Shown here in pieces: positions 1 through 52,000 of a DNA stretch of 52,000 nt. The translations under genes and the position numbers were made by a program. The stretch's first letter is position 1, and every line of letters starts with the position of its first letter. The stretch is from positions 1 through 52,000 of the forward strand of contig JAHITY010000031.1 of assembly GCA_018817165.1 (NCBI GenBank). The letters run 5' to 3'. Source of the stretch: Candidatus Omnitrophota bacterium (lineage in GTDB: Bacteria > Omnitrophota > Gorgyraeia > B26-G9). Under the pieces are notes generated by a model. It was not told the origin of the DNA. It searched no databases and worked only from the letters and a program-made list of their open reading frames with translations.

Positions 1-1
1 A

Positions 2-124
2 ATCCAGGGTTATTTTAAAAGTGAACGAAGCCTTAATCTTTGGATGTTTGGGCTTATTCAGCAAATACAACTAAAGCAAATTCAACAACCTAAGAGAATG
101 CCAAAATACCAAAGTGCGAAATAA
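2..124 (+). CDS. C-terminal tail of an unidentified protein (5' end outside window)
   Basis: An open frame enters from the left edge and runs 40 codons to a TAA at 122-124. The visible tail is basic and glutamine-rich (ending PKYQSAK) and shows no recognisable domain. The next feature is a tRNA promoter at 153, so the stop is a plausible gene end. It could be a chance open frame; the family cannot be named from this fragment. Confidence 0.4.
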   Translation: MQGYFKSERSLNLWMFGLIQQIQLKQIQQPKRMPKYQSAK

Positions 125-152
125 TTGTTGCTTTACTTAGCCATAATATTAT

Positions 153-181
153 TTGACATGTTTTTTGTTTTATGATAAAGT
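153..181 (+). promoter_or_regulatory. Putative sigma70-type promoter of tRNA-Phe
   Basis: A perfect TTGACA at 153-158 is followed by a 17-nt spacer and TAAAGT at 176-181 (four of six matches to TATAAT). Transcription would begin near 188, about 50 nt before the tRNA. The call rests on motif and position only. Confidence 0.5.
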
Positions 182-240
182 ACACAAGACTAATTTTTAA
201 GTAATAATTCTCTGAATTTGGGTATTAAAACTTAATTTTA

Positions 241-316
241 GCCGGGGTAGCTCAGGTGGTAGAGCGAGGGACTGAAAATCCCTGCGTCGGCAGTTCAACT
301 CTGTTCCCCGGCACCA
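241..316 (+). tRNA. tRNA-Phe (anticodon GAA)
   Basis: A full cloverleaf is visible. The acceptor stem is GCCGGGG/CCCCGGC, the D-arm is GCTC/GAGC, and the anticodon stem is AGGGA/TCCCT with loop CTGAAAA, giving anticodon GAA. The variable loop is five nt and the T-arm is GGCAG/CTGTT with loop TTCAACT. The discriminator is A and the 3' CCA (314-316) is genomically encoded. It lies between its own promoter and an intrinsic terminator, so it is probably monocistronic. Confidence 0.97.
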
Positions 317-350
317 AAAAGCCTTATCCGAAAGGATGAGGCTTTTTTAT
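317..350 (+). terminator. Rho-independent terminator of tRNA-Phe
   Basis: A 9-bp stem (GCCTTATCC at 321-329 with GGATGAGGC at 334-342, one G-U pair) closes a GAAA tetraloop and is followed by six T. It starts directly after the CCA end. Confidence 0.93.
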
Positions 351-464
351 TTACTAAAACAGAGTTGAACAAAAGAAGAAATAAAACTGACTGATTATTG
401 ATAGGTCTGGAATCAATTATTATGGCTTTCATTAGGGATAAAGAGAGTAAGCGTTAATGCTACA

Positions 465-696
465 AGATGATAGGCAAATTTTACGCAAGTCACAAATTTT
501 CTTGATGTTTACATCAAGAACTGTAAATTCGTGCCGTATTTCTGGCACTTGCGGAACTCGCCCTTAAAAGTTGGCGTAAACGCCTTTCATTAAGATTGCA
601 AGGGCTCAGACAGGTCCTCGTGCCCTAAAGGGTCCCCAAAAATTCGACACGTATTTACCTAAATTTGTGAAAAGCTTAAAAATTTACCTATCATCT
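465..696. other. Nested inverted-repeat element, candidate structured RNA or MITE-like repeat
   Basis: Outer arms 465-482 and 679-696 are complementary at 17 of 18 positions. A second arm pair, 490-499 with 661-670, is complementary over 10 of 10. Inside lie further hairpins: TTCTTGATG/CATCAAGAA (499-520, TTTA loop), GTGCC/GGCAC (531-547) and GGCG/CGCC (573-584). No open reading frame explains it. The element could be a multi-branched noncoding RNA or a small non-autonomous repeat inserted behind the tRNA. It does not match the parts of RNase P RNA, 6S RNA or tmRNA that I can recall. Confidence 0.5.
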
Positions 697-739
697 TTCA
701 CATGAATTCATAAATAGCTAGGTTTATATTCTCCCCTTG

Positions 740-960
740 AAACCAAGTGATCTATTTTCTTTGGTTTAGGAACGGAGATGTAGCCAGGATGGTGGAACGC
801 CACTGAACCAGGATGAGTGATTTGGCGGCGAACCCCGCGAATGCGGGGTGAGTAGCAGTTACTAAACCATTAGAAAATCATCGCTGTTTCAACTGGGGCG
901 GGATTTTCTTTGCTTCGTTTCTTTTTCCTGTAGAAAAGAAATGAAGAGAGTCGGTGATGT
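740..960. other. Second structured noncoding segment, function unknown
   Basis: The arms GGTTTAG (763-769)/CTAAACC (862-868) and ATTTTCT (754-760)/AGAAAAT (872-878) form an interrupted long stem. It encloses GTGG/CCAC (792-803) and a six-bp hairpin CCCCGC-GAAT-GCGGGG (833-848). A separate 13-bp hairpin follows at 913-946. The segment lies between the tRNA unit and the 3' end of the minus-strand SPL-like gene. It may be an RNA on either strand, a REP-like repeat, or part of the minus-strand 3' UTR. Confidence 0.4.
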
Positions 961-999
961 TTTAGGATAATAATATTCACGTTTATTAAATAAGAGGTA

Positions 1000-2391
1000 T
1001 TATTTATCAGCAATTAGGTATTTTTCAACTGCTTTTGAGCTTTGGAGGTCATTGCTTATTGTTTGCCAACAGTCAGCATCTTCCATGCATAAATATACCG
1101 GTGTTTTTGGGTCATATTTACGAATCATTTCCTGCATTTTATGGTAAATCTGTTTGCGCAGGAATTTAGGATAGCGCAGCTTTTTATCCGGGCCTAAGAA
1201 CAACTCTCCATAAAAAATATTACTTTCCGGGAATCTTAATTCCGCGGCATTTTTAAGCTTTCTTGTGCCGCGGAGAGTGCCGATGCTTATCCAGCTAAAT
1301 GGCGGTTTAAGCCGCTTATACAAAAGATCAATAACCTGTTGGTATAATTCCTGCCAATTCTCAGAATAGATAACCGGATCAAAATGAAAGCCCAAGGAAA
1401 AACCTTTTTCTTGAACAGCCAAAGCCGCGTCAAGTCTTTGTTCGAGGTTTGCGGTCAGCAATTCTTCAGCCTTAACAATTGATTGGGGATTTAATGACCA
1501 AGAAATAATAATGTTTTTGCTGGCTTTTAACTTTAGAATATTGCTGATATTATTGCTTTTGGTTTTCAGCTCAAAATAAACTGGTTTGTCGCGAAAAAAC
1601 TCGATTAGTTTTTCGGCATAACCGGTAATATAATCTAAGGCCAGAGAATCGCAGAATTCACCGGTACCGATCCGGATCGGCTGGTTAATTTTTTGATAGA
1701 AGGCATCGAATTTCTGAAAAAAATCATCGAGATTGGCCGGCAAGACAATTCCCGGGAAATTAGTGTATTGCTGGAGAAAACAATAAGAACAATCATAAGG
1801 GCAGCCAAAGCCGAGATTAAAGATCCAGTAATTACAGCCAATATGGTTTTTAGTGCAGGGGCAGGGTTTAATAAAGTCCCAGTTTTCCTGGACAATGAAA
1901 ACAATTGGTTTTTTTAGATCTTTTAAATCAAACTGATTGTTTTTTACATACTCAAGACAGTTGTTTATTATGATTACCTGAGTATCTGGAAATTTTTCGG
2001 TAAAGCGTTGGCTTAAATAACTGTTTTTTGCTTTTTCCTCAATATAAATAAGTTCGGGAATGAAATTTGCTGATTGGGGGTGAATATGAGTAAGGCTAGG
2101 TTTTAATTCAGCAAGAAAAATCTGCCCAGGATCAATTGCCTGGTTTTTACTGGAAAGCGGAAAGCGGAGATCAATTAAATGGCGCTTGATATTCACAAAT
2201 TTATTCCGGCCATTACTATTTTGAATGATTTGATCAACGGTGAGTTTACTGATAATTTGCTGTTCAGTAATCTGATCCCGAATTTTAATTTCATGAAAAA
2301 GTCTTTGAATATCTTTTAATTGATTAAAATTTAAGCTAAAATCAAAAATCTGCTCAAGATTGTGTTTAAACTGTTGTTGTGTATTATTCAT
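1000..2391 (-). CDS. Spore-photoproduct-lyase-like radical SAM protein
   Basis: This 463-residue protein carries the radical SAM cluster motif GCPYDCSYC, with cysteines at about residues 197, 201 and 204. Just upstream is a second cysteine group, KPCPCTK...GC, seen in SPL-like radical SAM proteins. The context FLQQYTN and later FELKTKS and SWSLNP also resemble the SPL family (spore photoproduct lyase and its non-sporulating relatives). A role in DNA photolesion repair is possible, but the substrate cannot be read from sequence. I chose the ATG at 2389-2391 because AAGGAAG sits nine nt upstream; an in-frame ATG at 2418 has no clear ribosome site and would overlap the upstream gene by 35 nt. 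With this start the two genes overlap by eight nt, so they are probably translationally coupled. Confidence 0.85.
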   Translation of the reverse strand: MNNTQQQFKHNLEQIFDFSLNFNQLKDIQRLFHEIKIRDQITEQQIISKLTVDQIIQNSNGRNKFVNIKRHLIDLRFPLSSKNQAIDPGQIFLAELKPSLTHIHPQSANFIPELIYIEEKAKNSYLSQRFTEKFPDTQVIIINNCLEYVKNNQFDLKDLKKPIVFIVQENWDFIKPCPCTKNHIGCNYWIFNLGFGCPYDCSYCFLQQYTNFPGIVLPANLDDFFQKFDAFYQKINQPIRIGTGEFCDSLALDYITGYAEKLIEFFRDKPVYFELKTKSNNISNILKLKASKNIIISWSLNPQSIVKAEELLTANLEQRLDAALAVQEKGFSLGFHFDPVIYSENWQELYQQVIDLLYKRLKPPFSWISIGTLRGTRKLKNAAELRFPESNIFYGELFLGPDKKLRYPKFLRKQIYHKMQEMIRKYDPKTPVYLCMEDADCWQTISNDLQSSKAVEKYLIADK

Positions 2392-3247
2392 TTGCAGTGA
2401 CTTCCTTTTTTGGTTCATAATCGTATGAATTCATTAAATCCGTGTATTGTTTTACTTGTTCAGTTTTTCCTCTTTTTTGCGCTCCGCTTATATATATCAG
2501 GCATTTTTCTTTGAGTGCTTTTATCGCGGAATTTCTTTGGTGATCATTTAACTGAGCGGTCTTAAGCAGTTTATTTATCGCATATATTCTTAAGGTATCC
2601 ATTGCCGGATATTGGCGGGAGAGCTGATCAGCATGTCCGCCATGCTTTATGGTCAAAACATGAGGGATGAGCTTAATCGGATAAACAATGCTGGCCCTTA
2701 ACCATAAATCATAATCTTCGCAAGCCATCATGGTCTGATCAAAACAGCCGATATGCTTAAACAGCTGTTTTTTAACCACAGTTGTCGACATGCCAATACA
2801 GCAAAGCTGTAAAGCATTGTCAAAAACCCAGCCATCAGGTTTTTGATGGATCTTTTTCTGATTGAGCAGTTTTTGATTACGATACCAAATTTCTTCAGTG
2901 TGAAATATATGAATATCCGGAAAGCGATTTATATAATCCCGGCTTATCGCAAGTTTTTCTGGCTTAAAGCAATCATCAGAATCTAAAAAAGCAATAAAAT
3001 CAGCTTTGGCCAATTCTATTCCATGGTTACGGGCGCGGGAAACTCCGGTATGATCCTGATAAATATAAATTAAACGTTTATCGGGAATATCTTTGATCAT
3101 TTGAGCAGTATTGTCAGTTGAACCATCATCAATAATAATCAGTTCAAAATCAGTGTTTGTTTGGGAAAGCACTGATTTAATCGCTTGGTTTAAGAAATCA
3201 CAGCGATTGAAAGTAGGAATAATAATGCTAAAATAAGGATTTTTCAT
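2384..3247 (-). CDS. Family 2 glycosyltransferase
   Basis: The 287-residue protein opens with the GT-A core FSIIIPTFNR at residues 6-15, followed by IIIDDGSTDNT and then AFLDSDDC, the DXD-type metal and nucleotide-sugar site. MACEDYDLWLR matches the ED motif that supplies the catalytic base in GT2 enzymes. There is no membrane segment, so it should act on the cytoplasmic face on an unknown acceptor. It is the first gene of a two-gene minus-strand unit with the SPL-like gene, an unexpected pairing. A promoter lies immediately upstream. Confidence 0.9.
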   Translation of the reverse strand: MKNPYFSIIIPTFNRCDFLNQAIKSVLSQTNTDFELIIIDDGSTDNTAQMIKDIPDKRLIYIYQDHTGVSRARNHGIELAKADFIAFLDSDDCFKPEKLAISRDYINRFPDIHIFHTEEIWYRNQKLLNQKKIHQKPDGWVFDNALQLCCIGMSTTVVKKQLFKHIGCFDQTMMACEDYDLWLRASIVYPIKLIPHVLTIKHGGHADQLSRQYPAMDTLRIYAINKLLKTAQLNDHQRNSAIKALKEKCLIYISGAQKRGKTEQVKQYTDLMNSYDYEPKKEVTANE

Positions 3248-3254
3248 AAAATAC

Positions 3255-3284
3255 AGTATAGCAAGTTTTTCTGAAAACGTCTAA
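3255..3284 (-). promoter_or_regulatory. Promoter for the minus-strand glycosyltransferase and SPL-like pair
   Basis: Read on the minus strand, TTAGAC (3284-3279) is followed by an 18-nt spacer and TATACT (3260-3255), just before the start codon at 3247. The transcript would have almost no leader. Confidence 0.45.
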
Positions 3285-3667
3285 TTGTTTAGATTGAAAA
3301 TTTATTGGCAAAGCCAATAGAAAATTTAAAAAACAAAATAAATAGTCGCTGTCCCTATTTTAAACGTACTTTTAAGCAATAGATTGTACAGAATGATATG
3401 CATTTAGTATAATTGATTGACAGAATGTATGTTTCTGATACTTCTCGCGGGTTTGCTGATCGGCGATTTTTGGGTGCCGCGGGAAATTTCCTTTTCCGGC
3501 TCGGACTTATTTGTTTATTCTAATATGTTATTGCGATGTAATACAAAAATGACTTGAGAAATCAAATATGTATTGTATAACTTAATAAATAACTATAATT
3601 ATGTCCAGTAATTTGGTATAATCATGCTCTGATAATTTTTTAAAACCATAAACAAAAAAGTGAACAA
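3285..3667 (+). promoter_or_regulatory. Intergenic region with two candidate promoters for hisH
   Basis: No coding frame is convincing here. TTGAGA (3554-3559), a 16-nt spacer and TATAAC (3576-3581) form one candidate. A perfect extended -10, TGGTATAAT (3614-3622), forms a second, closer one. A short hairpin ATTGGC-AAA-GCCAAT (3304-3318) is flanked by copies of GAAAATTT, and its role is unclear. The GC-rich stretch near 3445-3510 shows no pattern I can name. Confidence 0.45.
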
Positions 3668-4324
3668 ATGATTGCAATTATTGATTATAAAATGGGTAAT
3701 GTCCGCAGTGTGGCCAAGGCTTTGGAATCTTTGGGGGCAAAAGTAGAGCTGACTGCCAGCAAAACTAAGCTGGCTAAAGCCAAGGCATTGGTTTTGCCAG
3801 GGGTCGGGGCTTTTGCTGCAGGGATGAAAAACCTGCAAAAGTTGAAGCTTATTCCGGAGATAAAAAAAGCAATTGCTCAGGATAAGCCATTTCTGGGCAT
3901 ATGTTTGGGGCAGCAGCTGTTGTTTAGCCAAAGCTATGAACATGGCAAGCACAAGGGCCTTGATATCATCCCAGGGGAAGTGGTTATGTTTAAACCCGGG
4001 CTTAAGATTCCGCATATGGGCTGGAATACGATCACACAAGTTAAAAGTAAAAAGTTAAAAGTGAAAAATGAAAAACAAAAAATTTTTGTTCCCGGAATAT
4101 TAGAAGGCATCCCGGATGATAGTTATTTTTATTTTGTACATTCTTATTATGTCAAGCCATTAAGCAGAAAATGGATTATTGCCACCACAGAATATGGTCA
4201 GAAGTTTGCCAGTATTGTGGGCCAGGGCAATACTTTCGGCATTCAATTCCATCCGGAAAAAAGTTCAGATATGGGACTTAAGATTCTTAAAAATTTCTGC
4301 AGAATCTGTGGAGAACTAGAATAA
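3668..4324 (+). CDS. hisH: Imidazole glycerol phosphate synthase, glutaminase subunit HisH
   Basis: This class I glutamine amidotransferase supplies ammonia to HisF in histidine biosynthesis. The nucleophile is Cys79 in GICLGQQ, and the partner residues His195 and Glu197 lie in FHPEKSS; the start MIAIIDYKMGN is typical. At 218 residues it is slightly long because of a lysine-rich insert at about residues 124-137. That insert is encoded by six heptamers of AAGTTAA type (4038-4079, 42 nt), which keep the frame. hisF lies just downstream, but a four-helix-bundle cassette separates the two. No other his genes are in the window. Confidence 0.95.
   Translation: MIAIIDYKMGNVRSVAKALESLGAKVELTASKTKLAKAKALVLPGVGAFAAGMKNLQKLKLIPEIKKAIAQDKPFLGICLGQQLLFSQSYEHGKHKGLDIIPGEVVMFKPGLKIPHMGWNTITQVKSKKLKVKNEKQKIFVPGILEGIPDDSYFYFVHSYYVKPLSRKWIIATTEYGQKFASIVGQGNTFGIQFHPEKSSDMGLKILKNFCRICGELE
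4038..4079 (+). repeat. Heptameric repeat tract inside hisH
   Basis: Six consecutive 7-mers read AAGTTAA, AAGTAAA, AAGTTAA, AAGTGAA, AAATGAA, AAACAAA. The tract is exactly 42 nt, so it adds 14 codons without a frameshift, in a region where HisH proteins are normally shorter. Confidence 0.8.
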
Positions 4325-4325
4325 T

Positions 4326-4370
4326 CTCGGTAAAGTCTTACGGTTACGATGCCCGTTTCGTTAATGGGTT
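4326..4370 (+). repeat. Dispersed ~50-bp repeat, left copy flanking four-helix-bundle gene
   Basis: The repeat starts two nt after the hisH stop. Its core CGGTAAAGTCTTACGGTTAC, followed by GATGCCCGTTTCG, is homologous to the tandem copies at 39244-39300 and 39333-39389. It is also homologous, in inverted orientation, to the copy at 4785-4833. Confidence 0.75.
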
Positions 4371-4387
4371 GGGGGTAATGGTAGAAA

Positions 4388-4783
4388 ATGGATAATAATA
4401 AAAAGATCACAAGTTTTCATGATCTAGATGTATATAATAACACTTACGGTCTCATGCTTAAGGTAATGGAAGAGATTGTTCCTAAATTACCTGTTTGTGA
4501 AAAATTTGATTTAGTAGACCAATTAAGGCGTGCGTGTAAAACAATTCCTAGGTTAATTGCTGAAGGTTATGCCAAAAGACATCAAAAGGCTGGGTTCCAA
4601 AAGTATATTGATGACGCTATGGCAGAATGCAATGAGATGATTGTTAGCCTAAGTCAATGTAAAGATCTTTATTCTGATTTTGTAAATATAGATCTATGTA
4701 AAGAGCTAATAGATATGTATGATAAGTCAGGCAGACAACTCTATAAATTAGGGGATGCTTGGACGAATTTTAAAAGACGATAA
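4388..4783 (+). CDS. Four-helix-bundle protein (23S rRNA IVS-encoded / S23 family)
   Basis: The 131-residue protein matches the four-helix-bundle family by its core DQLRRACKTIPRLIAEGYAK and the following KAGFQKYIDDAMAECNEMIVSL. Relatives occur in 23S rRNA intervening sequences and as accessory proteins of diversity-generating retroelements; their biochemical role is poorly defined. The gene is inserted between hisH and hisF, which normally adjoin. It is bounded on both sides by inverted copies of a ~50-bp repeat and has no transposase. This placement suggests a small mobile or passively spreading cassette rather than a histidine gene. Confidence 0.85.
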   Translation: MDNNKKITSFHDLDVYNNTYGLMLKVMEEIVPKLPVCEKFDLVDQLRRACKTIPRLIAEGYAKRHQKAGFQKYIDDAMAECNEMIVSLSQCKDLYSDFVNIDLCKELIDMYDKSGRQLYKLGDAWTNFKRR

Positions 4784-4784
4784 T

Positions 4785-4833
4785 CCTAACCGTAAGACGA
4801 TACGGGCATCGTAGCCTTTACCGTTAAACGAGG
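4785..4833 (-). repeat. Dispersed ~50-bp repeat, right (inverted) copy flanking four-helix-bundle gene
   Basis: Read on the minus strand, the core CTACGATGCCCGTATCG followed by TCTTACGGTT matches the left copy at 4326-4370 and the copies near 39.3 kb. Its outer end contains GAGGTGA, seven nt before the hisF start, so the repeat appears to supply hisF's ribosome-binding site. Confidence 0.75.
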
Positions 4834-4840
4834 TGACTAA

Positions 4841-5626
4841 ATGTTAGCAAAGCGGATAATTCCATGTTTAGATGTTAAAGACGGCAGAGTGGTTAAAGGA
4901 ATTAATTTTCTTAATCTCAGAGACGCCGGCGATCCGGTTGAACAGGCAGCAATGTACAGCCGGGAAGGCGCAGATGAGGTTGTGTTTTTAGATATTACCG
5001 CAAGTTCTGATCATCGCAAAACCATGCTTGATGTGGTTAAGCGAACCGCGGAACAGGTATTTATTCCGTTTACAGTAGGCGGTGGAATTCGTAAGCTTTC
5101 AGATATAGAGCTTATCTTGCGCAAAGGCGCGGATAAAGTTTCTTTAAATACTGCGGCGGTTAAAAATCCCCAGCTGATCAAACGAGCAGCCAGAAAATTC
5201 GGCAATCAGTGTATTGTGGTTGCCATAGACGCAAAAAGAAGACCATCAGCCATCAGCCATCAGCCATCAGCTAGTAAGTGGGAAGTTTATATTTACGGCG
5301 GCAGAGAACCTACTGGTATTGATGTAATTGAATGGGTTAAAAAAGTTGAGGCTCTGGGAGCAGGGGAAATCCTGCTGACCAGCATGGATAAAGACGGCAC
5401 GCAATCCGGCTATGATCTTGAACTGACGCGGGCAGTGTGCGAGGCAGTGAATATCCCGGTGATTGCTTCCGGCGGAGCGGGAACTCTTGAGCATTTGTAT
5501 GACGGTCTTTACAAAGGCAAAGCAGACGCGGTTTTAGCAGCATCAATTTTTCATTATGGAAAGTATAAGGTCAAACAGACTAAAAAGTATTTAGCAGCCA
5601 AGGGCTTGCATATGCGTTGTGTTTAA
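4841..5626 (+). CDS. hisF: Imidazole glycerol phosphate synthase, cyclase subunit HisF
   Basis: This is the (beta/alpha)8 cyclase that joins ammonia from HisH to PRFAR, giving IGP and AICAR. The catalytic aspartates are visible: Asp11 in [15 protein letters not shown] and Asp130 in VVAIDAKR. Phosphate-binding loops FTVGGGIRK and IASGGAG are intact. The protein is 261 residues, a few more than usual. The excess is residues 134-146 ([13 protein letters not shown]), encoded by four perfect CATCAGC heptamers at 5244-5271. The insert falls in the loop after the Asp130 strand, where HisF proteins vary, so activity is probably kept. The start has GAGGTGA seven nt upstream, inside the neighbouring repeat. 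Confidence 0.96.
5244..5271 (+). repeat. Heptameric repeat (CATCAGC x4) inside hisF
   Basis: Four perfect tandem CATCAGC units are followed by the near-unit TAGTAAG. They encode an Ala/Ser/His/Gln stretch not expected at this position in HisF. Confidence 0.85.
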
Positions 5627-5684
5627 AATGGGGAACAAACAGGGCAAAGTTAATTATTTCCTGCCTATAAAGTAACTTCGATAA

Positions 5685-6506
5685 ATGATTAAGAGCCAAA
5701 TGCTGGATAAAAAAACAGAAAATAAGCTAAAGCTGCTTAAAAATCAGCTTCTATCTCTAAAAAGCGTGGTTGTGGCTTTTTCCGGAGGCATTGACAGCAC
5801 TTTATTATTAAAAGCAGCTTATGATGTTTTAGATAAGAATGTTTTGGCTGTGATTATCGCATCAGCTTTCTTTCCTAACTCGGAATTGGATTTGGCAATT
5901 AAAACAGCTAGACAGATAGGATGTAGATATAAGGTTATAAAACTTGATGTGCTTAAAAATAGTAAAATCAGTAAAAATCCGAAAAACAGATGCTATATTT
6001 GCAAAAAGCAGATTATGCAGCAATTGCTGAAAATCGCTAAAACCAATAAGCTTAAACATGTAATTGAAGGCTCTAACTTTGATGATTTAAGTGAGCACAG
6101 ACCAGGCAAGCAAGCATTGCGAGAATTAGGGGTAAGTTCTCCCTTGGCTGAATCCAAGCTTACTAAACCAGAAATAAGACAATTGCTTCGCTATTTTGGG
6201 TTTAAACAGTGGGATAGCGGATCATCGAGTTGTCTGGCTACGAGATTTCCTTATCAAACAAGTCTGAATAATATAGATTTAGAAGCAGTTGCTTGCGCGG
6301 AAAATCTGATCAAATCGCTGGGCTTTAAACAAGTCCGGGTGCGGATGGATGAACGCATTGCCAGGATTGAGGTTAGTAAGAATAAAATCAAAGCATTGTT
6401 TAAAGTTTTTGATAAAAAACTAATAGATAAGTTTAAAAAATTAGGATTTAATCATATTTGCATTGATCTTGAAGGCTATTGCAGCGGCAGTATGGATGAG
6501 TTGTAA
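5685..6506 (+). CDS. larE: LarE-type ATP-dependent sulfur transferase (PP-loop)
   Basis: This 273-residue protein has the N-type ATP pyrophosphatase loop AFSGGIDST (residues 31-39). It then shows the LarE signature order: NRCYICKK, IEGSNFDDLSEHRPG, LRELGVSSPLAE and SSSCLATRFPY. LarE sacrifices a cysteine sulfur or uses an Fe-S cluster to thiolate the pyridinium ring of the nickel-pincer cofactor; the Cys in SSSCLATR aligns with the sulfur-donor position. No larB, larC or lactate racemase lies in this window. The gene follows hisF by 58 nt and may be cotranscribed. WbpG-type amidotransferases also pair with HisHF, but they are longer and have different cysteine motifs. Confidence 0.88.
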   Translation: MIKSQMLDKKTENKLKLLKNQLLSLKSVVVAFSGGIDSTLLLKAAYDVLDKNVLAVIIASAFFPNSELDLAIKTARQIGCRYKVIKLDVLKNSKISKNPKNRCYICKKQIMQQLLKIAKTNKLKHVIEGSNFDDLSEHRPGKQALRELGVSSPLAESKLTKPEIRQLLRYFGFKQWDSGSSSCLATRFPYQTSLNNIDLEAVACAENLIKSLGFKQVRVRMDERIARIEVSKNKIKALFKVFDKKLIDKFKKLGFNHICIDLEGYCSGSMDEL

Positions 6507-6580
6507 TTACTGGATAAACTTTTAATACGAAACCAGTTTTAGTTTAACTGATTTAATTATTATATGTTATGGTGATTTGA

Positions 6581-6609
6581 TTGACATGTATAGTCTCTGA
6601 TGGTAAAAT
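6581..6609 (+). promoter_or_regulatory. Promoter of the surface polysaccharide cluster
   Basis: A perfect TTGACA (6581-6586), a 17-nt spacer and TAAAAT (6604-6609) lie 39 nt before the GTG start of the flippase gene. This is the best match to a sigma70-type promoter ahead of the long run of closely spaced plus-strand genes. Confidence 0.7.
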
Positions 6610-6647
6610 ATTTTTTTATATATAAATCAAGAAAAGACCCTTAAAGA

Positions 6648-7895
6648 GTGAAGAAAAAATCATTTATAAAAAATGCCGGCATAATGTTTATAGCTACAAC
6701 ATTGAGCGGTATATTTAATCTTTTGTATCAGTTATTCATGATCAGGGCCTTGGCGCCGATTGATTTTGGTTTATTAGATAAATTACTGGGATTAACGATA
6801 ATTACTGCTATGCCAACTGGGACTTTACAGGCAGTTGTTACAAAGTTCATTGCCAGCTATAAAGCGGAAAAAAAATACGCTAATATCCGTGATTTTTTGC
6901 GGATGTTTTTAAGTAAATTAGGTTTAGTTGGTATTGGGATATTACTTGTTTTTGTGATTTTTCGCTCAAATATAAGTGCTTATTACAAGACTGATAATGA
7001 TTTTTTAATTGTTATTGTCGGGTTTTTGCTGTTTGCTTCAACGCTTTTCCCTTTAAATATAGGAGCATTGCAAGGCCTAGAGAAATTTAAAAGTTTAGGC
7101 ACTGCGTCGTTAGCAAATAGTTTATTAAGGCTGGGGTTCGGGATATTACTGGTTAACTTAGGTTTTAGAGTAGGGGGGGCATTAACCGCGCTTATTATAG
7201 CGAGTGTGGCGACTATTCTGATTAGTTTTATTCCATTACGTAAGTATTTTTTATTTAAGCCTGAGGTCGGTAGCAAGGATTCTGATCCAAATCTTAATTT
7301 GAAGGATATTGCTAAATATTGTTTTCCAGCTTTTATCGCGCTTTTTAGCTTTGCTTTATTAACCAATATGGATTTGCAGCTGATAAGTCCTTATTTCTCA
7401 GCAGAAGACGCGGGGTATTTTGCTGTAGCCAGGATGATCGGCAAGATAATTCTTTATTTGCCAGGCGCAGTAACAATCGTGATGTTTCCGAAAATAGCTG
7501 CGGAATACACGCAAAATAAGGATACAACCGGGACACTTAAAAAAAGCTTGTTGGTTGTCGGGCTAATGTGTTCGGTTGCCGGAGCAATATGTATAATGTT
7601 TCCGAATTTTATACTTAAAACATTGGCTGGAGCAGTATATCCAGAATGTATTCCTTTGGTTATGCCATTTGTGGTTAGTATGAGTTTTTACGCTTTATGC
7701 AGTGTGTTTTTATACTATTATTTATCAGTACATAATATGAAATTTATTTATATCGCGGGAGGGTTTGTTTTTATCCAGGCTGGATTAATCAAGGTTTTTC
7801 ATAATAGCTTAATTCAGGTAATGTATATGGTTTGTTTTTGCGCGATAGGACTATTTGTGATAAATCTTTTTGGATTAAAGAGAAAAAATGTATGA
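6648..7895 (+). CDS. Wzx-like polysaccharide flippase (MOP superfamily)
   Basis: This is a 415-residue integral membrane protein with about twelve hydrophobic segments and the MOP/MATE-like opening FIKNAGIMFIATTLSGIFNLLYQ. Members move undecaprenyl-linked repeat units across the inner membrane. Its position first in a cluster of nucleotide-sugar enzymes and glycosyltransferases supports that role. The start is GTG (6648-6650), 39 nt after the promoter -10 element. The stop overlaps the next start as ATGA. Confidence 0.85.
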   Translation: MKKKSFIKNAGIMFIATTLSGIFNLLYQLFMIRALAPIDFGLLDKLLGLTIITAMPTGTLQAVVTKFIASYKAEKKYANIRDFLRMFLSKLGLVGIGILLVFVIFRSNISAYYKTDNDFLIVIVGFLLFASTLFPLNIGALQGLEKFKSLGTASLANSLLRLGFGILLVNLGFRVGGALTALIIASVATILISFIPLRKYFLFKPEVGSKDSDPNLNLKDIAKYCFPAFIALFSFALLTNMDLQLISPYFSAEDAGYFAVARMIGKIILYLPGAVTIVMFPKIAAEYTQNKDTTGTLKKSLLVVGLMCSVAGAICIMFPNFILKTLAGAVYPECIPLVMPFVVSMSFYALCSVFLYYYLSVHNMKFIYIAGGFVFIQAGLIKVFHNSLIQVMYMVCFCAIGLFVINLFGLKRKNV

Positions 7896-8695
7896 AAAGC
7901 TTGAATGGAAGTAAAATATCAATAATAATGCCGGCTTATAATGAACAGGATAGAATTGTCTCAAGTTTAGAAGAAACGATTAAGACTTTTGATGACTTTA
8001 AACTTAATTATGAAATCATTGTTGTTGATGATGGAAGCAAAGATGATACATTTAAAGAAGTTAAAGATTTTATTAAACAAGAATCAATAAATAATGTAGC
8101 GGTATATAGAAATAGAGCTAATTATGGTAAAGGGCGGGCATTGCGCAAAGGTTTTAGGCATGCTAGTGGTGAGTATATTATATTTTTAGATGCGGATATG
8201 GATTTGCATCCTGGGCAAATAGACACATTTTTTGATATCATGAGCTTGACGGAAAGTGATATTGTAATCGGGTCGAAACGTCACCCTAATTCGCAATTAT
8301 TTTATCCCCGCGACCGGAGGATCTTAAGTTCGGGGTATTTCTTTTTTGTAAAGATGCTTTTTGGGCTACCGATCAATGATACGCAAACAGGATTAAAATT
8401 ATTTAAAGCACATGTATTAAAAACAGTATTTAAGGAATTTATCAGCCGGGAATTTGCTTTTGATTTAGAACTTTTGGTAACAGCCCATAGATTTGGCTTT
8501 AAGATTTCAGAAGCACCTGTGTGCATCAATTCCCAGCGGGAGCTTAATCGGATAGGTATTGCTACTGTTTATAAAATGTGTATTGATACTTTTTGGATAT
8601 ATTTACGTTTTGTGAGAAATCGGACTAAAAAGTTTGCGTCGAAAATAAACAAAAAAGGTTTTTTAATTTTTAAGACTAGATTGCTGAGGGATTAA
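7892..8695 (+). CDS. Dolichyl-phosphate-mannose-synthase-like GT2 glycosyltransferase
   Basis: The 268-residue protein contains ISIIMPAYNEQDRI, VVDDGSKDDT, NYGKGRALRKGF and IIFLDADMDL (the DXD site), a pattern typical of DPM1- and GtrB-like enzymes. These usually load a sugar onto a polyprenyl phosphate. QTGLKLFKA and FAFDLELL also belong to that subfamily. No C-terminal membrane anchor is obvious. I chose the ATG at 7892 because it overlaps the upstream stop as ATGA; a longer frame opens upstream inside the flippase gene but aligns with nothing in the family. Confidence 0.88.
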   Translation: MKSLNGSKISIIMPAYNEQDRIVSSLEETIKTFDDFKLNYEIIVVDDGSKDDTFKEVKDFIKQESINNVAVYRNRANYGKGRALRKGFRHASGEYIIFLDADMDLHPGQIDTFFDIMSLTESDIVIGSKRHPNSQLFYPRDRRILSSGYFFFVKMLFGLPINDTQTGLKLFKAHVLKTVFKEFISREFAFDLELLVTAHRFGFKISEAPVCINSQRELNRIGIATVYKMCIDTFWIYLRFVRNRTKKFASKINKKGFLIFKTRLLRD

Positions 8696-8697
8696 AT

Positions 8698-9633
8698 ATG
8701 AATATATTGGTGACCGGTGGATCAGGATTTTTAGGTTCGCATCTGTGTAAGAGATTTATTAAAGATGGGCATTCAGTAATATGTTTGGACAATTTTATTA
8801 CTGGGAAGAAAGAGAATATCGAGGAGCTGTTAGAAAATCCTAAATTTAGTCTGGTTGAACATGATATATCAAATCCGATTTGTTTTGGTGGAAAATTAGA
8901 TTGGGTTTTTCATTTTGCTTCGATTGCTTCTCCGGTTTTTTATTTAAAATATCCAATTAAGACATTAAAGTCCGGGCTGAATGGAACACATAATTGTCTG
9001 GGCATTGCCAAAATGCATAAAGCCAAGTTTTTCCTTGCATCAACTTCCGAAATATACGGAGACCCATTAGTTCATCCCCAAACAGAAGATTATTGGGGAA
9101 ATGTTAATTCCATTGGCCCAAGAAGCTGTTACGATGAAAGCAAAAGGGGCGCAGAAGCGCTAACCTATGCGTATATGCGCAGTCATGATGTAGATGTTAG
9201 GGTGATTAGGATTTTCAATACTTATGGTCCGAATATGCAGTTAGATGATGGGCGGGTTGTTTCTAATTTTATTGTCTCAGCATTAAAAAATATTGATTTG
9301 ACTGTTTATGGCGATGGAGACCAAACTCGTTCATTTTGTTATGTTGATGATTTAATTGAAGGAATTTGCCGATTAATGAATGTGGATTATAAGCAGCCGG
9401 TGAATTTAGGTAATCCCGGTGAATATAAAATGACAGATTTGGCGGAAATGGTGATTAAATCTCTGGGGTCTAGGTCTAAAATTCGATTTGAACCATTGCC
9501 GCAAGATGATCCAAAAAGAAGAAAACCGGATATTACTTTAGCGAAGAAAATTTTAGGGTGGCAGCCGGCAATACCCGTTGAGCTAGGAATTAAAAAAACC
9601 GCGGAGTATTTTGCTAAAGAATTAAAAAAATAA
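8698..9633 (+). CDS. UDP-glucuronate decarboxylase (UDP-xylose synthase) like SDR
   Basis: This extended SDR has the NAD-binding glycine motif GGSGFLGSH (residues 7-15) and the catalytic pair Tyr145/Lys149 in YDESK. STSEIYGDPLVHPQTEDYWGNVN is characteristic of UXS-type UDP-glucuronate decarboxylases, which make UDP-xylose; 311 residues fits. The following gene encodes UDP-glucose 6-dehydrogenase, which makes its substrate, so the two form a UDP-glucose to UDP-glucuronate to UDP-xylose route. It starts two nt after the preceding stop. Confidence 0.9.
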   Translation: MNILVTGGSGFLGSHLCKRFIKDGHSVICLDNFITGKKENIEELLENPKFSLVEHDISNPICFGGKLDWVFHFASIASPVFYLKYPIKTLKSGLNGTHNCLGIAKMHKAKFFLASTSEIYGDPLVHPQTEDYWGNVNSIGPRSCYDESKRGAEALTYAYMRSHDVDVRVIRIFNTYGPNMQLDDGRVVSNFIVSALKNIDLTVYGDGDQTRSFCYVDDLIEGICRLMNVDYKQPVNLGNPGEYKMTDLAEMVIKSLGSRSKIRFEPLPQDDPKRRKPDITLAKKILGWQPAIPVELGIKKTAEYFAKELKK

Positions 9634-9665
9634 ATAATCAGATAATCTTAAAAAAAGGATGGAAA

Positions 9666-10961
9666 ATGAATATTGCCATTGTGGGAACAGGATATGTCGG
9701 ATTGGTTTCCGGTACATGTTTTGCCGAACTGGGGAATACGGTCATTTGTGTTGATAATAATGCAAAGAAAATAGAAGATCTGAATAAGGGAATCATTCCG
9801 ATATATGAGCCTGGATTAGAGGAATTGGTCGCGAAAAACCGCAAGGAAAAACGGCTTTTTTTTACCAATGATATGAAAACAGCAGTAGAAAAATCAAAAG
9901 TAATTTTTATCGCGGTGGGAACGCCGCCTAAACTTGATGGTGATGCTGATTTGAAATATATTGAACAAGTTTCGCGTGATGTAGCGCGCTATATGAATAA
10001 TTATAAAGTCGTGGTGGAAAAAAGTACTGTGCCGGTTCAAACCAATAAATGGGTTAAATATATAATGCGCTTGAATAATCATAAAGTTGATTTTGATGTG
10101 GCTTCTAATCCTGAGTTTCTCAAGGAAGGCTCAGCGATTGAAGATTTTATGCATCCGGATAGAGTTGTCTTAGGCGTGGAAAGTGAAAAAGCTAGAAAAC
10201 TTCTCGTAAAGCTTTACGAACCATTAAAAGCGCCAATTGTGGTGACTAATATCCAAAGCGCGGAAATTATCAAGCATGCTTCAAATTCATTTCTGGCGAC
10301 AAAAATTTCGTTTATTAATGCGGTGGCAAACGTTTGTGAGCAGGTAGGCGCGGATATTGAAAAAGTTGCTGAAGGCATGGGCTTAGACAAAAGAATCGGC
10401 AGCAGTTTTTTAAAAGCGGGGATAGGCTATGGCGGCAGTTGTTTTCCTAAGGATGTGCAGGCTTTTATTAGGATTGCCCAGAGTTTAGGGTGTAATTTTG
10501 ATATTTTAAAAGAAGTAGAAAAGGTTAATGAAAATCAAAGAAAATTGGTGTTTAAAAAAATAGAGCAAGCACTATGGATATTAAATGATAAGAAAATTGG
10601 AGTTTTGGGAATAGCGTTTAAACCGAATACTGATGATCTGCGTAGTGCTCCGGCAATTGATATTATAAACATGTTGGAGGCCGAAGGTGCGCATGTTAAA
10701 GCTTTTGATCCCAAGGCAATGGCGCATGCCAAAGAATTATTGCCGAATGTTGATTTTTGTAAAAATGCTTATGAGGCAATTAAAGGCTGTGATGCCTTAG
10801 TGCTTATTACCGAGTGGCCGGAATTTAAAAAGCTTAGTCTTACAAAAATAAAAAAATTGCTAAAGCATCCAATTGTTATAGACGCAAGAAATATGTTTGA
10901 TCCTGCTAAAATGAGAAAATTAGGTTTTAAATATTTTGATATTGGCAGGCCTAAAGCATAA
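9666..10961 (+). CDS. ugd: UDP-glucose 6-dehydrogenase
   Basis: This enzyme oxidises UDP-glucose to UDP-glucuronate with two NAD+. The N-terminal Rossmann fold starts with IAIVGTGYVGLV, the middle domain has SNPEFLKEGSAIEDF, and the catalytic cysteine is Cys259 in GYGGSCFPKD. The UDP-binding C-terminal domain has GIAFKPNTDDLRSAPA. At 431 residues it is full length. It adjoins the UDP-xylose synthase, its logical downstream enzyme. An AAAAAAGGATGGAAA ribosome-site region precedes the ATG. Confidence 0.97.
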   Translation: MNIAIVGTGYVGLVSGTCFAELGNTVICVDNNAKKIEDLNKGIIPIYEPGLEELVAKNRKEKRLFFTNDMKTAVEKSKVIFIAVGTPPKLDGDADLKYIEQVSRDVARYMNNYKVVVEKSTVPVQTNKWVKYIMRLNNHKVDFDVASNPEFLKEGSAIEDFMHPDRVVLGVESEKARKLLVKLYEPLKAPIVVTNIQSAEIIKHASNSFLATKISFINAVANVCEQVGADIEKVAEGMGLDKRIGSSFLKAGIGYGGSCFPKDVQAFIRIAQSLGCNFDILKEVEKVNENQRKLVFKKIEQALWILNDKKIGVLGIAFKPNTDDLRSAPAIDIINMLEAEGAHVKAFDPKAMAHAKELLPNVDFCKNAYEAIKGCDALVLITEWPEFKKLSLTKIKKLLKHPIVIDARNMFDPAKMRKLGFKYFDIGRPKA

Positions 10962-10993
10962 AAATTAAGGGTAAAATCTTAGGGGAATATGAA

Positions 10994-12007
10994 ATGAGTG
11001 ATCTTTCGGTAGCGATTATCATACCGGTTAAATATTTTAACTTGAATCTGGAAAAAGCGATCCAGGAATGTCTTAAGCTTGATTATGCAAACTTTGAGCT
11101 TTTAGTTTTTCCCGATGAAATTAATGCCGGCTTTATTCCCTTTGAAGGTAAAATCAGGATTATTCCCACAGGAAATATGGGGCCGGCTTTAAAAAGAGAT
11201 CTGGCGCTGGAGCATTCAAAAGCGGATATATTTGCTTTTTTGGATGATGATGCATATCCTGAGCCAAATTGGCTGAACAAGGCAGTCAAACACTTTAAAC
11301 AACAGGAAATAGCTGCTGTTGGCGGGCCGTCAGTAACTCCATTGGAAAGCAGTTTTGCGGGTATGGCAAGTGGTTATGCTTTTGCTTCAGTCACGGTTTC
11401 CGGCCCATATACCTATCGATATGTTCCGGGTAGTAAAATTATGGAAGTAGATGACTATCCGTCTTGTAATTTTCTGGTGCGCCGGGAAATATTCGCAAAA
11501 CTGGGTGGTTTTGACAGTAGTTTTTATCCCGGAGAAGATACAAAACTCTGTTTGGAAATCACGAAAAAGCTGAATAAGAAAATCATCTATGATCCGGATG
11601 TCCTGGTTTATCATCATCGGCGGGATTCTTTAAACAGACATATAAAGCAGATAGAAAATTATGCTACTCATCGCGGTAATTTTGCCAAGCGATTTCCTGA
11701 AACATCCCGGAAAATTGCTTATTTTGTGCCCAGCTTATTTGTCGGGCTACTGATCATCGGAGCAGGATTAGCTTTAATCTCTTTGGTAATGAAGTCAGTA
11801 TATTTAGCCTGTATAACGTTTTATTCAGCAATTATCGCGGCTAATGCCGTATGGGTGCTGGGGACAGACAAGCAAATTTCTTTTTTTAAGAAGCTTGCAC
11901 TCGTTATCCCGGTGATTATATTTATTATTGTGACTCATATTACTTATGGCATATTTTTTATTAAGGGGCTGTTTTTAAAACAACTTAAAGAAGAAAAGAG
12001 TGACTAA
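10994..12007 (+). CDS. Membrane-anchored GT2 glycosyltransferase
   Basis: The GT-A domain (residues 1 to about 240) has VAIIIPVKYF, a DXD-type site AFLDDDAYPEPNWL, and the GT2 acid motif PGEDTKLCLEI. A late HHRRDSL follows, as in cellulose-synthase-like and rhamnosyltransferase enzymes. Three hydrophobic segments lie between about 245 and 330, anchoring it to the inner membrane with a lysine-rich cytoplasmic tail. Its stop (12005-12007) is embedded in the first copy of a repeat that begins at 12000, so the last codons belong to that repeat. Confidence 0.88.
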   Translation: MSDLSVAIIIPVKYFNLNLEKAIQECLKLDYANFELLVFPDEINAGFIPFEGKIRIIPTGNMGPALKRDLALEHSKADIFAFLDDDAYPEPNWLNKAVKHFKQQEIAAVGGPSVTPLESSFAGMASGYAFASVTVSGPYTYRYVPGSKIMEVDDYPSCNFLVRREIFAKLGGFDSSFYPGEDTKLCLEITKKLNKKIIYDPDVLVYHHRRDSLNRHIKQIENYATHRGNFAKRFPETSRKIAYFVPSLFVGLLIIGAGLALISLVMKSVYLACITFYSAIIAANAVWVLGTDKQISFFKKLALVIPVIIFIIVTHITYGIFFIKGLFLKQLKEEKSD

Positions 12008-12231
12008 ATTTCTAATTTCTAATTACTAATTGACCTAAAATTAAAAACGGAAAGTATGGTTTAAATAAATAACTAATAGACCTAAAATGAATGAAAAAGA
12101 TAAAAAATGGGTGACTAAATTTCTAATTTCTAATTACTAATTGACCTAAAATTAAAAACGGAAAGTATGGTTTAAATAAATATCTAATAACTAATAGACC
12201 TAAAATGAATGAAAATAAAGATAAAAAGTAT
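12000..12231 (+). repeat. Tandem duplication of four-helix-bundle leader (two ~111-bp copies) with heptamer tract
   Basis: Copy 1 (12000-12110) and copy 2 (12111-12231) start GTGACTAAATTTC and end in an ATGAATGAAAA start. Both contain heptamers ATTTCTA, ATTTCTA, ATTACTA, ATTGACC (12008-12035 and 12119-12146). Copy 2 has exactly one extra 7-nt unit near 12180. Copy 1 carries a truncated start; copy 2 leads into the intact gene. Confidence 0.85.
12087..12140 (+). pseudogene. Orphan start of four-helix-bundle gene in first repeat copy
   Basis: The ATG in copy 1 is followed by seven codons similar to the intact gene (MNEKDKKW). The frame then runs into the second repeat copy and stops at TAA 12138-12140. 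It is a by-product of the tandem duplication, probably not a functional peptide. Confidence 0.55.
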
Positions 12232-12564
12232 GATTTAGAGGAGCGAACTGCCAAATTTGGTGAGGAAATAGTTCGTTTTGCAAAGAGAATAAAGACGGAT
12301 AATATTACCGTAACGGTAATAAGACAGTTAGTAGCGGCAGGAACATCTGTTGGAGCGAATTATTGTGAAGCGGATGATGCGGAGTCTAAGAAGGATTTTA
12401 AGCATAAAATTGGGATTTGTAAAAAAGAAGCGAGAGAAACTAAATATTGGTTAAGAATTGTATTGGTGACAAGTCCTGAGCTTGAAAAAGAAGCAAAAAT
12501 ACTTTCTAACGAAGCAAGAGAACTTAATCTAATATTTAACGCAATAGTTAACAAACTAACATAA
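12205..12564 (+). CDS. Four-helix-bundle protein (S23/IVP-like)
   Basis: The 119-residue protein belongs to a second subgroup of the four-helix-bundle family. RQLVAAGTSVGANYCEADDA, then SKKDFKHKIGICKKEARETKYWL, is the diagnostic core. It is highly charged and helical with no catalytic motif, and the family's function is not established. It sits inside the polysaccharide cluster between a glycosyltransferase and a radical SAM gene, but is bounded by repeats (duplicated leader upstream, AT-rich repeat 12624-12660 downstream). An internally deleted relative with the same flanks occurs at 42.83-43.05 kb. I read it as an inserted cassette unrelated to glycan synthesis. Confidence 0.85.
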   Translation: MNENKDKKYDLEERTAKFGEEIVRFAKRIKTDNITVTVIRQLVAAGTSVGANYCEADDAESKKDFKHKIGICKKEARETKYWLRIVLVTSPELEKEAKILSNEARELNLIFNAIVNKLT

Positions 12565-12623
12565 TGTTCAGTTGTTGTGTAATATATGTTTAGATTTTAG
12601 GGAATTGAGTTTTTAACAGGTTA

Positions 12624-12660
12624 TTTAGAAATTAGATCAATTAGGTTAATTAGAGCAATT
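12624..12660 (+). repeat. AT-rich repeat bounding the four-helix-bundle cassette, right side
   Basis: TTTAGAAATTAGA followed by AATTAGGTTAATTAGAGCAA recurs at 43010-43046, again downstream of a four-helix-bundle 3' end. The block is built of TTA/AAT-rich units of period seven. Confidence 0.7.
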
Positions 12661-12679
12661 GAAGAAAGTGTAATCAATT

Positions 12680-14173
12680 ATGAAAATAATCATTTCTTAT
12701 CCACCGCTGAATAAAGAAAAGGGAACGCCATTGCTTTCCCAAAATAGGCAGTTTCAATATTTTAAAGACCCTACTTATATTTATCCGGTTGTTCCGGCGC
12801 AAGCGGCATCTTTGCTTAAACGGGAAGGGTTTGATGTGCTCTGGAATGATTGTATTGCCATGGATTGGGAGTATCAGCAGTTTATTGATTTCATAAAGAA
12901 TGAAAAACCTGATCTTATTGCAATGGAAACTAAAACTCCTGTGGTCAAAGAACACTGGAAAATCATAAACGACATTAAACGACTATCGACCATTGACTAT
13001 CGACCATTGACTGTCTTATTCGGCGATCATGTTACGGCAATGCCGGAGGAGTCAATGATCAATTCACAGGTTGATTTTATAATTACCGGAGGTGATTATG
13101 ATTTTCTTTTGCTTAATCTCTGCAATGCGGTCAGAGAAGCTCAGGATTCAGGTGAGCATTATACGCTTGGCGCGCATTTAGAACCAGGAATTTGGTATAG
13201 AAAAGATGAGAAAATAAAAAATACCGGTAAATTTGAGTTAAAGCACAATTTAAATACTCTTCCGTTTATTGATAGAGTTTTAACTAAGTGGCAGTTGTAT
13301 GCTTATAAAAACGGAAATTATCGCAAAACTCCTGGTACATATATAATGAGCGGGCGGGATTGTTGGTGGGGAAAATGTACGTTTTGCAGCTGGCCGCAAT
13401 TATATCCGGAATTCAGAAGCCGAAACCCCGAGAATGTACTGGATGAGATTGAGATGCTGGTGGATAAATTTCAGGTTAAAGAAATTATGGATGATTCCGG
13501 AACTTTTCCCGTAGGTAAATGGCTGAAAGAATTTTGCCTGGGAATGATCAAGAGGGGGCTGAATAAAAAGGTAACGCTTGATTGCAATATGCGTTTTGGG
13601 GCATTGAGTTTTGAAGAATATAAGCTGATGCAAAAAGCCGGATTTCGTTTTCTTTTGTTTGGAATCGAATCAGGGAATCAGACTACTTTGGACAGGATTA
13701 AGAAAAATCTTAGGCTGGAAACAATTATTCCCAGCTGTCAAGATGCAAGAAGCGCGGGGCTTTATCCGCATATTACAATAATGTTCGGCTATCCCTGGGA
13801 ATCATATGAAGACGCGCAGAATACTCTAAAATTAGGTAAATTCCTATTAAAAAAAGATTATGCTTATACCATGCAGTCCACTGTAGTTGTGCCTTATCCG
13901 GGAACTCCATTATTTGAAGAATGTAAACATAAGGATCTTTTATATAGCACGAACTGGGAAGATTATGACATGAAAAGCCCATTAATGAAAACAGATTTTT
14001 CCAAGGAAAAGCTGTTGCAGCTGGTGCAAAGTCTGTATTCTGTCAGCTATTCACCGGAATTTGTTGCCAGAAAGATATTAAGCATTAGGGACATTGATGA
14101 TCTGAAATATTTTGGACGGGCTTTTCTGAAAGTTGCCGGACATATATTTGATTTTTCTAAGAAAAAAACTTGA
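12680..14173 (+). CDS. B12-binding-domain radical SAM protein
   Basis: The protein (497 residues) has an N-terminal Rossmann-like B12-binding region (about 1-150) and a radical SAM domain with DCWWGKCTFC. The cluster cysteines are 228, 233 and 236, so the spacing is CX4CX2C, a WWGK-type variant of the usual CX3CX2C. ESGNQTTLDRIKK is typical of the barrel. Such proteins perform methylations or ring chemistry; the substrate is unknown, though the setting points to a glycan or lipid carrier. Residues 102-110 (STIDYRPLT) come from a heptamer tract (12981-13015) inserted in the B12-binding half. The canonical B12-ligand DXHXXG motif is not evident, as in many members. Confidence 0.85.
   Translation: MKIIISYPPLNKEKGTPLLSQNRQFQYFKDPTYIYPVVPAQAASLLKREGFDVLWNDCIAMDWEYQQFIDFIKNEKPDLIAMETKTPVVKEHWKIINDIKRLSTIDYRPLTVLFGDHVTAMPEESMINSQVDFIITGGDYDFLLLNLCNAVREAQDSGEHYTLGAHLEPGIWYRKDEKIKNTGKFELKHNLNTLPFIDRVLTKWQLYAYKNGNYRKTPGTYIMSGRDCWWGKCTFCSWPQLYPEFRSRNPENVLDEIEMLVDKFQVKEIMDDSGTFPVGKWLKEFCLGMIKRGLNKKVTLDCNMRFGALSFEEYKLMQKAGFRFLLFGIESGNQTTLDRIKKNLRLETIIPSCQDARSAGLYPHITIMFGYPWESYEDAQNTLKLGKFLLKKDYAYTMQSTVVVPYPGTPLFEECKHKDLLYSTNWEDYDMKSPLMKTDFSKEKLLQLVQSLYSVSYSPEFVARKILSIRDIDDLKYFGRAFLKVAGHIFDFSKKKT
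12981..13015 (+). repeat. Heptameric repeat tract inside radical SAM gene
   Basis: Five consecutive 7-mers: GACTATC, GACCATT, GACTATC, GACCATT, GACTGTC. They resemble the intergenic tract at 41198-41232 (ACTATTG, ACCATTG) and are translated in frame. Confidence 0.85.
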
Positions 14174-14210
14174 TTTTTATTTGCAATAACAATTTAGGAT
14201 TAATGATCAA

Positions 14211-14915
14211 ATGAAATTAGATGAATATTCAAAAAAATATATACATTATTATTCTGATGACTTGCCTGAAATCATTGGAGATATTTTCAAACAAAATGAT
14301 ATAAAAAAATTCATTGATCTGGGATCAGGTGATGGATCTATTTTATTTGCTTTACTTAAAAAGGGCTTGCTGGAGAATGTTGAGAGTATTACTGCTGTTG
14401 ATATCTCTGAAAAGAGAATAAGTAATGTGAGAAATATTAGTGATAGGATCTCATGCATTGTTTCTGATGTAGGGACTCTTCCGATGCTTGAAAGTGAAAG
14501 CATTGATTTTGCGATATCAAATCAGGTGATTGAACATATGCCTGAAGAAGAAGGATTAATTAAAGAGGCTTTTAGGATTTTATCTAAAAACGGGATCTTT
14601 TATCTGTCTACAGTTTTTAAAAAATGGTATGGCTGGTATTTTTATCGGTGTAATGGTAAATGGGCGCTTGATCCTACTCATTTAAAAGAATATACTTCTG
14701 AAAGCCAGTTGTTAGATAAAATTAAAAAATATAACTTCAATATATTAGTTAACAAAAAGAGAATGTATTGGTTTCCTGTTTCAGATTTTATTTTTAAACG
14801 CATAGGAATTAATCGTGACGCGTATAATAATAAGTTTTTTAAAATACTGAGAAATGTTAAGATTCCAATTATTGGATACTATAATTGGGAGATTGTATTG
14901 AGGAAGAATCTTTGA
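14211..14915 (+). CDS. Class I SAM-dependent methyltransferase
   Basis: A Rossmann-type methyltransferase of 234 residues: motif I is FIDLGSGDGSILF, the acidic strand-2 end is AVDISEKR, and motif IV region is DFAISNQVIEHMPEEEG, as in the UbiE/Methyltransf_11 group. KKWYGWYFYRCNGKWALDPTHLKEY is typical of polysaccharide-cluster methyltransferases. The acceptor is unknown and may be a sugar hydroxyl. No signal peptide. It marks the start of a visibly more AT-rich stretch of the cluster. Confidence 0.85.
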   Translation: MKLDEYSKKYIHYYSDDLPEIIGDIFKQNDIKKFIDLGSGDGSILFALLKKGLLENVESITAVDISEKRISNVRNISDRISCIVSDVGTLPMLESESIDFAISNQVIEHMPEEEGLIKEAFRILSKNGIFYLSTVFKKWYGWYFYRCNGKWALDPTHLKEYTSESQLLDKIKKYNFNILVNKKRMYWFPVSDFIFKRIGINRDAYNNKFFKILRNVKIPIIGYYNWEIVLRKNL

Positions 14916-14917
14916 CT

Positions 14918-15937
14918 ATGCAAGACGCAAAAAAAATATTAAAAGAAAAAGTCAGTGTTTGTATACCGGTTTATAATGGCGCGGATACAATACTAGAAAC
15001 TATAAATAGCATTCTAAATCAAACGTTTGCTGATTTTGAATTGCTTATAGTAGATAACTTTTCTACTGATGATACAGTCTCTAAAGTAAAAACAATTAAA
15101 GATGACCGGATAAAAATTATCGTAAACGAAAAGAACGTCGGATGCGGAGGTAATTTGAATGTCTGCAAACAATACGCAATTGGCGAGATTATTTATTTCA
15201 TTAGCGCGGATGATATCGCGGATATTAATGCGCTAAAGCGGATGTACGACGCTTTTAAACAGTCTGCTAATATTGGGATTGTGACAAGGTCATATTATTG
15301 GTTTGTTGAGTCAGTTTCTAAGGCAGTCAGGGTTAAGAAACAGTTTGAATCCGATATTATTGTATCGATAAATAATGCTTTTGAAGATGTTAGGGATGTT
15401 ATCGCTTTATCAGATCAGATATCAGGCATCGCTTTTCGTAAAAAGTTCATGCAAGATTTTAGTTTTCTTAATCAAGCATTTGTAGAAATGGCGTCCATGG
15501 TTGTCCAAGTTTTAAAAATAAGTGATGCAGTTATTTTAAGCGATAATACAGTCGCAGTAAGAATCGATCGAAATGGCTCAATGAATCCGGCTATTTATAT
15601 TAAATCACCGATGATGGTTTGGTATGATTTAATAGTTAAATCATTTAATGAAGAAAAATTTATTCCTTTGAGAAAATATCTGATAGCTAATTTTATAGCA
15701 AACAATTATATCGGACTGGTGCAGATTAGAAGTTTTGGTGGGATACGGTATGCTTTAAGAGAAATATATTATTTAGTTAAGCTTAAGTGGAGTAATTTGT
15801 TTAATTTAGGGTTCTGGTTTTTTTCTTTGGGTGTAATTATTGTGCCAAGTGGGTTATTGCAAAAAATAGTGGCTTATTATAAAAATCGAGTTAATATTAA
15901 GTTTTTACAAAATATTAAAGTTAACCTAGGAGCATAA
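14918..15937 (+). CDS. GT2 glycosyltransferase (rhamnosyltransferase-like)
   Basis: The GT-A core is evident in VSVCIPVYNGADTILETI, ELLIVDNFSTDDT and then YFISADDIADINAL (DXD-like site). The C-terminal third is hydrophobic around WFFSLGVIIVPSGLL. I chose the ATG at 14918, preceded by AGGAAG, over an in-frame TTG at 14885 that would overlap the upstream methyltransferase. The result is a 339-residue protein two nt after the upstream stop. Its acceptor is unknown; it may add a sugar to the lipid-linked repeat unit. Confidence 0.85.
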   Translation: MQDAKKILKEKVSVCIPVYNGADTILETINSILNQTFADFELLIVDNFSTDDTVSKVKTIKDDRIKIIVNEKNVGCGGNLNVCKQYAIGEIIYFISADDIADINALKRMYDAFKQSANIGIVTRSYYWFVESVSKAVRVKKQFESDIIVSINNAFEDVRDVIALSDQISGIAFRKKFMQDFSFLNQAFVEMASMVVQVLKISDAVILSDNTVAVRIDRNGSMNPAIYIKSPMMVWYDLIVKSFNEEKFIPLRKYLIANFIANNYIGLVQIRSFGGIRYALREIYYLVKLKWSNLFNLGFWFFSLGVIIVPSGLLQKIVAYYKNRVNIKFLQNIKVNLGA

Positions 15938-15939
15938 TT

Positions 15940-16710
15940 ATGAAAGTAGTAATATTATGTGGAGGCAGAGGAACGCGAATTAGTGAAGCTACGGAATCGA
16001 TTCCCAAGCCAATGATTGAAATAGGCGGTAAGCCTATTTTATGGCATATAATGAAAATCTATTCATCATTTGGCTTTAATGATTTTGTCCTATGTTTAGG
16101 CTATCGAGGGTATGTTATAAAGGAGTATTTCTCGCATTATTTCCTGCATATGAGCGATGTTACTATTGATATGAATGAAAATAAAATGGAAATTCATACA
16201 ACTGCTTCAGAACCCTGGAAAGTGACCATGGTAGATACCGGGATTAATACTATGACCGGCGGGCGTCTAAAAAGAATAAAGAAATATATTGGTAATGAAA
16301 CTTTTATGATGACTTATGGTGATGGGGTAGCGGATATTGACATTGCTAAATTGGTAAGTATGCATAAGAAGAATAAAAAACTAGCTACTTTGACCGCAGT
16401 GCAGTCGGCAGGAAGATTTGGAGTTTTGGATATTCAAAAAGATTCGGTTAATCGTTTTTTAGAAAAACCAAAAGGGGAAAACAGTAGAATCAATGCGGGT
16501 TTTTTTGTTTTGGAACCAGAGGTATTTAAATATATCCGAAAAGGCGATGATACTATTTGGGAAAGAAATCCGCTGGAATCATTAGCCAAAGATCAGCAGC
16601 TTGGGGTCTATAAGCACAATGGATTCTGGAAATGCATGGATACATTGCGTGATAAAATAGAACTTGAGGAGATGATTGATAATCAAGATGCTCCTTGGCA
16701 AATACGGTAA
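15940..16710 (+). CDS. rfbF: Glucose-1-phosphate cytidylyltransferase
   Basis: The enzyme makes CDP-glucose from CTP and glucose-1-phosphate, the first step of CDP-3,6-dideoxyhexose synthesis. MKVVILCGGRGTRISEATESIPKPM carries the nucleotidyltransferase G-G-x-G-T-R loop and activating lysine; LGYRGYVIKEYFSHY and TMVDTGINTMTGGRLKR are RfbF (DdhA) signatures. Length (256) matches the family. It is followed by CDP-glucose 4,6-dehydratase with only a 17-nt gap. Confidence 0.96.
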   Translation: MKVVILCGGRGTRISEATESIPKPMIEIGGKPILWHIMKIYSSFGFNDFVLCLGYRGYVIKEYFSHYFLHMSDVTIDMNENKMEIHTTASEPWKVTMVDTGINTMTGGRLKRIKKYIGNETFMMTYGDGVADIDIAKLVSMHKKNKKLATLTAVQSAGRFGVLDIQKDSVNRFLEKPKGENSRINAGFFVLEPEVFKYIRKGDDTIWERNPLESLAKDQQLGVYKHNGFWKCMDTLRDKIELEEMIDNQDAPWQIR

Positions 16711-16727
16711 TAAAGGGATATTTAATA

Positions 16728-17702
16728 ATGGATAAAAATTTTTGGAAAAATAAACAAGTATTTATTACGGGGCATGAAGGCTTTCTCGGCTCTTGGCTGA
16801 CAAAAATTTTAATTGAAGCCGGAGCAAGAGTGATTGGTCTTGATATTGTAAAAAATCGCAAGCAGATTGTTTTAAATCAAAAAGGTCTAAGAAAGCGAAT
16901 AAAAGGGATTAAAGGGAATGTGGCAAATATGAAGTTGGTAAAGAATATTATTGATCAGGAAAAGCCTGAAATAATTTTCCATCTAGCTGCAGAGGCAATT
17001 GTTGGCCGTTCAAACAAAAATCCTATAACAACATTTAAATCGAATATTGAAGGGACTTGGAATATTCTGGAAGCATCCAGAGGAAAGAGTTTTATAAACT
17101 CTATAGTCATTGCCTCTAGCGATAAGGCGTATGGTTCTCATGATAAACTCCCCTATTCGGAAGAATCGGAATTAAAAGGAGATCATCCCTATGATGTTTC
17201 TAAGAGTTGCGCTGATTTAATTGCCTATACTTATTTTCATACTTACAATTTGCCAGTATGTGTAACTAGATGCGGGAATATATATGGACCGGGAGATTAT
17301 AATTTTTCCAGAATAATTCCTGATGCGATGCGCTGCGTAAATAACGATAAAACATTAATAATTCGCAGTGATGGTAAGTTTGTTCGTGATTATGTATATG
17401 TGGAAGATATAGTTGAAGGTTATATCTTGCTTGCGGAAAAAATAAAAAGTTTAAATTTAGCTGGCAGCGCATTTAATTTTAGCGATGAAAATCCAATAAC
17501 AGTTTTAGAGATTTTAAATAAATTGTTTGAAATAGCGTCTAAGAAAGCAAATTATAAGATTTTAAACAAGGCTAAATATGAGATTAAAAAACAATATCTT
17601 GATTCGAAGAAGGCAAGAAAAGTTTTGGGATGGAAACCGAGATATAGTTTGCAACAAGGAATCAAAAAAACCTTATTGTGGTATAAAAGTAATCTTGTAT
17701 AA
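16728..17702 (+). CDS. rfbG: CDP-glucose 4,6-dehydratase
   Basis: An extended SDR that converts CDP-glucose to CDP-4-keto-6-deoxyglucose. The NAD-binding loop is TGHEGFLGSW (residues 14-23), and the catalytic Tyr155/Lys159 lie in YDVSKS. SDKAYGSHDKLPYSEE is typical of RfbG/DdhB. I chose the ATG at 16728, preceded by AAAGGGA, over an in-frame TTG at 16695 inside rfbF; the protein is 324 residues. It works directly after RfbF and supplies the later reductase and RfbH steps. Confidence 0.94.
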   Translation: MDKNFWKNKQVFITGHEGFLGSWLTKILIEAGARVIGLDIVKNRKQIVLNQKGLRKRIKGIKGNVANMKLVKNIIDQEKPEIIFHLAAEAIVGRSNKNPITTFKSNIEGTWNILEASRGKSFINSIVIASSDKAYGSHDKLPYSEESELKGDHPYDVSKSCADLIAYTYFHTYNLPVCVTRCGNIYGPGDYNFSRIIPDAMRCVNNDKTLIIRSDGKFVRDYVYVEDIVEGYILLAEKIKSLNLAGSAFNFSDENPITVLEILNKLFEIASKKANYKILNKAKYEIKKQYLDSKKARKVLGWKPRYSLQQGIKKTLLWYKSNLV

Positions 17703-17721
17703 ACTATAAGGCTTAGGAAAT

Positions 17722-18675
17722 ATGTTAGATTCGCTTAAAGGTAAAAAAATACTAATAACCGGAGCCACGGGATTTATTGGTTCTAATTTAGTACACAAAT
17801 GTGTTTCCGCGCAGGCCGAAGTATTTATTTTTAAAAGAGAAAATTCAGATATTTGGAGACTTAAAAAGAGTATAGGAAAAATTACAGCATATGATGTCGA
17901 TTTGCTGGATTTTAAATGTGTAAATGATATGGTGAGGTTAATTAAGCCGGAAATAATTTTTCATACAGCAACTTGCGGGGCAAGTCTTGGGCAAATTAAC
18001 AGCAAGTATATTATTGATACTAATTTTTCGGCTACAGTTAATTTGGTAGATGCTTGTAATAGTGTTGGATTTGAAGTGTTTGTAAATAGCGGGTCTTCTT
18101 CTGAATATGGTATTAAGCATAAAGTAATGCAAGAAACCGATGTTCTTAAACCTTTAACTGATTACGGAGTTTCTAAAGCTGCTGGCACTTTGTATTGTCA
18201 GGCTTTGGCTAAAAGAGAAAATAAGTCAATAGTCACCTTAAGATTGTTTTCACCTTATGGCTATTATGAGGATAAAAACCGGTTAATCCCTTTTTTGATT
18301 TTATCGTGTTTAAAGGGGGTTGATCCAGTTCTTTCTTCGCCAAATAATGTTAGGGATTTTGTGTTTATTGAAGACGTTTTATCAGCCTATATTCTAGCGG
18401 TAATCAATAAGGATAGAATAAGCGGGGAGATAATTAATATCGGGGCGGGTAAGCAATATTCAATAAAGGAAGTAGTAGCCGTAATTAATGAAATTTCAAA
18501 GAAAAAGGTTTCTGCTTTATGGGGAGGAAAAGATAACCCCCGAGTAGAGCCTGATTTTTGGCAAGCGGATATTTTTTTAGCTGAAAAACTTTTATTGTGG
18601 AAACCAAAGTATGATTTATTTTCTGGTTTAAAGAAAAGCTTGGATTGGTTTGTAATAAATCAATTGCTGTATTAA
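17722..18675 (+). CDS. SDR reductase/epimerase of the CDP-dideoxysugar branch
   Basis: This extended SDR (317 residues) has TGATGFIGSN (13-22), an active-site Tyr148/Lys152 in YGVSK, and SGSSSEYG. It resembles CDP-abequose/CDP-paratose synthases (RfbJ/RfbS) and YerF-type reductases, which reduce the 4-keto group of CDP-3,6-dideoxy-4-keto-glucose or its branched derivative. Its place between rfbG and the TPP enzyme plus rfbH fits that last step. Which product it makes cannot be decided from sequence. It starts 19 nt after rfbG. Confidence 0.75.
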   Translation: MLDSLKGKKILITGATGFIGSNLVHKCVSAQAEVFIFKRENSDIWRLKKSIGKITAYDVDLLDFKCVNDMVRLIKPEIIFHTATCGASLGQINSKYIIDTNFSATVNLVDACNSVGFEVFVNSGSSSEYGIKHKVMQETDVLKPLTDYGVSKAAGTLYCQALAKRENKSIVTLRLFSPYGYYEDKNRLIPFLILSCLKGVDPVLSSPNNVRDFVFIEDVLSAYILAVINKDRISGEIINIGAGKQYSIKEVVAVINEISKKKVSALWGGKDNPRVEPDFWQADIFLAEKLLLWKPKYDLFSGLKKSLDWFVINQLLY

Positions 18676-18707
18676 TGTTTTTAAACTTTTTGAAGAAAGT
18701 AACTTTT

Positions 18708-20462
18708 ATGAAAGTATCAGATTATATTATTAATTTTTTAGTCCAAAAGGATGTTAATCATGTTTTTGAACTTTGTGGGGGAGCAATAACTCATCTTTTG
18801 GATTCTTTATATGAAAGAAAAGATATCACTGTTATTTCAATGCATCATGAACAAACCGCAGCCTTTGCCGCAGAAGGTTATTCAAGAATGAATGGAAATA
18901 TCGGGGTGGCAATGGCGACAAGCGGTCCTGGAGCGACGAATTTAATAACGGGCATCGGGAGTTGTTTTTTTGACTCTATACCATGTCTATTTATTACTGG
19001 ACAGGTAAATACCTATGAATTTAAATTTAAAAAAAATATTAGGCAATTAGGGTTTCAGGAAACTGATATTGTCAGCATGGTAAAACCGATTGTAAAAGAA
19101 GCGGTGATTATCAAAGATCCAAATGATATTAAGTATGAATTGGAAAGACTATTTTATATCGCAAAATCAGGTAGGCCTGGGCCAGTATTATTAGATATCC
19201 CGATGAATATTCAAAGAGCTGATGTTGATCCGGAAAAATTGAAAGTATTTCAAAGTCCAAAAATAAATATTACGAAGAATGAAATTAAGGAAAGTGAAAT
19301 GCAGGAAGTTGTAAAACTAGTTCATAATTGTAAAAGACCGATTGTGCTTGTTGGTGGAGGAGTTAGGTTATCAAAAGCACAGAAAGAGCTTGTCAGTTTT
19401 TTGAAATTAACAAATTTCCCTGTTGTTTCGACATTGTTGGGTAAGGATTCAGTATCTAATAAAAAAAATAATTTTGTCGGTATGATCGGAACTTATGGAA
19501 ATCGTAATGCTAATTTAGCTGTTGCGAATGCGGATCTGGTTATTGTATTAGGAGCTAGACTGGATACACGGCAAACTGGAACTTGCCCTGAAACTTTTGC
19601 TAGAGCAGCTAAAATCATACATGTTGATATCGATAAAAATGAGTTGAATAATAAAGTTAAGGCAAAGTATGTTTTTAATACAGATATAAAGAATTTTATA
19701 ACTAAATTTAATAGTGAATTGAAAGAATATAATAAAAAAAATATATTTAAATGGTATGACACATTAAAAAGTTTCAAAACACGATACAAAATAGAAGAAA
19801 AGCTTATAAAGAAAAAATTAGACCCTAATTTTGTCTGCACAACATTATCAGCCTATATGCCTAAAAATAGTGTTGTCTGTGTTGATGTCGGTCAACATCA
19901 AATGTGGGCGGCACAATCTTTGGAAATTGGAGAAAAGCAGAGATTTTTAACGCAAGGCGGCATGGGCGCAATGGGCTCAGCACTGGCATTTGCTATAGGA
20001 GCTTGTTTTGCGGACAAGAATGCAGTAGCTGTGGTAATTACTGGTGACGGCGGTTTTCAGCTTAATATTCAGGAATTACAAACAGTTTATAATTATCAAC
20101 TTCCGATTAAGATTGTAATGCTAAATAATTTGTGTTATGGAATGGTGCGTCAGTTTCAGGAACAATATTTCGAATCAAAATTTCAATCAACGGTTATTGG
20201 TTATAATGCGCCAGATTTTCAAAAAGTAGTATCTTCCTATAAAATAAAAACCGACCGGTTAATTCAGGAAAGAGATATGGTGAAAAAATTCAAGGCATTA
20301 TTTAATGATAATAAACCTGCTTTTCTTGAAGTGAAAATAAGAGATGATGCTAAAGTTTTACCTAAATTATCAGTCAGTAAGCCGCTCGAAGACCAAGAGC
20401 CATTTTTATCGCGTGATGAACTTAGAGCAAATATGCTTATTGATATATTGGAGGAAGCTTGA
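18708..20462 (+). CDS. Thiamine-diphosphate enzyme, acetolactate-synthase-like (YerE candidate)
   Basis: This 585-residue enzyme has the three-domain layout of acetohydroxyacid synthases. The catalytic Glu48 lies in HHEQTAAFAAEGY, with SGPGATNL, GRPGPVLLDIP, and the ThDP/Mg site GDGGFQLNIQEL ending at LNN. No regulatory small subunit or other branched-chain amino acid gene is near. Flanked by rfbG, an SDR and rfbH, it may instead add a two-carbon unit to CDP-3,6-dideoxy-4-keto-glucose, as YerE does in yersiniose synthesis. The start at 18708 aligns with family N-termini; an ATG at 18675 overlapping the upstream TAA would add eleven residues. Confidence 0.8.
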   Translation: MKVSDYIINFLVQKDVNHVFELCGGAITHLLDSLYERKDITVISMHHEQTAAFAAEGYSRMNGNIGVAMATSGPGATNLITGIGSCFFDSIPCLFITGQVNTYEFKFKKNIRQLGFQETDIVSMVKPIVKEAVIIKDPNDIKYELERLFYIAKSGRPGPVLLDIPMNIQRADVDPEKLKVFQSPKINITKNEIKESEMQEVVKLVHNCKRPIVLVGGGVRLSKAQKELVSFLKLTNFPVVSTLLGKDSVSNKKNNFVGMIGTYGNRNANLAVANADLVIVLGARLDTRQTGTCPETFARAAKIIHVDIDKNELNNKVKAKYVFNTDIKNFITKFNSELKEYNKKNIFKWYDTLKSFKTRYKIEEKLIKKKLDPNFVCTTLSAYMPKNSVVCVDVGQHQMWAAQSLEIGEKQRFLTQGGMGAMGSALAFAIGACFADKNAVAVVITGDGGFQLNIQELQTVYNYQLPIKIVMLNNLCYGMVRQFQEQYFESKFQSTVIGYNAPDFQKVVSSYKIKTDRLIQERDMVKKFKALFNDNKPAFLEVKIRDDAKVLPKLSVSKPLEDQEPFLSRDELRANMLIDILEEA

Positions 20463-20463
20463 T

Positions 20464-21786
20464 ATGGATTTCAAAGAAGTTAAACTTCGAAAAAAAATTT
20501 TTAAACATGTCGAAGAGATCTATAAATTAAGAAAACATCAGGATAAGTTTGTCGAGGGAGAAACATATATTAATTATGCTGGGCGGGTTTATGATGAAAA
20601 AGAAATGATTAGTCTTGTTGACGCATCATTGGACTTTTGGTTAACTGCCGGTAGATACGCTCAACAGCTTGAAAAAGAATTAGCTGATTTTATTGGGACT
20701 AAGTACTGTCTTTTAACTAATTCTGGCTCGTCGGCTAATTTATTGGCAATAAGCGCATTAACTTCACCTTTATTAAAAGAACGTAGATTAAATCCGGGGG
20801 ATGAAGTTATCACAACTGCATGTGGATTCCCCACAACATTAAATCCAATATTACAGAATAATCTCGTTCCTGTATTTGTTGACGTTGAGTTAGGCACTTA
20901 CAATATTGCCACCCTTAAGATTGAAAAAGCAATTTCTAAAAAAACCAAAGCAATTTTTATTGCTCATACATTAGGAAATCCCTTTAATATTGATCAGGTT
21001 CTTAAAATCGCTAAAAAATATAAATTATTTGTTATCGAAGATAATTGTGATGCCCTAGGCTCAGTATATAATAATAAGCACACTGGGACATTTGGGGATA
21101 TCGCGACTTGTAGTTTTTACCCTGCGCATCATATGACTATGGGAGAAGGTGGGGCTGTTTTAACGAGTAATCCTTTACTAAAACGAATAGTTTTGTCTTT
21201 ACGCGATTGGGGGCGTGATTGTTGGTGTGAATCTGGGCATGATGATACTTGTTGTGCCAGATTTGATCAGCAATTTGGCGATCTACCCAGGGGATATGAT
21301 CATAAATACGTTTATTCTCACATTGGTTATAACTTAAGAGTTACAGATATGCAAGCGGCTATAGGTTGTGCGCAGTTAAAAAAGCTCAAATCTTTTATAA
21401 AAGCAAGGCGGAATAATTTTAATTATATTTTTAAAAATTTATTTAAGTATAAGGAGTTTTTTATATTGCCTGAGTATGGTGATAATTCTAAGCCTAGTTG
21501 GTTTGGATTTCCGATTCTGATTAAGCCTAATTTTCTTTTTACAAGGAATGATATAGTCCAATATCTGGAGCAGAACAAAATAGCGACTAGAATGCTGTTT
21601 GGCGGTAATATGCTGAAACAGCCGGCTTATGCGGAAATAAAATGTAGAGTTTTCGGGAACCTAAAAAATACTGATAAGGTAATGAATAATTTATTTTGGA
21701 TCGGTGTTTACCCCGGGATAGACAAAACCCGATTAGAATTTGTAGTATCAAAGTTTAATGAATTTTTTAAAAATAAAAAAAGATAA
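20464..21786 (+). CDS. rfbH: CDP-4-keto-6-deoxyglucose-3-dehydrase (E1)
   Basis: A PMP-dependent, [2Fe-2S] DegT-fold enzyme that removes the C3 hydroxyl of CDP-4-keto-6-deoxyglucose. The usual PLP lysine is replaced by histidine in SFYPAHHMTMGEGG (His222), the hallmark of RfbH/DdhC. Cysteines 253, 255, 263 and 264 in DCWCESGHDDTCC match the iron-sulfur region. The protein is 440 residues from the ATG at 20464, one nt after the preceding stop; a longer frame inside the upstream gene is not supported. The reductase partner RfbI (DdhD) is not in this window and would have to be encoded elsewhere. Confidence 0.96.
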   Translation: MDFKEVKLRKKIFKHVEEIYKLRKHQDKFVEGETYINYAGRVYDEKEMISLVDASLDFWLTAGRYAQQLEKELADFIGTKYCLLTNSGSSANLLAISALTSPLLKERRLNPGDEVITTACGFPTTLNPILQNNLVPVFVDVELGTYNIATLKIEKAISKKTKAIFIAHTLGNPFNIDQVLKIAKKYKLFVIEDNCDALGSVYNNKHTGTFGDIATCSFYPAHHMTMGEGGAVLTSNPLLKRIVLSLRDWGRDCWCESGHDDTCCARFDQQFGDLPRGYDHKYVYSHIGYNLRVTDMQAAIGCAQLKKLKSFIKARRNNFNYIFKNLFKYKEFFILPEYGDNSKPSWFGFPILIKPNFLFTRNDIVQYLEQNKIATRMLFGGNMLKQPAYAEIKCRVFGNLKNTDKVMNNLFWIGVYPGIDKTRLEFVVSKFNEFFKNKKR

Positions 21787-21804
21787 AGAACGTAGGGGTG
21801 GTAT

Positions 21805-23241
21805 ATGGGGAAAAATAAAATTGTTGATGTTCTTTTTATGTCAGCTCCTTTGCAATTTAAGGAATCTGAGAATTTTGTACCAAGCGGGGATGATACCTCA
21901 AGCCCTCCAGTAGGGGTAATGTCAATAGCGGCATATTTAAATTCTAAGGGTTATAATTGTAAGATTTTAGATATTGGCTTGAAAAAAATGTCCTTGCAAG
22001 AAGCAGTTGATTTTGCAAAAGAAATGAAACCGCGGATGATAGGTATTACCATCCTGACACCGTCAACAATTACTGCAGTACCTTTGGCAAATAAAATTAA
22101 GAAAGAAATTCCTGAAATTGTAATTGGTTGCGGAGGAATGCATGTTTGTGTCGATCCTACTTTTATTGAGAGATATCCTGCTTTTGATTTTGGAGTTAGA
22201 GGTGAAGGCGAATTAATCATGCTGGAAATATTGAAAAAACTTGATAATGGGGAGAAAATAGCTGGTCTTTACGAAGGGGATTATGTTAAAGATATTGATG
22301 CTCTCCCAGATCCTGATTATGAGTTAATTGATTTCAAGGAATATGGATATCCTTTGGATCCAATAGAAAAAAGAGAAACAGGTTTTACCATAATGAGTTC
22401 TAGAGGGTGTCCTTTTAGTTGTAGTTTTTGTTGTAAAACAGCTTCTCGGAAATATGTTCGGTATCGTTCTCCGCTAAAGGTAGTTGATGAAATTCAAAGA
22501 AACTTATCTCTCTCAAGAGGAGTTTATAATTTTATTGATGATACGATGACACTAAATAAGAAAAATTGCTTAGAAATATGCGCAGAGATCGTAAAAAGAA
22601 AACTAAAAATCCAATGGTTAGCAATGACAAGGGCAGACAGCCTAGATTTAGAGCTGGTTAAAGCCATGAGAAAATCAGGCTGCCGTGAAGTTTTCATTGG
22701 CGTTGAAAGTGGAGATCTTAGGATAAGAAATCAAGTTATAAAGAAAAAAGTAAGTGATCAGGCAATTAAAGATGCTATAAAGGTATGTCGTAAGGTTGGA
22801 CTACGTACAAGTATTTTTCTTATGCTGGGCTTCCCCACAGAAGGTATTGATGAAATACAGAGAACAGTAAATTATCCATTTACATCTAAAGCTGATATAA
22901 TGGGCATACATTTGACCTGTCCATTACCAGGCTCTGAATTATATGAACAAGCTATCGAAGAGGAAATTATATCAGGGGATATTGTTGATCAATTTATTTC
23001 TGGAAAACTGGGTAAAAATTATTCTGCTTGGCCTAAATATGTTCCCAAGGGACTGACTCTTGATTATATGGAAAAAGCCAGGGCTAAGGCGATACGAAAA
23101 TTTTATTTAAGTCCTGCGTTCATTTTTAGATTACTGCAGTATTATATAAGATTTCCAAATAGAATAAAATATGATCGTCATCTTTATAAAAGTGCTTGGA
23201 TGATTTTATTTAAGGGTAGGTCAAAAGTGCAGTTTTCTTGA
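21805..23241 (+). CDS. B12-binding-domain radical SAM protein
   Basis: The 478-residue protein begins with a B12-binding region (VGVMSIAAYLNSKGY, IGITILTPST, VIGCGGMHVCVDPTF, FGVRGEGE). It continues with a radical SAM domain at SSRGCPFSCSFC (Cys202, 206, 209). GVESGDLRIRNQVIKK and FLMLGFPTEG are typical of the partial TIM barrel. It follows rfbH by 18 nt with a plausible ribosome site (TAGGGGTGG). The reaction is unknown; methylation of an unactivated carbon on a sugar or lipid is a reasonable guess. Confidence 0.88.
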   Translation: MGKNKIVDVLFMSAPLQFKESENFVPSGDDTSSPPVGVMSIAAYLNSKGYNCKILDIGLKKMSLQEAVDFAKEMKPRMIGITILTPSTITAVPLANKIKKEIPEIVIGCGGMHVCVDPTFIERYPAFDFGVRGEGELIMLEILKKLDNGEKIAGLYEGDYVKDIDALPDPDYELIDFKEYGYPLDPIEKRETGFTIMSSRGCPFSCSFCCKTASRKYVRYRSPLKVVDEIQRNLSLSRGVYNFIDDTMTLNKKNCLEICAEIVKRKLKIQWLAMTRADSLDLELVKAMRKSGCREVFIGVESGDLRIRNQVIKKKVSDQAIKDAIKVCRKVGLRTSIFLMLGFPTEGIDEIQRTVNYPFTSKADIMGIHLTCPLPGSELYEQAIEEEIISGDIVDQFISGKLGKNYSAWPKYVPKGLTLDYMEKARAKAIRKFYLSPAFIFRLLQYYIRFPNRIKYDRHLYKSAWMILFKGRSKVQFS

Positions 23242-23292
23242 ACAATCTCATAATTATAAAAAATATTTGAGATATAATATATTAGGAACAAT

Positions 23293-24516
23293 ATGAGTAA
23301 AAAATTAATAGAGTGTTTTTTTATTGCTAATAATAATATTGGAGATTCTGGTTTAAGCGGTGGATGTAGGATTTTTATTGAACTTGCAAGATATTGGAAG
23401 GAATCGATAAATCTGAAAATGATTGCTACCGAAGAAGCAATTACTGTTTGCAAGAACTATGGATTGGGTGATCTCGTATTCTATAAATCTTCTAATAAAT
23501 TAGGTTTTAAGAATGTGTTTAGTTTATACGCTGTTTTTATTAATCTATTTAAAAAATTAACAAATGGTATAATTTTTGTATTAAAAAACAGAGTTTTATT
23601 CAAAAACAATCCTTGGGTGTATTCTGTTTCGGATTTTTACCCGGATCTTATCCCTGCTTTTTTAATAAAATTAATCAACCCCAAAATTAGATGGATTGCC
23701 GGATATTATTTATTTGCGCCTGCGCCTTGGGATAAAGAGAGTCCTTACAAAGGTAAGGATGCAATTAGAGGTTTTTTATACTGGATTTCACAAAGACCAA
23801 CTTATTGGATTGTGAAAAATTTTGCAGATATTGTGTTTGTTACATCAGAGCCGGATAGAAATAAGTTTGTAACAAAAAGAAGAAAAGAAAACGATATTTT
23901 TGTTATTCGCGGAGGAGTTAATATCGAAGCGTCGACAGAATATTTAAACGGCAAAAGTATAATTTCTATAGCTGATAGAAAGTATGATTGTTGTTTTATC
24001 GGTAGATTTCACCAACAAAAAGGAGTTTTAGTGTTGATGGAAATATGGAAAAAAGTTATTGCGAAATTACCAAAAGCAAAGCTAGCGATGATCGGCAATG
24101 GTCCATTAGAAGTAGATGTTCAGAATAAGATAGATGAATACGGGCTGAATCAAAGCGTGGCTTTATTTGGTTTTCTGGATGGTGATAAAAAAAATGATAT
24201 TTTTAAACAGAGCAAGATAGTTTTACATCCGGCTACATATGACAGTGGGGGAATGGCTGCAGCTGAGGCGATGGCGTGGGCTTTGCCAGGAATAAGCTTT
24301 GATTTAGAAGCTTTAAAAACATATTATCCTCAAGGGATGATAAAAGTCCCTAAAGATGATTATAACTATTTTGCTGAGCAAATAATAAAGGTTTTGGCAG
24401 ACCCTGCGTATTATAGAACGATTTCACAAGAGGCAAGAGATTTAATCGTAAATCAATGGAGTTGGGAAAAGAGAGCACAGTTAATTCTGGAAGGGTTGTT
24501 GAATAATAATGGGTAA
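23293..24516 (+). CDS. GT4-type glycosyltransferase (GT-B fold)
   Basis: The 407-residue protein has the two-domain GT-B layout. The C-terminal half shows CCFIGRFHQQKGVLVLMEIW, AMIGNGPLE and VALFGFLDGDKK. The donor-binding segment is VLHPATYDSGGMAAAEAMAWALPGI, with the EX7E-like arrangement of GT4 enzymes. The N-terminal half starts IECFFIANNNIGDSGLSGG. No membrane helix beyond peripheral hydrophobic patches. It overlaps the next gene by eight nt, implying coupled translation. Confidence 0.87.
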   Translation: MSKKLIECFFIANNNIGDSGLSGGCRIFIELARYWKESINLKMIATEEAITVCKNYGLGDLVFYKSSNKLGFKNVFSLYAVFINLFKKLTNGIIFVLKNRVLFKNNPWVYSVSDFYPDLIPAFLIKLINPKIRWIAGYYLFAPAPWDKESPYKGKDAIRGFLYWISQRPTYWIVKNFADIVFVTSEPDRNKFVTKRRKENDIFVIRGGVNIEASTEYLNGKSIISIADRKYDCCFIGRFHQQKGVLVLMEIWKKVIAKLPKAKLAMIGNGPLEVDVQNKIDEYGLNQSVALFGFLDGDKKNDIFKQSKIVLHPATYDSGGMAAAEAMAWALPGISFDLEALKTYYPQGMIKVPKDDYNYFAEQIIKVLADPAYYRTISQEARDLIVNQWSWEKRAQLILEGLLNNNG

Positions 24517-25366
24517 TATTAAGGTTTCTGTTGTAATCACTACAAAAAATGCTCAAAAACATATTGGCGATTGCTTAGCGTCAATAAGGTCTCAGATCTT
24601 TAATCGCTCAGAGATTGAAATCATTGTGGTGGATAATAATTCAAATGACAAAACAAAGTCAATTGCCTATCAATTTACGGATAAGGTGTACAATATTGGT
24701 CCAGAGCGCTCAGCGCAAAGAAATTTCGGGATTAGCCATGCTCAGGGTGAATATGTGCTTTATCTTGATGTGGATATGACTCTTTCAAGAAATGTGATTT
24801 CTGAATGTGTTAGTAAAATCAGGACAAATGATTTAGCTGCTTTATATATTCCGGAAATAATTGTCGGAAAAGGATTTTGGATAAATGTTAGAAATTTTGA
24901 GCGCAGTTTTTATAATGCGACAGTTATTGACTGCGTGCGTTTTATTAAGAAAGATATATTTATAGAAACAAAAGGTTTTGATGAAAACTTAACAGGCCCT
25001 GAAGATTGGGATTTTGACAGAAGAATAAATCAAATTGGAAGAACTGCAATAATAAATTCCCCGATTTATCATAATGAGGGTAAGTTTAATTTGAAAAATT
25101 ATTTAATAAAAAAGAGTTATTATTCAAAAACATTTGAAAAATATGTTCTGAAATGGGGCAAGAATGATCGCATTGTTAAAAAACAGCTGGGTTTTTCTTA
25201 TCGCTTTTTAGGTGTATTTGTGGAAAAGGGCAAATGGAAAAAACTTATAAGCAAGCCAGCGCTTGCTTGCGGTATGTATTTTTTAAGATTTTTAGTTGGA
25301 GTTACATTCTTTATAGTTATAATTGGCAAAAATCCCTTGAAAAACAAAGGTAATATTTATGAGTGA
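24509..25366 (+). CDS. GT2 glycosyltransferase
   Basis: A 285-residue GT-A enzyme: VSVVITTKNAQKHIGDCLASI, EIIVVDNNSNDKT, AQRNFGISHAQGEYVLYLDVDMTL (DVD metal site) and TGPEDWDFDRRI, the acid/base motif. A hydrophobic segment near residues 252-272 (FLRFLVGVTFFIVIIGK) may anchor it to the membrane. It overlaps its neighbours on both sides by eight nt. Acceptor and donor unknown. Confidence 0.88.
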   Translation: MGNIKVSVVITTKNAQKHIGDCLASIRSQIFNRSEIEIIVVDNNSNDKTKSIAYQFTDKVYNIGPERSAQRNFGISHAQGEYVLYLDVDMTLSRNVISECVSKIRTNDLAALYIPEIIVGKGFWINVRNFERSFYNATVIDCVRFIKKDIFIETKGFDENLTGPEDWDFDRRINQIGRTAIINSPIYHNEGKFNLKNYLIKKSYYSKTFEKYVLKWGKNDRIVKKQLGFSYRFLGVFVEKGKWKKLISKPALACGMYFLRFLVGVTFFIVIIGKNPLKNKGNIYE

Positions 25367-26879
25367 AAATAGATCAAATAGTAAGGTAATTTTTGTGTCT
25401 CCGCCATCTAGAGCCTTTAACCATTATCGGCCTCCATTGGCATTAATGTATCTTTCCGGTTATTTAAAAAAACAGGGTATTCAAACGGAAATTATTGACT
25501 GTATTATTAAGGATCAGGTTAGAAGCAAGTCTTTTGATCGAAATAAGGATATTTATTTAGCTAAAGTAAGGGAAAACACAATAAAGCATATAATTGAAGC
25601 GGATACTGATATAGTTTGTATAACTTGTTATACTCCTGAACTACAAGAAGTTGAAACCCTAGCTACTGAGATTAAAAATAAAAAAAAAGGAATAAAAATT
25701 GTTGTCGGCGGAGTCCATCCTACGTTTTTCCCTGAGCATTTCATTTACGATAATTCTAATTTCGATTTTTTGGTTATCGGTGAAGGCGAGGTAACTCTTT
25801 TTGAATTAGTCAAGGCAATTAGGCATAATACTTATAATTATAACTTGGTTGACGGTATAGCATACTGGGATAAACAATCAGATAAGCTGATAATAAATAA
25901 AAGGCGGATTTTAGCTGAAAATTTAGATGAGATATCATTTCCTGATTATGAAGATTTGGATATGGATTTTTATACAACAGCATCGCCGTATGCGATAAGA
26001 GGCGTTTTTTCTAAAAGTTTTTATGTTTTATCATCACGGGGTTGTCCGTCTTCTTGTACTTTTTGTGTGTCGAAAAAATTGAGAGAATTTTACTCAGGTG
26101 AACGTTTTGTCAGACTTCGTTCCCCCGAGTCCCTGTATAAGGAGATTAAGGATTTAAGAGCCGAATATAAAATTGATTCATTTTATTTTATTGATGACCT
26201 CTTTACATTAAAAAAAGAAAATGTTCGTCAGTTCTGCCAATTAATGATTGATGATAAATCTCCTTTAATCTGGGGATGCTCATCAAAAGTTAATACTGTT
26301 GATTATGAAATGCTTAAAATCATGGCTGATGCTGGTTGTGTTCAAATTGATTTTGGTGTGGAAAAAGGGACAAATCCAGAATTAGAACAGCTTAAAAAGG
26401 GTATAACAGTAGAGCAAATAGAAAAAACATTTAACATCTGTCGGAAATTGAATATCCGTACTTTTGCTAATATGCTGGTTAATACTCCTGCTGAAAAAGA
26501 GGAGGACTTGCAGTCATCTTTAAGCTTTATTGATAATTTGAAACCAACTATCGTTTCTTTCAATGTTTTTGCCCCATATCCAGGGTGTGAAATTTTTGAT
26601 GAGCGCTGCGGAAATATAAAAAGAGAAGATTATCCGTCTTTAATGAATACGGTGCTATTAATAAAAGATAAGCCTGAGAAATATAGATTTGCAGAGCATT
26701 CTGTTGATTTGCTTGATTGGGTTATCCGAGCAAATAGAAAATATAATAAAGTTTTACCTAACTTATCAATATATTTCAGCGGTAAATATATTAAAAATAT
26801 TATAAGCTCAAAGTGTAAAATGGAATACTTGAAAAGATTCTTGAGTTTATTAAAAGAATTTATAAATCAAAAATTTTAG
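25359..26879 (+). CDS. B12-binding-domain radical SAM protein
   Basis: The protein (506 residues) opens with FVSPPSRAFNHYRPPLALMYLSGYLKKQG, the usual start of B12-binding radical SAM enzymes. It then has VVGGVHPTFFPE and VIGEGE, and the cluster motif SSRGCPSSCTFC (Cys229, 233, 236). FGVEKGTNPELEQLKKG and FAPYPGCEIF are family landmarks. It overlaps the GT2 gene by eight nt. It is the second of three related enzymes within 8 kb, which differ enough to act on different positions or substrates. Confidence 0.88.
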   Translation: MSENRSNSKVIFVSPPSRAFNHYRPPLALMYLSGYLKKQGIQTEIIDCIIKDQVRSKSFDRNKDIYLAKVRENTIKHIIEADTDIVCITCYTPELQEVETLATEIKNKKKGIKIVVGGVHPTFFPEHFIYDNSNFDFLVIGEGEVTLFELVKAIRHNTYNYNLVDGIAYWDKQSDKLIINKRRILAENLDEISFPDYEDLDMDFYTTASPYAIRGVFSKSFYVLSSRGCPSSCTFCVSKKLREFYSGERFVRLRSPESLYKEIKDLRAEYKIDSFYFIDDLFTLKKENVRQFCQLMIDDKSPLIWGCSSKVNTVDYEMLKIMADAGCVQIDFGVEKGTNPELEQLKKGITVEQIEKTFNICRKLNIRTFANMLVNTPAEKEEDLQSSLSFIDNLKPTIVSFNVFAPYPGCEIFDERCGNIKREDYPSLMNTVLLIKDKPEKYRFAEHSVDLLDWVIRANRKYNKVLPNLSIYFSGKYIKNIISSKCKMEYLKRFLSLLKEFINQKF

Positions 26880-26904
26880 GTATTAAATAATCCTAGGGGA
26901 TATC

Positions 26905-27852
26905 ATGAATTGCAGGTTATGCGCAAGTGGTGGCGTGAGAAAATTATTTATTGCTCAAGACATTCATGGCAGACATATTTTAAGTGAAGATAAATTCGCT
27001 ATAGTTCAATGTGAAGCTTGTGGTGTTACTTTTACGGAAGTTGAAACCGATAGTGATTATTACAAAAAATACTATCGAAAGAATTATTATCCGCCGCTTG
27101 CTTCAAATAAGTTAATTGCAAATACCTTATCTTTTTTTCAAAGGTTAAGTTTTAATCAAAGACTAAAACTGATTGATAAATTTAAAAACCTTAAAGGGTC
27201 TAGAATTCTGGAAATTGGTTGTGGGAAAGGGGAATTTTTAAGATTTTTACCTCAGAGATTTGAAAAATCTGCTGTTGAGATAAATGAAGATGGATGTGAA
27301 TATATAAGGAAACATTCTAAAGATATTACTGTGTATAATGTGCATCTTGACGACGAGACAGTGGATATATCGGGATATGGTCAATTCGACATAATTATTA
27401 TGTGGCATGTTTTTGAGCATGTAGTAAATCCAGCTGTTTTTGTTAAAAACATTGAAAGACTTCTTAATCCGGAAGGAGTGCTTATATTTGAGATTCCTAA
27501 TCGTGATAGTTTGGGGTTTAATTTAACTAAAAAAAAGTGGTTTCATTTGGATGCTCCGAGACATCTTTTTCACTATAGTTATAAAAGTATAAGTAAAATG
27601 ATTGAAAAAAGTGATTTGAAAATTATTTACTGTAAAGCCAATATTAATGATTATCCTCAGGATTTGCCATTTAGCGTGTACATGCTATTTAAAGGCAATA
27701 ATAGGCTTTATAATTGTTTAGTTTTTGTTTTTGTTGTGCCTTTTTTTGCGGTTATAAGATTATTTGTTTCTTTATTCTTTAGGTCTATGGCGGAGTTGAA
27801 TACATATATTGTTAAGCATAAAACTGACAGTTTTGATTTGGGGGAGAAGTGA
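26905..27852 (+). CDS. SAM-dependent methyltransferase with N-terminal zinc-ribbon-like motif
   Basis: Two CXXC pairs (CRLC at residues 3-6 and CEAC near 36-39) form a probable zinc site. A Methyltransf_23-type domain follows: ILEIGCGKGEFLRFL (motif I), SAVEINEDG and IIMWHVFEHVVNPAVF. This architecture is frequent in O-antigen and capsule clusters. A hydrophobic stretch around residues 270-295 (FVFVVPFFAVIRLFVSLFF) suggests membrane association. The stop overlaps the next gene's GTG start as GTGA. Confidence 0.85.
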   Translation: MNCRLCASGGVRKLFIAQDIHGRHILSEDKFAIVQCEACGVTFTEVETDSDYYKKYYRKNYYPPLASNKLIANTLSFFQRLSFNQRLKLIDKFKNLKGSRILEIGCGKGEFLRFLPQRFEKSAVEINEDGCEYIRKHSKDITVYNVHLDDETVDISGYGQFDIIIMWHVFEHVVNPAVFVKNIERLLNPEGVLIFEIPNRDSLGFNLTKKKWFHLDAPRHLFHYSYKSISKMIEKSDLKIIYCKANINDYPQDLPFSVYMLFKGNNRLYNCLVFVFVVPFFAVIRLFVSLFFRSMAELNTYIVKHKTDSFDLGEK

Positions 27853-29405
27853 GCAAAATTTTATTATTCAATCAATATTTTACTTCAAAGAAACAAGCAC
27901 CTGAGCAAATTTATGCTAATCTGCCAATCAACTTAATTTATCTAGCTTCATATTTGAAACAAAAAAATATGGAAAGCAAAGTATATGATTTGGGTATGGG
28001 GTTTAATGAGAAAGGTTTTTTAGAAAATAATAGGATTCGATGTGGCCTTTCTGATGAAAAAATAGTTGAGATAATAGAAAAAGAAAGACCTGAAATTATT
28101 GGTTTAGGTTGTATGTATTCAAGGCATTATATTGATATTATATCAATATCAAATTTGATTAAAAAAGTCGATTCTGCGATTCAAGTTGTTTTAGGTGGCA
28201 ATCATGCTACTGCTTTCTGCGATATGGTTTTAAAAGAGACTTCTATTGATTTTGTTGTTCTTGGGGAAGGGGAGATAACTTTCTATGAGTTATGTGAAAA
28301 TATATTATCTGGAAAGAGAGATTTTAGGAATATCGATGGAATTGTTTTTAAGCAGAATGGGCAACTTTTTCGAAGTCGGCAACGGGAGCTTATAAAAAAC
28401 TTGGATTCTATCGAATGTGATTATTCGCTTATTGATGTTAATAGATATACAAGCAATGCTCATGTAGCTCCTTTTTTAATGCGTTATCCTTCGCTTGGGA
28501 TTATTTCAAGCCGCGGTTGCCCTGGTAGATGCATTTATTGTACAGTTAAAATTGTATGGGGCAAGACCTGGAGAGGGAAAAGTCCTAAAAAAGTTGTTGA
28601 TGAACTGGAATTATTGAATACTAAATATGGTATTAAGGAGTTTCATTTTCTAGATGATAGTGCTTCAGTAAATAAAAAAAGATGGAATGATATCTGTGAT
28701 GAAATAATAAACAGGAGATTAGACATAAAATGGAATACGCCTAACGGTATAGCGCATTGGACATTAGACAAGACAATTTTGGATAAAATGAAAAAAGCCG
28801 GTTGTTATAGAATTACTTTTGGTATTGAGTCAGGCAATGAAGAAACCCGAAAATTTTTAGGAAAACCATTTTCGCTTATTCAGGCAAAAGAGATGATTCA
28901 ATATGCAAATAAGATCGGGATGTGGACAATTTGTACTAATATATTGGGATTTCCTTATGAAACTAAGGATCAGATAAATGATACCATAGAATTTGCGAAA
29001 AAATCAGGAACGGATTTTGCTGCTTTTTATTTACTCGCACCGCATGTAACATCTGATGTTTATAAATATTTTAAAAAAGAAGGGCTGATTGATTTCGATT
29101 TTATTTTTAATGACAATCAGTTTGATGAAATTAAATATGAACAGATGAACCAAATACTTGATGATCGGGGGACTCCGACGGTTAATTTTACTTCCGAGGA
29201 AATTAAAAAACTTCAGATTAATGCTTATAAAAGTTTTATAATCCATCGGGCTATTTCTTATCTGAATCCTGTTCGCTTATTAAGTAAGATCCGGTCAGTT
29301 GAAGATTTTAAATATGCTTGTAAATTAATTTCGGCAGGAGTGAAGATTCTTGTGAAGTCTTTTACTAAAAAAAACACTAAAGATTTGCTGTATGATTACG
29401 ATTAG
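27849..29405 (+). CDS. B12-binding-domain radical SAM protein
   Basis: This 518-residue protein starts with GTG in a GTGA overlap with the methyltransferase, preceded by GGGGGAGAA. The B12-binding half contains PINLIYLASYLKQKN, VVLGGNHATAF and VVLGEGE. The radical SAM motif is SSRGCPGRCIYC (Cys224, 228, 231), followed by WGKTWRGKSPKKVVDEL and FGIESGNEETRKFLGK. It is the fourth B12-type radical SAM protein of the cluster. Substrate unknown. Confidence 0.88.
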   Translation: MSKILLFNQYFTSKKQAPEQIYANLPINLIYLASYLKQKNMESKVYDLGMGFNEKGFLENNRIRCGLSDEKIVEIIEKERPEIIGLGCMYSRHYIDIISISNLIKKVDSAIQVVLGGNHATAFCDMVLKETSIDFVVLGEGEITFYELCENILSGKRDFRNIDGIVFKQNGQLFRSRQRELIKNLDSIECDYSLIDVNRYTSNAHVAPFLMRYPSLGIISSRGCPGRCIYCTVKIVWGKTWRGKSPKKVVDELELLNTKYGIKEFHFLDDSASVNKKRWNDICDEIINRRLDIKWNTPNGIAHWTLDKTILDKMKKAGCYRITFGIESGNEETRKFLGKPFSLIQAKEMIQYANKIGMWTICTNILGFPYETKDQINDTIEFAKKSGTDFAAFYLLAPHVTSDVYKYFKKEGLIDFDFIFNDNQFDEIKYEQMNQILDDRGTPTVNFTSEEIKKLQINAYKSFIIHRAISYLNPVRLLSKIRSVEDFKYACKLISAGVKILVKSFTKKNTKDLLYDYD

Positions 29406-29437
29406 AGCAATGTATTTTAGGTTTAAGGTTTGTGATT

Positions 29438-31210
29438 ATGAAAGCAAATATAAAATCATACATTATTGATAAATTTAAAATAATGATAAATAGCAATTAT
29501 ATATATATATTAGGGTATATATTGTTTATTAGTTTTGGATTTATTGGGTATTATCGTAATGGTTGTCTTGTACTCGGAGGTGAAGGTAATACTATATTAA
29601 ATTACTCTACTTTTTTAAAAAGTTTTGGTTTTGCTTGGCATCATACATATGGGACTGGTTTAGCAAATATGGGGCCATGTATGACAGGACTTAATGTCAT
29701 CGGACTAATGCTTATTCAGAAAATTACAGGATCAGTGGTATTTGCTAATTTTATTTCTGTTTTTATGATTTATTTTCTGCCTTTTTTTGCAATGTTTTTG
29801 GTTTGCAAAAAAGTTAAGACTACTCCGTTTATTGCTTTCGTCATCGCATTTTTTTATGTAATTAACCCCTTTACACTTGTTTTTTTGTCTAGTTTAAATC
29901 AATGGAACCTTTTCATAGTTACAATTATGCCAATATTTTTTTTAGTGCTTTTAGAATATTATGATAAAAGATTTGAACTATTTTTTGTTTTTGGCATATT
30001 ATCAGGAATTTTTAGTTTTGCATATACTAATCCCCCCCTATTTGGAATAGGACTTATTTCAATCTTTTTATCAATAATTATAGCTAGTTACTATTTAAAT
30101 AAAAAAATTTCAGTAATTAGCATTATAAAAAAATATATATTTTTGCTCACTGCGCTGGTAGTCTTTAATTTCTGGTGGCTGATGACATTATTAGTTAATG
30201 TGAAATCTGTAGCACAGAATATCTATCCATTATCGGTAGCACAGAATTGGTTGGATTCAACTCTGGGTAATTTTAAGCCGGTTATTGTGCGCATGCTGTC
30301 TCTTACTGTATTGGTATGTAGTGATCCTAGTTATGATTTTAGTTCGTTTTGGTATAGTTCATTTTTTTCAAAACTTATTCTGATGGTTCCCATATTTATA
30401 GTGTTTTATTATTTTCTTTTTATCAAAAATAAAGCTAATCCTAACCGTGTTTTATGCTGGGTTACTTTTAGCATATTAGTTATGCTACTCTTTTTGGTAA
30501 AAGGGAATGCTCCACCTTTTGGATCAATATATAATTTTTTATTTGCGCATATTCCTTTTTTTAAGATATTTAAAACGCCTGTTGAAAAGTTCGGGATTCT
30601 GTATGTGTACATACTATCATTGCTGCTTTTATTTATATTTAATGAGATTAAACATAATAAGCATTTTAAGATGATTTTAAACATCTTTGTGGCATATTTA
30701 ATTTTTTGCAGTATCCCTGTCATTACCGGAAATATTGTTCCTAATTATAGAACTAATGGTTATGGGTATGCTTCAAGAAAATTTAAAGACAAGGCTGTTT
30801 ATCAAAAATCAAGAAAGCTCCTGAATGAAAAAATGGTTCAGCAGAAGATCCTTAGTTTGCCTGGAAGCGGGAACTATCAGGTTTGCCTGAATAATTATGA
30901 AGATAATAAATATACCGGACTTGACCCTTTACTTAAAAATGTAAATAAACCGTTCATTGGTACTCACCATCAGATAGTGGGGCTTTATAAAAATATCTCA
31001 GCAGTTAATTACGAAAAAATTCTTAAAATATATAATATAGGAATAATTGTGATTAATAGTGATTTGCTGCCTTGGTTTGGTTTTGTTGAACATGAATCAT
31101 TATCAGAACTTAAAAAAATATTTAATGAAAAAATGACTTTAGAGCAAGATGGGGATGTAATAATCTTTAGCAATAACAATTATTTCTTACCCCTTATATA
31201 TGCTGACTAA
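29438..31210 (+). CDS. Polytopic membrane protein, GT-C-like glycosyltransferase
   Basis: About 590 residues with roughly a dozen hydrophobic segments between residues 20 and 435, then a soluble C-terminal region of about 150 residues expected outside the cytoplasm. The first periplasmic loop (GGEGNTILNYSTFLKSFGFAW) and the late NPFTLVFLSSLNQWN resemble large GT-C enzymes that use polyprenyl-phosphate sugars, including AftD-like and YfhO-like families. Exact family uncertain. I prefer the ATG at 29438 to an in-frame GTG at 29432. It begins a four- to five-gene block of membrane and secreted proteins. Confidence 0.65.
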   Translation: MKANIKSYIIDKFKIMINSNYIYILGYILFISFGFIGYYRNGCLVLGGEGNTILNYSTFLKSFGFAWHHTYGTGLANMGPCMTGLNVIGLMLIQKITGSVVFANFISVFMIYFLPFFAMFLVCKKVKTTPFIAFVIAFFYVINPFTLVFLSSLNQWNLFIVTIMPIFFLVLLEYYDKRFELFFVFGILSGIFSFAYTNPPLFGIGLISIFLSIIIASYYLNKKISVISIIKKYIFLLTALVVFNFWWLMTLLVNVKSVAQNIYPLSVAQNWLDSTLGNFKPVIVRMLSLTVLVCSDPSYDFSSFWYSSFFSKLILMVPIFIVFYYFLFIKNKANPNRVLCWVTFSILVMLLFLVKGNAPPFGSIYNFLFAHIPFFKIFKTPVEKFGILYVYILSLLLLFIFNEIKHNKHFKMILNIFVAYLIFCSIPVITGNIVPNYRTNGYGYASRKFKDKAVYQKSRKLLNEKMVQQKILSLPGSGNYQVCLNNYEDNKYTGLDPLLKNVNKPFIGTHHQIVGLYKNISAVNYEKILKIYNIGIIVINSDLLPWFGFVEHESLSELKKIFNEKMTLEQDGDVIIFSNNNYFLPLIYAD

Positions 31211-31230
31211 ATAGAAATAGGAAAATCGTA

Positions 31231-31920
31231 ATGAAAAATAAAAAAAGATTGATCGAGCTATTAATTTCAGTTTTTTTAATTATCAAGTTTTTATTTATTG
31301 ATAATATATCTAGTTGCTTTGCAGCGCCGGTAATGATTGAGGGGGATGCAGAAGCGTTGATTGTTTTGGCTAATACTGAATATTTTAATAATAAGCCAGT
31401 ACTTATCTATGCTGAACAGCTGTCTGATAGACAAACAGCAACTTTATTGCTTGATAATATTAATGATTTTGTTTTTCAAGATAGCATCTGGGAGGATTTG
31501 GCTATTGACTTTGAATTTTATGCTGTGACGGTGTCAAGTAAATTTGCCGTAAATATTTCTTCGAAAGAAAGTTTCGAGTTATGGGTTGATTCTTCATTTT
31601 GTGATTTGGATTGGTTGAAAAATAGCTCTTACTTAATCAATATTGACGGACATAGCATTATTAATGACTCAAGGCTGGATGATTATGTGTTTCAGCGGAA
31701 GTATATAAAAATTGGTGAATTTATTTTGGAAAAAGGCCATCATGATTTTTTAATAAGTTCTGATAGTTCTTTTGTAAAAATAGAGCCAGTTAGATTATTC
31801 CTAGTTAGTAAAGAAAAAAGGATTAAAGCTCAGATTAAGATATTAGATAAATTGAATAAAAAAAATGTTAATTCAACTTACATTTTTAATAAAGAGAAAG
31901 CTGAATTTTGGATACATTAA
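31231..31920 (+). CDS. Secreted protein of unknown function
   Basis: The 229-residue product has a basic N-terminus (KNKKR) and a hydrophobic core to about residue 22, then SSCFAAPVM. This fits a Sec signal peptide cut near residue 32. The mature part is acidic and beta-rich (FAVNISSKESFELWVDSSFCD, FILEKGHHDFLISSDSSFVKI), similar in style to carbohydrate-binding beta-sandwich modules. I do not recognise a family. It sits between the GT-C-like gene and a large secreted protein and probably works with them. Confidence 0.6.
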   Translation: MKNKKRLIELLISVFLIIKFLFIDNISSCFAAPVMIEGDAEALIVLANTEYFNNKPVLIYAEQLSDRQTATLLLDNINDFVFQDSIWEDLAIDFEFYAVTVSSKFAVNISSKESFELWVDSSFCDLDWLKNSSYLINIDGHSIINDSRLDDYVFQRKYIKIGEFILEKGHHDFLISSDSSFVKIEPVRLFLVSKEKRIKAQIKILDKLNKKNVNSTYIFNKEKAEFWIH

Positions 31921-31946
31921 GTTGTTGGGAAAAGGAAGATTACTGA

Positions 31947-34670
31947 ATGATAAAAAAGAATTTATTAATTATCGGAACGATAGGGGTATTATTTGTTCTA
32001 TCACTGCAGGTTTTTGCTTTTGCGCAGGAATCTAGTGCTTATAATCTTAAGCTTAATCTAGAGCCAAAATTAGTAGAGTCGAGAAATTATTTTAAAGAAG
32101 ACCAGCTTTGTAACTGGGATTTTGGTCTTTTATCAACTAAGGAAGAAATCCCGCCTTTAATTATCAAAACAGAGAATTTTTTTCAGATGGAAACAAATAG
32201 AAAGATAAACTATTTTTGGGGTGGAAATAGGATGAAACTTTCTGTTTTGAATCCCCATGAAAGTAGTATTATCTGCACATTATTTTTTGAAGCTGACGCA
32301 TATAAAAAACCTCGTGATCTGGAAATATGGGTTAACGGCAGCTTACATGAAAAAGTTAAAGTTCCTAAGCAATGTTTAGATTTAGACCAATTTAGTATTA
32401 GAGGCATTTTCTTAACTCCAGGAATCAATGAGATCATATTGGTTTGCCCTCAAGGTACAGATAAAATTGGTTTTATAAGCGGACTAAAGAGTTTTGATAG
32501 GCAAGTAAGTGTAAGGTTTAATGAAAATATAAATTTCATAATTGAAAATTTCAATGAAGAGAATATCTTTCAAGACGAAACTGAATATAAGTTTTTAAAT
32601 GATGTGATAGGCTTGCAGATAAAAGCAAACTTAAAAGAACATTCTTTTCCAGGGATTATCTTAAGTAAAAATTTTAATATAGATCTAAATGAATGTCCAA
32701 GTGTGGAATTTAATTGTTCATCTAAGGAAAATAAACTTGGCTTTAAAATGTGTTTTTTTGTTGATATTTCTGGTGATGATCAGCCTGATTTGTTTGTTGA
32801 TCTTGAAGTTTTTAATTTTGAGGAAATAGATATCCTGAAAATGGTCAATAATAAGATTTCCTCGGTAGCCAATAATCCTAAGCTATTAAAAATAGTTTTA
32901 GTTGGGACTTTTCTGCCTGAAGTCAAAAATCTAGCGGAAATCGATTTTTGCTTATCTGAGTGTAATTTTTTTAGCTCAAATAGTGCGATAGAGTTGCCTA
33001 TAGCTAATGTAAATATTGAAAACTGGGAGATAGACAATCAGTTTAAGGGCAAAGTTAATGCTCATTTTAACGGGAATAGTCTGCGGTTTTTATGCGGGAT
33101 TGATGCCCTGGACGATGGGTTAACCGCTTTTAAAAAAGCAAAGCCTAATAATGTTAAGCGGTATTTCCTAAAAACTAATGAGGTTGTAATCGGGGAAGTG
33201 CTTGAGCATAATAAAGATAAAATTAAGATATTAAAGTCAGCGGATGGAGAAGAAATTGAGGTTTTATTAAGCCAAATAAAATACTCTGATAATTTTTTTA
33301 AGGATGCAATTAATAAGGAAAAAGATAAATTAATAGTTAATTTTAACTTAACAAATCCGATTGAGCCGGGGATTTTAAAATTTGTTTACAAAGTTGATAA
33401 TTTTGCAAAGCAAGATATTGCTGTTTATGTAGATTTGGATAGGAATAATGATGGATCTGTGGATGCTAGAGTCTTAGCTGGAGTTAGAAACGATTTGCCT
33501 GAGTGGCAATTAAAGCAGGAGTGCCATGACTTTAAAATATATGAATCATATCGGTCCCCATATAATGTTGGGTATTCTGGTGAGGTAATAGATGTAAATA
33601 GTTTTGCTTTGTATAATGGATTTAATCTTTTAAAATCATCTTTTGATGACTCCATAAAAGGTGGATGGCTATTGGATGATCCCCATAGTATTGACGATAA
33701 GCAGCTTGTTTTAGCTTTACCAAATAAGGAACGTTTAAATCCTGACAAGGCCAGTATTGTTTATAAAGTGTTGACTAAAAATAGTATGTTTCCTGATTGG
33801 CAAAATTATGAAGTTGATCTTTCCTGGTTGTTAAAAAATGAGCCGGATTTGAAAATAAAAAATATTAGTGTGCATTTATTGAATAAAGATTCTGCGGATA
33901 TAAACGCTTTAAGCGGATTTAGCCTTAAGAGCATTGGTATGTATAAAAGATTTGCATTTCCAGTTTTGAAAAACAATAGGGAATATCAAAAACTAAAGGA
34001 AAAGATAAGTATCCCTTTACTTAAGATTGATGAGGATATATTTTATTTTAAGGACTTTGACCAATTAACAAGTTTGAAGGATATAAAAAATAATGTTATA
34101 GCGAAAGAAATTAATTTAAAGCGGGGTTCACATAAATATAAAAAAATTAAGAACGATGTCGTAAATATTGATTGGGTTTTGTTAGAGCCAATCAATAACA
34201 TTAAAATTAATTCTGGGGAAAAAGGGCCAATGATTATCTTTAAACAAATCAACCCAGCTAAGTATGTGGTCGATGTTAAGGGAGCAAAAAGACCTTTCTG
34301 GCTGGTTTTTAATGATAGTTTTCATAGCTTGTGGAATGTTTACCATGTTGATTCAAATGAACCCGGATTGGTTATTAAAGATTATCCTGAATTACAGGTA
34401 AAAGAATTGAAGCATGAAATTAAATTTTCGCTTAAGGATATAATGTTTTTATCTAAAAAACCATTGCCGATTATTCATCAAACCGTGAATGGATATGCTA
34501 ATGGCTGGTACATTGAACCGGAAAAACTTGGCCTAGGAGAGGATTTCACGCTGATGCTATTCTTTTCTTCTCAGGCCGTTTTATGTTTGGGATTATTTTT
34601 ATTTCTGATTATGAGTTTGGTTTTCTTTGCAAGAATAGTTTTTATAAGGAGAAGAAATAGTGCAAAATAA
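31947..34670 (+). CDS. Large membrane-anchored extracytoplasmic protein, possible GT-C partner
   Basis: The 907-residue protein has a signal peptide (residues 1-26, ending VFAFAQE), a long soluble region and one C-terminal helix (about 876-899, LFLFLIMSLVFFARIVFI) with a basic tail. Near the C-terminus, KGAKRPFWLVFNDSFHSLWNV and VNGYANGWYI resemble the extracytoplasmic tail of AftD-like arabinofuranosyltransferases. Here that module is detached from the polytopic part. Beta-rich segments in the middle (LEIWVNGSLHEKVKVP) look like carbohydrate-binding folds. I infer a periplasmic partner in glycan assembly. Confidence 0.6.
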   Translation: MIKKNLLIIGTIGVLFVLSLQVFAFAQESSAYNLKLNLEPKLVESRNYFKEDQLCNWDFGLLSTKEEIPPLIIKTENFFQMETNRKINYFWGGNRMKLSVLNPHESSIICTLFFEADAYKKPRDLEIWVNGSLHEKVKVPKQCLDLDQFSIRGIFLTPGINEIILVCPQGTDKIGFISGLKSFDRQVSVRFNENINFIIENFNEENIFQDETEYKFLNDVIGLQIKANLKEHSFPGIILSKNFNIDLNECPSVEFNCSSKENKLGFKMCFFVDISGDDQPDLFVDLEVFNFEEIDILKMVNNKISSVANNPKLLKIVLVGTFLPEVKNLAEIDFCLSECNFFSSNSAIELPIANVNIENWEIDNQFKGKVNAHFNGNSLRFLCGIDALDDGLTAFKKAKPNNVKRYFLKTNEVVIGEVLEHNKDKIKILKSADGEEIEVLLSQIKYSDNFFKDAINKEKDKLIVNFNLTNPIEPGILKFVYKVDNFAKQDIAVYVDLDRNNDGSVDARVLAGVRNDLPEWQLKQECHDFKIYESYRSPYNVGYSGEVIDVNSFALYNGFNLLKSSFDDSIKGGWLLDDPHSIDDKQLVLALPNKERLNPDKASIVYKVLTKNSMFPDWQNYEVDLSWLLKNEPDLKIKNISVHLLNKDSADINALSGFSLKSIGMYKRFAFPVLKNNREYQKLKEKISIPLLKIDEDIFYFKDFDQLTSLKDIKNNVIAKEINLKRGSHKYKKIKNDVVNIDWVLLEPINNIKINSGEKGPMIIFKQINPAKYVVDVKGAKRPFWLVFNDSFHSLWNVYHVDSNEPGLVIKDYPELQVKELKHEIKFSLKDIMFLSKKPLPIIHQTVNGYANGWYIEPEKLGLGEDFTLMLFFSSQAVLCLGLFLFLIMSLVFFARIVFIRRRNSAK

Positions 34671-35721
34671 AAAATTAACTTTACTGAAAATAATTAATTT
34701 CAGCTTAGCTGGATTATTCGCTGGGTTTTTTGCATTAACATTTTTAATTGTAGCACGCAGTGAAATAGATATAACAAATATTAAAATTGAACAAGAATTT
34801 GCTGTATCTTCCTCCCGTGTCAGTAAGAGCATAGAATTGCCTTTAAAGACGAATTATGTATTACAGATTAAATATGATTACAGAAATACTGATTCAGAGA
34901 AATTACTTTTAAATGGCAAAAGGCTGAAACTCAGGGTGAGTAATGAAACAAAAAACATAGTCTCGCGTTATTATTATATTGATGAACAGCTGGTAAGAAT
35001 CGGAGAAAATAGATTAAAATTGCAGTTTCTGCCAACAAATCCTCCGAGCGTTGATATCAGGATAAGAAATTATATTTTTTCTAATGACCAGGGCAATATT
35101 ATGCTGGCGCTTAAAAAGATTCATTTGAATGAGCAAAGATTGGCTAGTTTGATAGGTGAAGCTATTATTTTCTTTGTTCTTTTATGTTGTCTCTGGACAG
35201 GGCTTGCCTGGCTTGGGAAAAAGGGTTTTAATTTAAACTCCAGACAGTGTATACTAAATAATGTAATATCGTTTGCTCTGTGTCTTAGTATATTCTTTTT
35301 TATTGCGATAACTTCTTATTTTGGCCCATTTGTTTTTATTGTAAAGTCTTCTTATTATGTTTTTTATGGATTAGTATGTGTTTCTATTTTATGTGTTCTT
35401 TTGCATCTGTTCTCATTGTTATTAATCCAATTTAGTGCTGAAGATGATCTTAATAGTATTAAAAAATCAAAGTGCGGAAAAGCGGTGGAGAACAGAGCGT
35501 TACCTGTTTGGTTAGTTAATTGTAACGACTGGTTTAAAATGCGTACGCTGTCTGATAAATGTTTTATTTATTTTGTGCTGAGTTTTTTAATTTCTTCTAT
35601 TTTGCTAGGTCTAAGTAATGTGAATTGGGCAGATATAATAATGAATTTTGCTTATATTGTTTTAGTAATGGGAATGGTGATTAAATTTGTTGAATTCTCA
35701 AATAGTAAAAAAAATAATTAA
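34660..35721 (+). CDS. Membrane protein of unknown function
   Basis: The 353-residue protein starts with GTG, overlapping the upstream gene by eleven nt, with AAGGAGAAG upstream. There is one N-terminal transmembrane helix (about 12-30), an extracytoplasmic domain of roughly 130 residues, and then four hydrophobic segments from about 165 to 345. The soluble part includes LLLNGKRLKLRVSN and RIGENRLKLQFLP, beta-strand-like and similar in style to the neighbouring secreted proteins. No family recognised. It overlaps the next gene by 35 nt, so it is part of the same assembly unit. Confidence 0.55.
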   Translation: MQNKKLTLLKIINFSLAGLFAGFFALTFLIVARSEIDITNIKIEQEFAVSSSRVSKSIELPLKTNYVLQIKYDYRNTDSEKLLLNGKRLKLRVSNETKNIVSRYYYIDEQLVRIGENRLKLQFLPTNPPSVDIRIRNYIFSNDQGNIMLALKKIHLNEQRLASLIGEAIIFFVLLCCLWTGLAWLGKKGFNLNSRQCILNNVISFALCLSIFFFIAITSYFGPFVFIVKSSYYVFYGLVCVSILCVLLHLFSLLLIQFSAEDDLNSIKKSKCGKAVENRALPVWLVNCNDWFKMRTLSDKCFIYFVLSFLISSILLGLSNVNWADIIMNFAYIVLVMGMVIKFVEFSNSKKNN

Positions 35722-38182
35722 TCTTATTAAGAAAGAGCTTTATACCGTTGGACTATATCTTTTATTAAGTATATATGCTACTTTTCCTTTAATTTTTAAT
35801 TTAAAAACTTGTTTTTATGGGACTAAAACTGATCCTTTAGCCTGGTTTTGGGGGTTTTGGTGGCTTAAATTCGCACATATTAATGGCTTGTCTGCGGATT
35901 TTGTACCTATATTAGCTGTGCCGTTTGGTGTTAAGTATCCAGCACTTTATCCCCTATGGAATATTTTTAATCTTTATTCTACAATTTTAGTAGGGGAAAT
36001 TGTTACTTATAATCTGCAAAGTATGTGTAGTTTTTTTCTATCGGCTGTAGCTATGTATTGGCTTGTCCTTTATTTTACAAAAAACCGGTTTTCTGCTTTT
36101 TTTTCAGGGATTGTATTTTCTCTTAGTCCTTATCATTTTGCTCGTTCTTGGGATCATCTTTGTCTGTCTAGTATGCAGTGGATGGTTGTTTATATTATTT
36201 CCTTATTTAATTTCTTTGCAAAGAGAAATTATATTAGTGCGTTAATTTGTGGATTTTGTTTTGCATTGATTGGTCAATTTAGTAATTATTATTATGTTTA
36301 CTTTATGGGTATTTTTACAATACTATTTTTTGTTTTTTGTATAATTTATGGGTTTCTATCCAGACAAAGAATTTCGATAAAGGACATTTTTTTGTTTTTT
36401 AAACTTTCTATTGTAGGATTAAGTACTGGGGCTTTAATAATGTTGTTGCAAATTTGGCCTTATCTTAAGATGGTTTTTTTTAGTACTGGTGAAGCTAAAG
36501 AAAAGGGACTTATTCGTTCTTTTGGTCAGCTTTTTGCAGATTCTGCTCGACCGCTTAATTATTTTTTACCAACGGAATATCATCCAGTTTTTGGAAAGAT
36601 AACAAGTTTTTTTGTCGGAACGCCTTTATATGGCGAAAACAGTGGAGGGGAACAGTCACTTTACTTAGGTCTTATCCCAATTTTTTTAGCTTATTTTGGA
36701 TATAAAAAATTGAAAAAAGATAAAAAAGAAGGAATATCTGATCATAAAACAGATTTTTTTATTTCGTTTTGGGTCTTCATTTTATTTTCTTTCATGATAT
36801 GTTCTTTTAGTCCGTATATTGGTAATATAAATGGTTTTTTTATTCCTTTACCGTCTTTTTTCCTGTTTAAAATATTTCCAATTTTTCGTAATTATGCGCG
36901 CATGGGGAGTGTAGTTATGATTTCTATATGCGTATTAGCTGGATTCGGTTTGAAATATTGTTTGGAAAAATTTAACACTCAAAGAAAAAAACTCATAATT
37001 GTTATTATACTCTGTTTGATTGTTATTTTTGAATTTGCTAATTTCTCACCATCTAGAATTGTGGATATAAGCCATCCTCCAGAGGTTTATACATGGCTTA
37101 AGAGGCAACCTGAAGATAGCATTATCGCGGAGTATCCATTGAAAGCAGATATGAGACCTGTACTTTTCAATCAAACAATTCACCATAAAAAAATGATTAA
37201 CGGCGCTGTTCCTGGAACAAACGCTTATGAGATAAGCCAGAAAATTAAAGATCTTGAAGCTGATACTACCCCCGGGATTCTGAGTTTTTTGGGAGTAAAT
37301 TATATACTTGTGCATAAGGATAAATACCTGAACTATGAAGGAGGAATGGTTTTGGGGCAGGTACCTGATTTATCAGATAATCCAGGTTTTAATCATTTAA
37401 AAGACTTTGGGGATACTGTTGTTTATGAAGTGGTGGCAAATCCAATTAATCCGGATAATGTTACTATTGCTCCAAAGCTAATAACATTTGAGGCAGAAAA
37501 TAGTGTTGATAATCAACACTATTTAAATATGAATTTTAAGTTTAAGCAGGGCAATGATTTTAAATATAATGTTAAGTATCTTGGTTTTATTAAAATTTTA
37601 AATTTGGATATGAGTCTAGAGCAGGGGCAGCTGATAACGGAAAATAAAACAATGCTGATAAAATTAACTGCTTTACCTTCGCGTTTATTGGGGTATTTCT
37701 TAAAAGGCAAAGCGCAACTGCAGTCATTGTTTGATATAGATAATTTTTATAATTACGAATACGAAGAATTAGTGCAATTAAAAAATAAAGTTAAAGAGAA
37801 AAATGCAATTTTTGATAGAAAAAGCAATATTATGAGTACAAAAGACAGACAAGTGCAAATCGAGCCATATACTCAAGATCCGATTTCAGCGATCTTTTTT
37901 CTGGCAAGCCAGCAGATGCTTGTGAACAAAAAAATAATGATGTATATAAATCCAGGAAAATCAAATTATAAATTAGAATTAGTTATTGATAGCCAAGAAG
38001 AAATTAGGATTGATAAAGAAGTTTATAGATGTTGGAAATTAAAGGGTGAGCTTTTGAAAATCAAAGATATAAATAAAAAAATAGCTGACATTACATTATG
38101 GTTTAATGTGCTGGGAAAACAGGAACTAATTAAATTAGAGGCTATGACAAAAGCCGGTTTAGTAACTTTGGAAAAACAATAA
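35687..38182 (+). CDS. GT-C-like membrane protein fused to a DUF3108-like domain
   Basis: The 831-residue protein has about a dozen transmembrane segments (residues 20-445), with GT-C-like landmarks: TDPLAWFWGFWWLKF in the first loop and GIVFSLSPYHFARSWDHL. A periplasmic part follows (HPPEVYTWLKRQPEDSIIAEYPL, FLGVNYILVHKDKY). The last ~230 residues resemble DUF3108: FKYNVKYLGFIKIL, IEPYTQDPISAIFFL, and CWKLKGELLKIKD followed by DITLWFNVLGKQELIKLEA. The only available start is TTG (35687), overlapping the upstream gene by 35 nt. Family assignment is by pattern only. Confidence 0.6.
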   Translation: MLNSQIVKKIINLIKKELYTVGLYLLLSIYATFPLIFNLKTCFYGTKTDPLAWFWGFWWLKFAHINGLSADFVPILAVPFGVKYPALYPLWNIFNLYSTILVGEIVTYNLQSMCSFFLSAVAMYWLVLYFTKNRFSAFFSGIVFSLSPYHFARSWDHLCLSSMQWMVVYIISLFNFFAKRNYISALICGFCFALIGQFSNYYYVYFMGIFTILFFVFCIIYGFLSRQRISIKDIFLFFKLSIVGLSTGALIMLLQIWPYLKMVFFSTGEAKEKGLIRSFGQLFADSARPLNYFLPTEYHPVFGKITSFFVGTPLYGENSGGEQSLYLGLIPIFLAYFGYKKLKKDKKEGISDHKTDFFISFWVFILFSFMICSFSPYIGNINGFFIPLPSFFLFKIFPIFRNYARMGSVVMISICVLAGFGLKYCLEKFNTQRKKLIIVIILCLIVIFEFANFSPSRIVDISHPPEVYTWLKRQPEDSIIAEYPLKADMRPVLFNQTIHHKKMINGAVPGTNAYEISQKIKDLEADTTPGILSFLGVNYILVHKDKYLNYEGGMVLGQVPDLSDNPGFNHLKDFGDTVVYEVVANPINPDNVTIAPKLITFEAENSVDNQHYLNMNFKFKQGNDFKYNVKYLGFIKILNLDMSLEQGQLITENKTMLIKLTALPSRLLGYFLKGKAQLQSLFDIDNFYNYEYEELVQLKNKVKEKNAIFDRKSNIMSTKDRQVQIEPYTQDPISAIFFLASQQMLVNKKIMMYINPGKSNYKLELVIDSQEEIRIDKEVYRCWKLKGELLKIKDINKKIADITLWFNVLGKQELIKLEAMTKAGLVTLEKQ

Positions 38183-38204
38183 ATTTAGGCAACAGGAGGA
38201 ACGA

Positions 38205-39239
38205 ATGAAAATCTTAATAACCGGCGGGGCTGGACTGGTCGGATCGCATTGCGCGGAGTTTTACGCGCAGAAAAAGGCTAAGGTTATTGTGCTGGATAAT
38301 TTGATGCGCTCGGAATTATTTAAATCAAAAAAACAAAGCGTGGAATATAACTGGAATTATTTGGCCAAGTATAAAAATATTACTAGAATCAAAGGCGATG
38401 TCCGCAATGAAAAAGATGTTTTAAAAGCAATTGGCACAGGGGTTGACGCGGTGATTCATACTGCCGGACAGCCTGGGGTGCCGTCTTCAGTACGCATGCC
38501 CAGAGAAGATTTCAGTATTAATGCTTATGGGACTTTAAATGTTTTGGAATGTCTGCGCAAGAAGAGTCCGAAAGCGACATTTGTCTATTGTTCCACGAAT
38601 AAAGTCTATGGCGAAAATGTTGACAAGATTGCCTTAAAACAATTGAAAACCCGTTATGTGTATAAAAATATTAAAGGCATTAATGAATCAACATTAACTG
38701 ATCTGACCGGACATACGCCTTATGGAGTAAGTAAGCTGGTTGGTGATCTGTATACGCAGGAATATGCGCATATCTATGGAATGAAGACCGCAGTGTTTAG
38801 AATGAGCTGTATTTATGGCCAGCGTCAATTTGGTTTTGAAGATCAGGGCTGGGTTGCTTGGTTTATTATTGCCAGTTTGCTGGGTAAGAAAGTCACTATA
38901 TTTGGTGACGGTAAACAAGTGCGAGACTTATTATATGCGGAAGATCTGGTGCGGGCTTATGATTGCTTTATTCAAGGCAAGCAGTCGCATGCTTTGGTTA
39001 ATATTGGCGGGGGAGCGGAAAATACAATATCTTTGCTGGAATTTGTTAATAAAATCAAAAATATTACGGGTAAAGATTTAAAAGTAAAATTTGCTGATTG
39101 GCGGCCGTCTGATCAGAAAGTTTATATCAGTGATATCAGCAAAGCTAAAAAAGAATTAGGTTGGCAGCCTGAGATAAATGTTGATCAAGGGCTTTTGAAA
39201 TTAGGGCAATGGGCAAAAGAGAATATAAAGATATTCTAA
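38205..39239 (+). CDS. rfbE: CDP-paratose 2-epimerase (tyvelose epimerase) like SDR
   Basis: This extended SDR of 344 residues has TGGAGLVGSH (6-15) and YGVSK as the active-site tyrosine/lysine. It also carries features found in RfbE: STNKVYGE, TRYVYKN, and GRQ-type QRQFGFEDQGWVAWF followed by GDGKQVRDLLYAEDL. RfbE converts CDP-paratose to CDP-tyvelose. It lies 17 kb downstream of rfbH but still in the same run of genes, with GGAGG before its start. Its base composition is clearly less AT-rich than the preceding 24 kb. Broader family members act on other CDP- or UDP-sugars, so the exact substrate is open. Confidence 0.82.
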   Translation: MKILITGGAGLVGSHCAEFYAQKKAKVIVLDNLMRSELFKSKKQSVEYNWNYLAKYKNITRIKGDVRNEKDVLKAIGTGVDAVIHTAGQPGVPSSVRMPREDFSINAYGTLNVLECLRKKSPKATFVYCSTNKVYGENVDKIALKQLKTRYVYKNIKGINESTLTDLTGHTPYGVSKLVGDLYTQEYAHIYGMKTAVFRMSCIYGQRQFGFEDQGWVAWFIIASLLGKKVTIFGDGKQVRDLLYAEDLVRAYDCFIQGKQSHALVNIGGGAENTISLLEFVNKIKNITGKDLKVKFADWRPSDQKVYISDISKAKKELGWQPEINVDQGLLKLGQWAKENIKIF

Positions 39240-39243
39240 ACAG

Positions 39244-39300
39244 CAGTGACTCGGTAAGGTTTGACGGTAACGAAGCCCGTATCGGTAACGTTTGACGGTT
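39244..39300 (+). repeat. Dispersed ~50-bp repeat, tandem copy A
   Basis: The block CAGTGACTCGGTAAGGTTTG, then ACGGTAACGAAGCCCGTATCG, and a GGTAACGTTTGACGG end, recurs almost unchanged 89 nt downstream. It is related to the repeats around the four-helix-bundle gene at 4.4 kb. Confidence 0.85.
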
Positions 39301-39332
39301 TAGGCTAAAAACAATAAATTAAAAGACGACAA

Positions 39333-39389
39333 CAGTGACTCGGTAAGGTTTAACGGTAACGAAGCCCGTATCGGTAACGTTTGACGGTT
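39333..39389 (+). repeat. Dispersed ~50-bp repeat, tandem copy B
   Basis: Differs from copy A (39244-39300) at a single visible position (TTTAACGG for TTTGACGG) across 57 nt. A 32-nt AT-rich spacer lies between them. No gene, and no U-run that would make either copy a terminator. Confidence 0.85.
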
Positions 39390-39441
39390 ATGGTTAAAAA
39401 ATAAAGATTTTAAAGATTTAATTTACGAAGAGGCATTATAA

Positions 39442-41088
39442 ATGAAAGTAGCTTTATTACAGCTGAATATGACAGTGGGCGATATTTCGGGCAATAGTGC
39501 TAAGATTATCAGCGCTGTTAAACAAGCAAGCGCGGATAAGGTCGATCTGTGTATTAGCTCGGAATTGGCGCTTTTAGGTTATCCGCCGCGCGATTTGCTG
39601 TTTAATCAGGCTTTTATTGCGCAAGCACAAGCTGCGCTTAAAGATATTGCTGAGCAATTAAAAGATGCGCCGGCACTTCTTTTAGGCACTGCTGAGTTAG
39701 TGCTTAAGCCTGATTGCAAACCACTGTATAATTCCGCGGTGCTTATTCAAAAAGGAAAAGTTGAGCAGTCATTTCATAAAACGCTTTTACCGACATATGA
39801 TGTTTTTGATGAAGAACGTTACTTTGAGCCAGCGCTGGATCCCGGGGTGTTTGAGCTTGCTGGCGTAAAAATCGGAGTAACAATCTGTGAAGATGTTTGG
39901 AATGATATTGATTTTGCCACTAGCCGGCGGTATAAAACTGATCCTTTACAGCTTTTAGCGCAGAAAAATGTCCAATGTATAATCAATCTTTCGGCTTCGC
40001 CATTTTCTTTGGGCAAGCAAAAATTAAGAGAAAAATTACTTTCTAATATCGCGAAAAAATATCAGGTGAATCTGGTATATGTTAATCAAGTCGGTGGCAA
40101 TGATGATCTGGTATTTGACGGTCGGAGCTGTGTGTTTGATAAACAAGGATACCTGATTGCCAAAGCCAAGGCTTTTGCTGAGCATATAATCATCTGCGAT
40201 TTGAGCGCTGATTTAGCAAAGCTTAAAACCCATGAATGTCTGCCTGAGGCTGAAGCCTACAAAGCTTTGGTATTGGGAACGCATGATTATGTGGAAAAAT
40301 GCGGATTTAAAAAAGTAGTGCTGGGCTTATCCGGGGGAATTGATTCAGCGCTGACCGCAGTGATCGCGGTTGAAGCCTTGGGCGCGGATAATGTTTTGGG
40401 CGTATTAATGCCCTCTCCTTATTCGAGTAAAGGAAGTATTGATGATTCGCTCAAACTTGCGGAAAATTTGGGAATTAAAACAATTACGATTGCGATTAAG
40501 GATATTATGCAGGCATATGATACTGGTTTAAAGCAAGCATTTGCTGGTTTTAAACCCGGACTTGCTGAAGAAAATATCCAGGCGAGAATCAGAGGTAATA
40601 TTCTGATGGGGCTATCGAATAAATATGGAGCGATGCTTTTAACAACCGGCAATAAATCGGAGTTAGCAGTGGGTTACTGTACGATTTACGGCGATATGTC
40701 CGGAGGATTTGCGGTTATATCGGATGTGCCGAAAACTCTTGTGTATGCTATTGCTAAATATATAAACAAAATAAAAGAAAACATGATAATCCCCCAAGTT
40801 ATTTTGGAAAAAGCACCGAGTGCGGAATTGCGGCCTAATCAATTGGATCAAGATAGTTTGCCGGAATATGAGGTATTAGACGCGATTTTATTTCGTTGTA
40901 TTGAACAGCATAAATCTGTACAGGAAATTATTGCTGATGGCTTTAATTCTGAGGAAGTTGCAAAAGTATTAAATCTAGTGTATAAATCTGAGTTTAAGCG
41001 CAAGCAAGCTGCTCCGGGAGTGAAAATAACTGATCGAGCTTTTGGGATTGGCTGGCGGATGCCGATTGCTTACAAACGCAATTTCTAA
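39442..41088 (+). CDS. nadE: Glutamine-dependent NAD+ synthetase
   Basis: The enzyme amidates nicotinate adenine dinucleotide to NAD+ using glutamine. The N-terminal nitrilase-type glutaminase domain shows the Glu41 (SSELALLGYPPRDLL), Lys113 (FHKTLLPTYDVFDE) and Cys149 (VTICEDVW) triad. The C-terminal synthetase has the PP-loop LGLSGGIDSAL (about 295-305) and LLTTGNKSELAVGYCTIYGDMSGG. At 548 residues it is full length. It stands alone, with repeats on both sides, and has a weak GAAGAGG ribosome site before ATG. Confidence 0.97.
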   Translation: MKVALLQLNMTVGDISGNSAKIISAVKQASADKVDLCISSELALLGYPPRDLLFNQAFIAQAQAALKDIAEQLKDAPALLLGTAELVLKPDCKPLYNSAVLIQKGKVEQSFHKTLLPTYDVFDEERYFEPALDPGVFELAGVKIGVTICEDVWNDIDFATSRRYKTDPLQLLAQKNVQCIINLSASPFSLGKQKLREKLLSNIAKKYQVNLVYVNQVGGNDDLVFDGRSCVFDKQGYLIAKAKAFAEHIIICDLSADLAKLKTHECLPEAEAYKALVLGTHDYVEKCGFKKVVLGLSGGIDSALTAVIAVEALGADNVLGVLMPSPYSSKGSIDDSLKLAENLGIKTITIAIKDIMQAYDTGLKQAFAGFKPGLAEENIQARIRGNILMGLSNKYGAMLLTTGNKSELAVGYCTIYGDMSGGFAVISDVPKTLVYAIAKYINKIKENMIIPQVILEKAPSAELRPNQLDQDSLPEYEVLDAILFRCIEQHKSVQEIIADGFNSEEVAKVLNLVYKSEFKRKQAAPGVKITDRAFGIGWRMPIAYKRNF

Positions 41089-41115
41089 AACTGTGACGCA
41101 AGGTCACTAGAAATT

Positions 41116-41263
41116 AGCTCATAGCTCATAGCTGATGGCTAATGGTAAAAAGCTAAAAATTATTAATTAGGGCTTAATAACTCATAATTATTACTTAACT
41201 ATTGACTATTAGCTATTGACCATTGATTATTTTTTACGCGATACGCAATACACTCGACGCAAT
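41116..41263 (+). repeat. Intergenic heptameric repeat tracts between nadE and manC
   Basis: Three tracts of period seven lie here. First, AGCTCAT, AGCTCAT, AGCTGAT, GGCTAAT (41116-41143). Second, ACTATTG, ACTATTA, GCTATTG, ACCATTG, ATTATTT (41198-41232). Third, ACGCGAT, ACGCAAT, ACACTCG, ACGCAAT (41236-41263). They are of the same kind as the tracts found inside hisH, hisF and a radical SAM gene. Nothing else is apparent in this 200-nt gap. Confidence 0.85.
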
Positions 41264-41290
41264 ACAGAAAAAAGAGAAAGGGTTTAAATT

Positions 41291-42712
41291 ATGAAAAAAG
41301 TAGTTTTTTATATTATGGCGGGCGGCGAAGGTATGCGTTTATGGCCGATGAGCCGAGCAAGTTTCCCCAAACAGCTGCATTATTTGTTAGGAGACAGTTC
41401 TTTATTGCAGCAGTCGATCAGCCGGGTTTTGAAAATCAGCGATCCGAAAAATATTATGATCGGGACGCGGGATGATTTATATTTTTCGGTAAAAGCGCAA
41501 TGGGAAACAATGAAGTTAAAGTCTAATCCGTGGTTATTACTCGAACCAATGAGCCGCAATACAGCGCCGGCAATTGCTTTGGCTTGCCATGCGGCGCGGG
41601 AGCGTTTTGGTGAGGATGTGATTATTGTTACTTTAGCCTCTGACCACGCGATAAAGAATGAACAACGGTTTCATCAATTGCTTAAAACCGGGATAAGAAT
41701 CGCCGAGCAAGGCAATATTGTGACTTATGGGATTGTGCCGACATATCCGGAAACAGGTTATGGTTATATTAATGTAGGCAAAAAACTAGAAACCGATGTT
41801 TTTCAGGTGGCGGCATTTAAGGAAAAGCCTAGTCTGGATATTGCTAAAAAATATTTGAAGTCTAAAAAATATCTTTGGAACAGCGGAATGTTTGTATTTG
41901 ATACGAAAGTCATTGGTGAGAATATGCAGCAATTTTCTCCGGAAGTTTGGAATGTGAGTAAGAAAGTCTGGGCTAAAAGAAAAGAAGCTAAAGACAAAAT
42001 AGAATTTGATGAAAAACAGTTTGCCGCTTTTCCGGCAATTTCAATTGATTACGCGGTTATGGAAAAAGCGCCAAAACGGGCAGTGATCAAAGCGGATTTT
42101 GAATGGTGTGATGTCGGCTGCTGGCATATGCTGCATCAGATCTCAAAAAAAGATAAAGACGGTAATGTCCTGTCTGGAGATATTTCAACTGTTGATACGC
42201 ATAATTCGTTTATCAAAAGTGAAAACAAATTTGTCGCTACAGTAGGAATTAATAATCTGATTGTGATCGATACGCCGGATGCTTTGCTGATATCAGATAA
42301 AGATCGTTCGCAGGATGTAAAGACAATTGTAAACAGATTGAATGAAAAAAAATCTTCCTTAACTAAATTTCATACAACTGTATACCGGCCCTGGGGTAAA
42401 TACACCGTTCTTGAGGAAGGGCCTTTTTATAAAATAAAAAGAGTAGTAGTTAATCCCAAACAGCAATTATCCCTACAAAAACATTTAAAGCGCAGTGAGC
42501 ATTGGGTTGTGGTTAGTGGAACAGCTCGGATAGTTTGCGGCGATAATTCTATTTTACTCAAAGCCAATGAAAGCGTGTTTATTGCCAAAGGCCGCAAACA
42601 CCGGATCACTAATCCTTATTCCAAGCCAGTAACGATTATTGAAGTGCAGACCGGCGGGTATTTAGAAGAGGATGATATCCTTAGGTTTGAAGATAAATAT
42701 GAGAGAAAGTAG
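41291..42712 (+). CDS. manC: Mannose-1-phosphate guanylyltransferase / mannose-6-phosphate isomerase
   Basis: A bifunctional-type enzyme making GDP-mannose. The N-terminal nucleotidyltransferase begins YIMAGGEGMRLWPMSRASFPKQ and has FKEKP and YLWNSGMFVF. The C-terminal type II phosphomannose isomerase cupin is present: VYRPWGKYTVLEEG, QLSLQKHLKRSEHWVVVSGTA and EVQTGGYLEEDDILRFED. The length, 473 residues, is typical. The gene presumably feeds GDP-mannose to the polysaccharide cluster upstream, although repeats separate the two. AGAAAGGG precedes the ATG. Confidence 0.95.
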   Translation: MKKVVFYIMAGGEGMRLWPMSRASFPKQLHYLLGDSSLLQQSISRVLKISDPKNIMIGTRDDLYFSVKAQWETMKLKSNPWLLLEPMSRNTAPAIALACHAARERFGEDVIIVTLASDHAIKNEQRFHQLLKTGIRIAEQGNIVTYGIVPTYPETGYGYINVGKKLETDVFQVAAFKEKPSLDIAKKYLKSKKYLWNSGMFVFDTKVIGENMQQFSPEVWNVSKKVWAKRKEAKDKIEFDEKQFAAFPAISIDYAVMEKAPKRAVIKADFEWCDVGCWHMLHQISKKDKDGNVLSGDISTVDTHNSFIKSENKFVATVGINNLIVIDTPDALLISDKDRSQDVKTIVNRLNEKKSSLTKFHTTVYRPWGKYTVLEEGPFYKIKRVVVNPKQQLSLQKHLKRSEHWVVVSGTARIVCGDNSILLKANESVFIAKGRKHRITNPYSKPVTIIEVQTGGYLEEDDILRFEDKYERK

Positions 42713-42713
42713 A

Positions 42714-42792
42714 AGCGCAGCGGATAGCGTAAAACCGAAGGATGATCCTCCTTCGCCAAGGCTATGGAGGACAGATGGACGATCGCTGCGCT
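42714..42792. repeat. Inverted-repeat element after manC
   Basis: Nine-base ends AGCGCAGCG (42714-42722) and CGCTGCGCT (42784-42792) are exact inverted copies. A smaller hairpin GAAGGA/TCCTTC lies inside (42738-42755). It begins two nt after the manC stop and has no coding frame. It looks like a small dispersed palindromic element; with no U-run it is a poor terminator. Confidence 0.6.
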
Positions 42793-42829
42793 AGGACGAA
42801 GGACGAGAAAAGCAGAGAACAGAAAACTA

Positions 42830-42897
42830 ATTTCTAATTACTAATTGACCTAAAATTAAAAAACAAAAGTATAATCTATATAAATTACTAATTGATC
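42830..42897 (+). repeat. Heptameric leader of a degraded four-helix-bundle cassette
   Basis: ATTTCTA, ATTACTA, ATTGACC (42830-42850) and the later ATTACTA, ATTGATC (42884-42897) match the leader of the intact four-helix-bundle gene at 12.0-12.2 kb, including the linker CCTAAAATTAAAAA. Confidence 0.8.
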
Positions 42898-42903
42898 TAA
42901 AAT

Positions 42904-42981
42904 AAAGAAGCAAAGATACTTTCTAATGAAAGAAGAGAACGGAAGTTGATGTTTAGCGCAATAGTTAATAAGTTAAAATAA
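42904..42981 (+). pseudogene. Relic of a four-helix-bundle gene (C-terminal end only)
   Basis: In frame it encodes about 24 residues, EAKILSNERRERKLMF then SAIVNKLK and a TAA at 42979-42981. The intact gene at 12205 ends EAKILSNEARELNLIF then NAIVNKLT. The leader repeat lies directly upstream, so an internal deletion removed roughly the first 95 codons while leaving both cassette ends. It cannot make a working protein. Confidence 0.85.
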
Positions 42982-43009
42982 TTTTTGAAAATTAAGATAT
43001 TGGTAATTG

Positions 43010-43046
43010 TTTAGAAATTAGAATAATTAGGTTAATTAGAGCAATT
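43010..43046 (+). repeat. AT-rich repeat bounding the degraded cassette, right side
   Basis: Matches 12624-12660 (TTTAGAAATTAGA and AATTAGGTTAATTAGAGCAA with two small differences) and lies at the same relative position downstream of the four-helix-bundle 3' end. Confidence 0.75.
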
Positions 43047-43228
43047 AAATGAAATCTAAACCTGATTGATTTTGAGACTTGAGACCCAGCTGGCATTGTG
43101 TCCTTGTGATCTTGGGAAGTCCCGCCTGGCACTTTTTGCTTAAAATCGTGATATTTCGTGATAAATATGCTAAAAATAGGCTTTTTTTTGCTTATTTTAA
43201 TAAAAAAATTAGCATAATTCGCATACAT

Positions 43229-43238
43229 AGGGTATAAT
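43229..43238 (+). promoter_or_regulatory. Candidate -10 element for the pilin leader RNA
   Basis: A perfect TATAAT at 43233-43238 lies about 65 nt before the riboswitch-like segment. No good -35 hexamer is seen 17 nt upstream. A second perfect extended -10 (TGCTATAAT, 43372-43380) lies inside the riboswitch insert and could start a shorter transcript lacking the 5' half. Confidence 0.4.
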
Positions 43239-43302
43239 TATTTCATAGAGTGAGTACAGCTAAATTTTCAATTCAATTTAGATTTAACCATGATTAGTAA
43301 AA

Positions 43303-43472
43303 GGCAAACCTCACGTGAGTGAGGGGCGTCCCAAAAGTCGGTTTGGACATTAGGGACCTCGAAGAAAAGAATGCTATAATATATAAAATATTTTTCGAGG
43401 CAAAGCGACGGGTCTAAAAAGGGAATAGTATTAATGGATCGTATTGTTTTCAGATTAGACAGCCGGGCTACC
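43303..43472 (+). promoter_or_regulatory. Cyclic-di-GMP-I (GEMM) riboswitch with a 72-nt internal insertion
   Basis: The 5' half has the GEMM start GGCAAACC (43303-43310) and a P2 hairpin CCTCAC-GTGA-GTGAGG with a GNRA tetraloop, then GGCG (43325-43328). The 3' half resumes with CAAAGCGACGGGTCTAA (43401-43417) and ends AGCCGGGCTACC (43461-43472), matching the conserved 3' strand. Normally GACG and CAAAGC are contiguous. Here they are separated by 43329-43400, which can fold as two abutting stems: TCCC/GGGA, then CCTCGA/TCGAGG. An intrinsic terminator follows at once and a type IV pilin gene lies downstream, a known kind of c-di-GMP target. Identification is by motif; the insertion could weaken or abolish ligand binding. 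Confidence 0.7.
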
Positions 43473-43496
43473 AAAAAAATGGTGCGCAATACTCCA

Positions 43497-43534
43497 ACCG
43501 AACTATCTGGGACAGATAGTGCGGTTTTATTTTA
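43497..43534 (+). terminator. Intrinsic terminator downstream of the riboswitch
   Basis: ACCG plus ACTATCTG pairs with CAGATAGT plus CGGT, with one unpaired base on each side, followed by TTTATTTTAT. It starts 24 nt after the aptamer, the arrangement expected for transcription control of the pilin gene. Confidence 0.8.
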
Positions 43535-43756
43535 TATAAGATTTGAAATGCAGGGATAAAGATTCCTGTAGAAAGGAGGCGGGACTGACGAAATAAATTG
43601 TTGATTTTAGGTTTATGGGGAATAAGGTAACCTTTTATCAGCCAATCTGGGAATAGGCAACTAGTATATAGTTTTAGAGCGAAATTCTTGGGGAAGAATC
43701 AGCTTAACATGAAAACATTGTTTTGATAAATATATATATAATTAGGAGGAATTAAA
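43535..43756 (+). other. Leader between riboswitch terminator and pilin gene
   Basis: About 220 nt with no coding frame. It contains a short hairpin CAGG/CCTG (about 43552-43570), a purine-rich GAAAGGAGGCGGG not followed by a good start codon, and an AT-rich stretch. It ends in the strong ribosome site AGGAGGAA before the pilin ATG. I see nothing else I can name. Confidence 0.4.
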
Positions 43757-44188
43757 ATGAATAGAAATAGAAAAGGTTTTACACTTGTTGAATTATTGAT
43801 GGTAGTTATCATCATTGGTATATTGATATCAATTGCAATACCAAATTATTTTAAAACAATCGAAAGAACCAAAGGCGGTTCAGCGAAGGCAGTGCTTGAT
43901 TCTGTTAGAAAAGCAGAATTACAGTATAGAGCTATGTATGGTAATTTTGCCGACGTAGCTGTTGGTGACTGGGCTGCTGGTGATATTTCTGCGTTTGATT
44001 ATCCTGAAGTTTTGGCAACTGCTGCTGGTGATGATGGGAATTGGATATACACTGTACAAAATTCAACCGCAGATGTTTTTGAGGCAGTAGCTACAAGAGG
44101 TGCTAATGCACCTACGGCTTATCAAGGTGTTACAATGATCTTAGACCAAGATGGATTATTTAGTTCAGAAAATCCGGTTCATCTATAA
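43757..44188 (+). CDS. Type IV pilin / pseudopilin (major-pilin-like)
   Basis: The 143-residue prepilin has a short basic leader (MNRNRKG) cut by prepilin peptidase before F8, giving FTLVELLMVVIIIGILISIA with Glu5 of the mature N-terminus. The long hydrophobic helix continues through PNYFKTIERTKGGSAKAVLDSVRKAE. The globular part is small (about 90 residues) and resembles short pilins of GspG or PilA type. The ribosome site AGGAGGAA is strong, and there is a dedicated terminator, so it is monocistronic and probably highly expressed. The upstream c-di-GMP riboswitch suggests control by the motile-to-sessile signal. No other pilus gene is in this window. Confidence 0.92.
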   Translation: MNRNRKGFTLVELLMVVIIIGILISIAIPNYFKTIERTKGGSAKAVLDSVRKAELQYRAMYGNFADVAVGDWAAGDISAFDYPEVLATAAGDDGNWIYTVQNSTADVFEAVATRGANAPTAYQGVTMILDQDGLFSSENPVHL

Positions 44189-44219
44189 TCTAATTTGTGT
44201 TGATTTAAAATGTATTCAG

Positions 44220-44252
44220 GGCTATTGGCGTTTTACGTCAATAGCCTTTTTT
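44220..44252 (+). terminator. Rho-independent terminator of the pilin gene
   Basis: GGCTATTGGCG (44220-44230) pairs with CGTCAATAGCC (44236-44246), with one G-U pair, around a TTTTA loop, followed by six T. Confidence 0.95.
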
Positions 44253-44313
44253 AATAATTGCTTGTAATAATTTTAAAAATCGGCTATACTAGTTGACGAA
44301 GAAAGTCTAAAAA

Positions 44314-44341
44314 TTGATTTGTGAAATTATTTTGATATAAT
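44314..44341 (+). promoter_or_regulatory. Promoter of the ParA-CBM48 cluster
   Basis: TTGATT (44314-44319), a 16-nt spacer and TATAAT (44336-44341) with an extended TGA before the -10. It implies a leader of about 150 nt before the ATG at 44498. In that leader I see no clear fold other than the strong GGAGGGAGG ribosome site. Confidence 0.6.
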
Positions 44342-44497
44342 ATTTAACCAGAAATTGAAAAGATATAAGTAATCAGGCTTGATTTTAAAAATTTAATTAT
44401 AGAATGCTGAATTGTAATTGCAGGTTCTGAATTTAATGATAAGGATTAGAGAATTTTTTAATTTAGGTGAAGGAACAGGTTTTGGAGGGAGGAAAAG

Positions 44498-45604
44498 ATG
44501 AGGGTAATTGCAATTGCGAATCAAAAAGGTGGTTGCGGTAAAACAACGACAGCGATTAATTTATCTGCTTGTTTATCCGGACTGAAAAAAAATGTTTTAC
44601 TAATTGACTTAGATCCTCAGGGGCACGCGAGCTTAGGGTTAAATGTCCAGCCGCAAAATTTGGCAAAAACTATTTATAATGTATTAACTACCGATGCTGA
44701 AGCAAAATTACGGCTGGATGAAGTTATTGTCCCTGTATCAGAAAACCTTGATCTTGCTCCGGCAAATATATTATTGTCGGCAATTGATCAGGAACTTTCG
44801 GGTAAACCAGAAAGAGAAGCGAAATTATTTCAAGCAATAACATTAATGGTAAGTAAAAAAACATATGATTATGTGATTATTGATTGCTCTCCAAGCTTAG
44901 GGATTCTAACTTTTAACGGCTTGCGGGCTGCTACTGAATTGATTGCTCCAGTTGATACTGGATTTTTCTCTTTGCATGGAATAAGCCGTTTGTTAGAAAC
45001 CGTTAATCTTATTGATAAGCGTTTGAATTGCCAGATAAAAGTAAAAGCATTAATAACAATGTTTGATCGCAGAACAAAATTTTCTCATGAAGTAAAAGAT
45101 GAAATATATAAATATTTTTCCGGGAATGTATTTGAAACGGTAATTCACAATAATGTTAGAATAAAAGAGGCTTCAAGTTATGGCGTGCCGGTAGCGGCTT
45201 ATGATAAGCGTTGCCGCGGAGCTCAGGATTATATTGCTTTAGCTAAAGAGGTTGAGGCTCCGAAGCGTAAGGAAAAGGCTCAGACGTCTAAAGATACTGC
45301 TGCTGAGAAAATAACATCCTTTATCCAGGAAGTTCAGCATGTGAAAAAAGGGACTGTGGTCACGTTCCATTCTGATAACGCGCAAAATGTGGAAATTGCG
45401 GGAGATTTTAATAACTGGGTTAGCTCGGTTGATAGTAAACTGGAGCGTATTGACAATGGTGTTTGGGCTAAAGTTATTCATCTGAAACCAGGTGCTTATA
45501 AATACAAATTTGTTGTTGATGGAGAATGGGTAACTGATCCGAATAACCCATATTTAGAAGTAGATGAAACTGGAAATAGAAATTCGATTTTAAAGGTTAA
45601 ATAA
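44498..45604 (+). CDS. ParA-family ATPase fused to a C-terminal CBM48/AMPK-type glycogen-binding domain
   Basis: Residues 1 to about 255 form a ParA/Soj ATPase: deviant Walker A KGGCGKTTTA (10-19), LLIDLDPQGHASLGL and the switch II region VIIDCSPSLG. After a charged linker (RKEKAQTSKDTAAEKI), residues 282-368 form a CBM48/AMPK-beta-like domain. It carries the family's core AGDFNNW, KLERIDNGVW, YKYKFVVDGEWVTDP and NPYLEVDETGNRNS. ParA ATPases position DNA or large cargo on the nucleoid; CBM48 binds alpha-1,4-glucans such as glycogen. The fusion therefore suggests an ATPase that locates or is tethered to glycogen. Downstream genes include a degenerate ParA, DUF4912 and GH57 branching enzyme. 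No chromosomal parB is adjacent. Confidence 0.92.
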   Translation: MRVIAIANQKGGCGKTTTAINLSACLSGLKKNVLLIDLDPQGHASLGLNVQPQNLAKTIYNVLTTDAEAKLRLDEVIVPVSENLDLAPANILLSAIDQELSGKPEREAKLFQAITLMVSKKTYDYVIIDCSPSLGILTFNGLRAATELIAPVDTGFFSLHGISRLLETVNLIDKRLNCQIKVKALITMFDRRTKFSHEVKDEIYKYFSGNVFETVIHNNVRIKEASSYGVPVAAYDKRCRGAQDYIALAKEVEAPKRKEKAQTSKDTAAEKITSFIQEVQHVKKGTVVTFHSDNAQNVEIAGDFNNWVSSVDSKLERIDNGVWAKVIHLKPGAYKYKFVVDGEWVTDPNNPYLEVDETGNRNSILKVK

Positions 45605-45621
45605 AAACAGGATCAAGTTTT

Positions 45622-46539
45622 ATGAATAAATTAAAAAAGTTGGGCAAGGGATTAGAGGATATTTCCTATTTATTTCTTTCTCCTGAGGAAGAAGAACCAG
45701 CTGAACAAGAAGTCAGGGTAGAAAAAAATAAGATGTTAAGTGAAACGATCGAAAAGGCGACAAAAAATATCTGTTTAATCGGAAATAGCCATGATTCGCG
45801 CGATGCTTTTTTAGTAATTAATTTAGGATTGGCTTTGGCTAGGCTGGGCATGCGTATTGCTGTGGTTGATATGGATGAGAAATCACCTTGTGTTAATTTT
45901 TTAATCGGTAAAGCCAAAGATATTATTCTAGAAAATGAAGAACATGAATTTGTTAGTAAAGGGCCTTTTGGGATAAAATTGGCCGGGATAAATTCTGCTT
46001 TGATTGAAAATATGTTGGCGGATAAATCTCTGCGAACAAAAATTATGTTAGAAATGAAAAAAATGGAACAAGATGTCGATCTTGTTCTGATTAGTGTTTC
46101 CCAAGATAGCCTTTTTTATATGAATCCATTGCTGCGCAAGTCAATAGAAGAATTCCTAGTTTTTGTTTCTCCGGATAAAAACTCCATGCTTAATTCATAT
46201 AAAGTTGTAAAAACTATTTTTTCGCATAATCCAGTGGCTAAGATCGGAACGATTATAACTGATATCGAACATATGTATGAAATAGATGTAGTATTTAATA
46301 AAATGTTTTTGGCTGTGAAGAAATACATGGTTAAGGAATTGTATAAGTATGGTTTTTTGTTTAAGCTAAAACAAGAAGTGAATAATAATTCTAATATCGC
46401 TTCTTTTTATGACGCTGATCTTACTGCCTGTATTTCAAATATTGCTCAGATTATTATATTGCGCTTGAATCTTGAAGAAAATGCTAAGTCAAATGGAGAA
46501 TTATTCAAGAATGTGTTTACTGAGTTTGGAATAGAATGA
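45622..46539 (+). CDS. Degenerate ParA/MinD-like protein with ParB-like N-terminal peptide
   Basis: The 305-residue protein keeps the ParA/MinD fold pattern: NLGLALARLGMRIAVVDMDE, VDLVLISVSQDSL and EEFLVFVSPDKNSM. The P-loop position reads GNSHDSRDAF instead of KGGXGKTT, so it should not hydrolyse ATP in the usual way. Residues 5-20, KKLGKGLEDISYLFLS, match 15 of 16 residues of a segment in the DUF4912 protein three genes downstream. They also resemble the ParB N-terminal peptide (GLGKGINALF in Spo0J) that stimulates ParA ATPase. It starts 17 nt after ParA-CBM48. I infer a pseudo-ATPase that pairs with or regulates ParA-CBM48. Confidence 0.75.
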   Translation: MNKLKKLGKGLEDISYLFLSPEEEEPAEQEVRVEKNKMLSETIEKATKNICLIGNSHDSRDAFLVINLGLALARLGMRIAVVDMDEKSPCVNFLIGKAKDIILENEEHEFVSKGPFGIKLAGINSALIENMLADKSLRTKIMLEMKKMEQDVDLVLISVSQDSLFYMNPLLRKSIEEFLVFVSPDKNSMLNSYKVVKTIFSHNPVAKIGTIITDIEHMYEIDVVFNKMFLAVKKYMVKELYKYGFLFKLKQEVNNNSNIASFYDADLTACISNIAQIIILRLNLEENAKSNGELFKNVFTEFGIE

Positions 46540-46546
46540 GGAAAAT

Positions 46547-47248
46547 ATGACAACAATATTTCACAATGCGCAAATTAGTAATGATAAACTCAGAGAGATT
46601 ATTTTAAAAAACCCGCAGACATTGCTTCCGGGTTTGAGTTTTATTGATTTACAGATGTCGGCAGATGAAGCGGGGATTATTGATTTCTTAGGGGTTGATA
46701 CAAATGGCCGGATGGTGCTGGTGAATTTTGATGTAAAGGCTAATGATCAGATGTTGATTGATATATTAGCGCAAATCCAATGGCTTAAAAAAAATCAAGG
46801 TTTAATTAAAAGATTGTTTTTTAGCGAGAATGTCGATTTTGAAAAATCTCCTCAGATTGTTTTGGTTGGCCCGGTTTTTTCAAATAAACTGCAATCAGCG
46901 GTTAAGCAGATATCAGATAAAGATATAAAACTTTTTAATTTTAAATATATTGTTTCTAAATCTGATGATGCGATTATATTTGATGAAATTTTTTCTCAGA
47001 ATAAAATAGCGGATGCGCAATCTTTAAGAAATAAAATTTTAACCGAACAGCCTAAAGAAGTAGTGGAATCTCCTGTTTTTTCCCAAAAAGAACCGCTGAT
47101 TGAAAAACCTGCGTTAGGATTAAAGAATAGCGAAAATATCAAAAAAGAAAAGTCCCCTTTGTATGATGTTATTACGCTCACTCCAGAAGAAATCGCGGAA
47201 TTCATGGATTTTGATGTTGCTTTAGAACAAAACCAAACATCTGAATAA
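46547..47248 (+). CDS. PD-(D/E)XK nuclease-like protein (NucS/DUF91-like core)
   Basis: The 233-residue protein has GIIDFLGVDTNGRMVLVNFDVK at about residues 44-65, matching the ID-x-LG-x-D...(E/D)XK arrangement of NucS-like and RecB-like nuclease folds. An alpha-helix follows (LIDILAQIQWLKKNQGLIKRLF), as in that fold. The catalytic position holds DVK rather than the common ELK, so activity is uncertain. The C-terminal ~70 residues are polar and probably disordered, ending TPEEIAEFMDFDVALEQ. It follows the pseudo-ParA by seven nt and is surely cotranscribed; its role in this cluster is unknown. Confidence 0.6.
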   Translation: MTTIFHNAQISNDKLREIILKNPQTLLPGLSFIDLQMSADEAGIIDFLGVDTNGRMVLVNFDVKANDQMLIDILAQIQWLKKNQGLIKRLFFSENVDFEKSPQIVLVGPVFSNKLQSAVKQISDKDIKLFNFKYIVSKSDDAIIFDEIFSQNKIADAQSLRNKILTEQPKEVVESPVFSQKEPLIEKPALGLKNSENIKKEKSPLYDVITLTPEEIAEFMDFDVALEQNQTSE

Positions 47249-47331
47249 ATATAAAAATCCGATTGCTCGATTCCATTAAATTGCCTGCCGAATAATTAAC
47301 TTTAAACCAATAATTCTACTTCAAAGGAAAA

Positions 47332-48081
47332 ATGTACAATCCTAAAGGCTTAATCCAAATTTGTAAATCAAATAATATATTTCCCGAAAACATTATAGCA
47401 GCTTTTTCAGCGAGTAAATTAAACTATGATTATCGCGCTGAGTCCGGGAACGAAGTTTTAAAAAATAGAAAAGATTTTTTTAGGCAATTGGCTCTTGATT
47501 TAGACAATGCTGTTTTTCCAATACAGGTACATAAAGCTAATGTCGCGATTGTTGATCGAAAAGATAAAGGCCGCGGGGTGTTTTCTTTTGAACAAGGAAT
47601 CGCGCAAACAGACGCATTGATAACTAATGTTAAAGGATTAGTTTTGTGTCTGTTGACCGCGGATTGTTTGCCGATTATTTTTGCTGAATCAAACGGTAAG
47701 GCAATAGGGATTGTTCATGCTGGATGGAAAGGAATAAAATTAGGGATTATTGAAAAAACAATTCAGGCAATGGTCGATCAGTTTGAAATAAAAAGTAAGG
47801 ATATTAAGGCGGTGTTTGCTCCAGCTATTGGCAGTTGCTGTTATGAGGTGGGTCCTGAATTTTTAGAAATTTTTTCTGAAGATATTAATTCGCGTGAGCA
47901 GACAAGGTTCTTGGATATTAAAAGCTTGGCAAAGAAAAAATGTTTAAAATCAGGTATTTTATCGGCTTCAATAACTGATGTATCTATCTGTACAAGATGC
48001 AGTAATGATAAATTTTTCTCTTATCGGGCAGGGGATTATCTTAAACGGATGATCAGTGTTGTGGCGATTAAAGGAGAATAA
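47332..48081 (+). CDS. pgeF: PgeF/YfiH-type laccase-domain protein
   Basis: The 249-residue protein is of the Cu-oxidase_4 (YfiH) family, with the zinc or copper ligands His67 (QVHKAN), Cys112 (LLTADCLPI) and His129 (GIVHAGWKG), plus APAIGSCCYEVGPE. Family members act on purine nucleosides, and PgeF removes misincorporated L-serine from peptidoglycan precursors in E. coli. The gene starts 83 nt after the nuclease-like gene. Its place inside the glucan cluster is probably incidental. Confidence 0.92.
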   Translation: MYNPKGLIQICKSNNIFPENIIAAFSASKLNYDYRAESGNEVLKNRKDFFRQLALDLDNAVFPIQVHKANVAIVDRKDKGRGVFSFEQGIAQTDALITNVKGLVLCLLTADCLPIIFAESNGKAIGIVHAGWKGIKLGIIEKTIQAMVDQFEIKSKDIKAVFAPAIGSCCYEVGPEFLEIFSEDINSREQTRFLDIKSLAKKKCLKSGILSASITDVSICTRCSNDKFFSYRAGDYLKRMISVVAIKGE

Positions 48082-48138
48082 TAAGGGGTGTTGATTTTTA
48101 GTTTATTGGTTTACTTTTGATTGCAGCTAATTATCTGC

Positions 48139-48167
48139 TTGACATTTAAGTGTATATGTAGTAATTT
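48139..48167 (+). promoter_or_regulatory. Candidate promoter of the DUF4912 gene
   Basis: A perfect TTGACA (48139-48144) with a 17-nt spacer leads to TAATTT (48162-48167), 33 nt before the ATG. The -10 match is weak. This would allow the DUF4912 gene to be expressed apart from the ParA unit. Confidence 0.4.
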
Positions 48168-48200
48168 CTTTAAATAGATAATAAATTTCTAATTAACCAA

Positions 48201-50072
48201 ATGCGAAAAAAAATGACAAAAAAAACAAGTTTGAAAAAAAATATTAAAGCAAAAAATACTGTTGAAAAGAAAACTAAAACAGTGGAAAAAAAAGCTTTAA
48301 AAAGTAAGGGAATAAAGTCAGACAAGCCTCTGCGTAAAAAATTGGGCAAAGGATTGGAAGATATTTCGACCTTGTTTTTATCAGATATTAAAAAAGATTT
48401 GGCTACTGCTAAGAAAAAAAACAAAAATGCTTTAGCGGATAAAAAAGTAGAACCTAAGGTTAATAAGACCAAAATAGCTGTGGTTAAAAAAGCGATTAAA
48501 CCCGTAATTGTAAAAAAGGAAAAATTTGCAACAGTTAAAGCTGTTAAAAAAGCTATTGCTGATTCTGTGGTGAAAAAAGCGGTAAAGAAGAAAGTAATTT
48601 CTGAAAAAGCGGATGTTAAGGTTGCTGAAAAAATGGTTGAAGTTAAAAAAAATATTTCTGAAGATACTAAAAAAATAGCTTTAGTGAAAAAGGCGCTTGT
48701 CAGGAAAAAAAATGCTAAAGTTGTTAAAAAAACAGTTGTGGTTAAGGGGGATGTTCCTAAAAAAACTGTTGCTAAAATTGCTAAAAAATTAAATGTAGTT
48801 AAGGAAAGCGTTCCGAAAAAAGTGATTACTAAGCTTGATGAGAAACTTGATGAGAAACTTGATGAGAAACTTGAGCTTAAGGATAATAACAGTTCATCTG
48901 AAACTACAGTGTTAACTGATAAAAATACTGCAAAAAATTCAATTAAAAAAAATATTGAAATTATTGCAAAAAAAAAGCTAAAAGCAAAACAGGCAACTTC
49001 CAAACCGATTATGAAAAAAACAGAGGTGGTAAGGATGGGAACATTAAAGAAATCTTCGGGAGAAGATAAGCAGCCAACCCAGGCTGAAACAATTGTAAAA
49101 AAGTCTAGTAAATCAAATGCGGTGAATAAAAAAGCAAAAAATCTGGGACCAATAAGTGAGTTAAAAACGCTCATAAAGAAGAAAAATAAATCTGAGTTAG
49201 ATGTTGGTGAATTAGCTATTCAGGTTGAGCAAGCTATTACAGATAGTAAGTTTTTTGTGAGCAAAGGGACGGTAAATAGAATTAATGAGGATGAGTTTTT
49301 TGAACTGCCTGAGGGTTACGGAGATAATCGGATTGTTATTCAGGTTAGAGATCCTTATTGGTTGTTTGCTTACTGGGAAGTTTCACAGCGAAAAATAAAT
49401 ACAGTTGTGGAAAAATATGGCGATTTTGTACACAGTGCTCGAAGGGTTCTTAGGGTTTATGATATTACGGCGGTTTCTTTTAATGGGCATAATGCGAATA
49501 GTTTTTTTGATATAGATATTAATGTTAGTGCTAAAAACTGGTATGTGAATGTTGGAAATCCCGGCAGAAGTTATTGCATTGATATTGGCTTGATTTTAGA
49601 AGATGGTAGTTTTGTTGTATTAGCGCGTTCTAATTTTGTGACAACTCCGATCGATGCCCCAAGTATAGTTACTGATGAAGAATGGATGATTGTTGAAGAA
49701 GATTTTAATAAGCTTTATGGATTATCCGCGGGATTGGGAATCGGCTTAAGTTCGGGAGAATTGAGAAAACAAATAAAGACCAGATTGAAAAATTTATCTT
49801 CTGGTATCTTAAGCTCACCGGGGGTTACGACTGTAAACCCTAGACGTAATTTTTGGATGGTAGTCAATACTGAACTAATAGTTTACGGAGCAACTCAACC
49901 AGGTTCTGAACTTACAGTTCAGGGCAAGCCAATTGTATTAAATGAAGACGGAACCTTTAGTCTTCGTTTTGCTTTGCCCGATGGAGAGCAGGTTATTCCG
50001 GTTCGGGCAGTTTCTCCGGACAAGGTTGAAGAACGGGTAATTACTCCGATTGTTACAAAAAATACGGTGTAA
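48201..50072 (+). CDS. DUF4912 protein with long lysine-rich N-terminus and embedded ParB-like peptide
   Basis: Residues 1 to about 310 of 623 are lysine, alanine and valine repeats resembling histone H1-like tails, likely disordered and able to bind nucleic acid or anionic polymers. Residues 46-61 (KKLGKGLEDISTLFLS) are almost identical to the N-terminus of the pseudo-ParA and similar to ParB's ParA-activating peptide. A three-copy KLDEKLDEKLDE repeat lies near 213-225. From about 370 a DUF4912 domain is clear: IVIQVRDPYWLFAYWEVS, RRVLRVYDIT, WYVNVGNPGRSYCIDIGLI, ending before a beta-rich tail (WMVVNTELIVYGATQPGSEL). DUF4912 genes often neighbour GH57 enzymes, as here. I infer a scaffold linking ParA-CBM48 with glucan metabolism. 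Confidence 0.85.
   Translation: MRKKMTKKTSLKKNIKAKNTVEKKTKTVEKKALKSKGIKSDKPLRKKLGKGLEDISTLFLSDIKKDLATAKKKNKNALADKKVEPKVNKTKIAVVKKAIKPVIVKKEKFATVKAVKKAIADSVVKKAVKKKVISEKADVKVAEKMVEVKKNISEDTKKIALVKKALVRKKNAKVVKKTVVVKGDVPKKTVAKIAKKLNVVKESVPKKVITKLDEKLDEKLDEKLELKDNNSSSETTVLTDKNTAKNSIKKNIEIIAKKKLKAKQATSKPIMKKTEVVRMGTLKKSSGEDKQPTQAETIVKKSSKSNAVNKKAKNLGPISELKTLIKKKNKSELDVGELAIQVEQAITDSKFFVSKGTVNRINEDEFFELPEGYGDNRIVIQVRDPYWLFAYWEVSQRKINTVVEKYGDFVHSARRVLRVYDITAVSFNGHNANSFFDIDINVSAKNWYVNVGNPGRSYCIDIGLILEDGSFVVLARSNFVTTPIDAPSIVTDEEWMIVEEDFNKLYGLSAGLGIGLSSGELRKQIKTRLKNLSSGILSSPGVTTVNPRRNFWMVVNTELIVYGATQPGSELTVQGKPIVLNEDGTFSLRFALPDGEQVIPVRAVSPDKVEERVITPIVTKNTV
48834..48875 (+). repeat. Tandem 12-bp repeat inside the DUF4912 gene
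   Basis: Three exact copies of CTTGATGAGAAA (48834-48869) followed by a partial copy encode the LDEK repeats in the low-complexity N-terminal region. Copy number may vary between strains. Confidence 0.9.
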
Positions 50073-50104
50073 TTATTGTATTGCTTTGTTATGTTTTTTA
50101 AATC

Positions 50105-50142
50105 CGCCGGAATGAGTCTAAACATTCCGGCGTTTTATTTTT
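50105..50142 (+). terminator. Rho-independent terminator after the DUF4912 gene
   Basis: CGCCGGAATG (50105-50114) pairs perfectly with CATTCCGGCG (50123-50132) around an eight-nt loop, followed by TTTTATTTTT. It separates the DUF4912 gene from the GH57 gene, which must have its own promoter. Confidence 0.95.
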
Positions 50143-50267
50143 AACACTCAAAATCGCTTGAATTATTCAGAACCATATGTTAGTATAAGAACATTGTTTA
50201 ATTTAATTATAAACCTTAAATTTTAAAGGTTTTCTGACAATTAGCACTTCGTATAATAGGGGAAAAT

Positions 50268-51848
50268 ATGGAAAAAGGATATCTTTGCATTGTTTTACAT
50301 GGGCATTTACCTTTTGTTCGCCATCCAGAGCATGAGAATTTTCTAGAGGAAGAGTGGCTTTATGAAGCTATAACTGAGACTTATATTCCTTTGCTTAATA
50401 TATTTGATAAGCTGATTGAAGATGGCGTAAATTTCCGCATAACCATGGGAGTTTCTCCGCCGTTAATCTCAATGTTGCTTGATCCTTTATTGCAGCACCG
50501 TTATATCATGCATATAGAGAAATTAATTGAATTGGCCAACCGTGAAGTTGAAAGAACCAGATGGCAGCCGGAATTCAATAAACTGGCTTTAATGTATTTA
50601 AGTAAATTTAATTTGGCTAGATATTATTTCGCGGAAAAACATAGAGGTAATCTTTTAGAAGCATTTAAGCGGGTTCAGGATGCTGGTAGATTAGATATCA
50701 TGACTTGCGGGGCGACCCATGGCTTTTTCCCTTTAATGGCAACATGTAAGGATTCAATTCGTGCGCAGGTGAGAGCAGCGGTTGAACAATATAAAAGTGT
50801 CTTTCATCGCCAGCCTAAAGGTATGTGGTTGCCAGAGTGTGGATATAATCCTGGAGATGATGAAATCCTGAAAGAAAATGGTATAAGATATTTTTTTACT
50901 GATACTCATGGAGTCTTGCATGGTACGCCAAGACCAAAACATGGAGTTTTTGCTCCGGTTTATTGTAAATCTGGCGTAGCTTGTTTTGGTCGAGACCTTG
51001 AGTCTTCAAAACAAGTTTGGAGTGCTAAACAGGGATATCCTGGAGATTATAATTACCGCGAATTTTATCGTGATATTGCTTTTGATTTGGACTTTGATTA
51101 TATCAAACCGTATATTCATCCTGATGGGATCAGAACTAATACCGGAATAAAATACTACCGAATTACCGGAGAAACAGATGATAAGCAGCCTTATAATGAA
51201 GAAGTGGCGATGCAGACAGCCGCGTCGCATGCTGCTAATTTTATGTTTAACCGGGAAAAACAGGCTGAATATGTTAAAGGGATTATAAAAAGAAAGCCGA
51301 TTATTGTCGCGCCATATGATGCTGAATTATTTGGACATTGGTGGTATGAAGGTCCGGATTGGCTTAATTTTTTAATTAGGAAAATTGCTTATGACCAGAA
51401 AAACATTAAACTTATTTCTCCATCTGATTATTTAGATGAGTATCCTAAGAATCAGGTAATTACTCCATCGCTTTCCAGTTGGGGATATAAGGGCTATGCC
51501 GAGTTTTGGTTGGAAGGCTCCAATGCGTGGGTTTATAGGCATTTGCATAAAGCTTCTGAGCGAATGAGTGAATTAGTCAAGCTATATCCGGAAGCCGGGG
51601 GTCTGACACTGAGAGCACTGAATCAGGCTTTACGTGAAGTCTTACTGGCGCAAAGTTCTGATTGGGCTTTTATTATGAAAACAGGTACTCATGTTTCTTA
51701 TGCGATTGATCGAACTAAAAAACACGTGCTTAATTTTACCAAGTTATACAATCAGATAAAAGCAAATAATATTAAAGAGCAATGGCTGAGTGAACTCGAG
51801 TCTAAAAATAATATATTTCCTGATATTAGTTACAAGTTCCATTCTTGA
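50268..51848 (+). CDS. GH57 1,4-alpha-glucan branching enzyme (DUF1957 type)
   Basis: The 526-residue enzyme introduces alpha-1,6 branches in glycogen-like glucan. The start LCIVLHGHLPFVRHPEHENFLEEEWLYEAI and SPPLISML are GH57 conserved region 1-2. The nucleophile is Glu190 in MWLPECGY and the acid/base Asp351 is in PYDAELFGHWWYEGP. The C-terminal helical DUF1957 domain has WLEGSNAWVYRHLHKASERM, LTLRALNQALREVLLAQSSDWAF and HFTK-like LNFTKLYNQI. A TATAAT at 50252-50257 with a very short distance to the ATG, preceded by AGGGGAA, may be incidental. It directly follows the DUF4912 gene and is the only carbohydrate-polymer enzyme near ParA-CBM48. Confidence 0.95.
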   Translation: MEKGYLCIVLHGHLPFVRHPEHENFLEEEWLYEAITETYIPLLNIFDKLIEDGVNFRITMGVSPPLISMLLDPLLQHRYIMHIEKLIELANREVERTRWQPEFNKLALMYLSKFNLARYYFAEKHRGNLLEAFKRVQDAGRLDIMTCGATHGFFPLMATCKDSIRAQVRAAVEQYKSVFHRQPKGMWLPECGYNPGDDEILKENGIRYFFTDTHGVLHGTPRPKHGVFAPVYCKSGVACFGRDLESSKQVWSAKQGYPGDYNYREFYRDIAFDLDFDYIKPYIHPDGIRTNTGIKYYRITGETDDKQPYNEEVAMQTAASHAANFMFNREKQAEYVKGIIKRKPIIVAPYDAELFGHWWYEGPDWLNFLIRKIAYDQKNIKLISPSDYLDEYPKNQVITPSLSSWGYKGYAEFWLEGSNAWVYRHLHKASERMSELVKLYPEAGGLTLRALNQALREVLLAQSSDWAFIMKTGTHVSYAIDRTKKHVLNFTKLYNQIKANNIKEQWLSELESKNNIFPDISYKFHS

Positions 51849-51854
51849 GAGAAC

Positions 51855-51875
51855 AGCGGTTAGCGGATAGCTGAT
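51855..51875 (+). repeat. Short heptameric repeat after the GH57 gene
   Basis: Three units AGCGGTT, AGCGGAT, AGCTGAT lie seven nt after the GH57 stop. They are the same kind of period-seven tract as elsewhere in the window. Confidence 0.75.
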
Positions 51876-51885
51876 AAATATCTAT

Positions 51886-51921
51886 ACATCGTTTACCCGA
51901 AAGTCTCAGGACATCGTTTAC
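51886..51921 (+). repeat. Direct repeat ACATCGTTTAC near the window end
   Basis: ACATCGTTTAC occurs at 51886-51896 and again at 51911-51921, 25 nt apart. Such repeats can form transposase-binding ends of IS elements, but no transposase is in view; the window ends at 52000. The remaining 79 nt show no gene I can support. Confidence 0.45.
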
Positions 51922-52000
51922 TCAGATAGGAATAACGCAATAAATGAAGTCGTTCCTAACTTGCGTATATATTGTGTGACTATCGTCTGAAATATTCGCG

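Follow-up and report, generated by a model that had tools for sequence, protein, structure and literature searches.

A widespread architectural variant of the c-di-GMP-I riboswitch in Omnitrophota, with two abutting hairpins inserted beside the ligand pocket

Results

The window, by which we mean the whole 52,000-nucleotide stretch of DNA that was analysed, lies on contig C87 of a Candidatus Omnitrophota genome of 143 contigs and 3.08 Mb, and it contains a leader whose GEMM-I aptamer (43303–43472) sits upstream of a type IV pilin gene. The gene on the 5′ side of the leader is presumably mannose-1-phosphate guanylyltransferase-like, as judged by reading of the ORF alone. The parts of the leader and the gene that follows it are these:

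43209–43238, forward strand: putative sigma-70 leader promoter, TTAGCA-18-TATAAT, matching the consensus at 10 of 12 positions, the number of such sites being not above shuffle expectation
43303–43327, forward strand: 5′ part of the aptamer, with G20 (43303), G21-C22, AAA and P2 with a GTGA tetraloop, its last base being C44 (43327)
43328–43357, forward strand: inserted hairpin A, GTCCC...GGGAC, from folding and the alignment of relatives
43358–43399, forward strand: inserted hairpin B, CTCGAAGAA...TTTTTCGAG, with zero linker to hairpin A and with TGCTATAAT in its loop
43400–43417, forward strand: resumption of the core, with G45 (pairs with C22), C46 (pairs with G21), A47-A49 and the 5′ strand of P3, GCGACGGGTCTAA
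43418–43454, forward strand: distal P3 stem-loop of the aptamer, from folding
43455–43472, forward strand: 3′ strand of P3 and J3/1, TTAGACAGCCGGGCTACC, with G83 (43462) and C92 (43471)
43496–43534, forward strand: intrinsic terminator, AACCG-ACTATCTG/CAGATAGT-CGGTT and then TTTATTTT, which is the expression platform
43757–44188, forward strand: presumed regulated gene, type IV pilin-like, with an N-methylation motif (PF07963, E 6e-9)

A terminator and a downstream pilin had already been called in a first-pass annotation of this DNA, and both calls hold, in that a hairpin at 43496–43526 is followed by a T-run and the ORF at 43757–44188 has the PF07963 match (E 6e-9).

Aptamer positions follow the Vc2 numbering as used in PMC3764141, and of these G20, A47, A48 and C92 are key for the c-di-GMP ligand (PMC3764141, PMC4744006). 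Both halves of a GEMM aptamer lie where the first-pass annotation had placed them, and the ligand-contact bases G20, A47 and C92 are kept at 43303, 43402 and 43471. P2 is present with a GNRA tetraloop (CCTCAC-GTGA-GTGAGG) and its pairs are 100% kept in alignment A1, conservation of the core being, for some bases, partly built into the search patterns. C44, which is in the P2 internal loop, pairs with the bulged G83 of P3, and directly beneath C44 is the G45-C22 pair, which is contacted by A49 (PMC3764141, PMC4744006). Both partners of the C44-G83 pair are present in the window (C43327 and G43462) and both are invariant, so that the pairing itself is not gauged by covariation. The P3 helix is present with one pair replaced by a G-G mismatch, and P1 is weak, as it is in other Omnitrophota elements; the idea that the insert described below compensates for the loss of P1 was rejected, because P1 is equally weak with and without it. 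The folding z-score of the element is −4.6, with 0 of 200 shuffles equally good.

At the Rfam gathering threshold RF01051 did not detect the window element, and at a relaxed threshold the aptamer appeared as two separate halves, which in a whole-genome search scored 24.1 and 25.6 bits, below the cut-off of 35. Two sister elements with a like insert exceed this 35-bit cut-off (42.2 and 39.2 bits). A covariance search allowing for a large insertion had been proposed as a check on the aptamer, and it succeeded where Rfam alone gave sub-threshold halves: a model (R2) built from 21 related elements, with the window element and its ortholog left out, recovers 43303–43472 end to end with 43.7 bits and an E value of 9.3e-8 in the 52-kb window, where its next-best match has an E value of 1.

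The feature that breaks the contiguity of P2 and J2/3 (GACGCAAAGC) is an insert of 72 nt between C44 and G45, next to the pocket for c-di-GMP and the interhelical C44-G83 pair, and because of this interruption the window element is classed as a variant c-di-GMP-I and kept apart from the standard members. The 72-nt split had been given in the first-pass annotation, but the bases before it are GGCG and not GACG. Limits of 43328–43399 fit all relatives, and the limits first proposed, 43329–43400, are one base to the right, since the last C of hairpin A can pair with either G43328 or G43400; the two registers are equivalent in the window because 43328 and 43400 are both G. The register is fixed by other loci, at which the first pair of hairpin A is C-G, A-U or U-A, and also by insert-free orthologs (L127, L129) that read GGGC-GCAAAGC across the site. 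The two abutting stems with zero linker stand as first described, though they are now registered as GTCCC/GGGAC and CTCGA/TCGAG in place of TCCC/GGGA and CCTCGA/TCGAGG.

Each of 62 inserts has an MFE fold with exactly two top-level helices, the first of which begins at insert base 1 in all but one of them, with zero nucleotides between A and B in 57 and zero trailing in 58; the outlier L095, with 19 trailing nucleotides, arose where the script took a later CAAAG. Standard pairs make up 97.2% of the four outermost pairs of A and B across these 62 elements, versus 58.7% when arms are exchanged between loci. In covariation alignments of 20 and 21 sequences with trimmed loops, all five pairs in each of helices A and B vary on both sides and 92–97% of their cells are paired, and for the whole structure the paired cells drop from 97% to 31–49% when slid; the division between A and B was chosen per sequence, which somewhat inflates these paired-cell counts, and in the shuffle test, which allows for that choice, 12 of 20 inserts have both stems with at least five outer pairs and zero linker, versus 0.08 expected from dinucleotide shuffles. 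A and B together span 25–78 nt and have no conserved sequence, except that C-G pairs are favoured close to the base, and with GNRA present in only 4 and 6 of the 62 A or B loops, docking by GNRA loops of the insert is not supported. Of about 60 Omnitrophota inserts read, all but a few doubtful or decayed ones are exactly two abutting hairpins, and the window element has this same layout at C44/G45.

The window's own genome has five insert elements (C87, C100, C123, C126 and C139) and one clear insert-free GEMM-I (C125). An exact-pattern scan of 84,980 species genomes gave eight matches, seven of them in Candidatus Omnitrophota; the eighth (L020, Alicyclobacillus) was discarded, being an ordinary GEMM aptamer that by chance has GGCAAAC upstream of it, and no genuine case was found outside Omnitrophota in those species with this one exact pattern, which misses short or divergent inserts. 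Likewise discarded were 24 IMG/VR pattern matches, which are without P2 plus the two-hairpin layout. A similar pattern run over 384 genomes of the window's own phylum gave 16 matches in 11 genomes, and its reversed control 0. A second covariance model, R1, which tells insert-free elements (span about 38) apart from those with the insert (span 63–116), has a match in 305 of the 384. About 60 of its best approximately 150 matches are of the insert type; they come from 44 genomes, representing about 21 families, and some lie beyond the window's class. The window's family (12 genomes) has about 26 insert and 21 insert-free elements among the matches listed, all such counts being made by hand from top-ranked matches and not a census. 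A pattern for inserts of 6–24 nt found no one-hairpin version in the 384 genomes, its sole return (L070) being 25 nt long and already made up of two hairpins. L181 appears to have decayed, and L182 and L183 are false positives. The insert-bearing form is thus a widespread architectural variant of c-di-GMP-I in Omnitrophota.

Two readings had been offered at the outset, namely a new structural variant with its core still closing around the insert, and an inactivated switch, in which the insertion broke the aptamer and a promoter within the insert, TGCTATAAT, drives the pilin constitutively. The extended −10 string is indeed at 43372–43380, in the loop of hairpin B, and Rfam returned sub-threshold halves only, as would be expected of inactivation, but there is no −35 at the normal distance, 16–18 nt from this string. 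TGnTATAAT occurs in one of the 62 inserts and TATAAT in four, and no promoter conservation was found within these 62. Dozens of elements whose cores are conserved carry the insert at one site, as a recurrent folded domain, and R2 recovers the whole aptamer although the window element was left out of it. Inactivation with a replacement promoter is therefore most improbable. The structural variant is strongly supported by the same-site insert in dozens of elements, by the compensatory changes in its stems, and by the presence of the insert in an orthologous pilin leader of another genus.

That leader came from the comparison with the pilin leaders of relatives that had been suggested as a check. 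The ortholog of the window's pilin in another genus (G276, L089/L123) has 46% protein identity, and its leader has the same two-hairpin layout, the bases of both hairpins being different, followed by P3 and a similar terminator; in a third genus (G194, L124) the insert is also found ahead of a pilin. At another set of orthologous leaders the insert varies in its presence, with L127 and L129 insert-free and L003, L107 and L022 having 60–77 nt at the site, and with homologous genes downstream (by protein comparison of L127 with L003).

We also considered whether the insert is a regulatory module, forming an antiterminator or pseudoknot by base-pairing between hairpin A (loop GGTTTGGA) and the terminator's 5′ arm (TCCAACCG). 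In the window, 43329–43348 can pair with 43492–43512 at −18.6 kcal/mol, which is equalled in only 3–4% of shuffles, and the ortholog L089 has GGTGGT opposite ACCACC. However, hairpin A alone (−11.3) and the terminator (−15.6) are together more stable than the duplex between them, and the pairing in L089 is not significant (0.27–0.35). Over 57–62 loci, native combinations do not outrank swapped ones (mean ranks 0.49–0.53), by which a general pseudoknot of either the A or the B hairpin with the expression platform was rejected, and this regulatory pairing is very unlikely for the window leader as well.

A separate observation on the expression platform is that in some leaders the 3′ strand of the aptamer is duplicated (for example GATCGCCGGGCGCACCGA... 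and then GATAGCCGAGCTGCCGA...), and the second copy often serves as the terminator's 5′ arm, hinting at an expression platform that works by strand exchange. The duplication is found in 11 of 62 insert elements (L003, L004, L015, L017, L019, L022, L025, L034, L070, L092 and L093) and in 2 of 31 insert-free elements (L045 and L067), with 0 in a reversed-pattern control. The window leader has a single copy.

Discussion

The window element is not an inactivated switch but a four-way-junction variant of c-di-GMP-I, and we put at roughly 85% the probability that it is a working c-di-GMP-I riboswitch of an Omnitrophota architectural subtype. P2 has an asymmetric internal loop at its base, and hairpins A and B, set one directly after the other at the C44/G45 step, would convert this loop into a four-way junction whose arms would be the upper stem of P2, A, B and the two-pair stem C22-G45/G21-C46. 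Because the insert folds on itself, C44 could still pair with G83, and G20, A47 and C92 could still hold c-di-GMP. Binding of c-di-GMP by the window RNA is likely, since these contact bases are intact, and the intact pocket, the 18 GGDEF matches in the same genome and the kinds of gene that adjoin such elements (pilins, a PilZ protein, an HD-domain protein and a CHASE-domain protein) together point to a c-di-GMP-responsive transcription-termination switch, in which the element would bind c-di-GMP and control the terminator ahead of the pilin gene. Hairpins A and B may then serve as a structural or kinetic peripheral domain, acting by junction stacking or by delaying synthesis of the 3′ half, and their role would be geometric and not sequence-specific, because sequence and length vary freely, whereas the number of hairpins (two) and the lack of linkers are constant.

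The main rival to a role of this kind is a neutral expansion segment, in which the aptamer works and the insert, itself functionless, is self-folding RNA that an exposed site can accommodate. The absence of conserved sequence, the range of 25–78 nt and the existence of insert-free orthologs are consistent with such a segment, but it is harder to reconcile with two hairpins and almost zero linkers throughout, with the failure to find a one-hairpin form in the 384 genomes, and with compensatory changes that preserve the pairing even of inserts whose sequences are entirely different, and we regard it as unlikely, if less so than the other alternatives. Going further, one might tentatively propose that the two hairpins form a functional module altering how the switch behaves, either by sensing a second signal or protein or by tuning kinetics or affinity through the junction beside the pocket, and that it is exchanged between paralogous switches.

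One locus bears a separate mosaic pattern. The flanks and gene of L107 (G269:C102) match those of its ortholog L003 (G000:C100), at 56/59 upstream and 256/284 coding positions, and its hairpins A and B are closer to the paralog L002 (G000:C123), at 23/27 and 28/32 versus 16/27 and 22/30 for L003, a pattern that exchange of the hairpin pair among paralogous switches would produce.

The nearest comparator is the RF01051 family, as represented by Vc2 of Vibrio cholerae, with which the window element has in common G20, A47, C92, the C44-G83 partners, a GNRA-capped P2, P3, a terminator platform and c-di-GMP-type targets, and from which it differs in the two extra hairpins between C44 and G45 that split the Rfam match. 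The structure descriptions consulted (PMC3764141, PMC4744006) contain no mention of a two-hairpin insert at this site. The c-di-GMP-I-GGC (RF03167) and c-di-GMP-I-UAU (RF03168) models, which belong to the RF01051 clan, were the best models for the window halves at the relaxed threshold. These two families are defined by changed pocket bases, unlike the window element, which has the standard G20, A47 and C92 and scores 27.7 against a cut-off of 59 and 22.3 against 65.9. The cGAMP riboswitches (GEMM-Ib, Geobacter) have a fold in common with the window element and carry a changed pocket base, A at position 20, where the window has G20; no two-hairpin insert in them was found in the passages of PMC8835794 consulted. 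Tandem c-di-GMP-I riboswitches are likewise unusual multi-part GEMM leaders, but they are complete aptamers in series (PMC9481103), whereas the window has a single aptamer interrupted internally, its leader containing P2, CAAAGC and the 3′ half once each. No earlier description of a two-hairpin c-di-GMP-I insert was found in the open-licence papers searched, so that the novelty is provisional, and the papers searched contain no mention of riboswitches under the name Omnitrophota.

The c-di-GMP-I class is among the best studied of riboswitches, and this natural four-way-junction form has a large domain beside its pocket and key interhelical pair, with natural orthologous leaders both with and without the domain making its contribution directly testable. 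In Omnitrophota, a poorly studied phylum, the hairpin pair is found at one fixed point in dozens of copies, and because standard covariance searches split or under-score elements with the insert, c-di-GMP regulons in these genomes are probably undercounted.

Two further groups of elements differ from the window element in their cores. The insert-free GEMM-I of the same genome (L009, G000:C125:42774-42862) has A at position 20 (ATAGCAAAACC...), which makes it a candidate cGAMP-type aptamer, and L120 and L176 have A at this position too. L014 (G000:C139:111639-111727), L184 and L185 form a divergent insert-bearing subgroup with a non-consensus P3 (GCAAAGCTGATGCGTCCG...GGCAGGCTGCC) and a strong terminator-like hairpin downstream.
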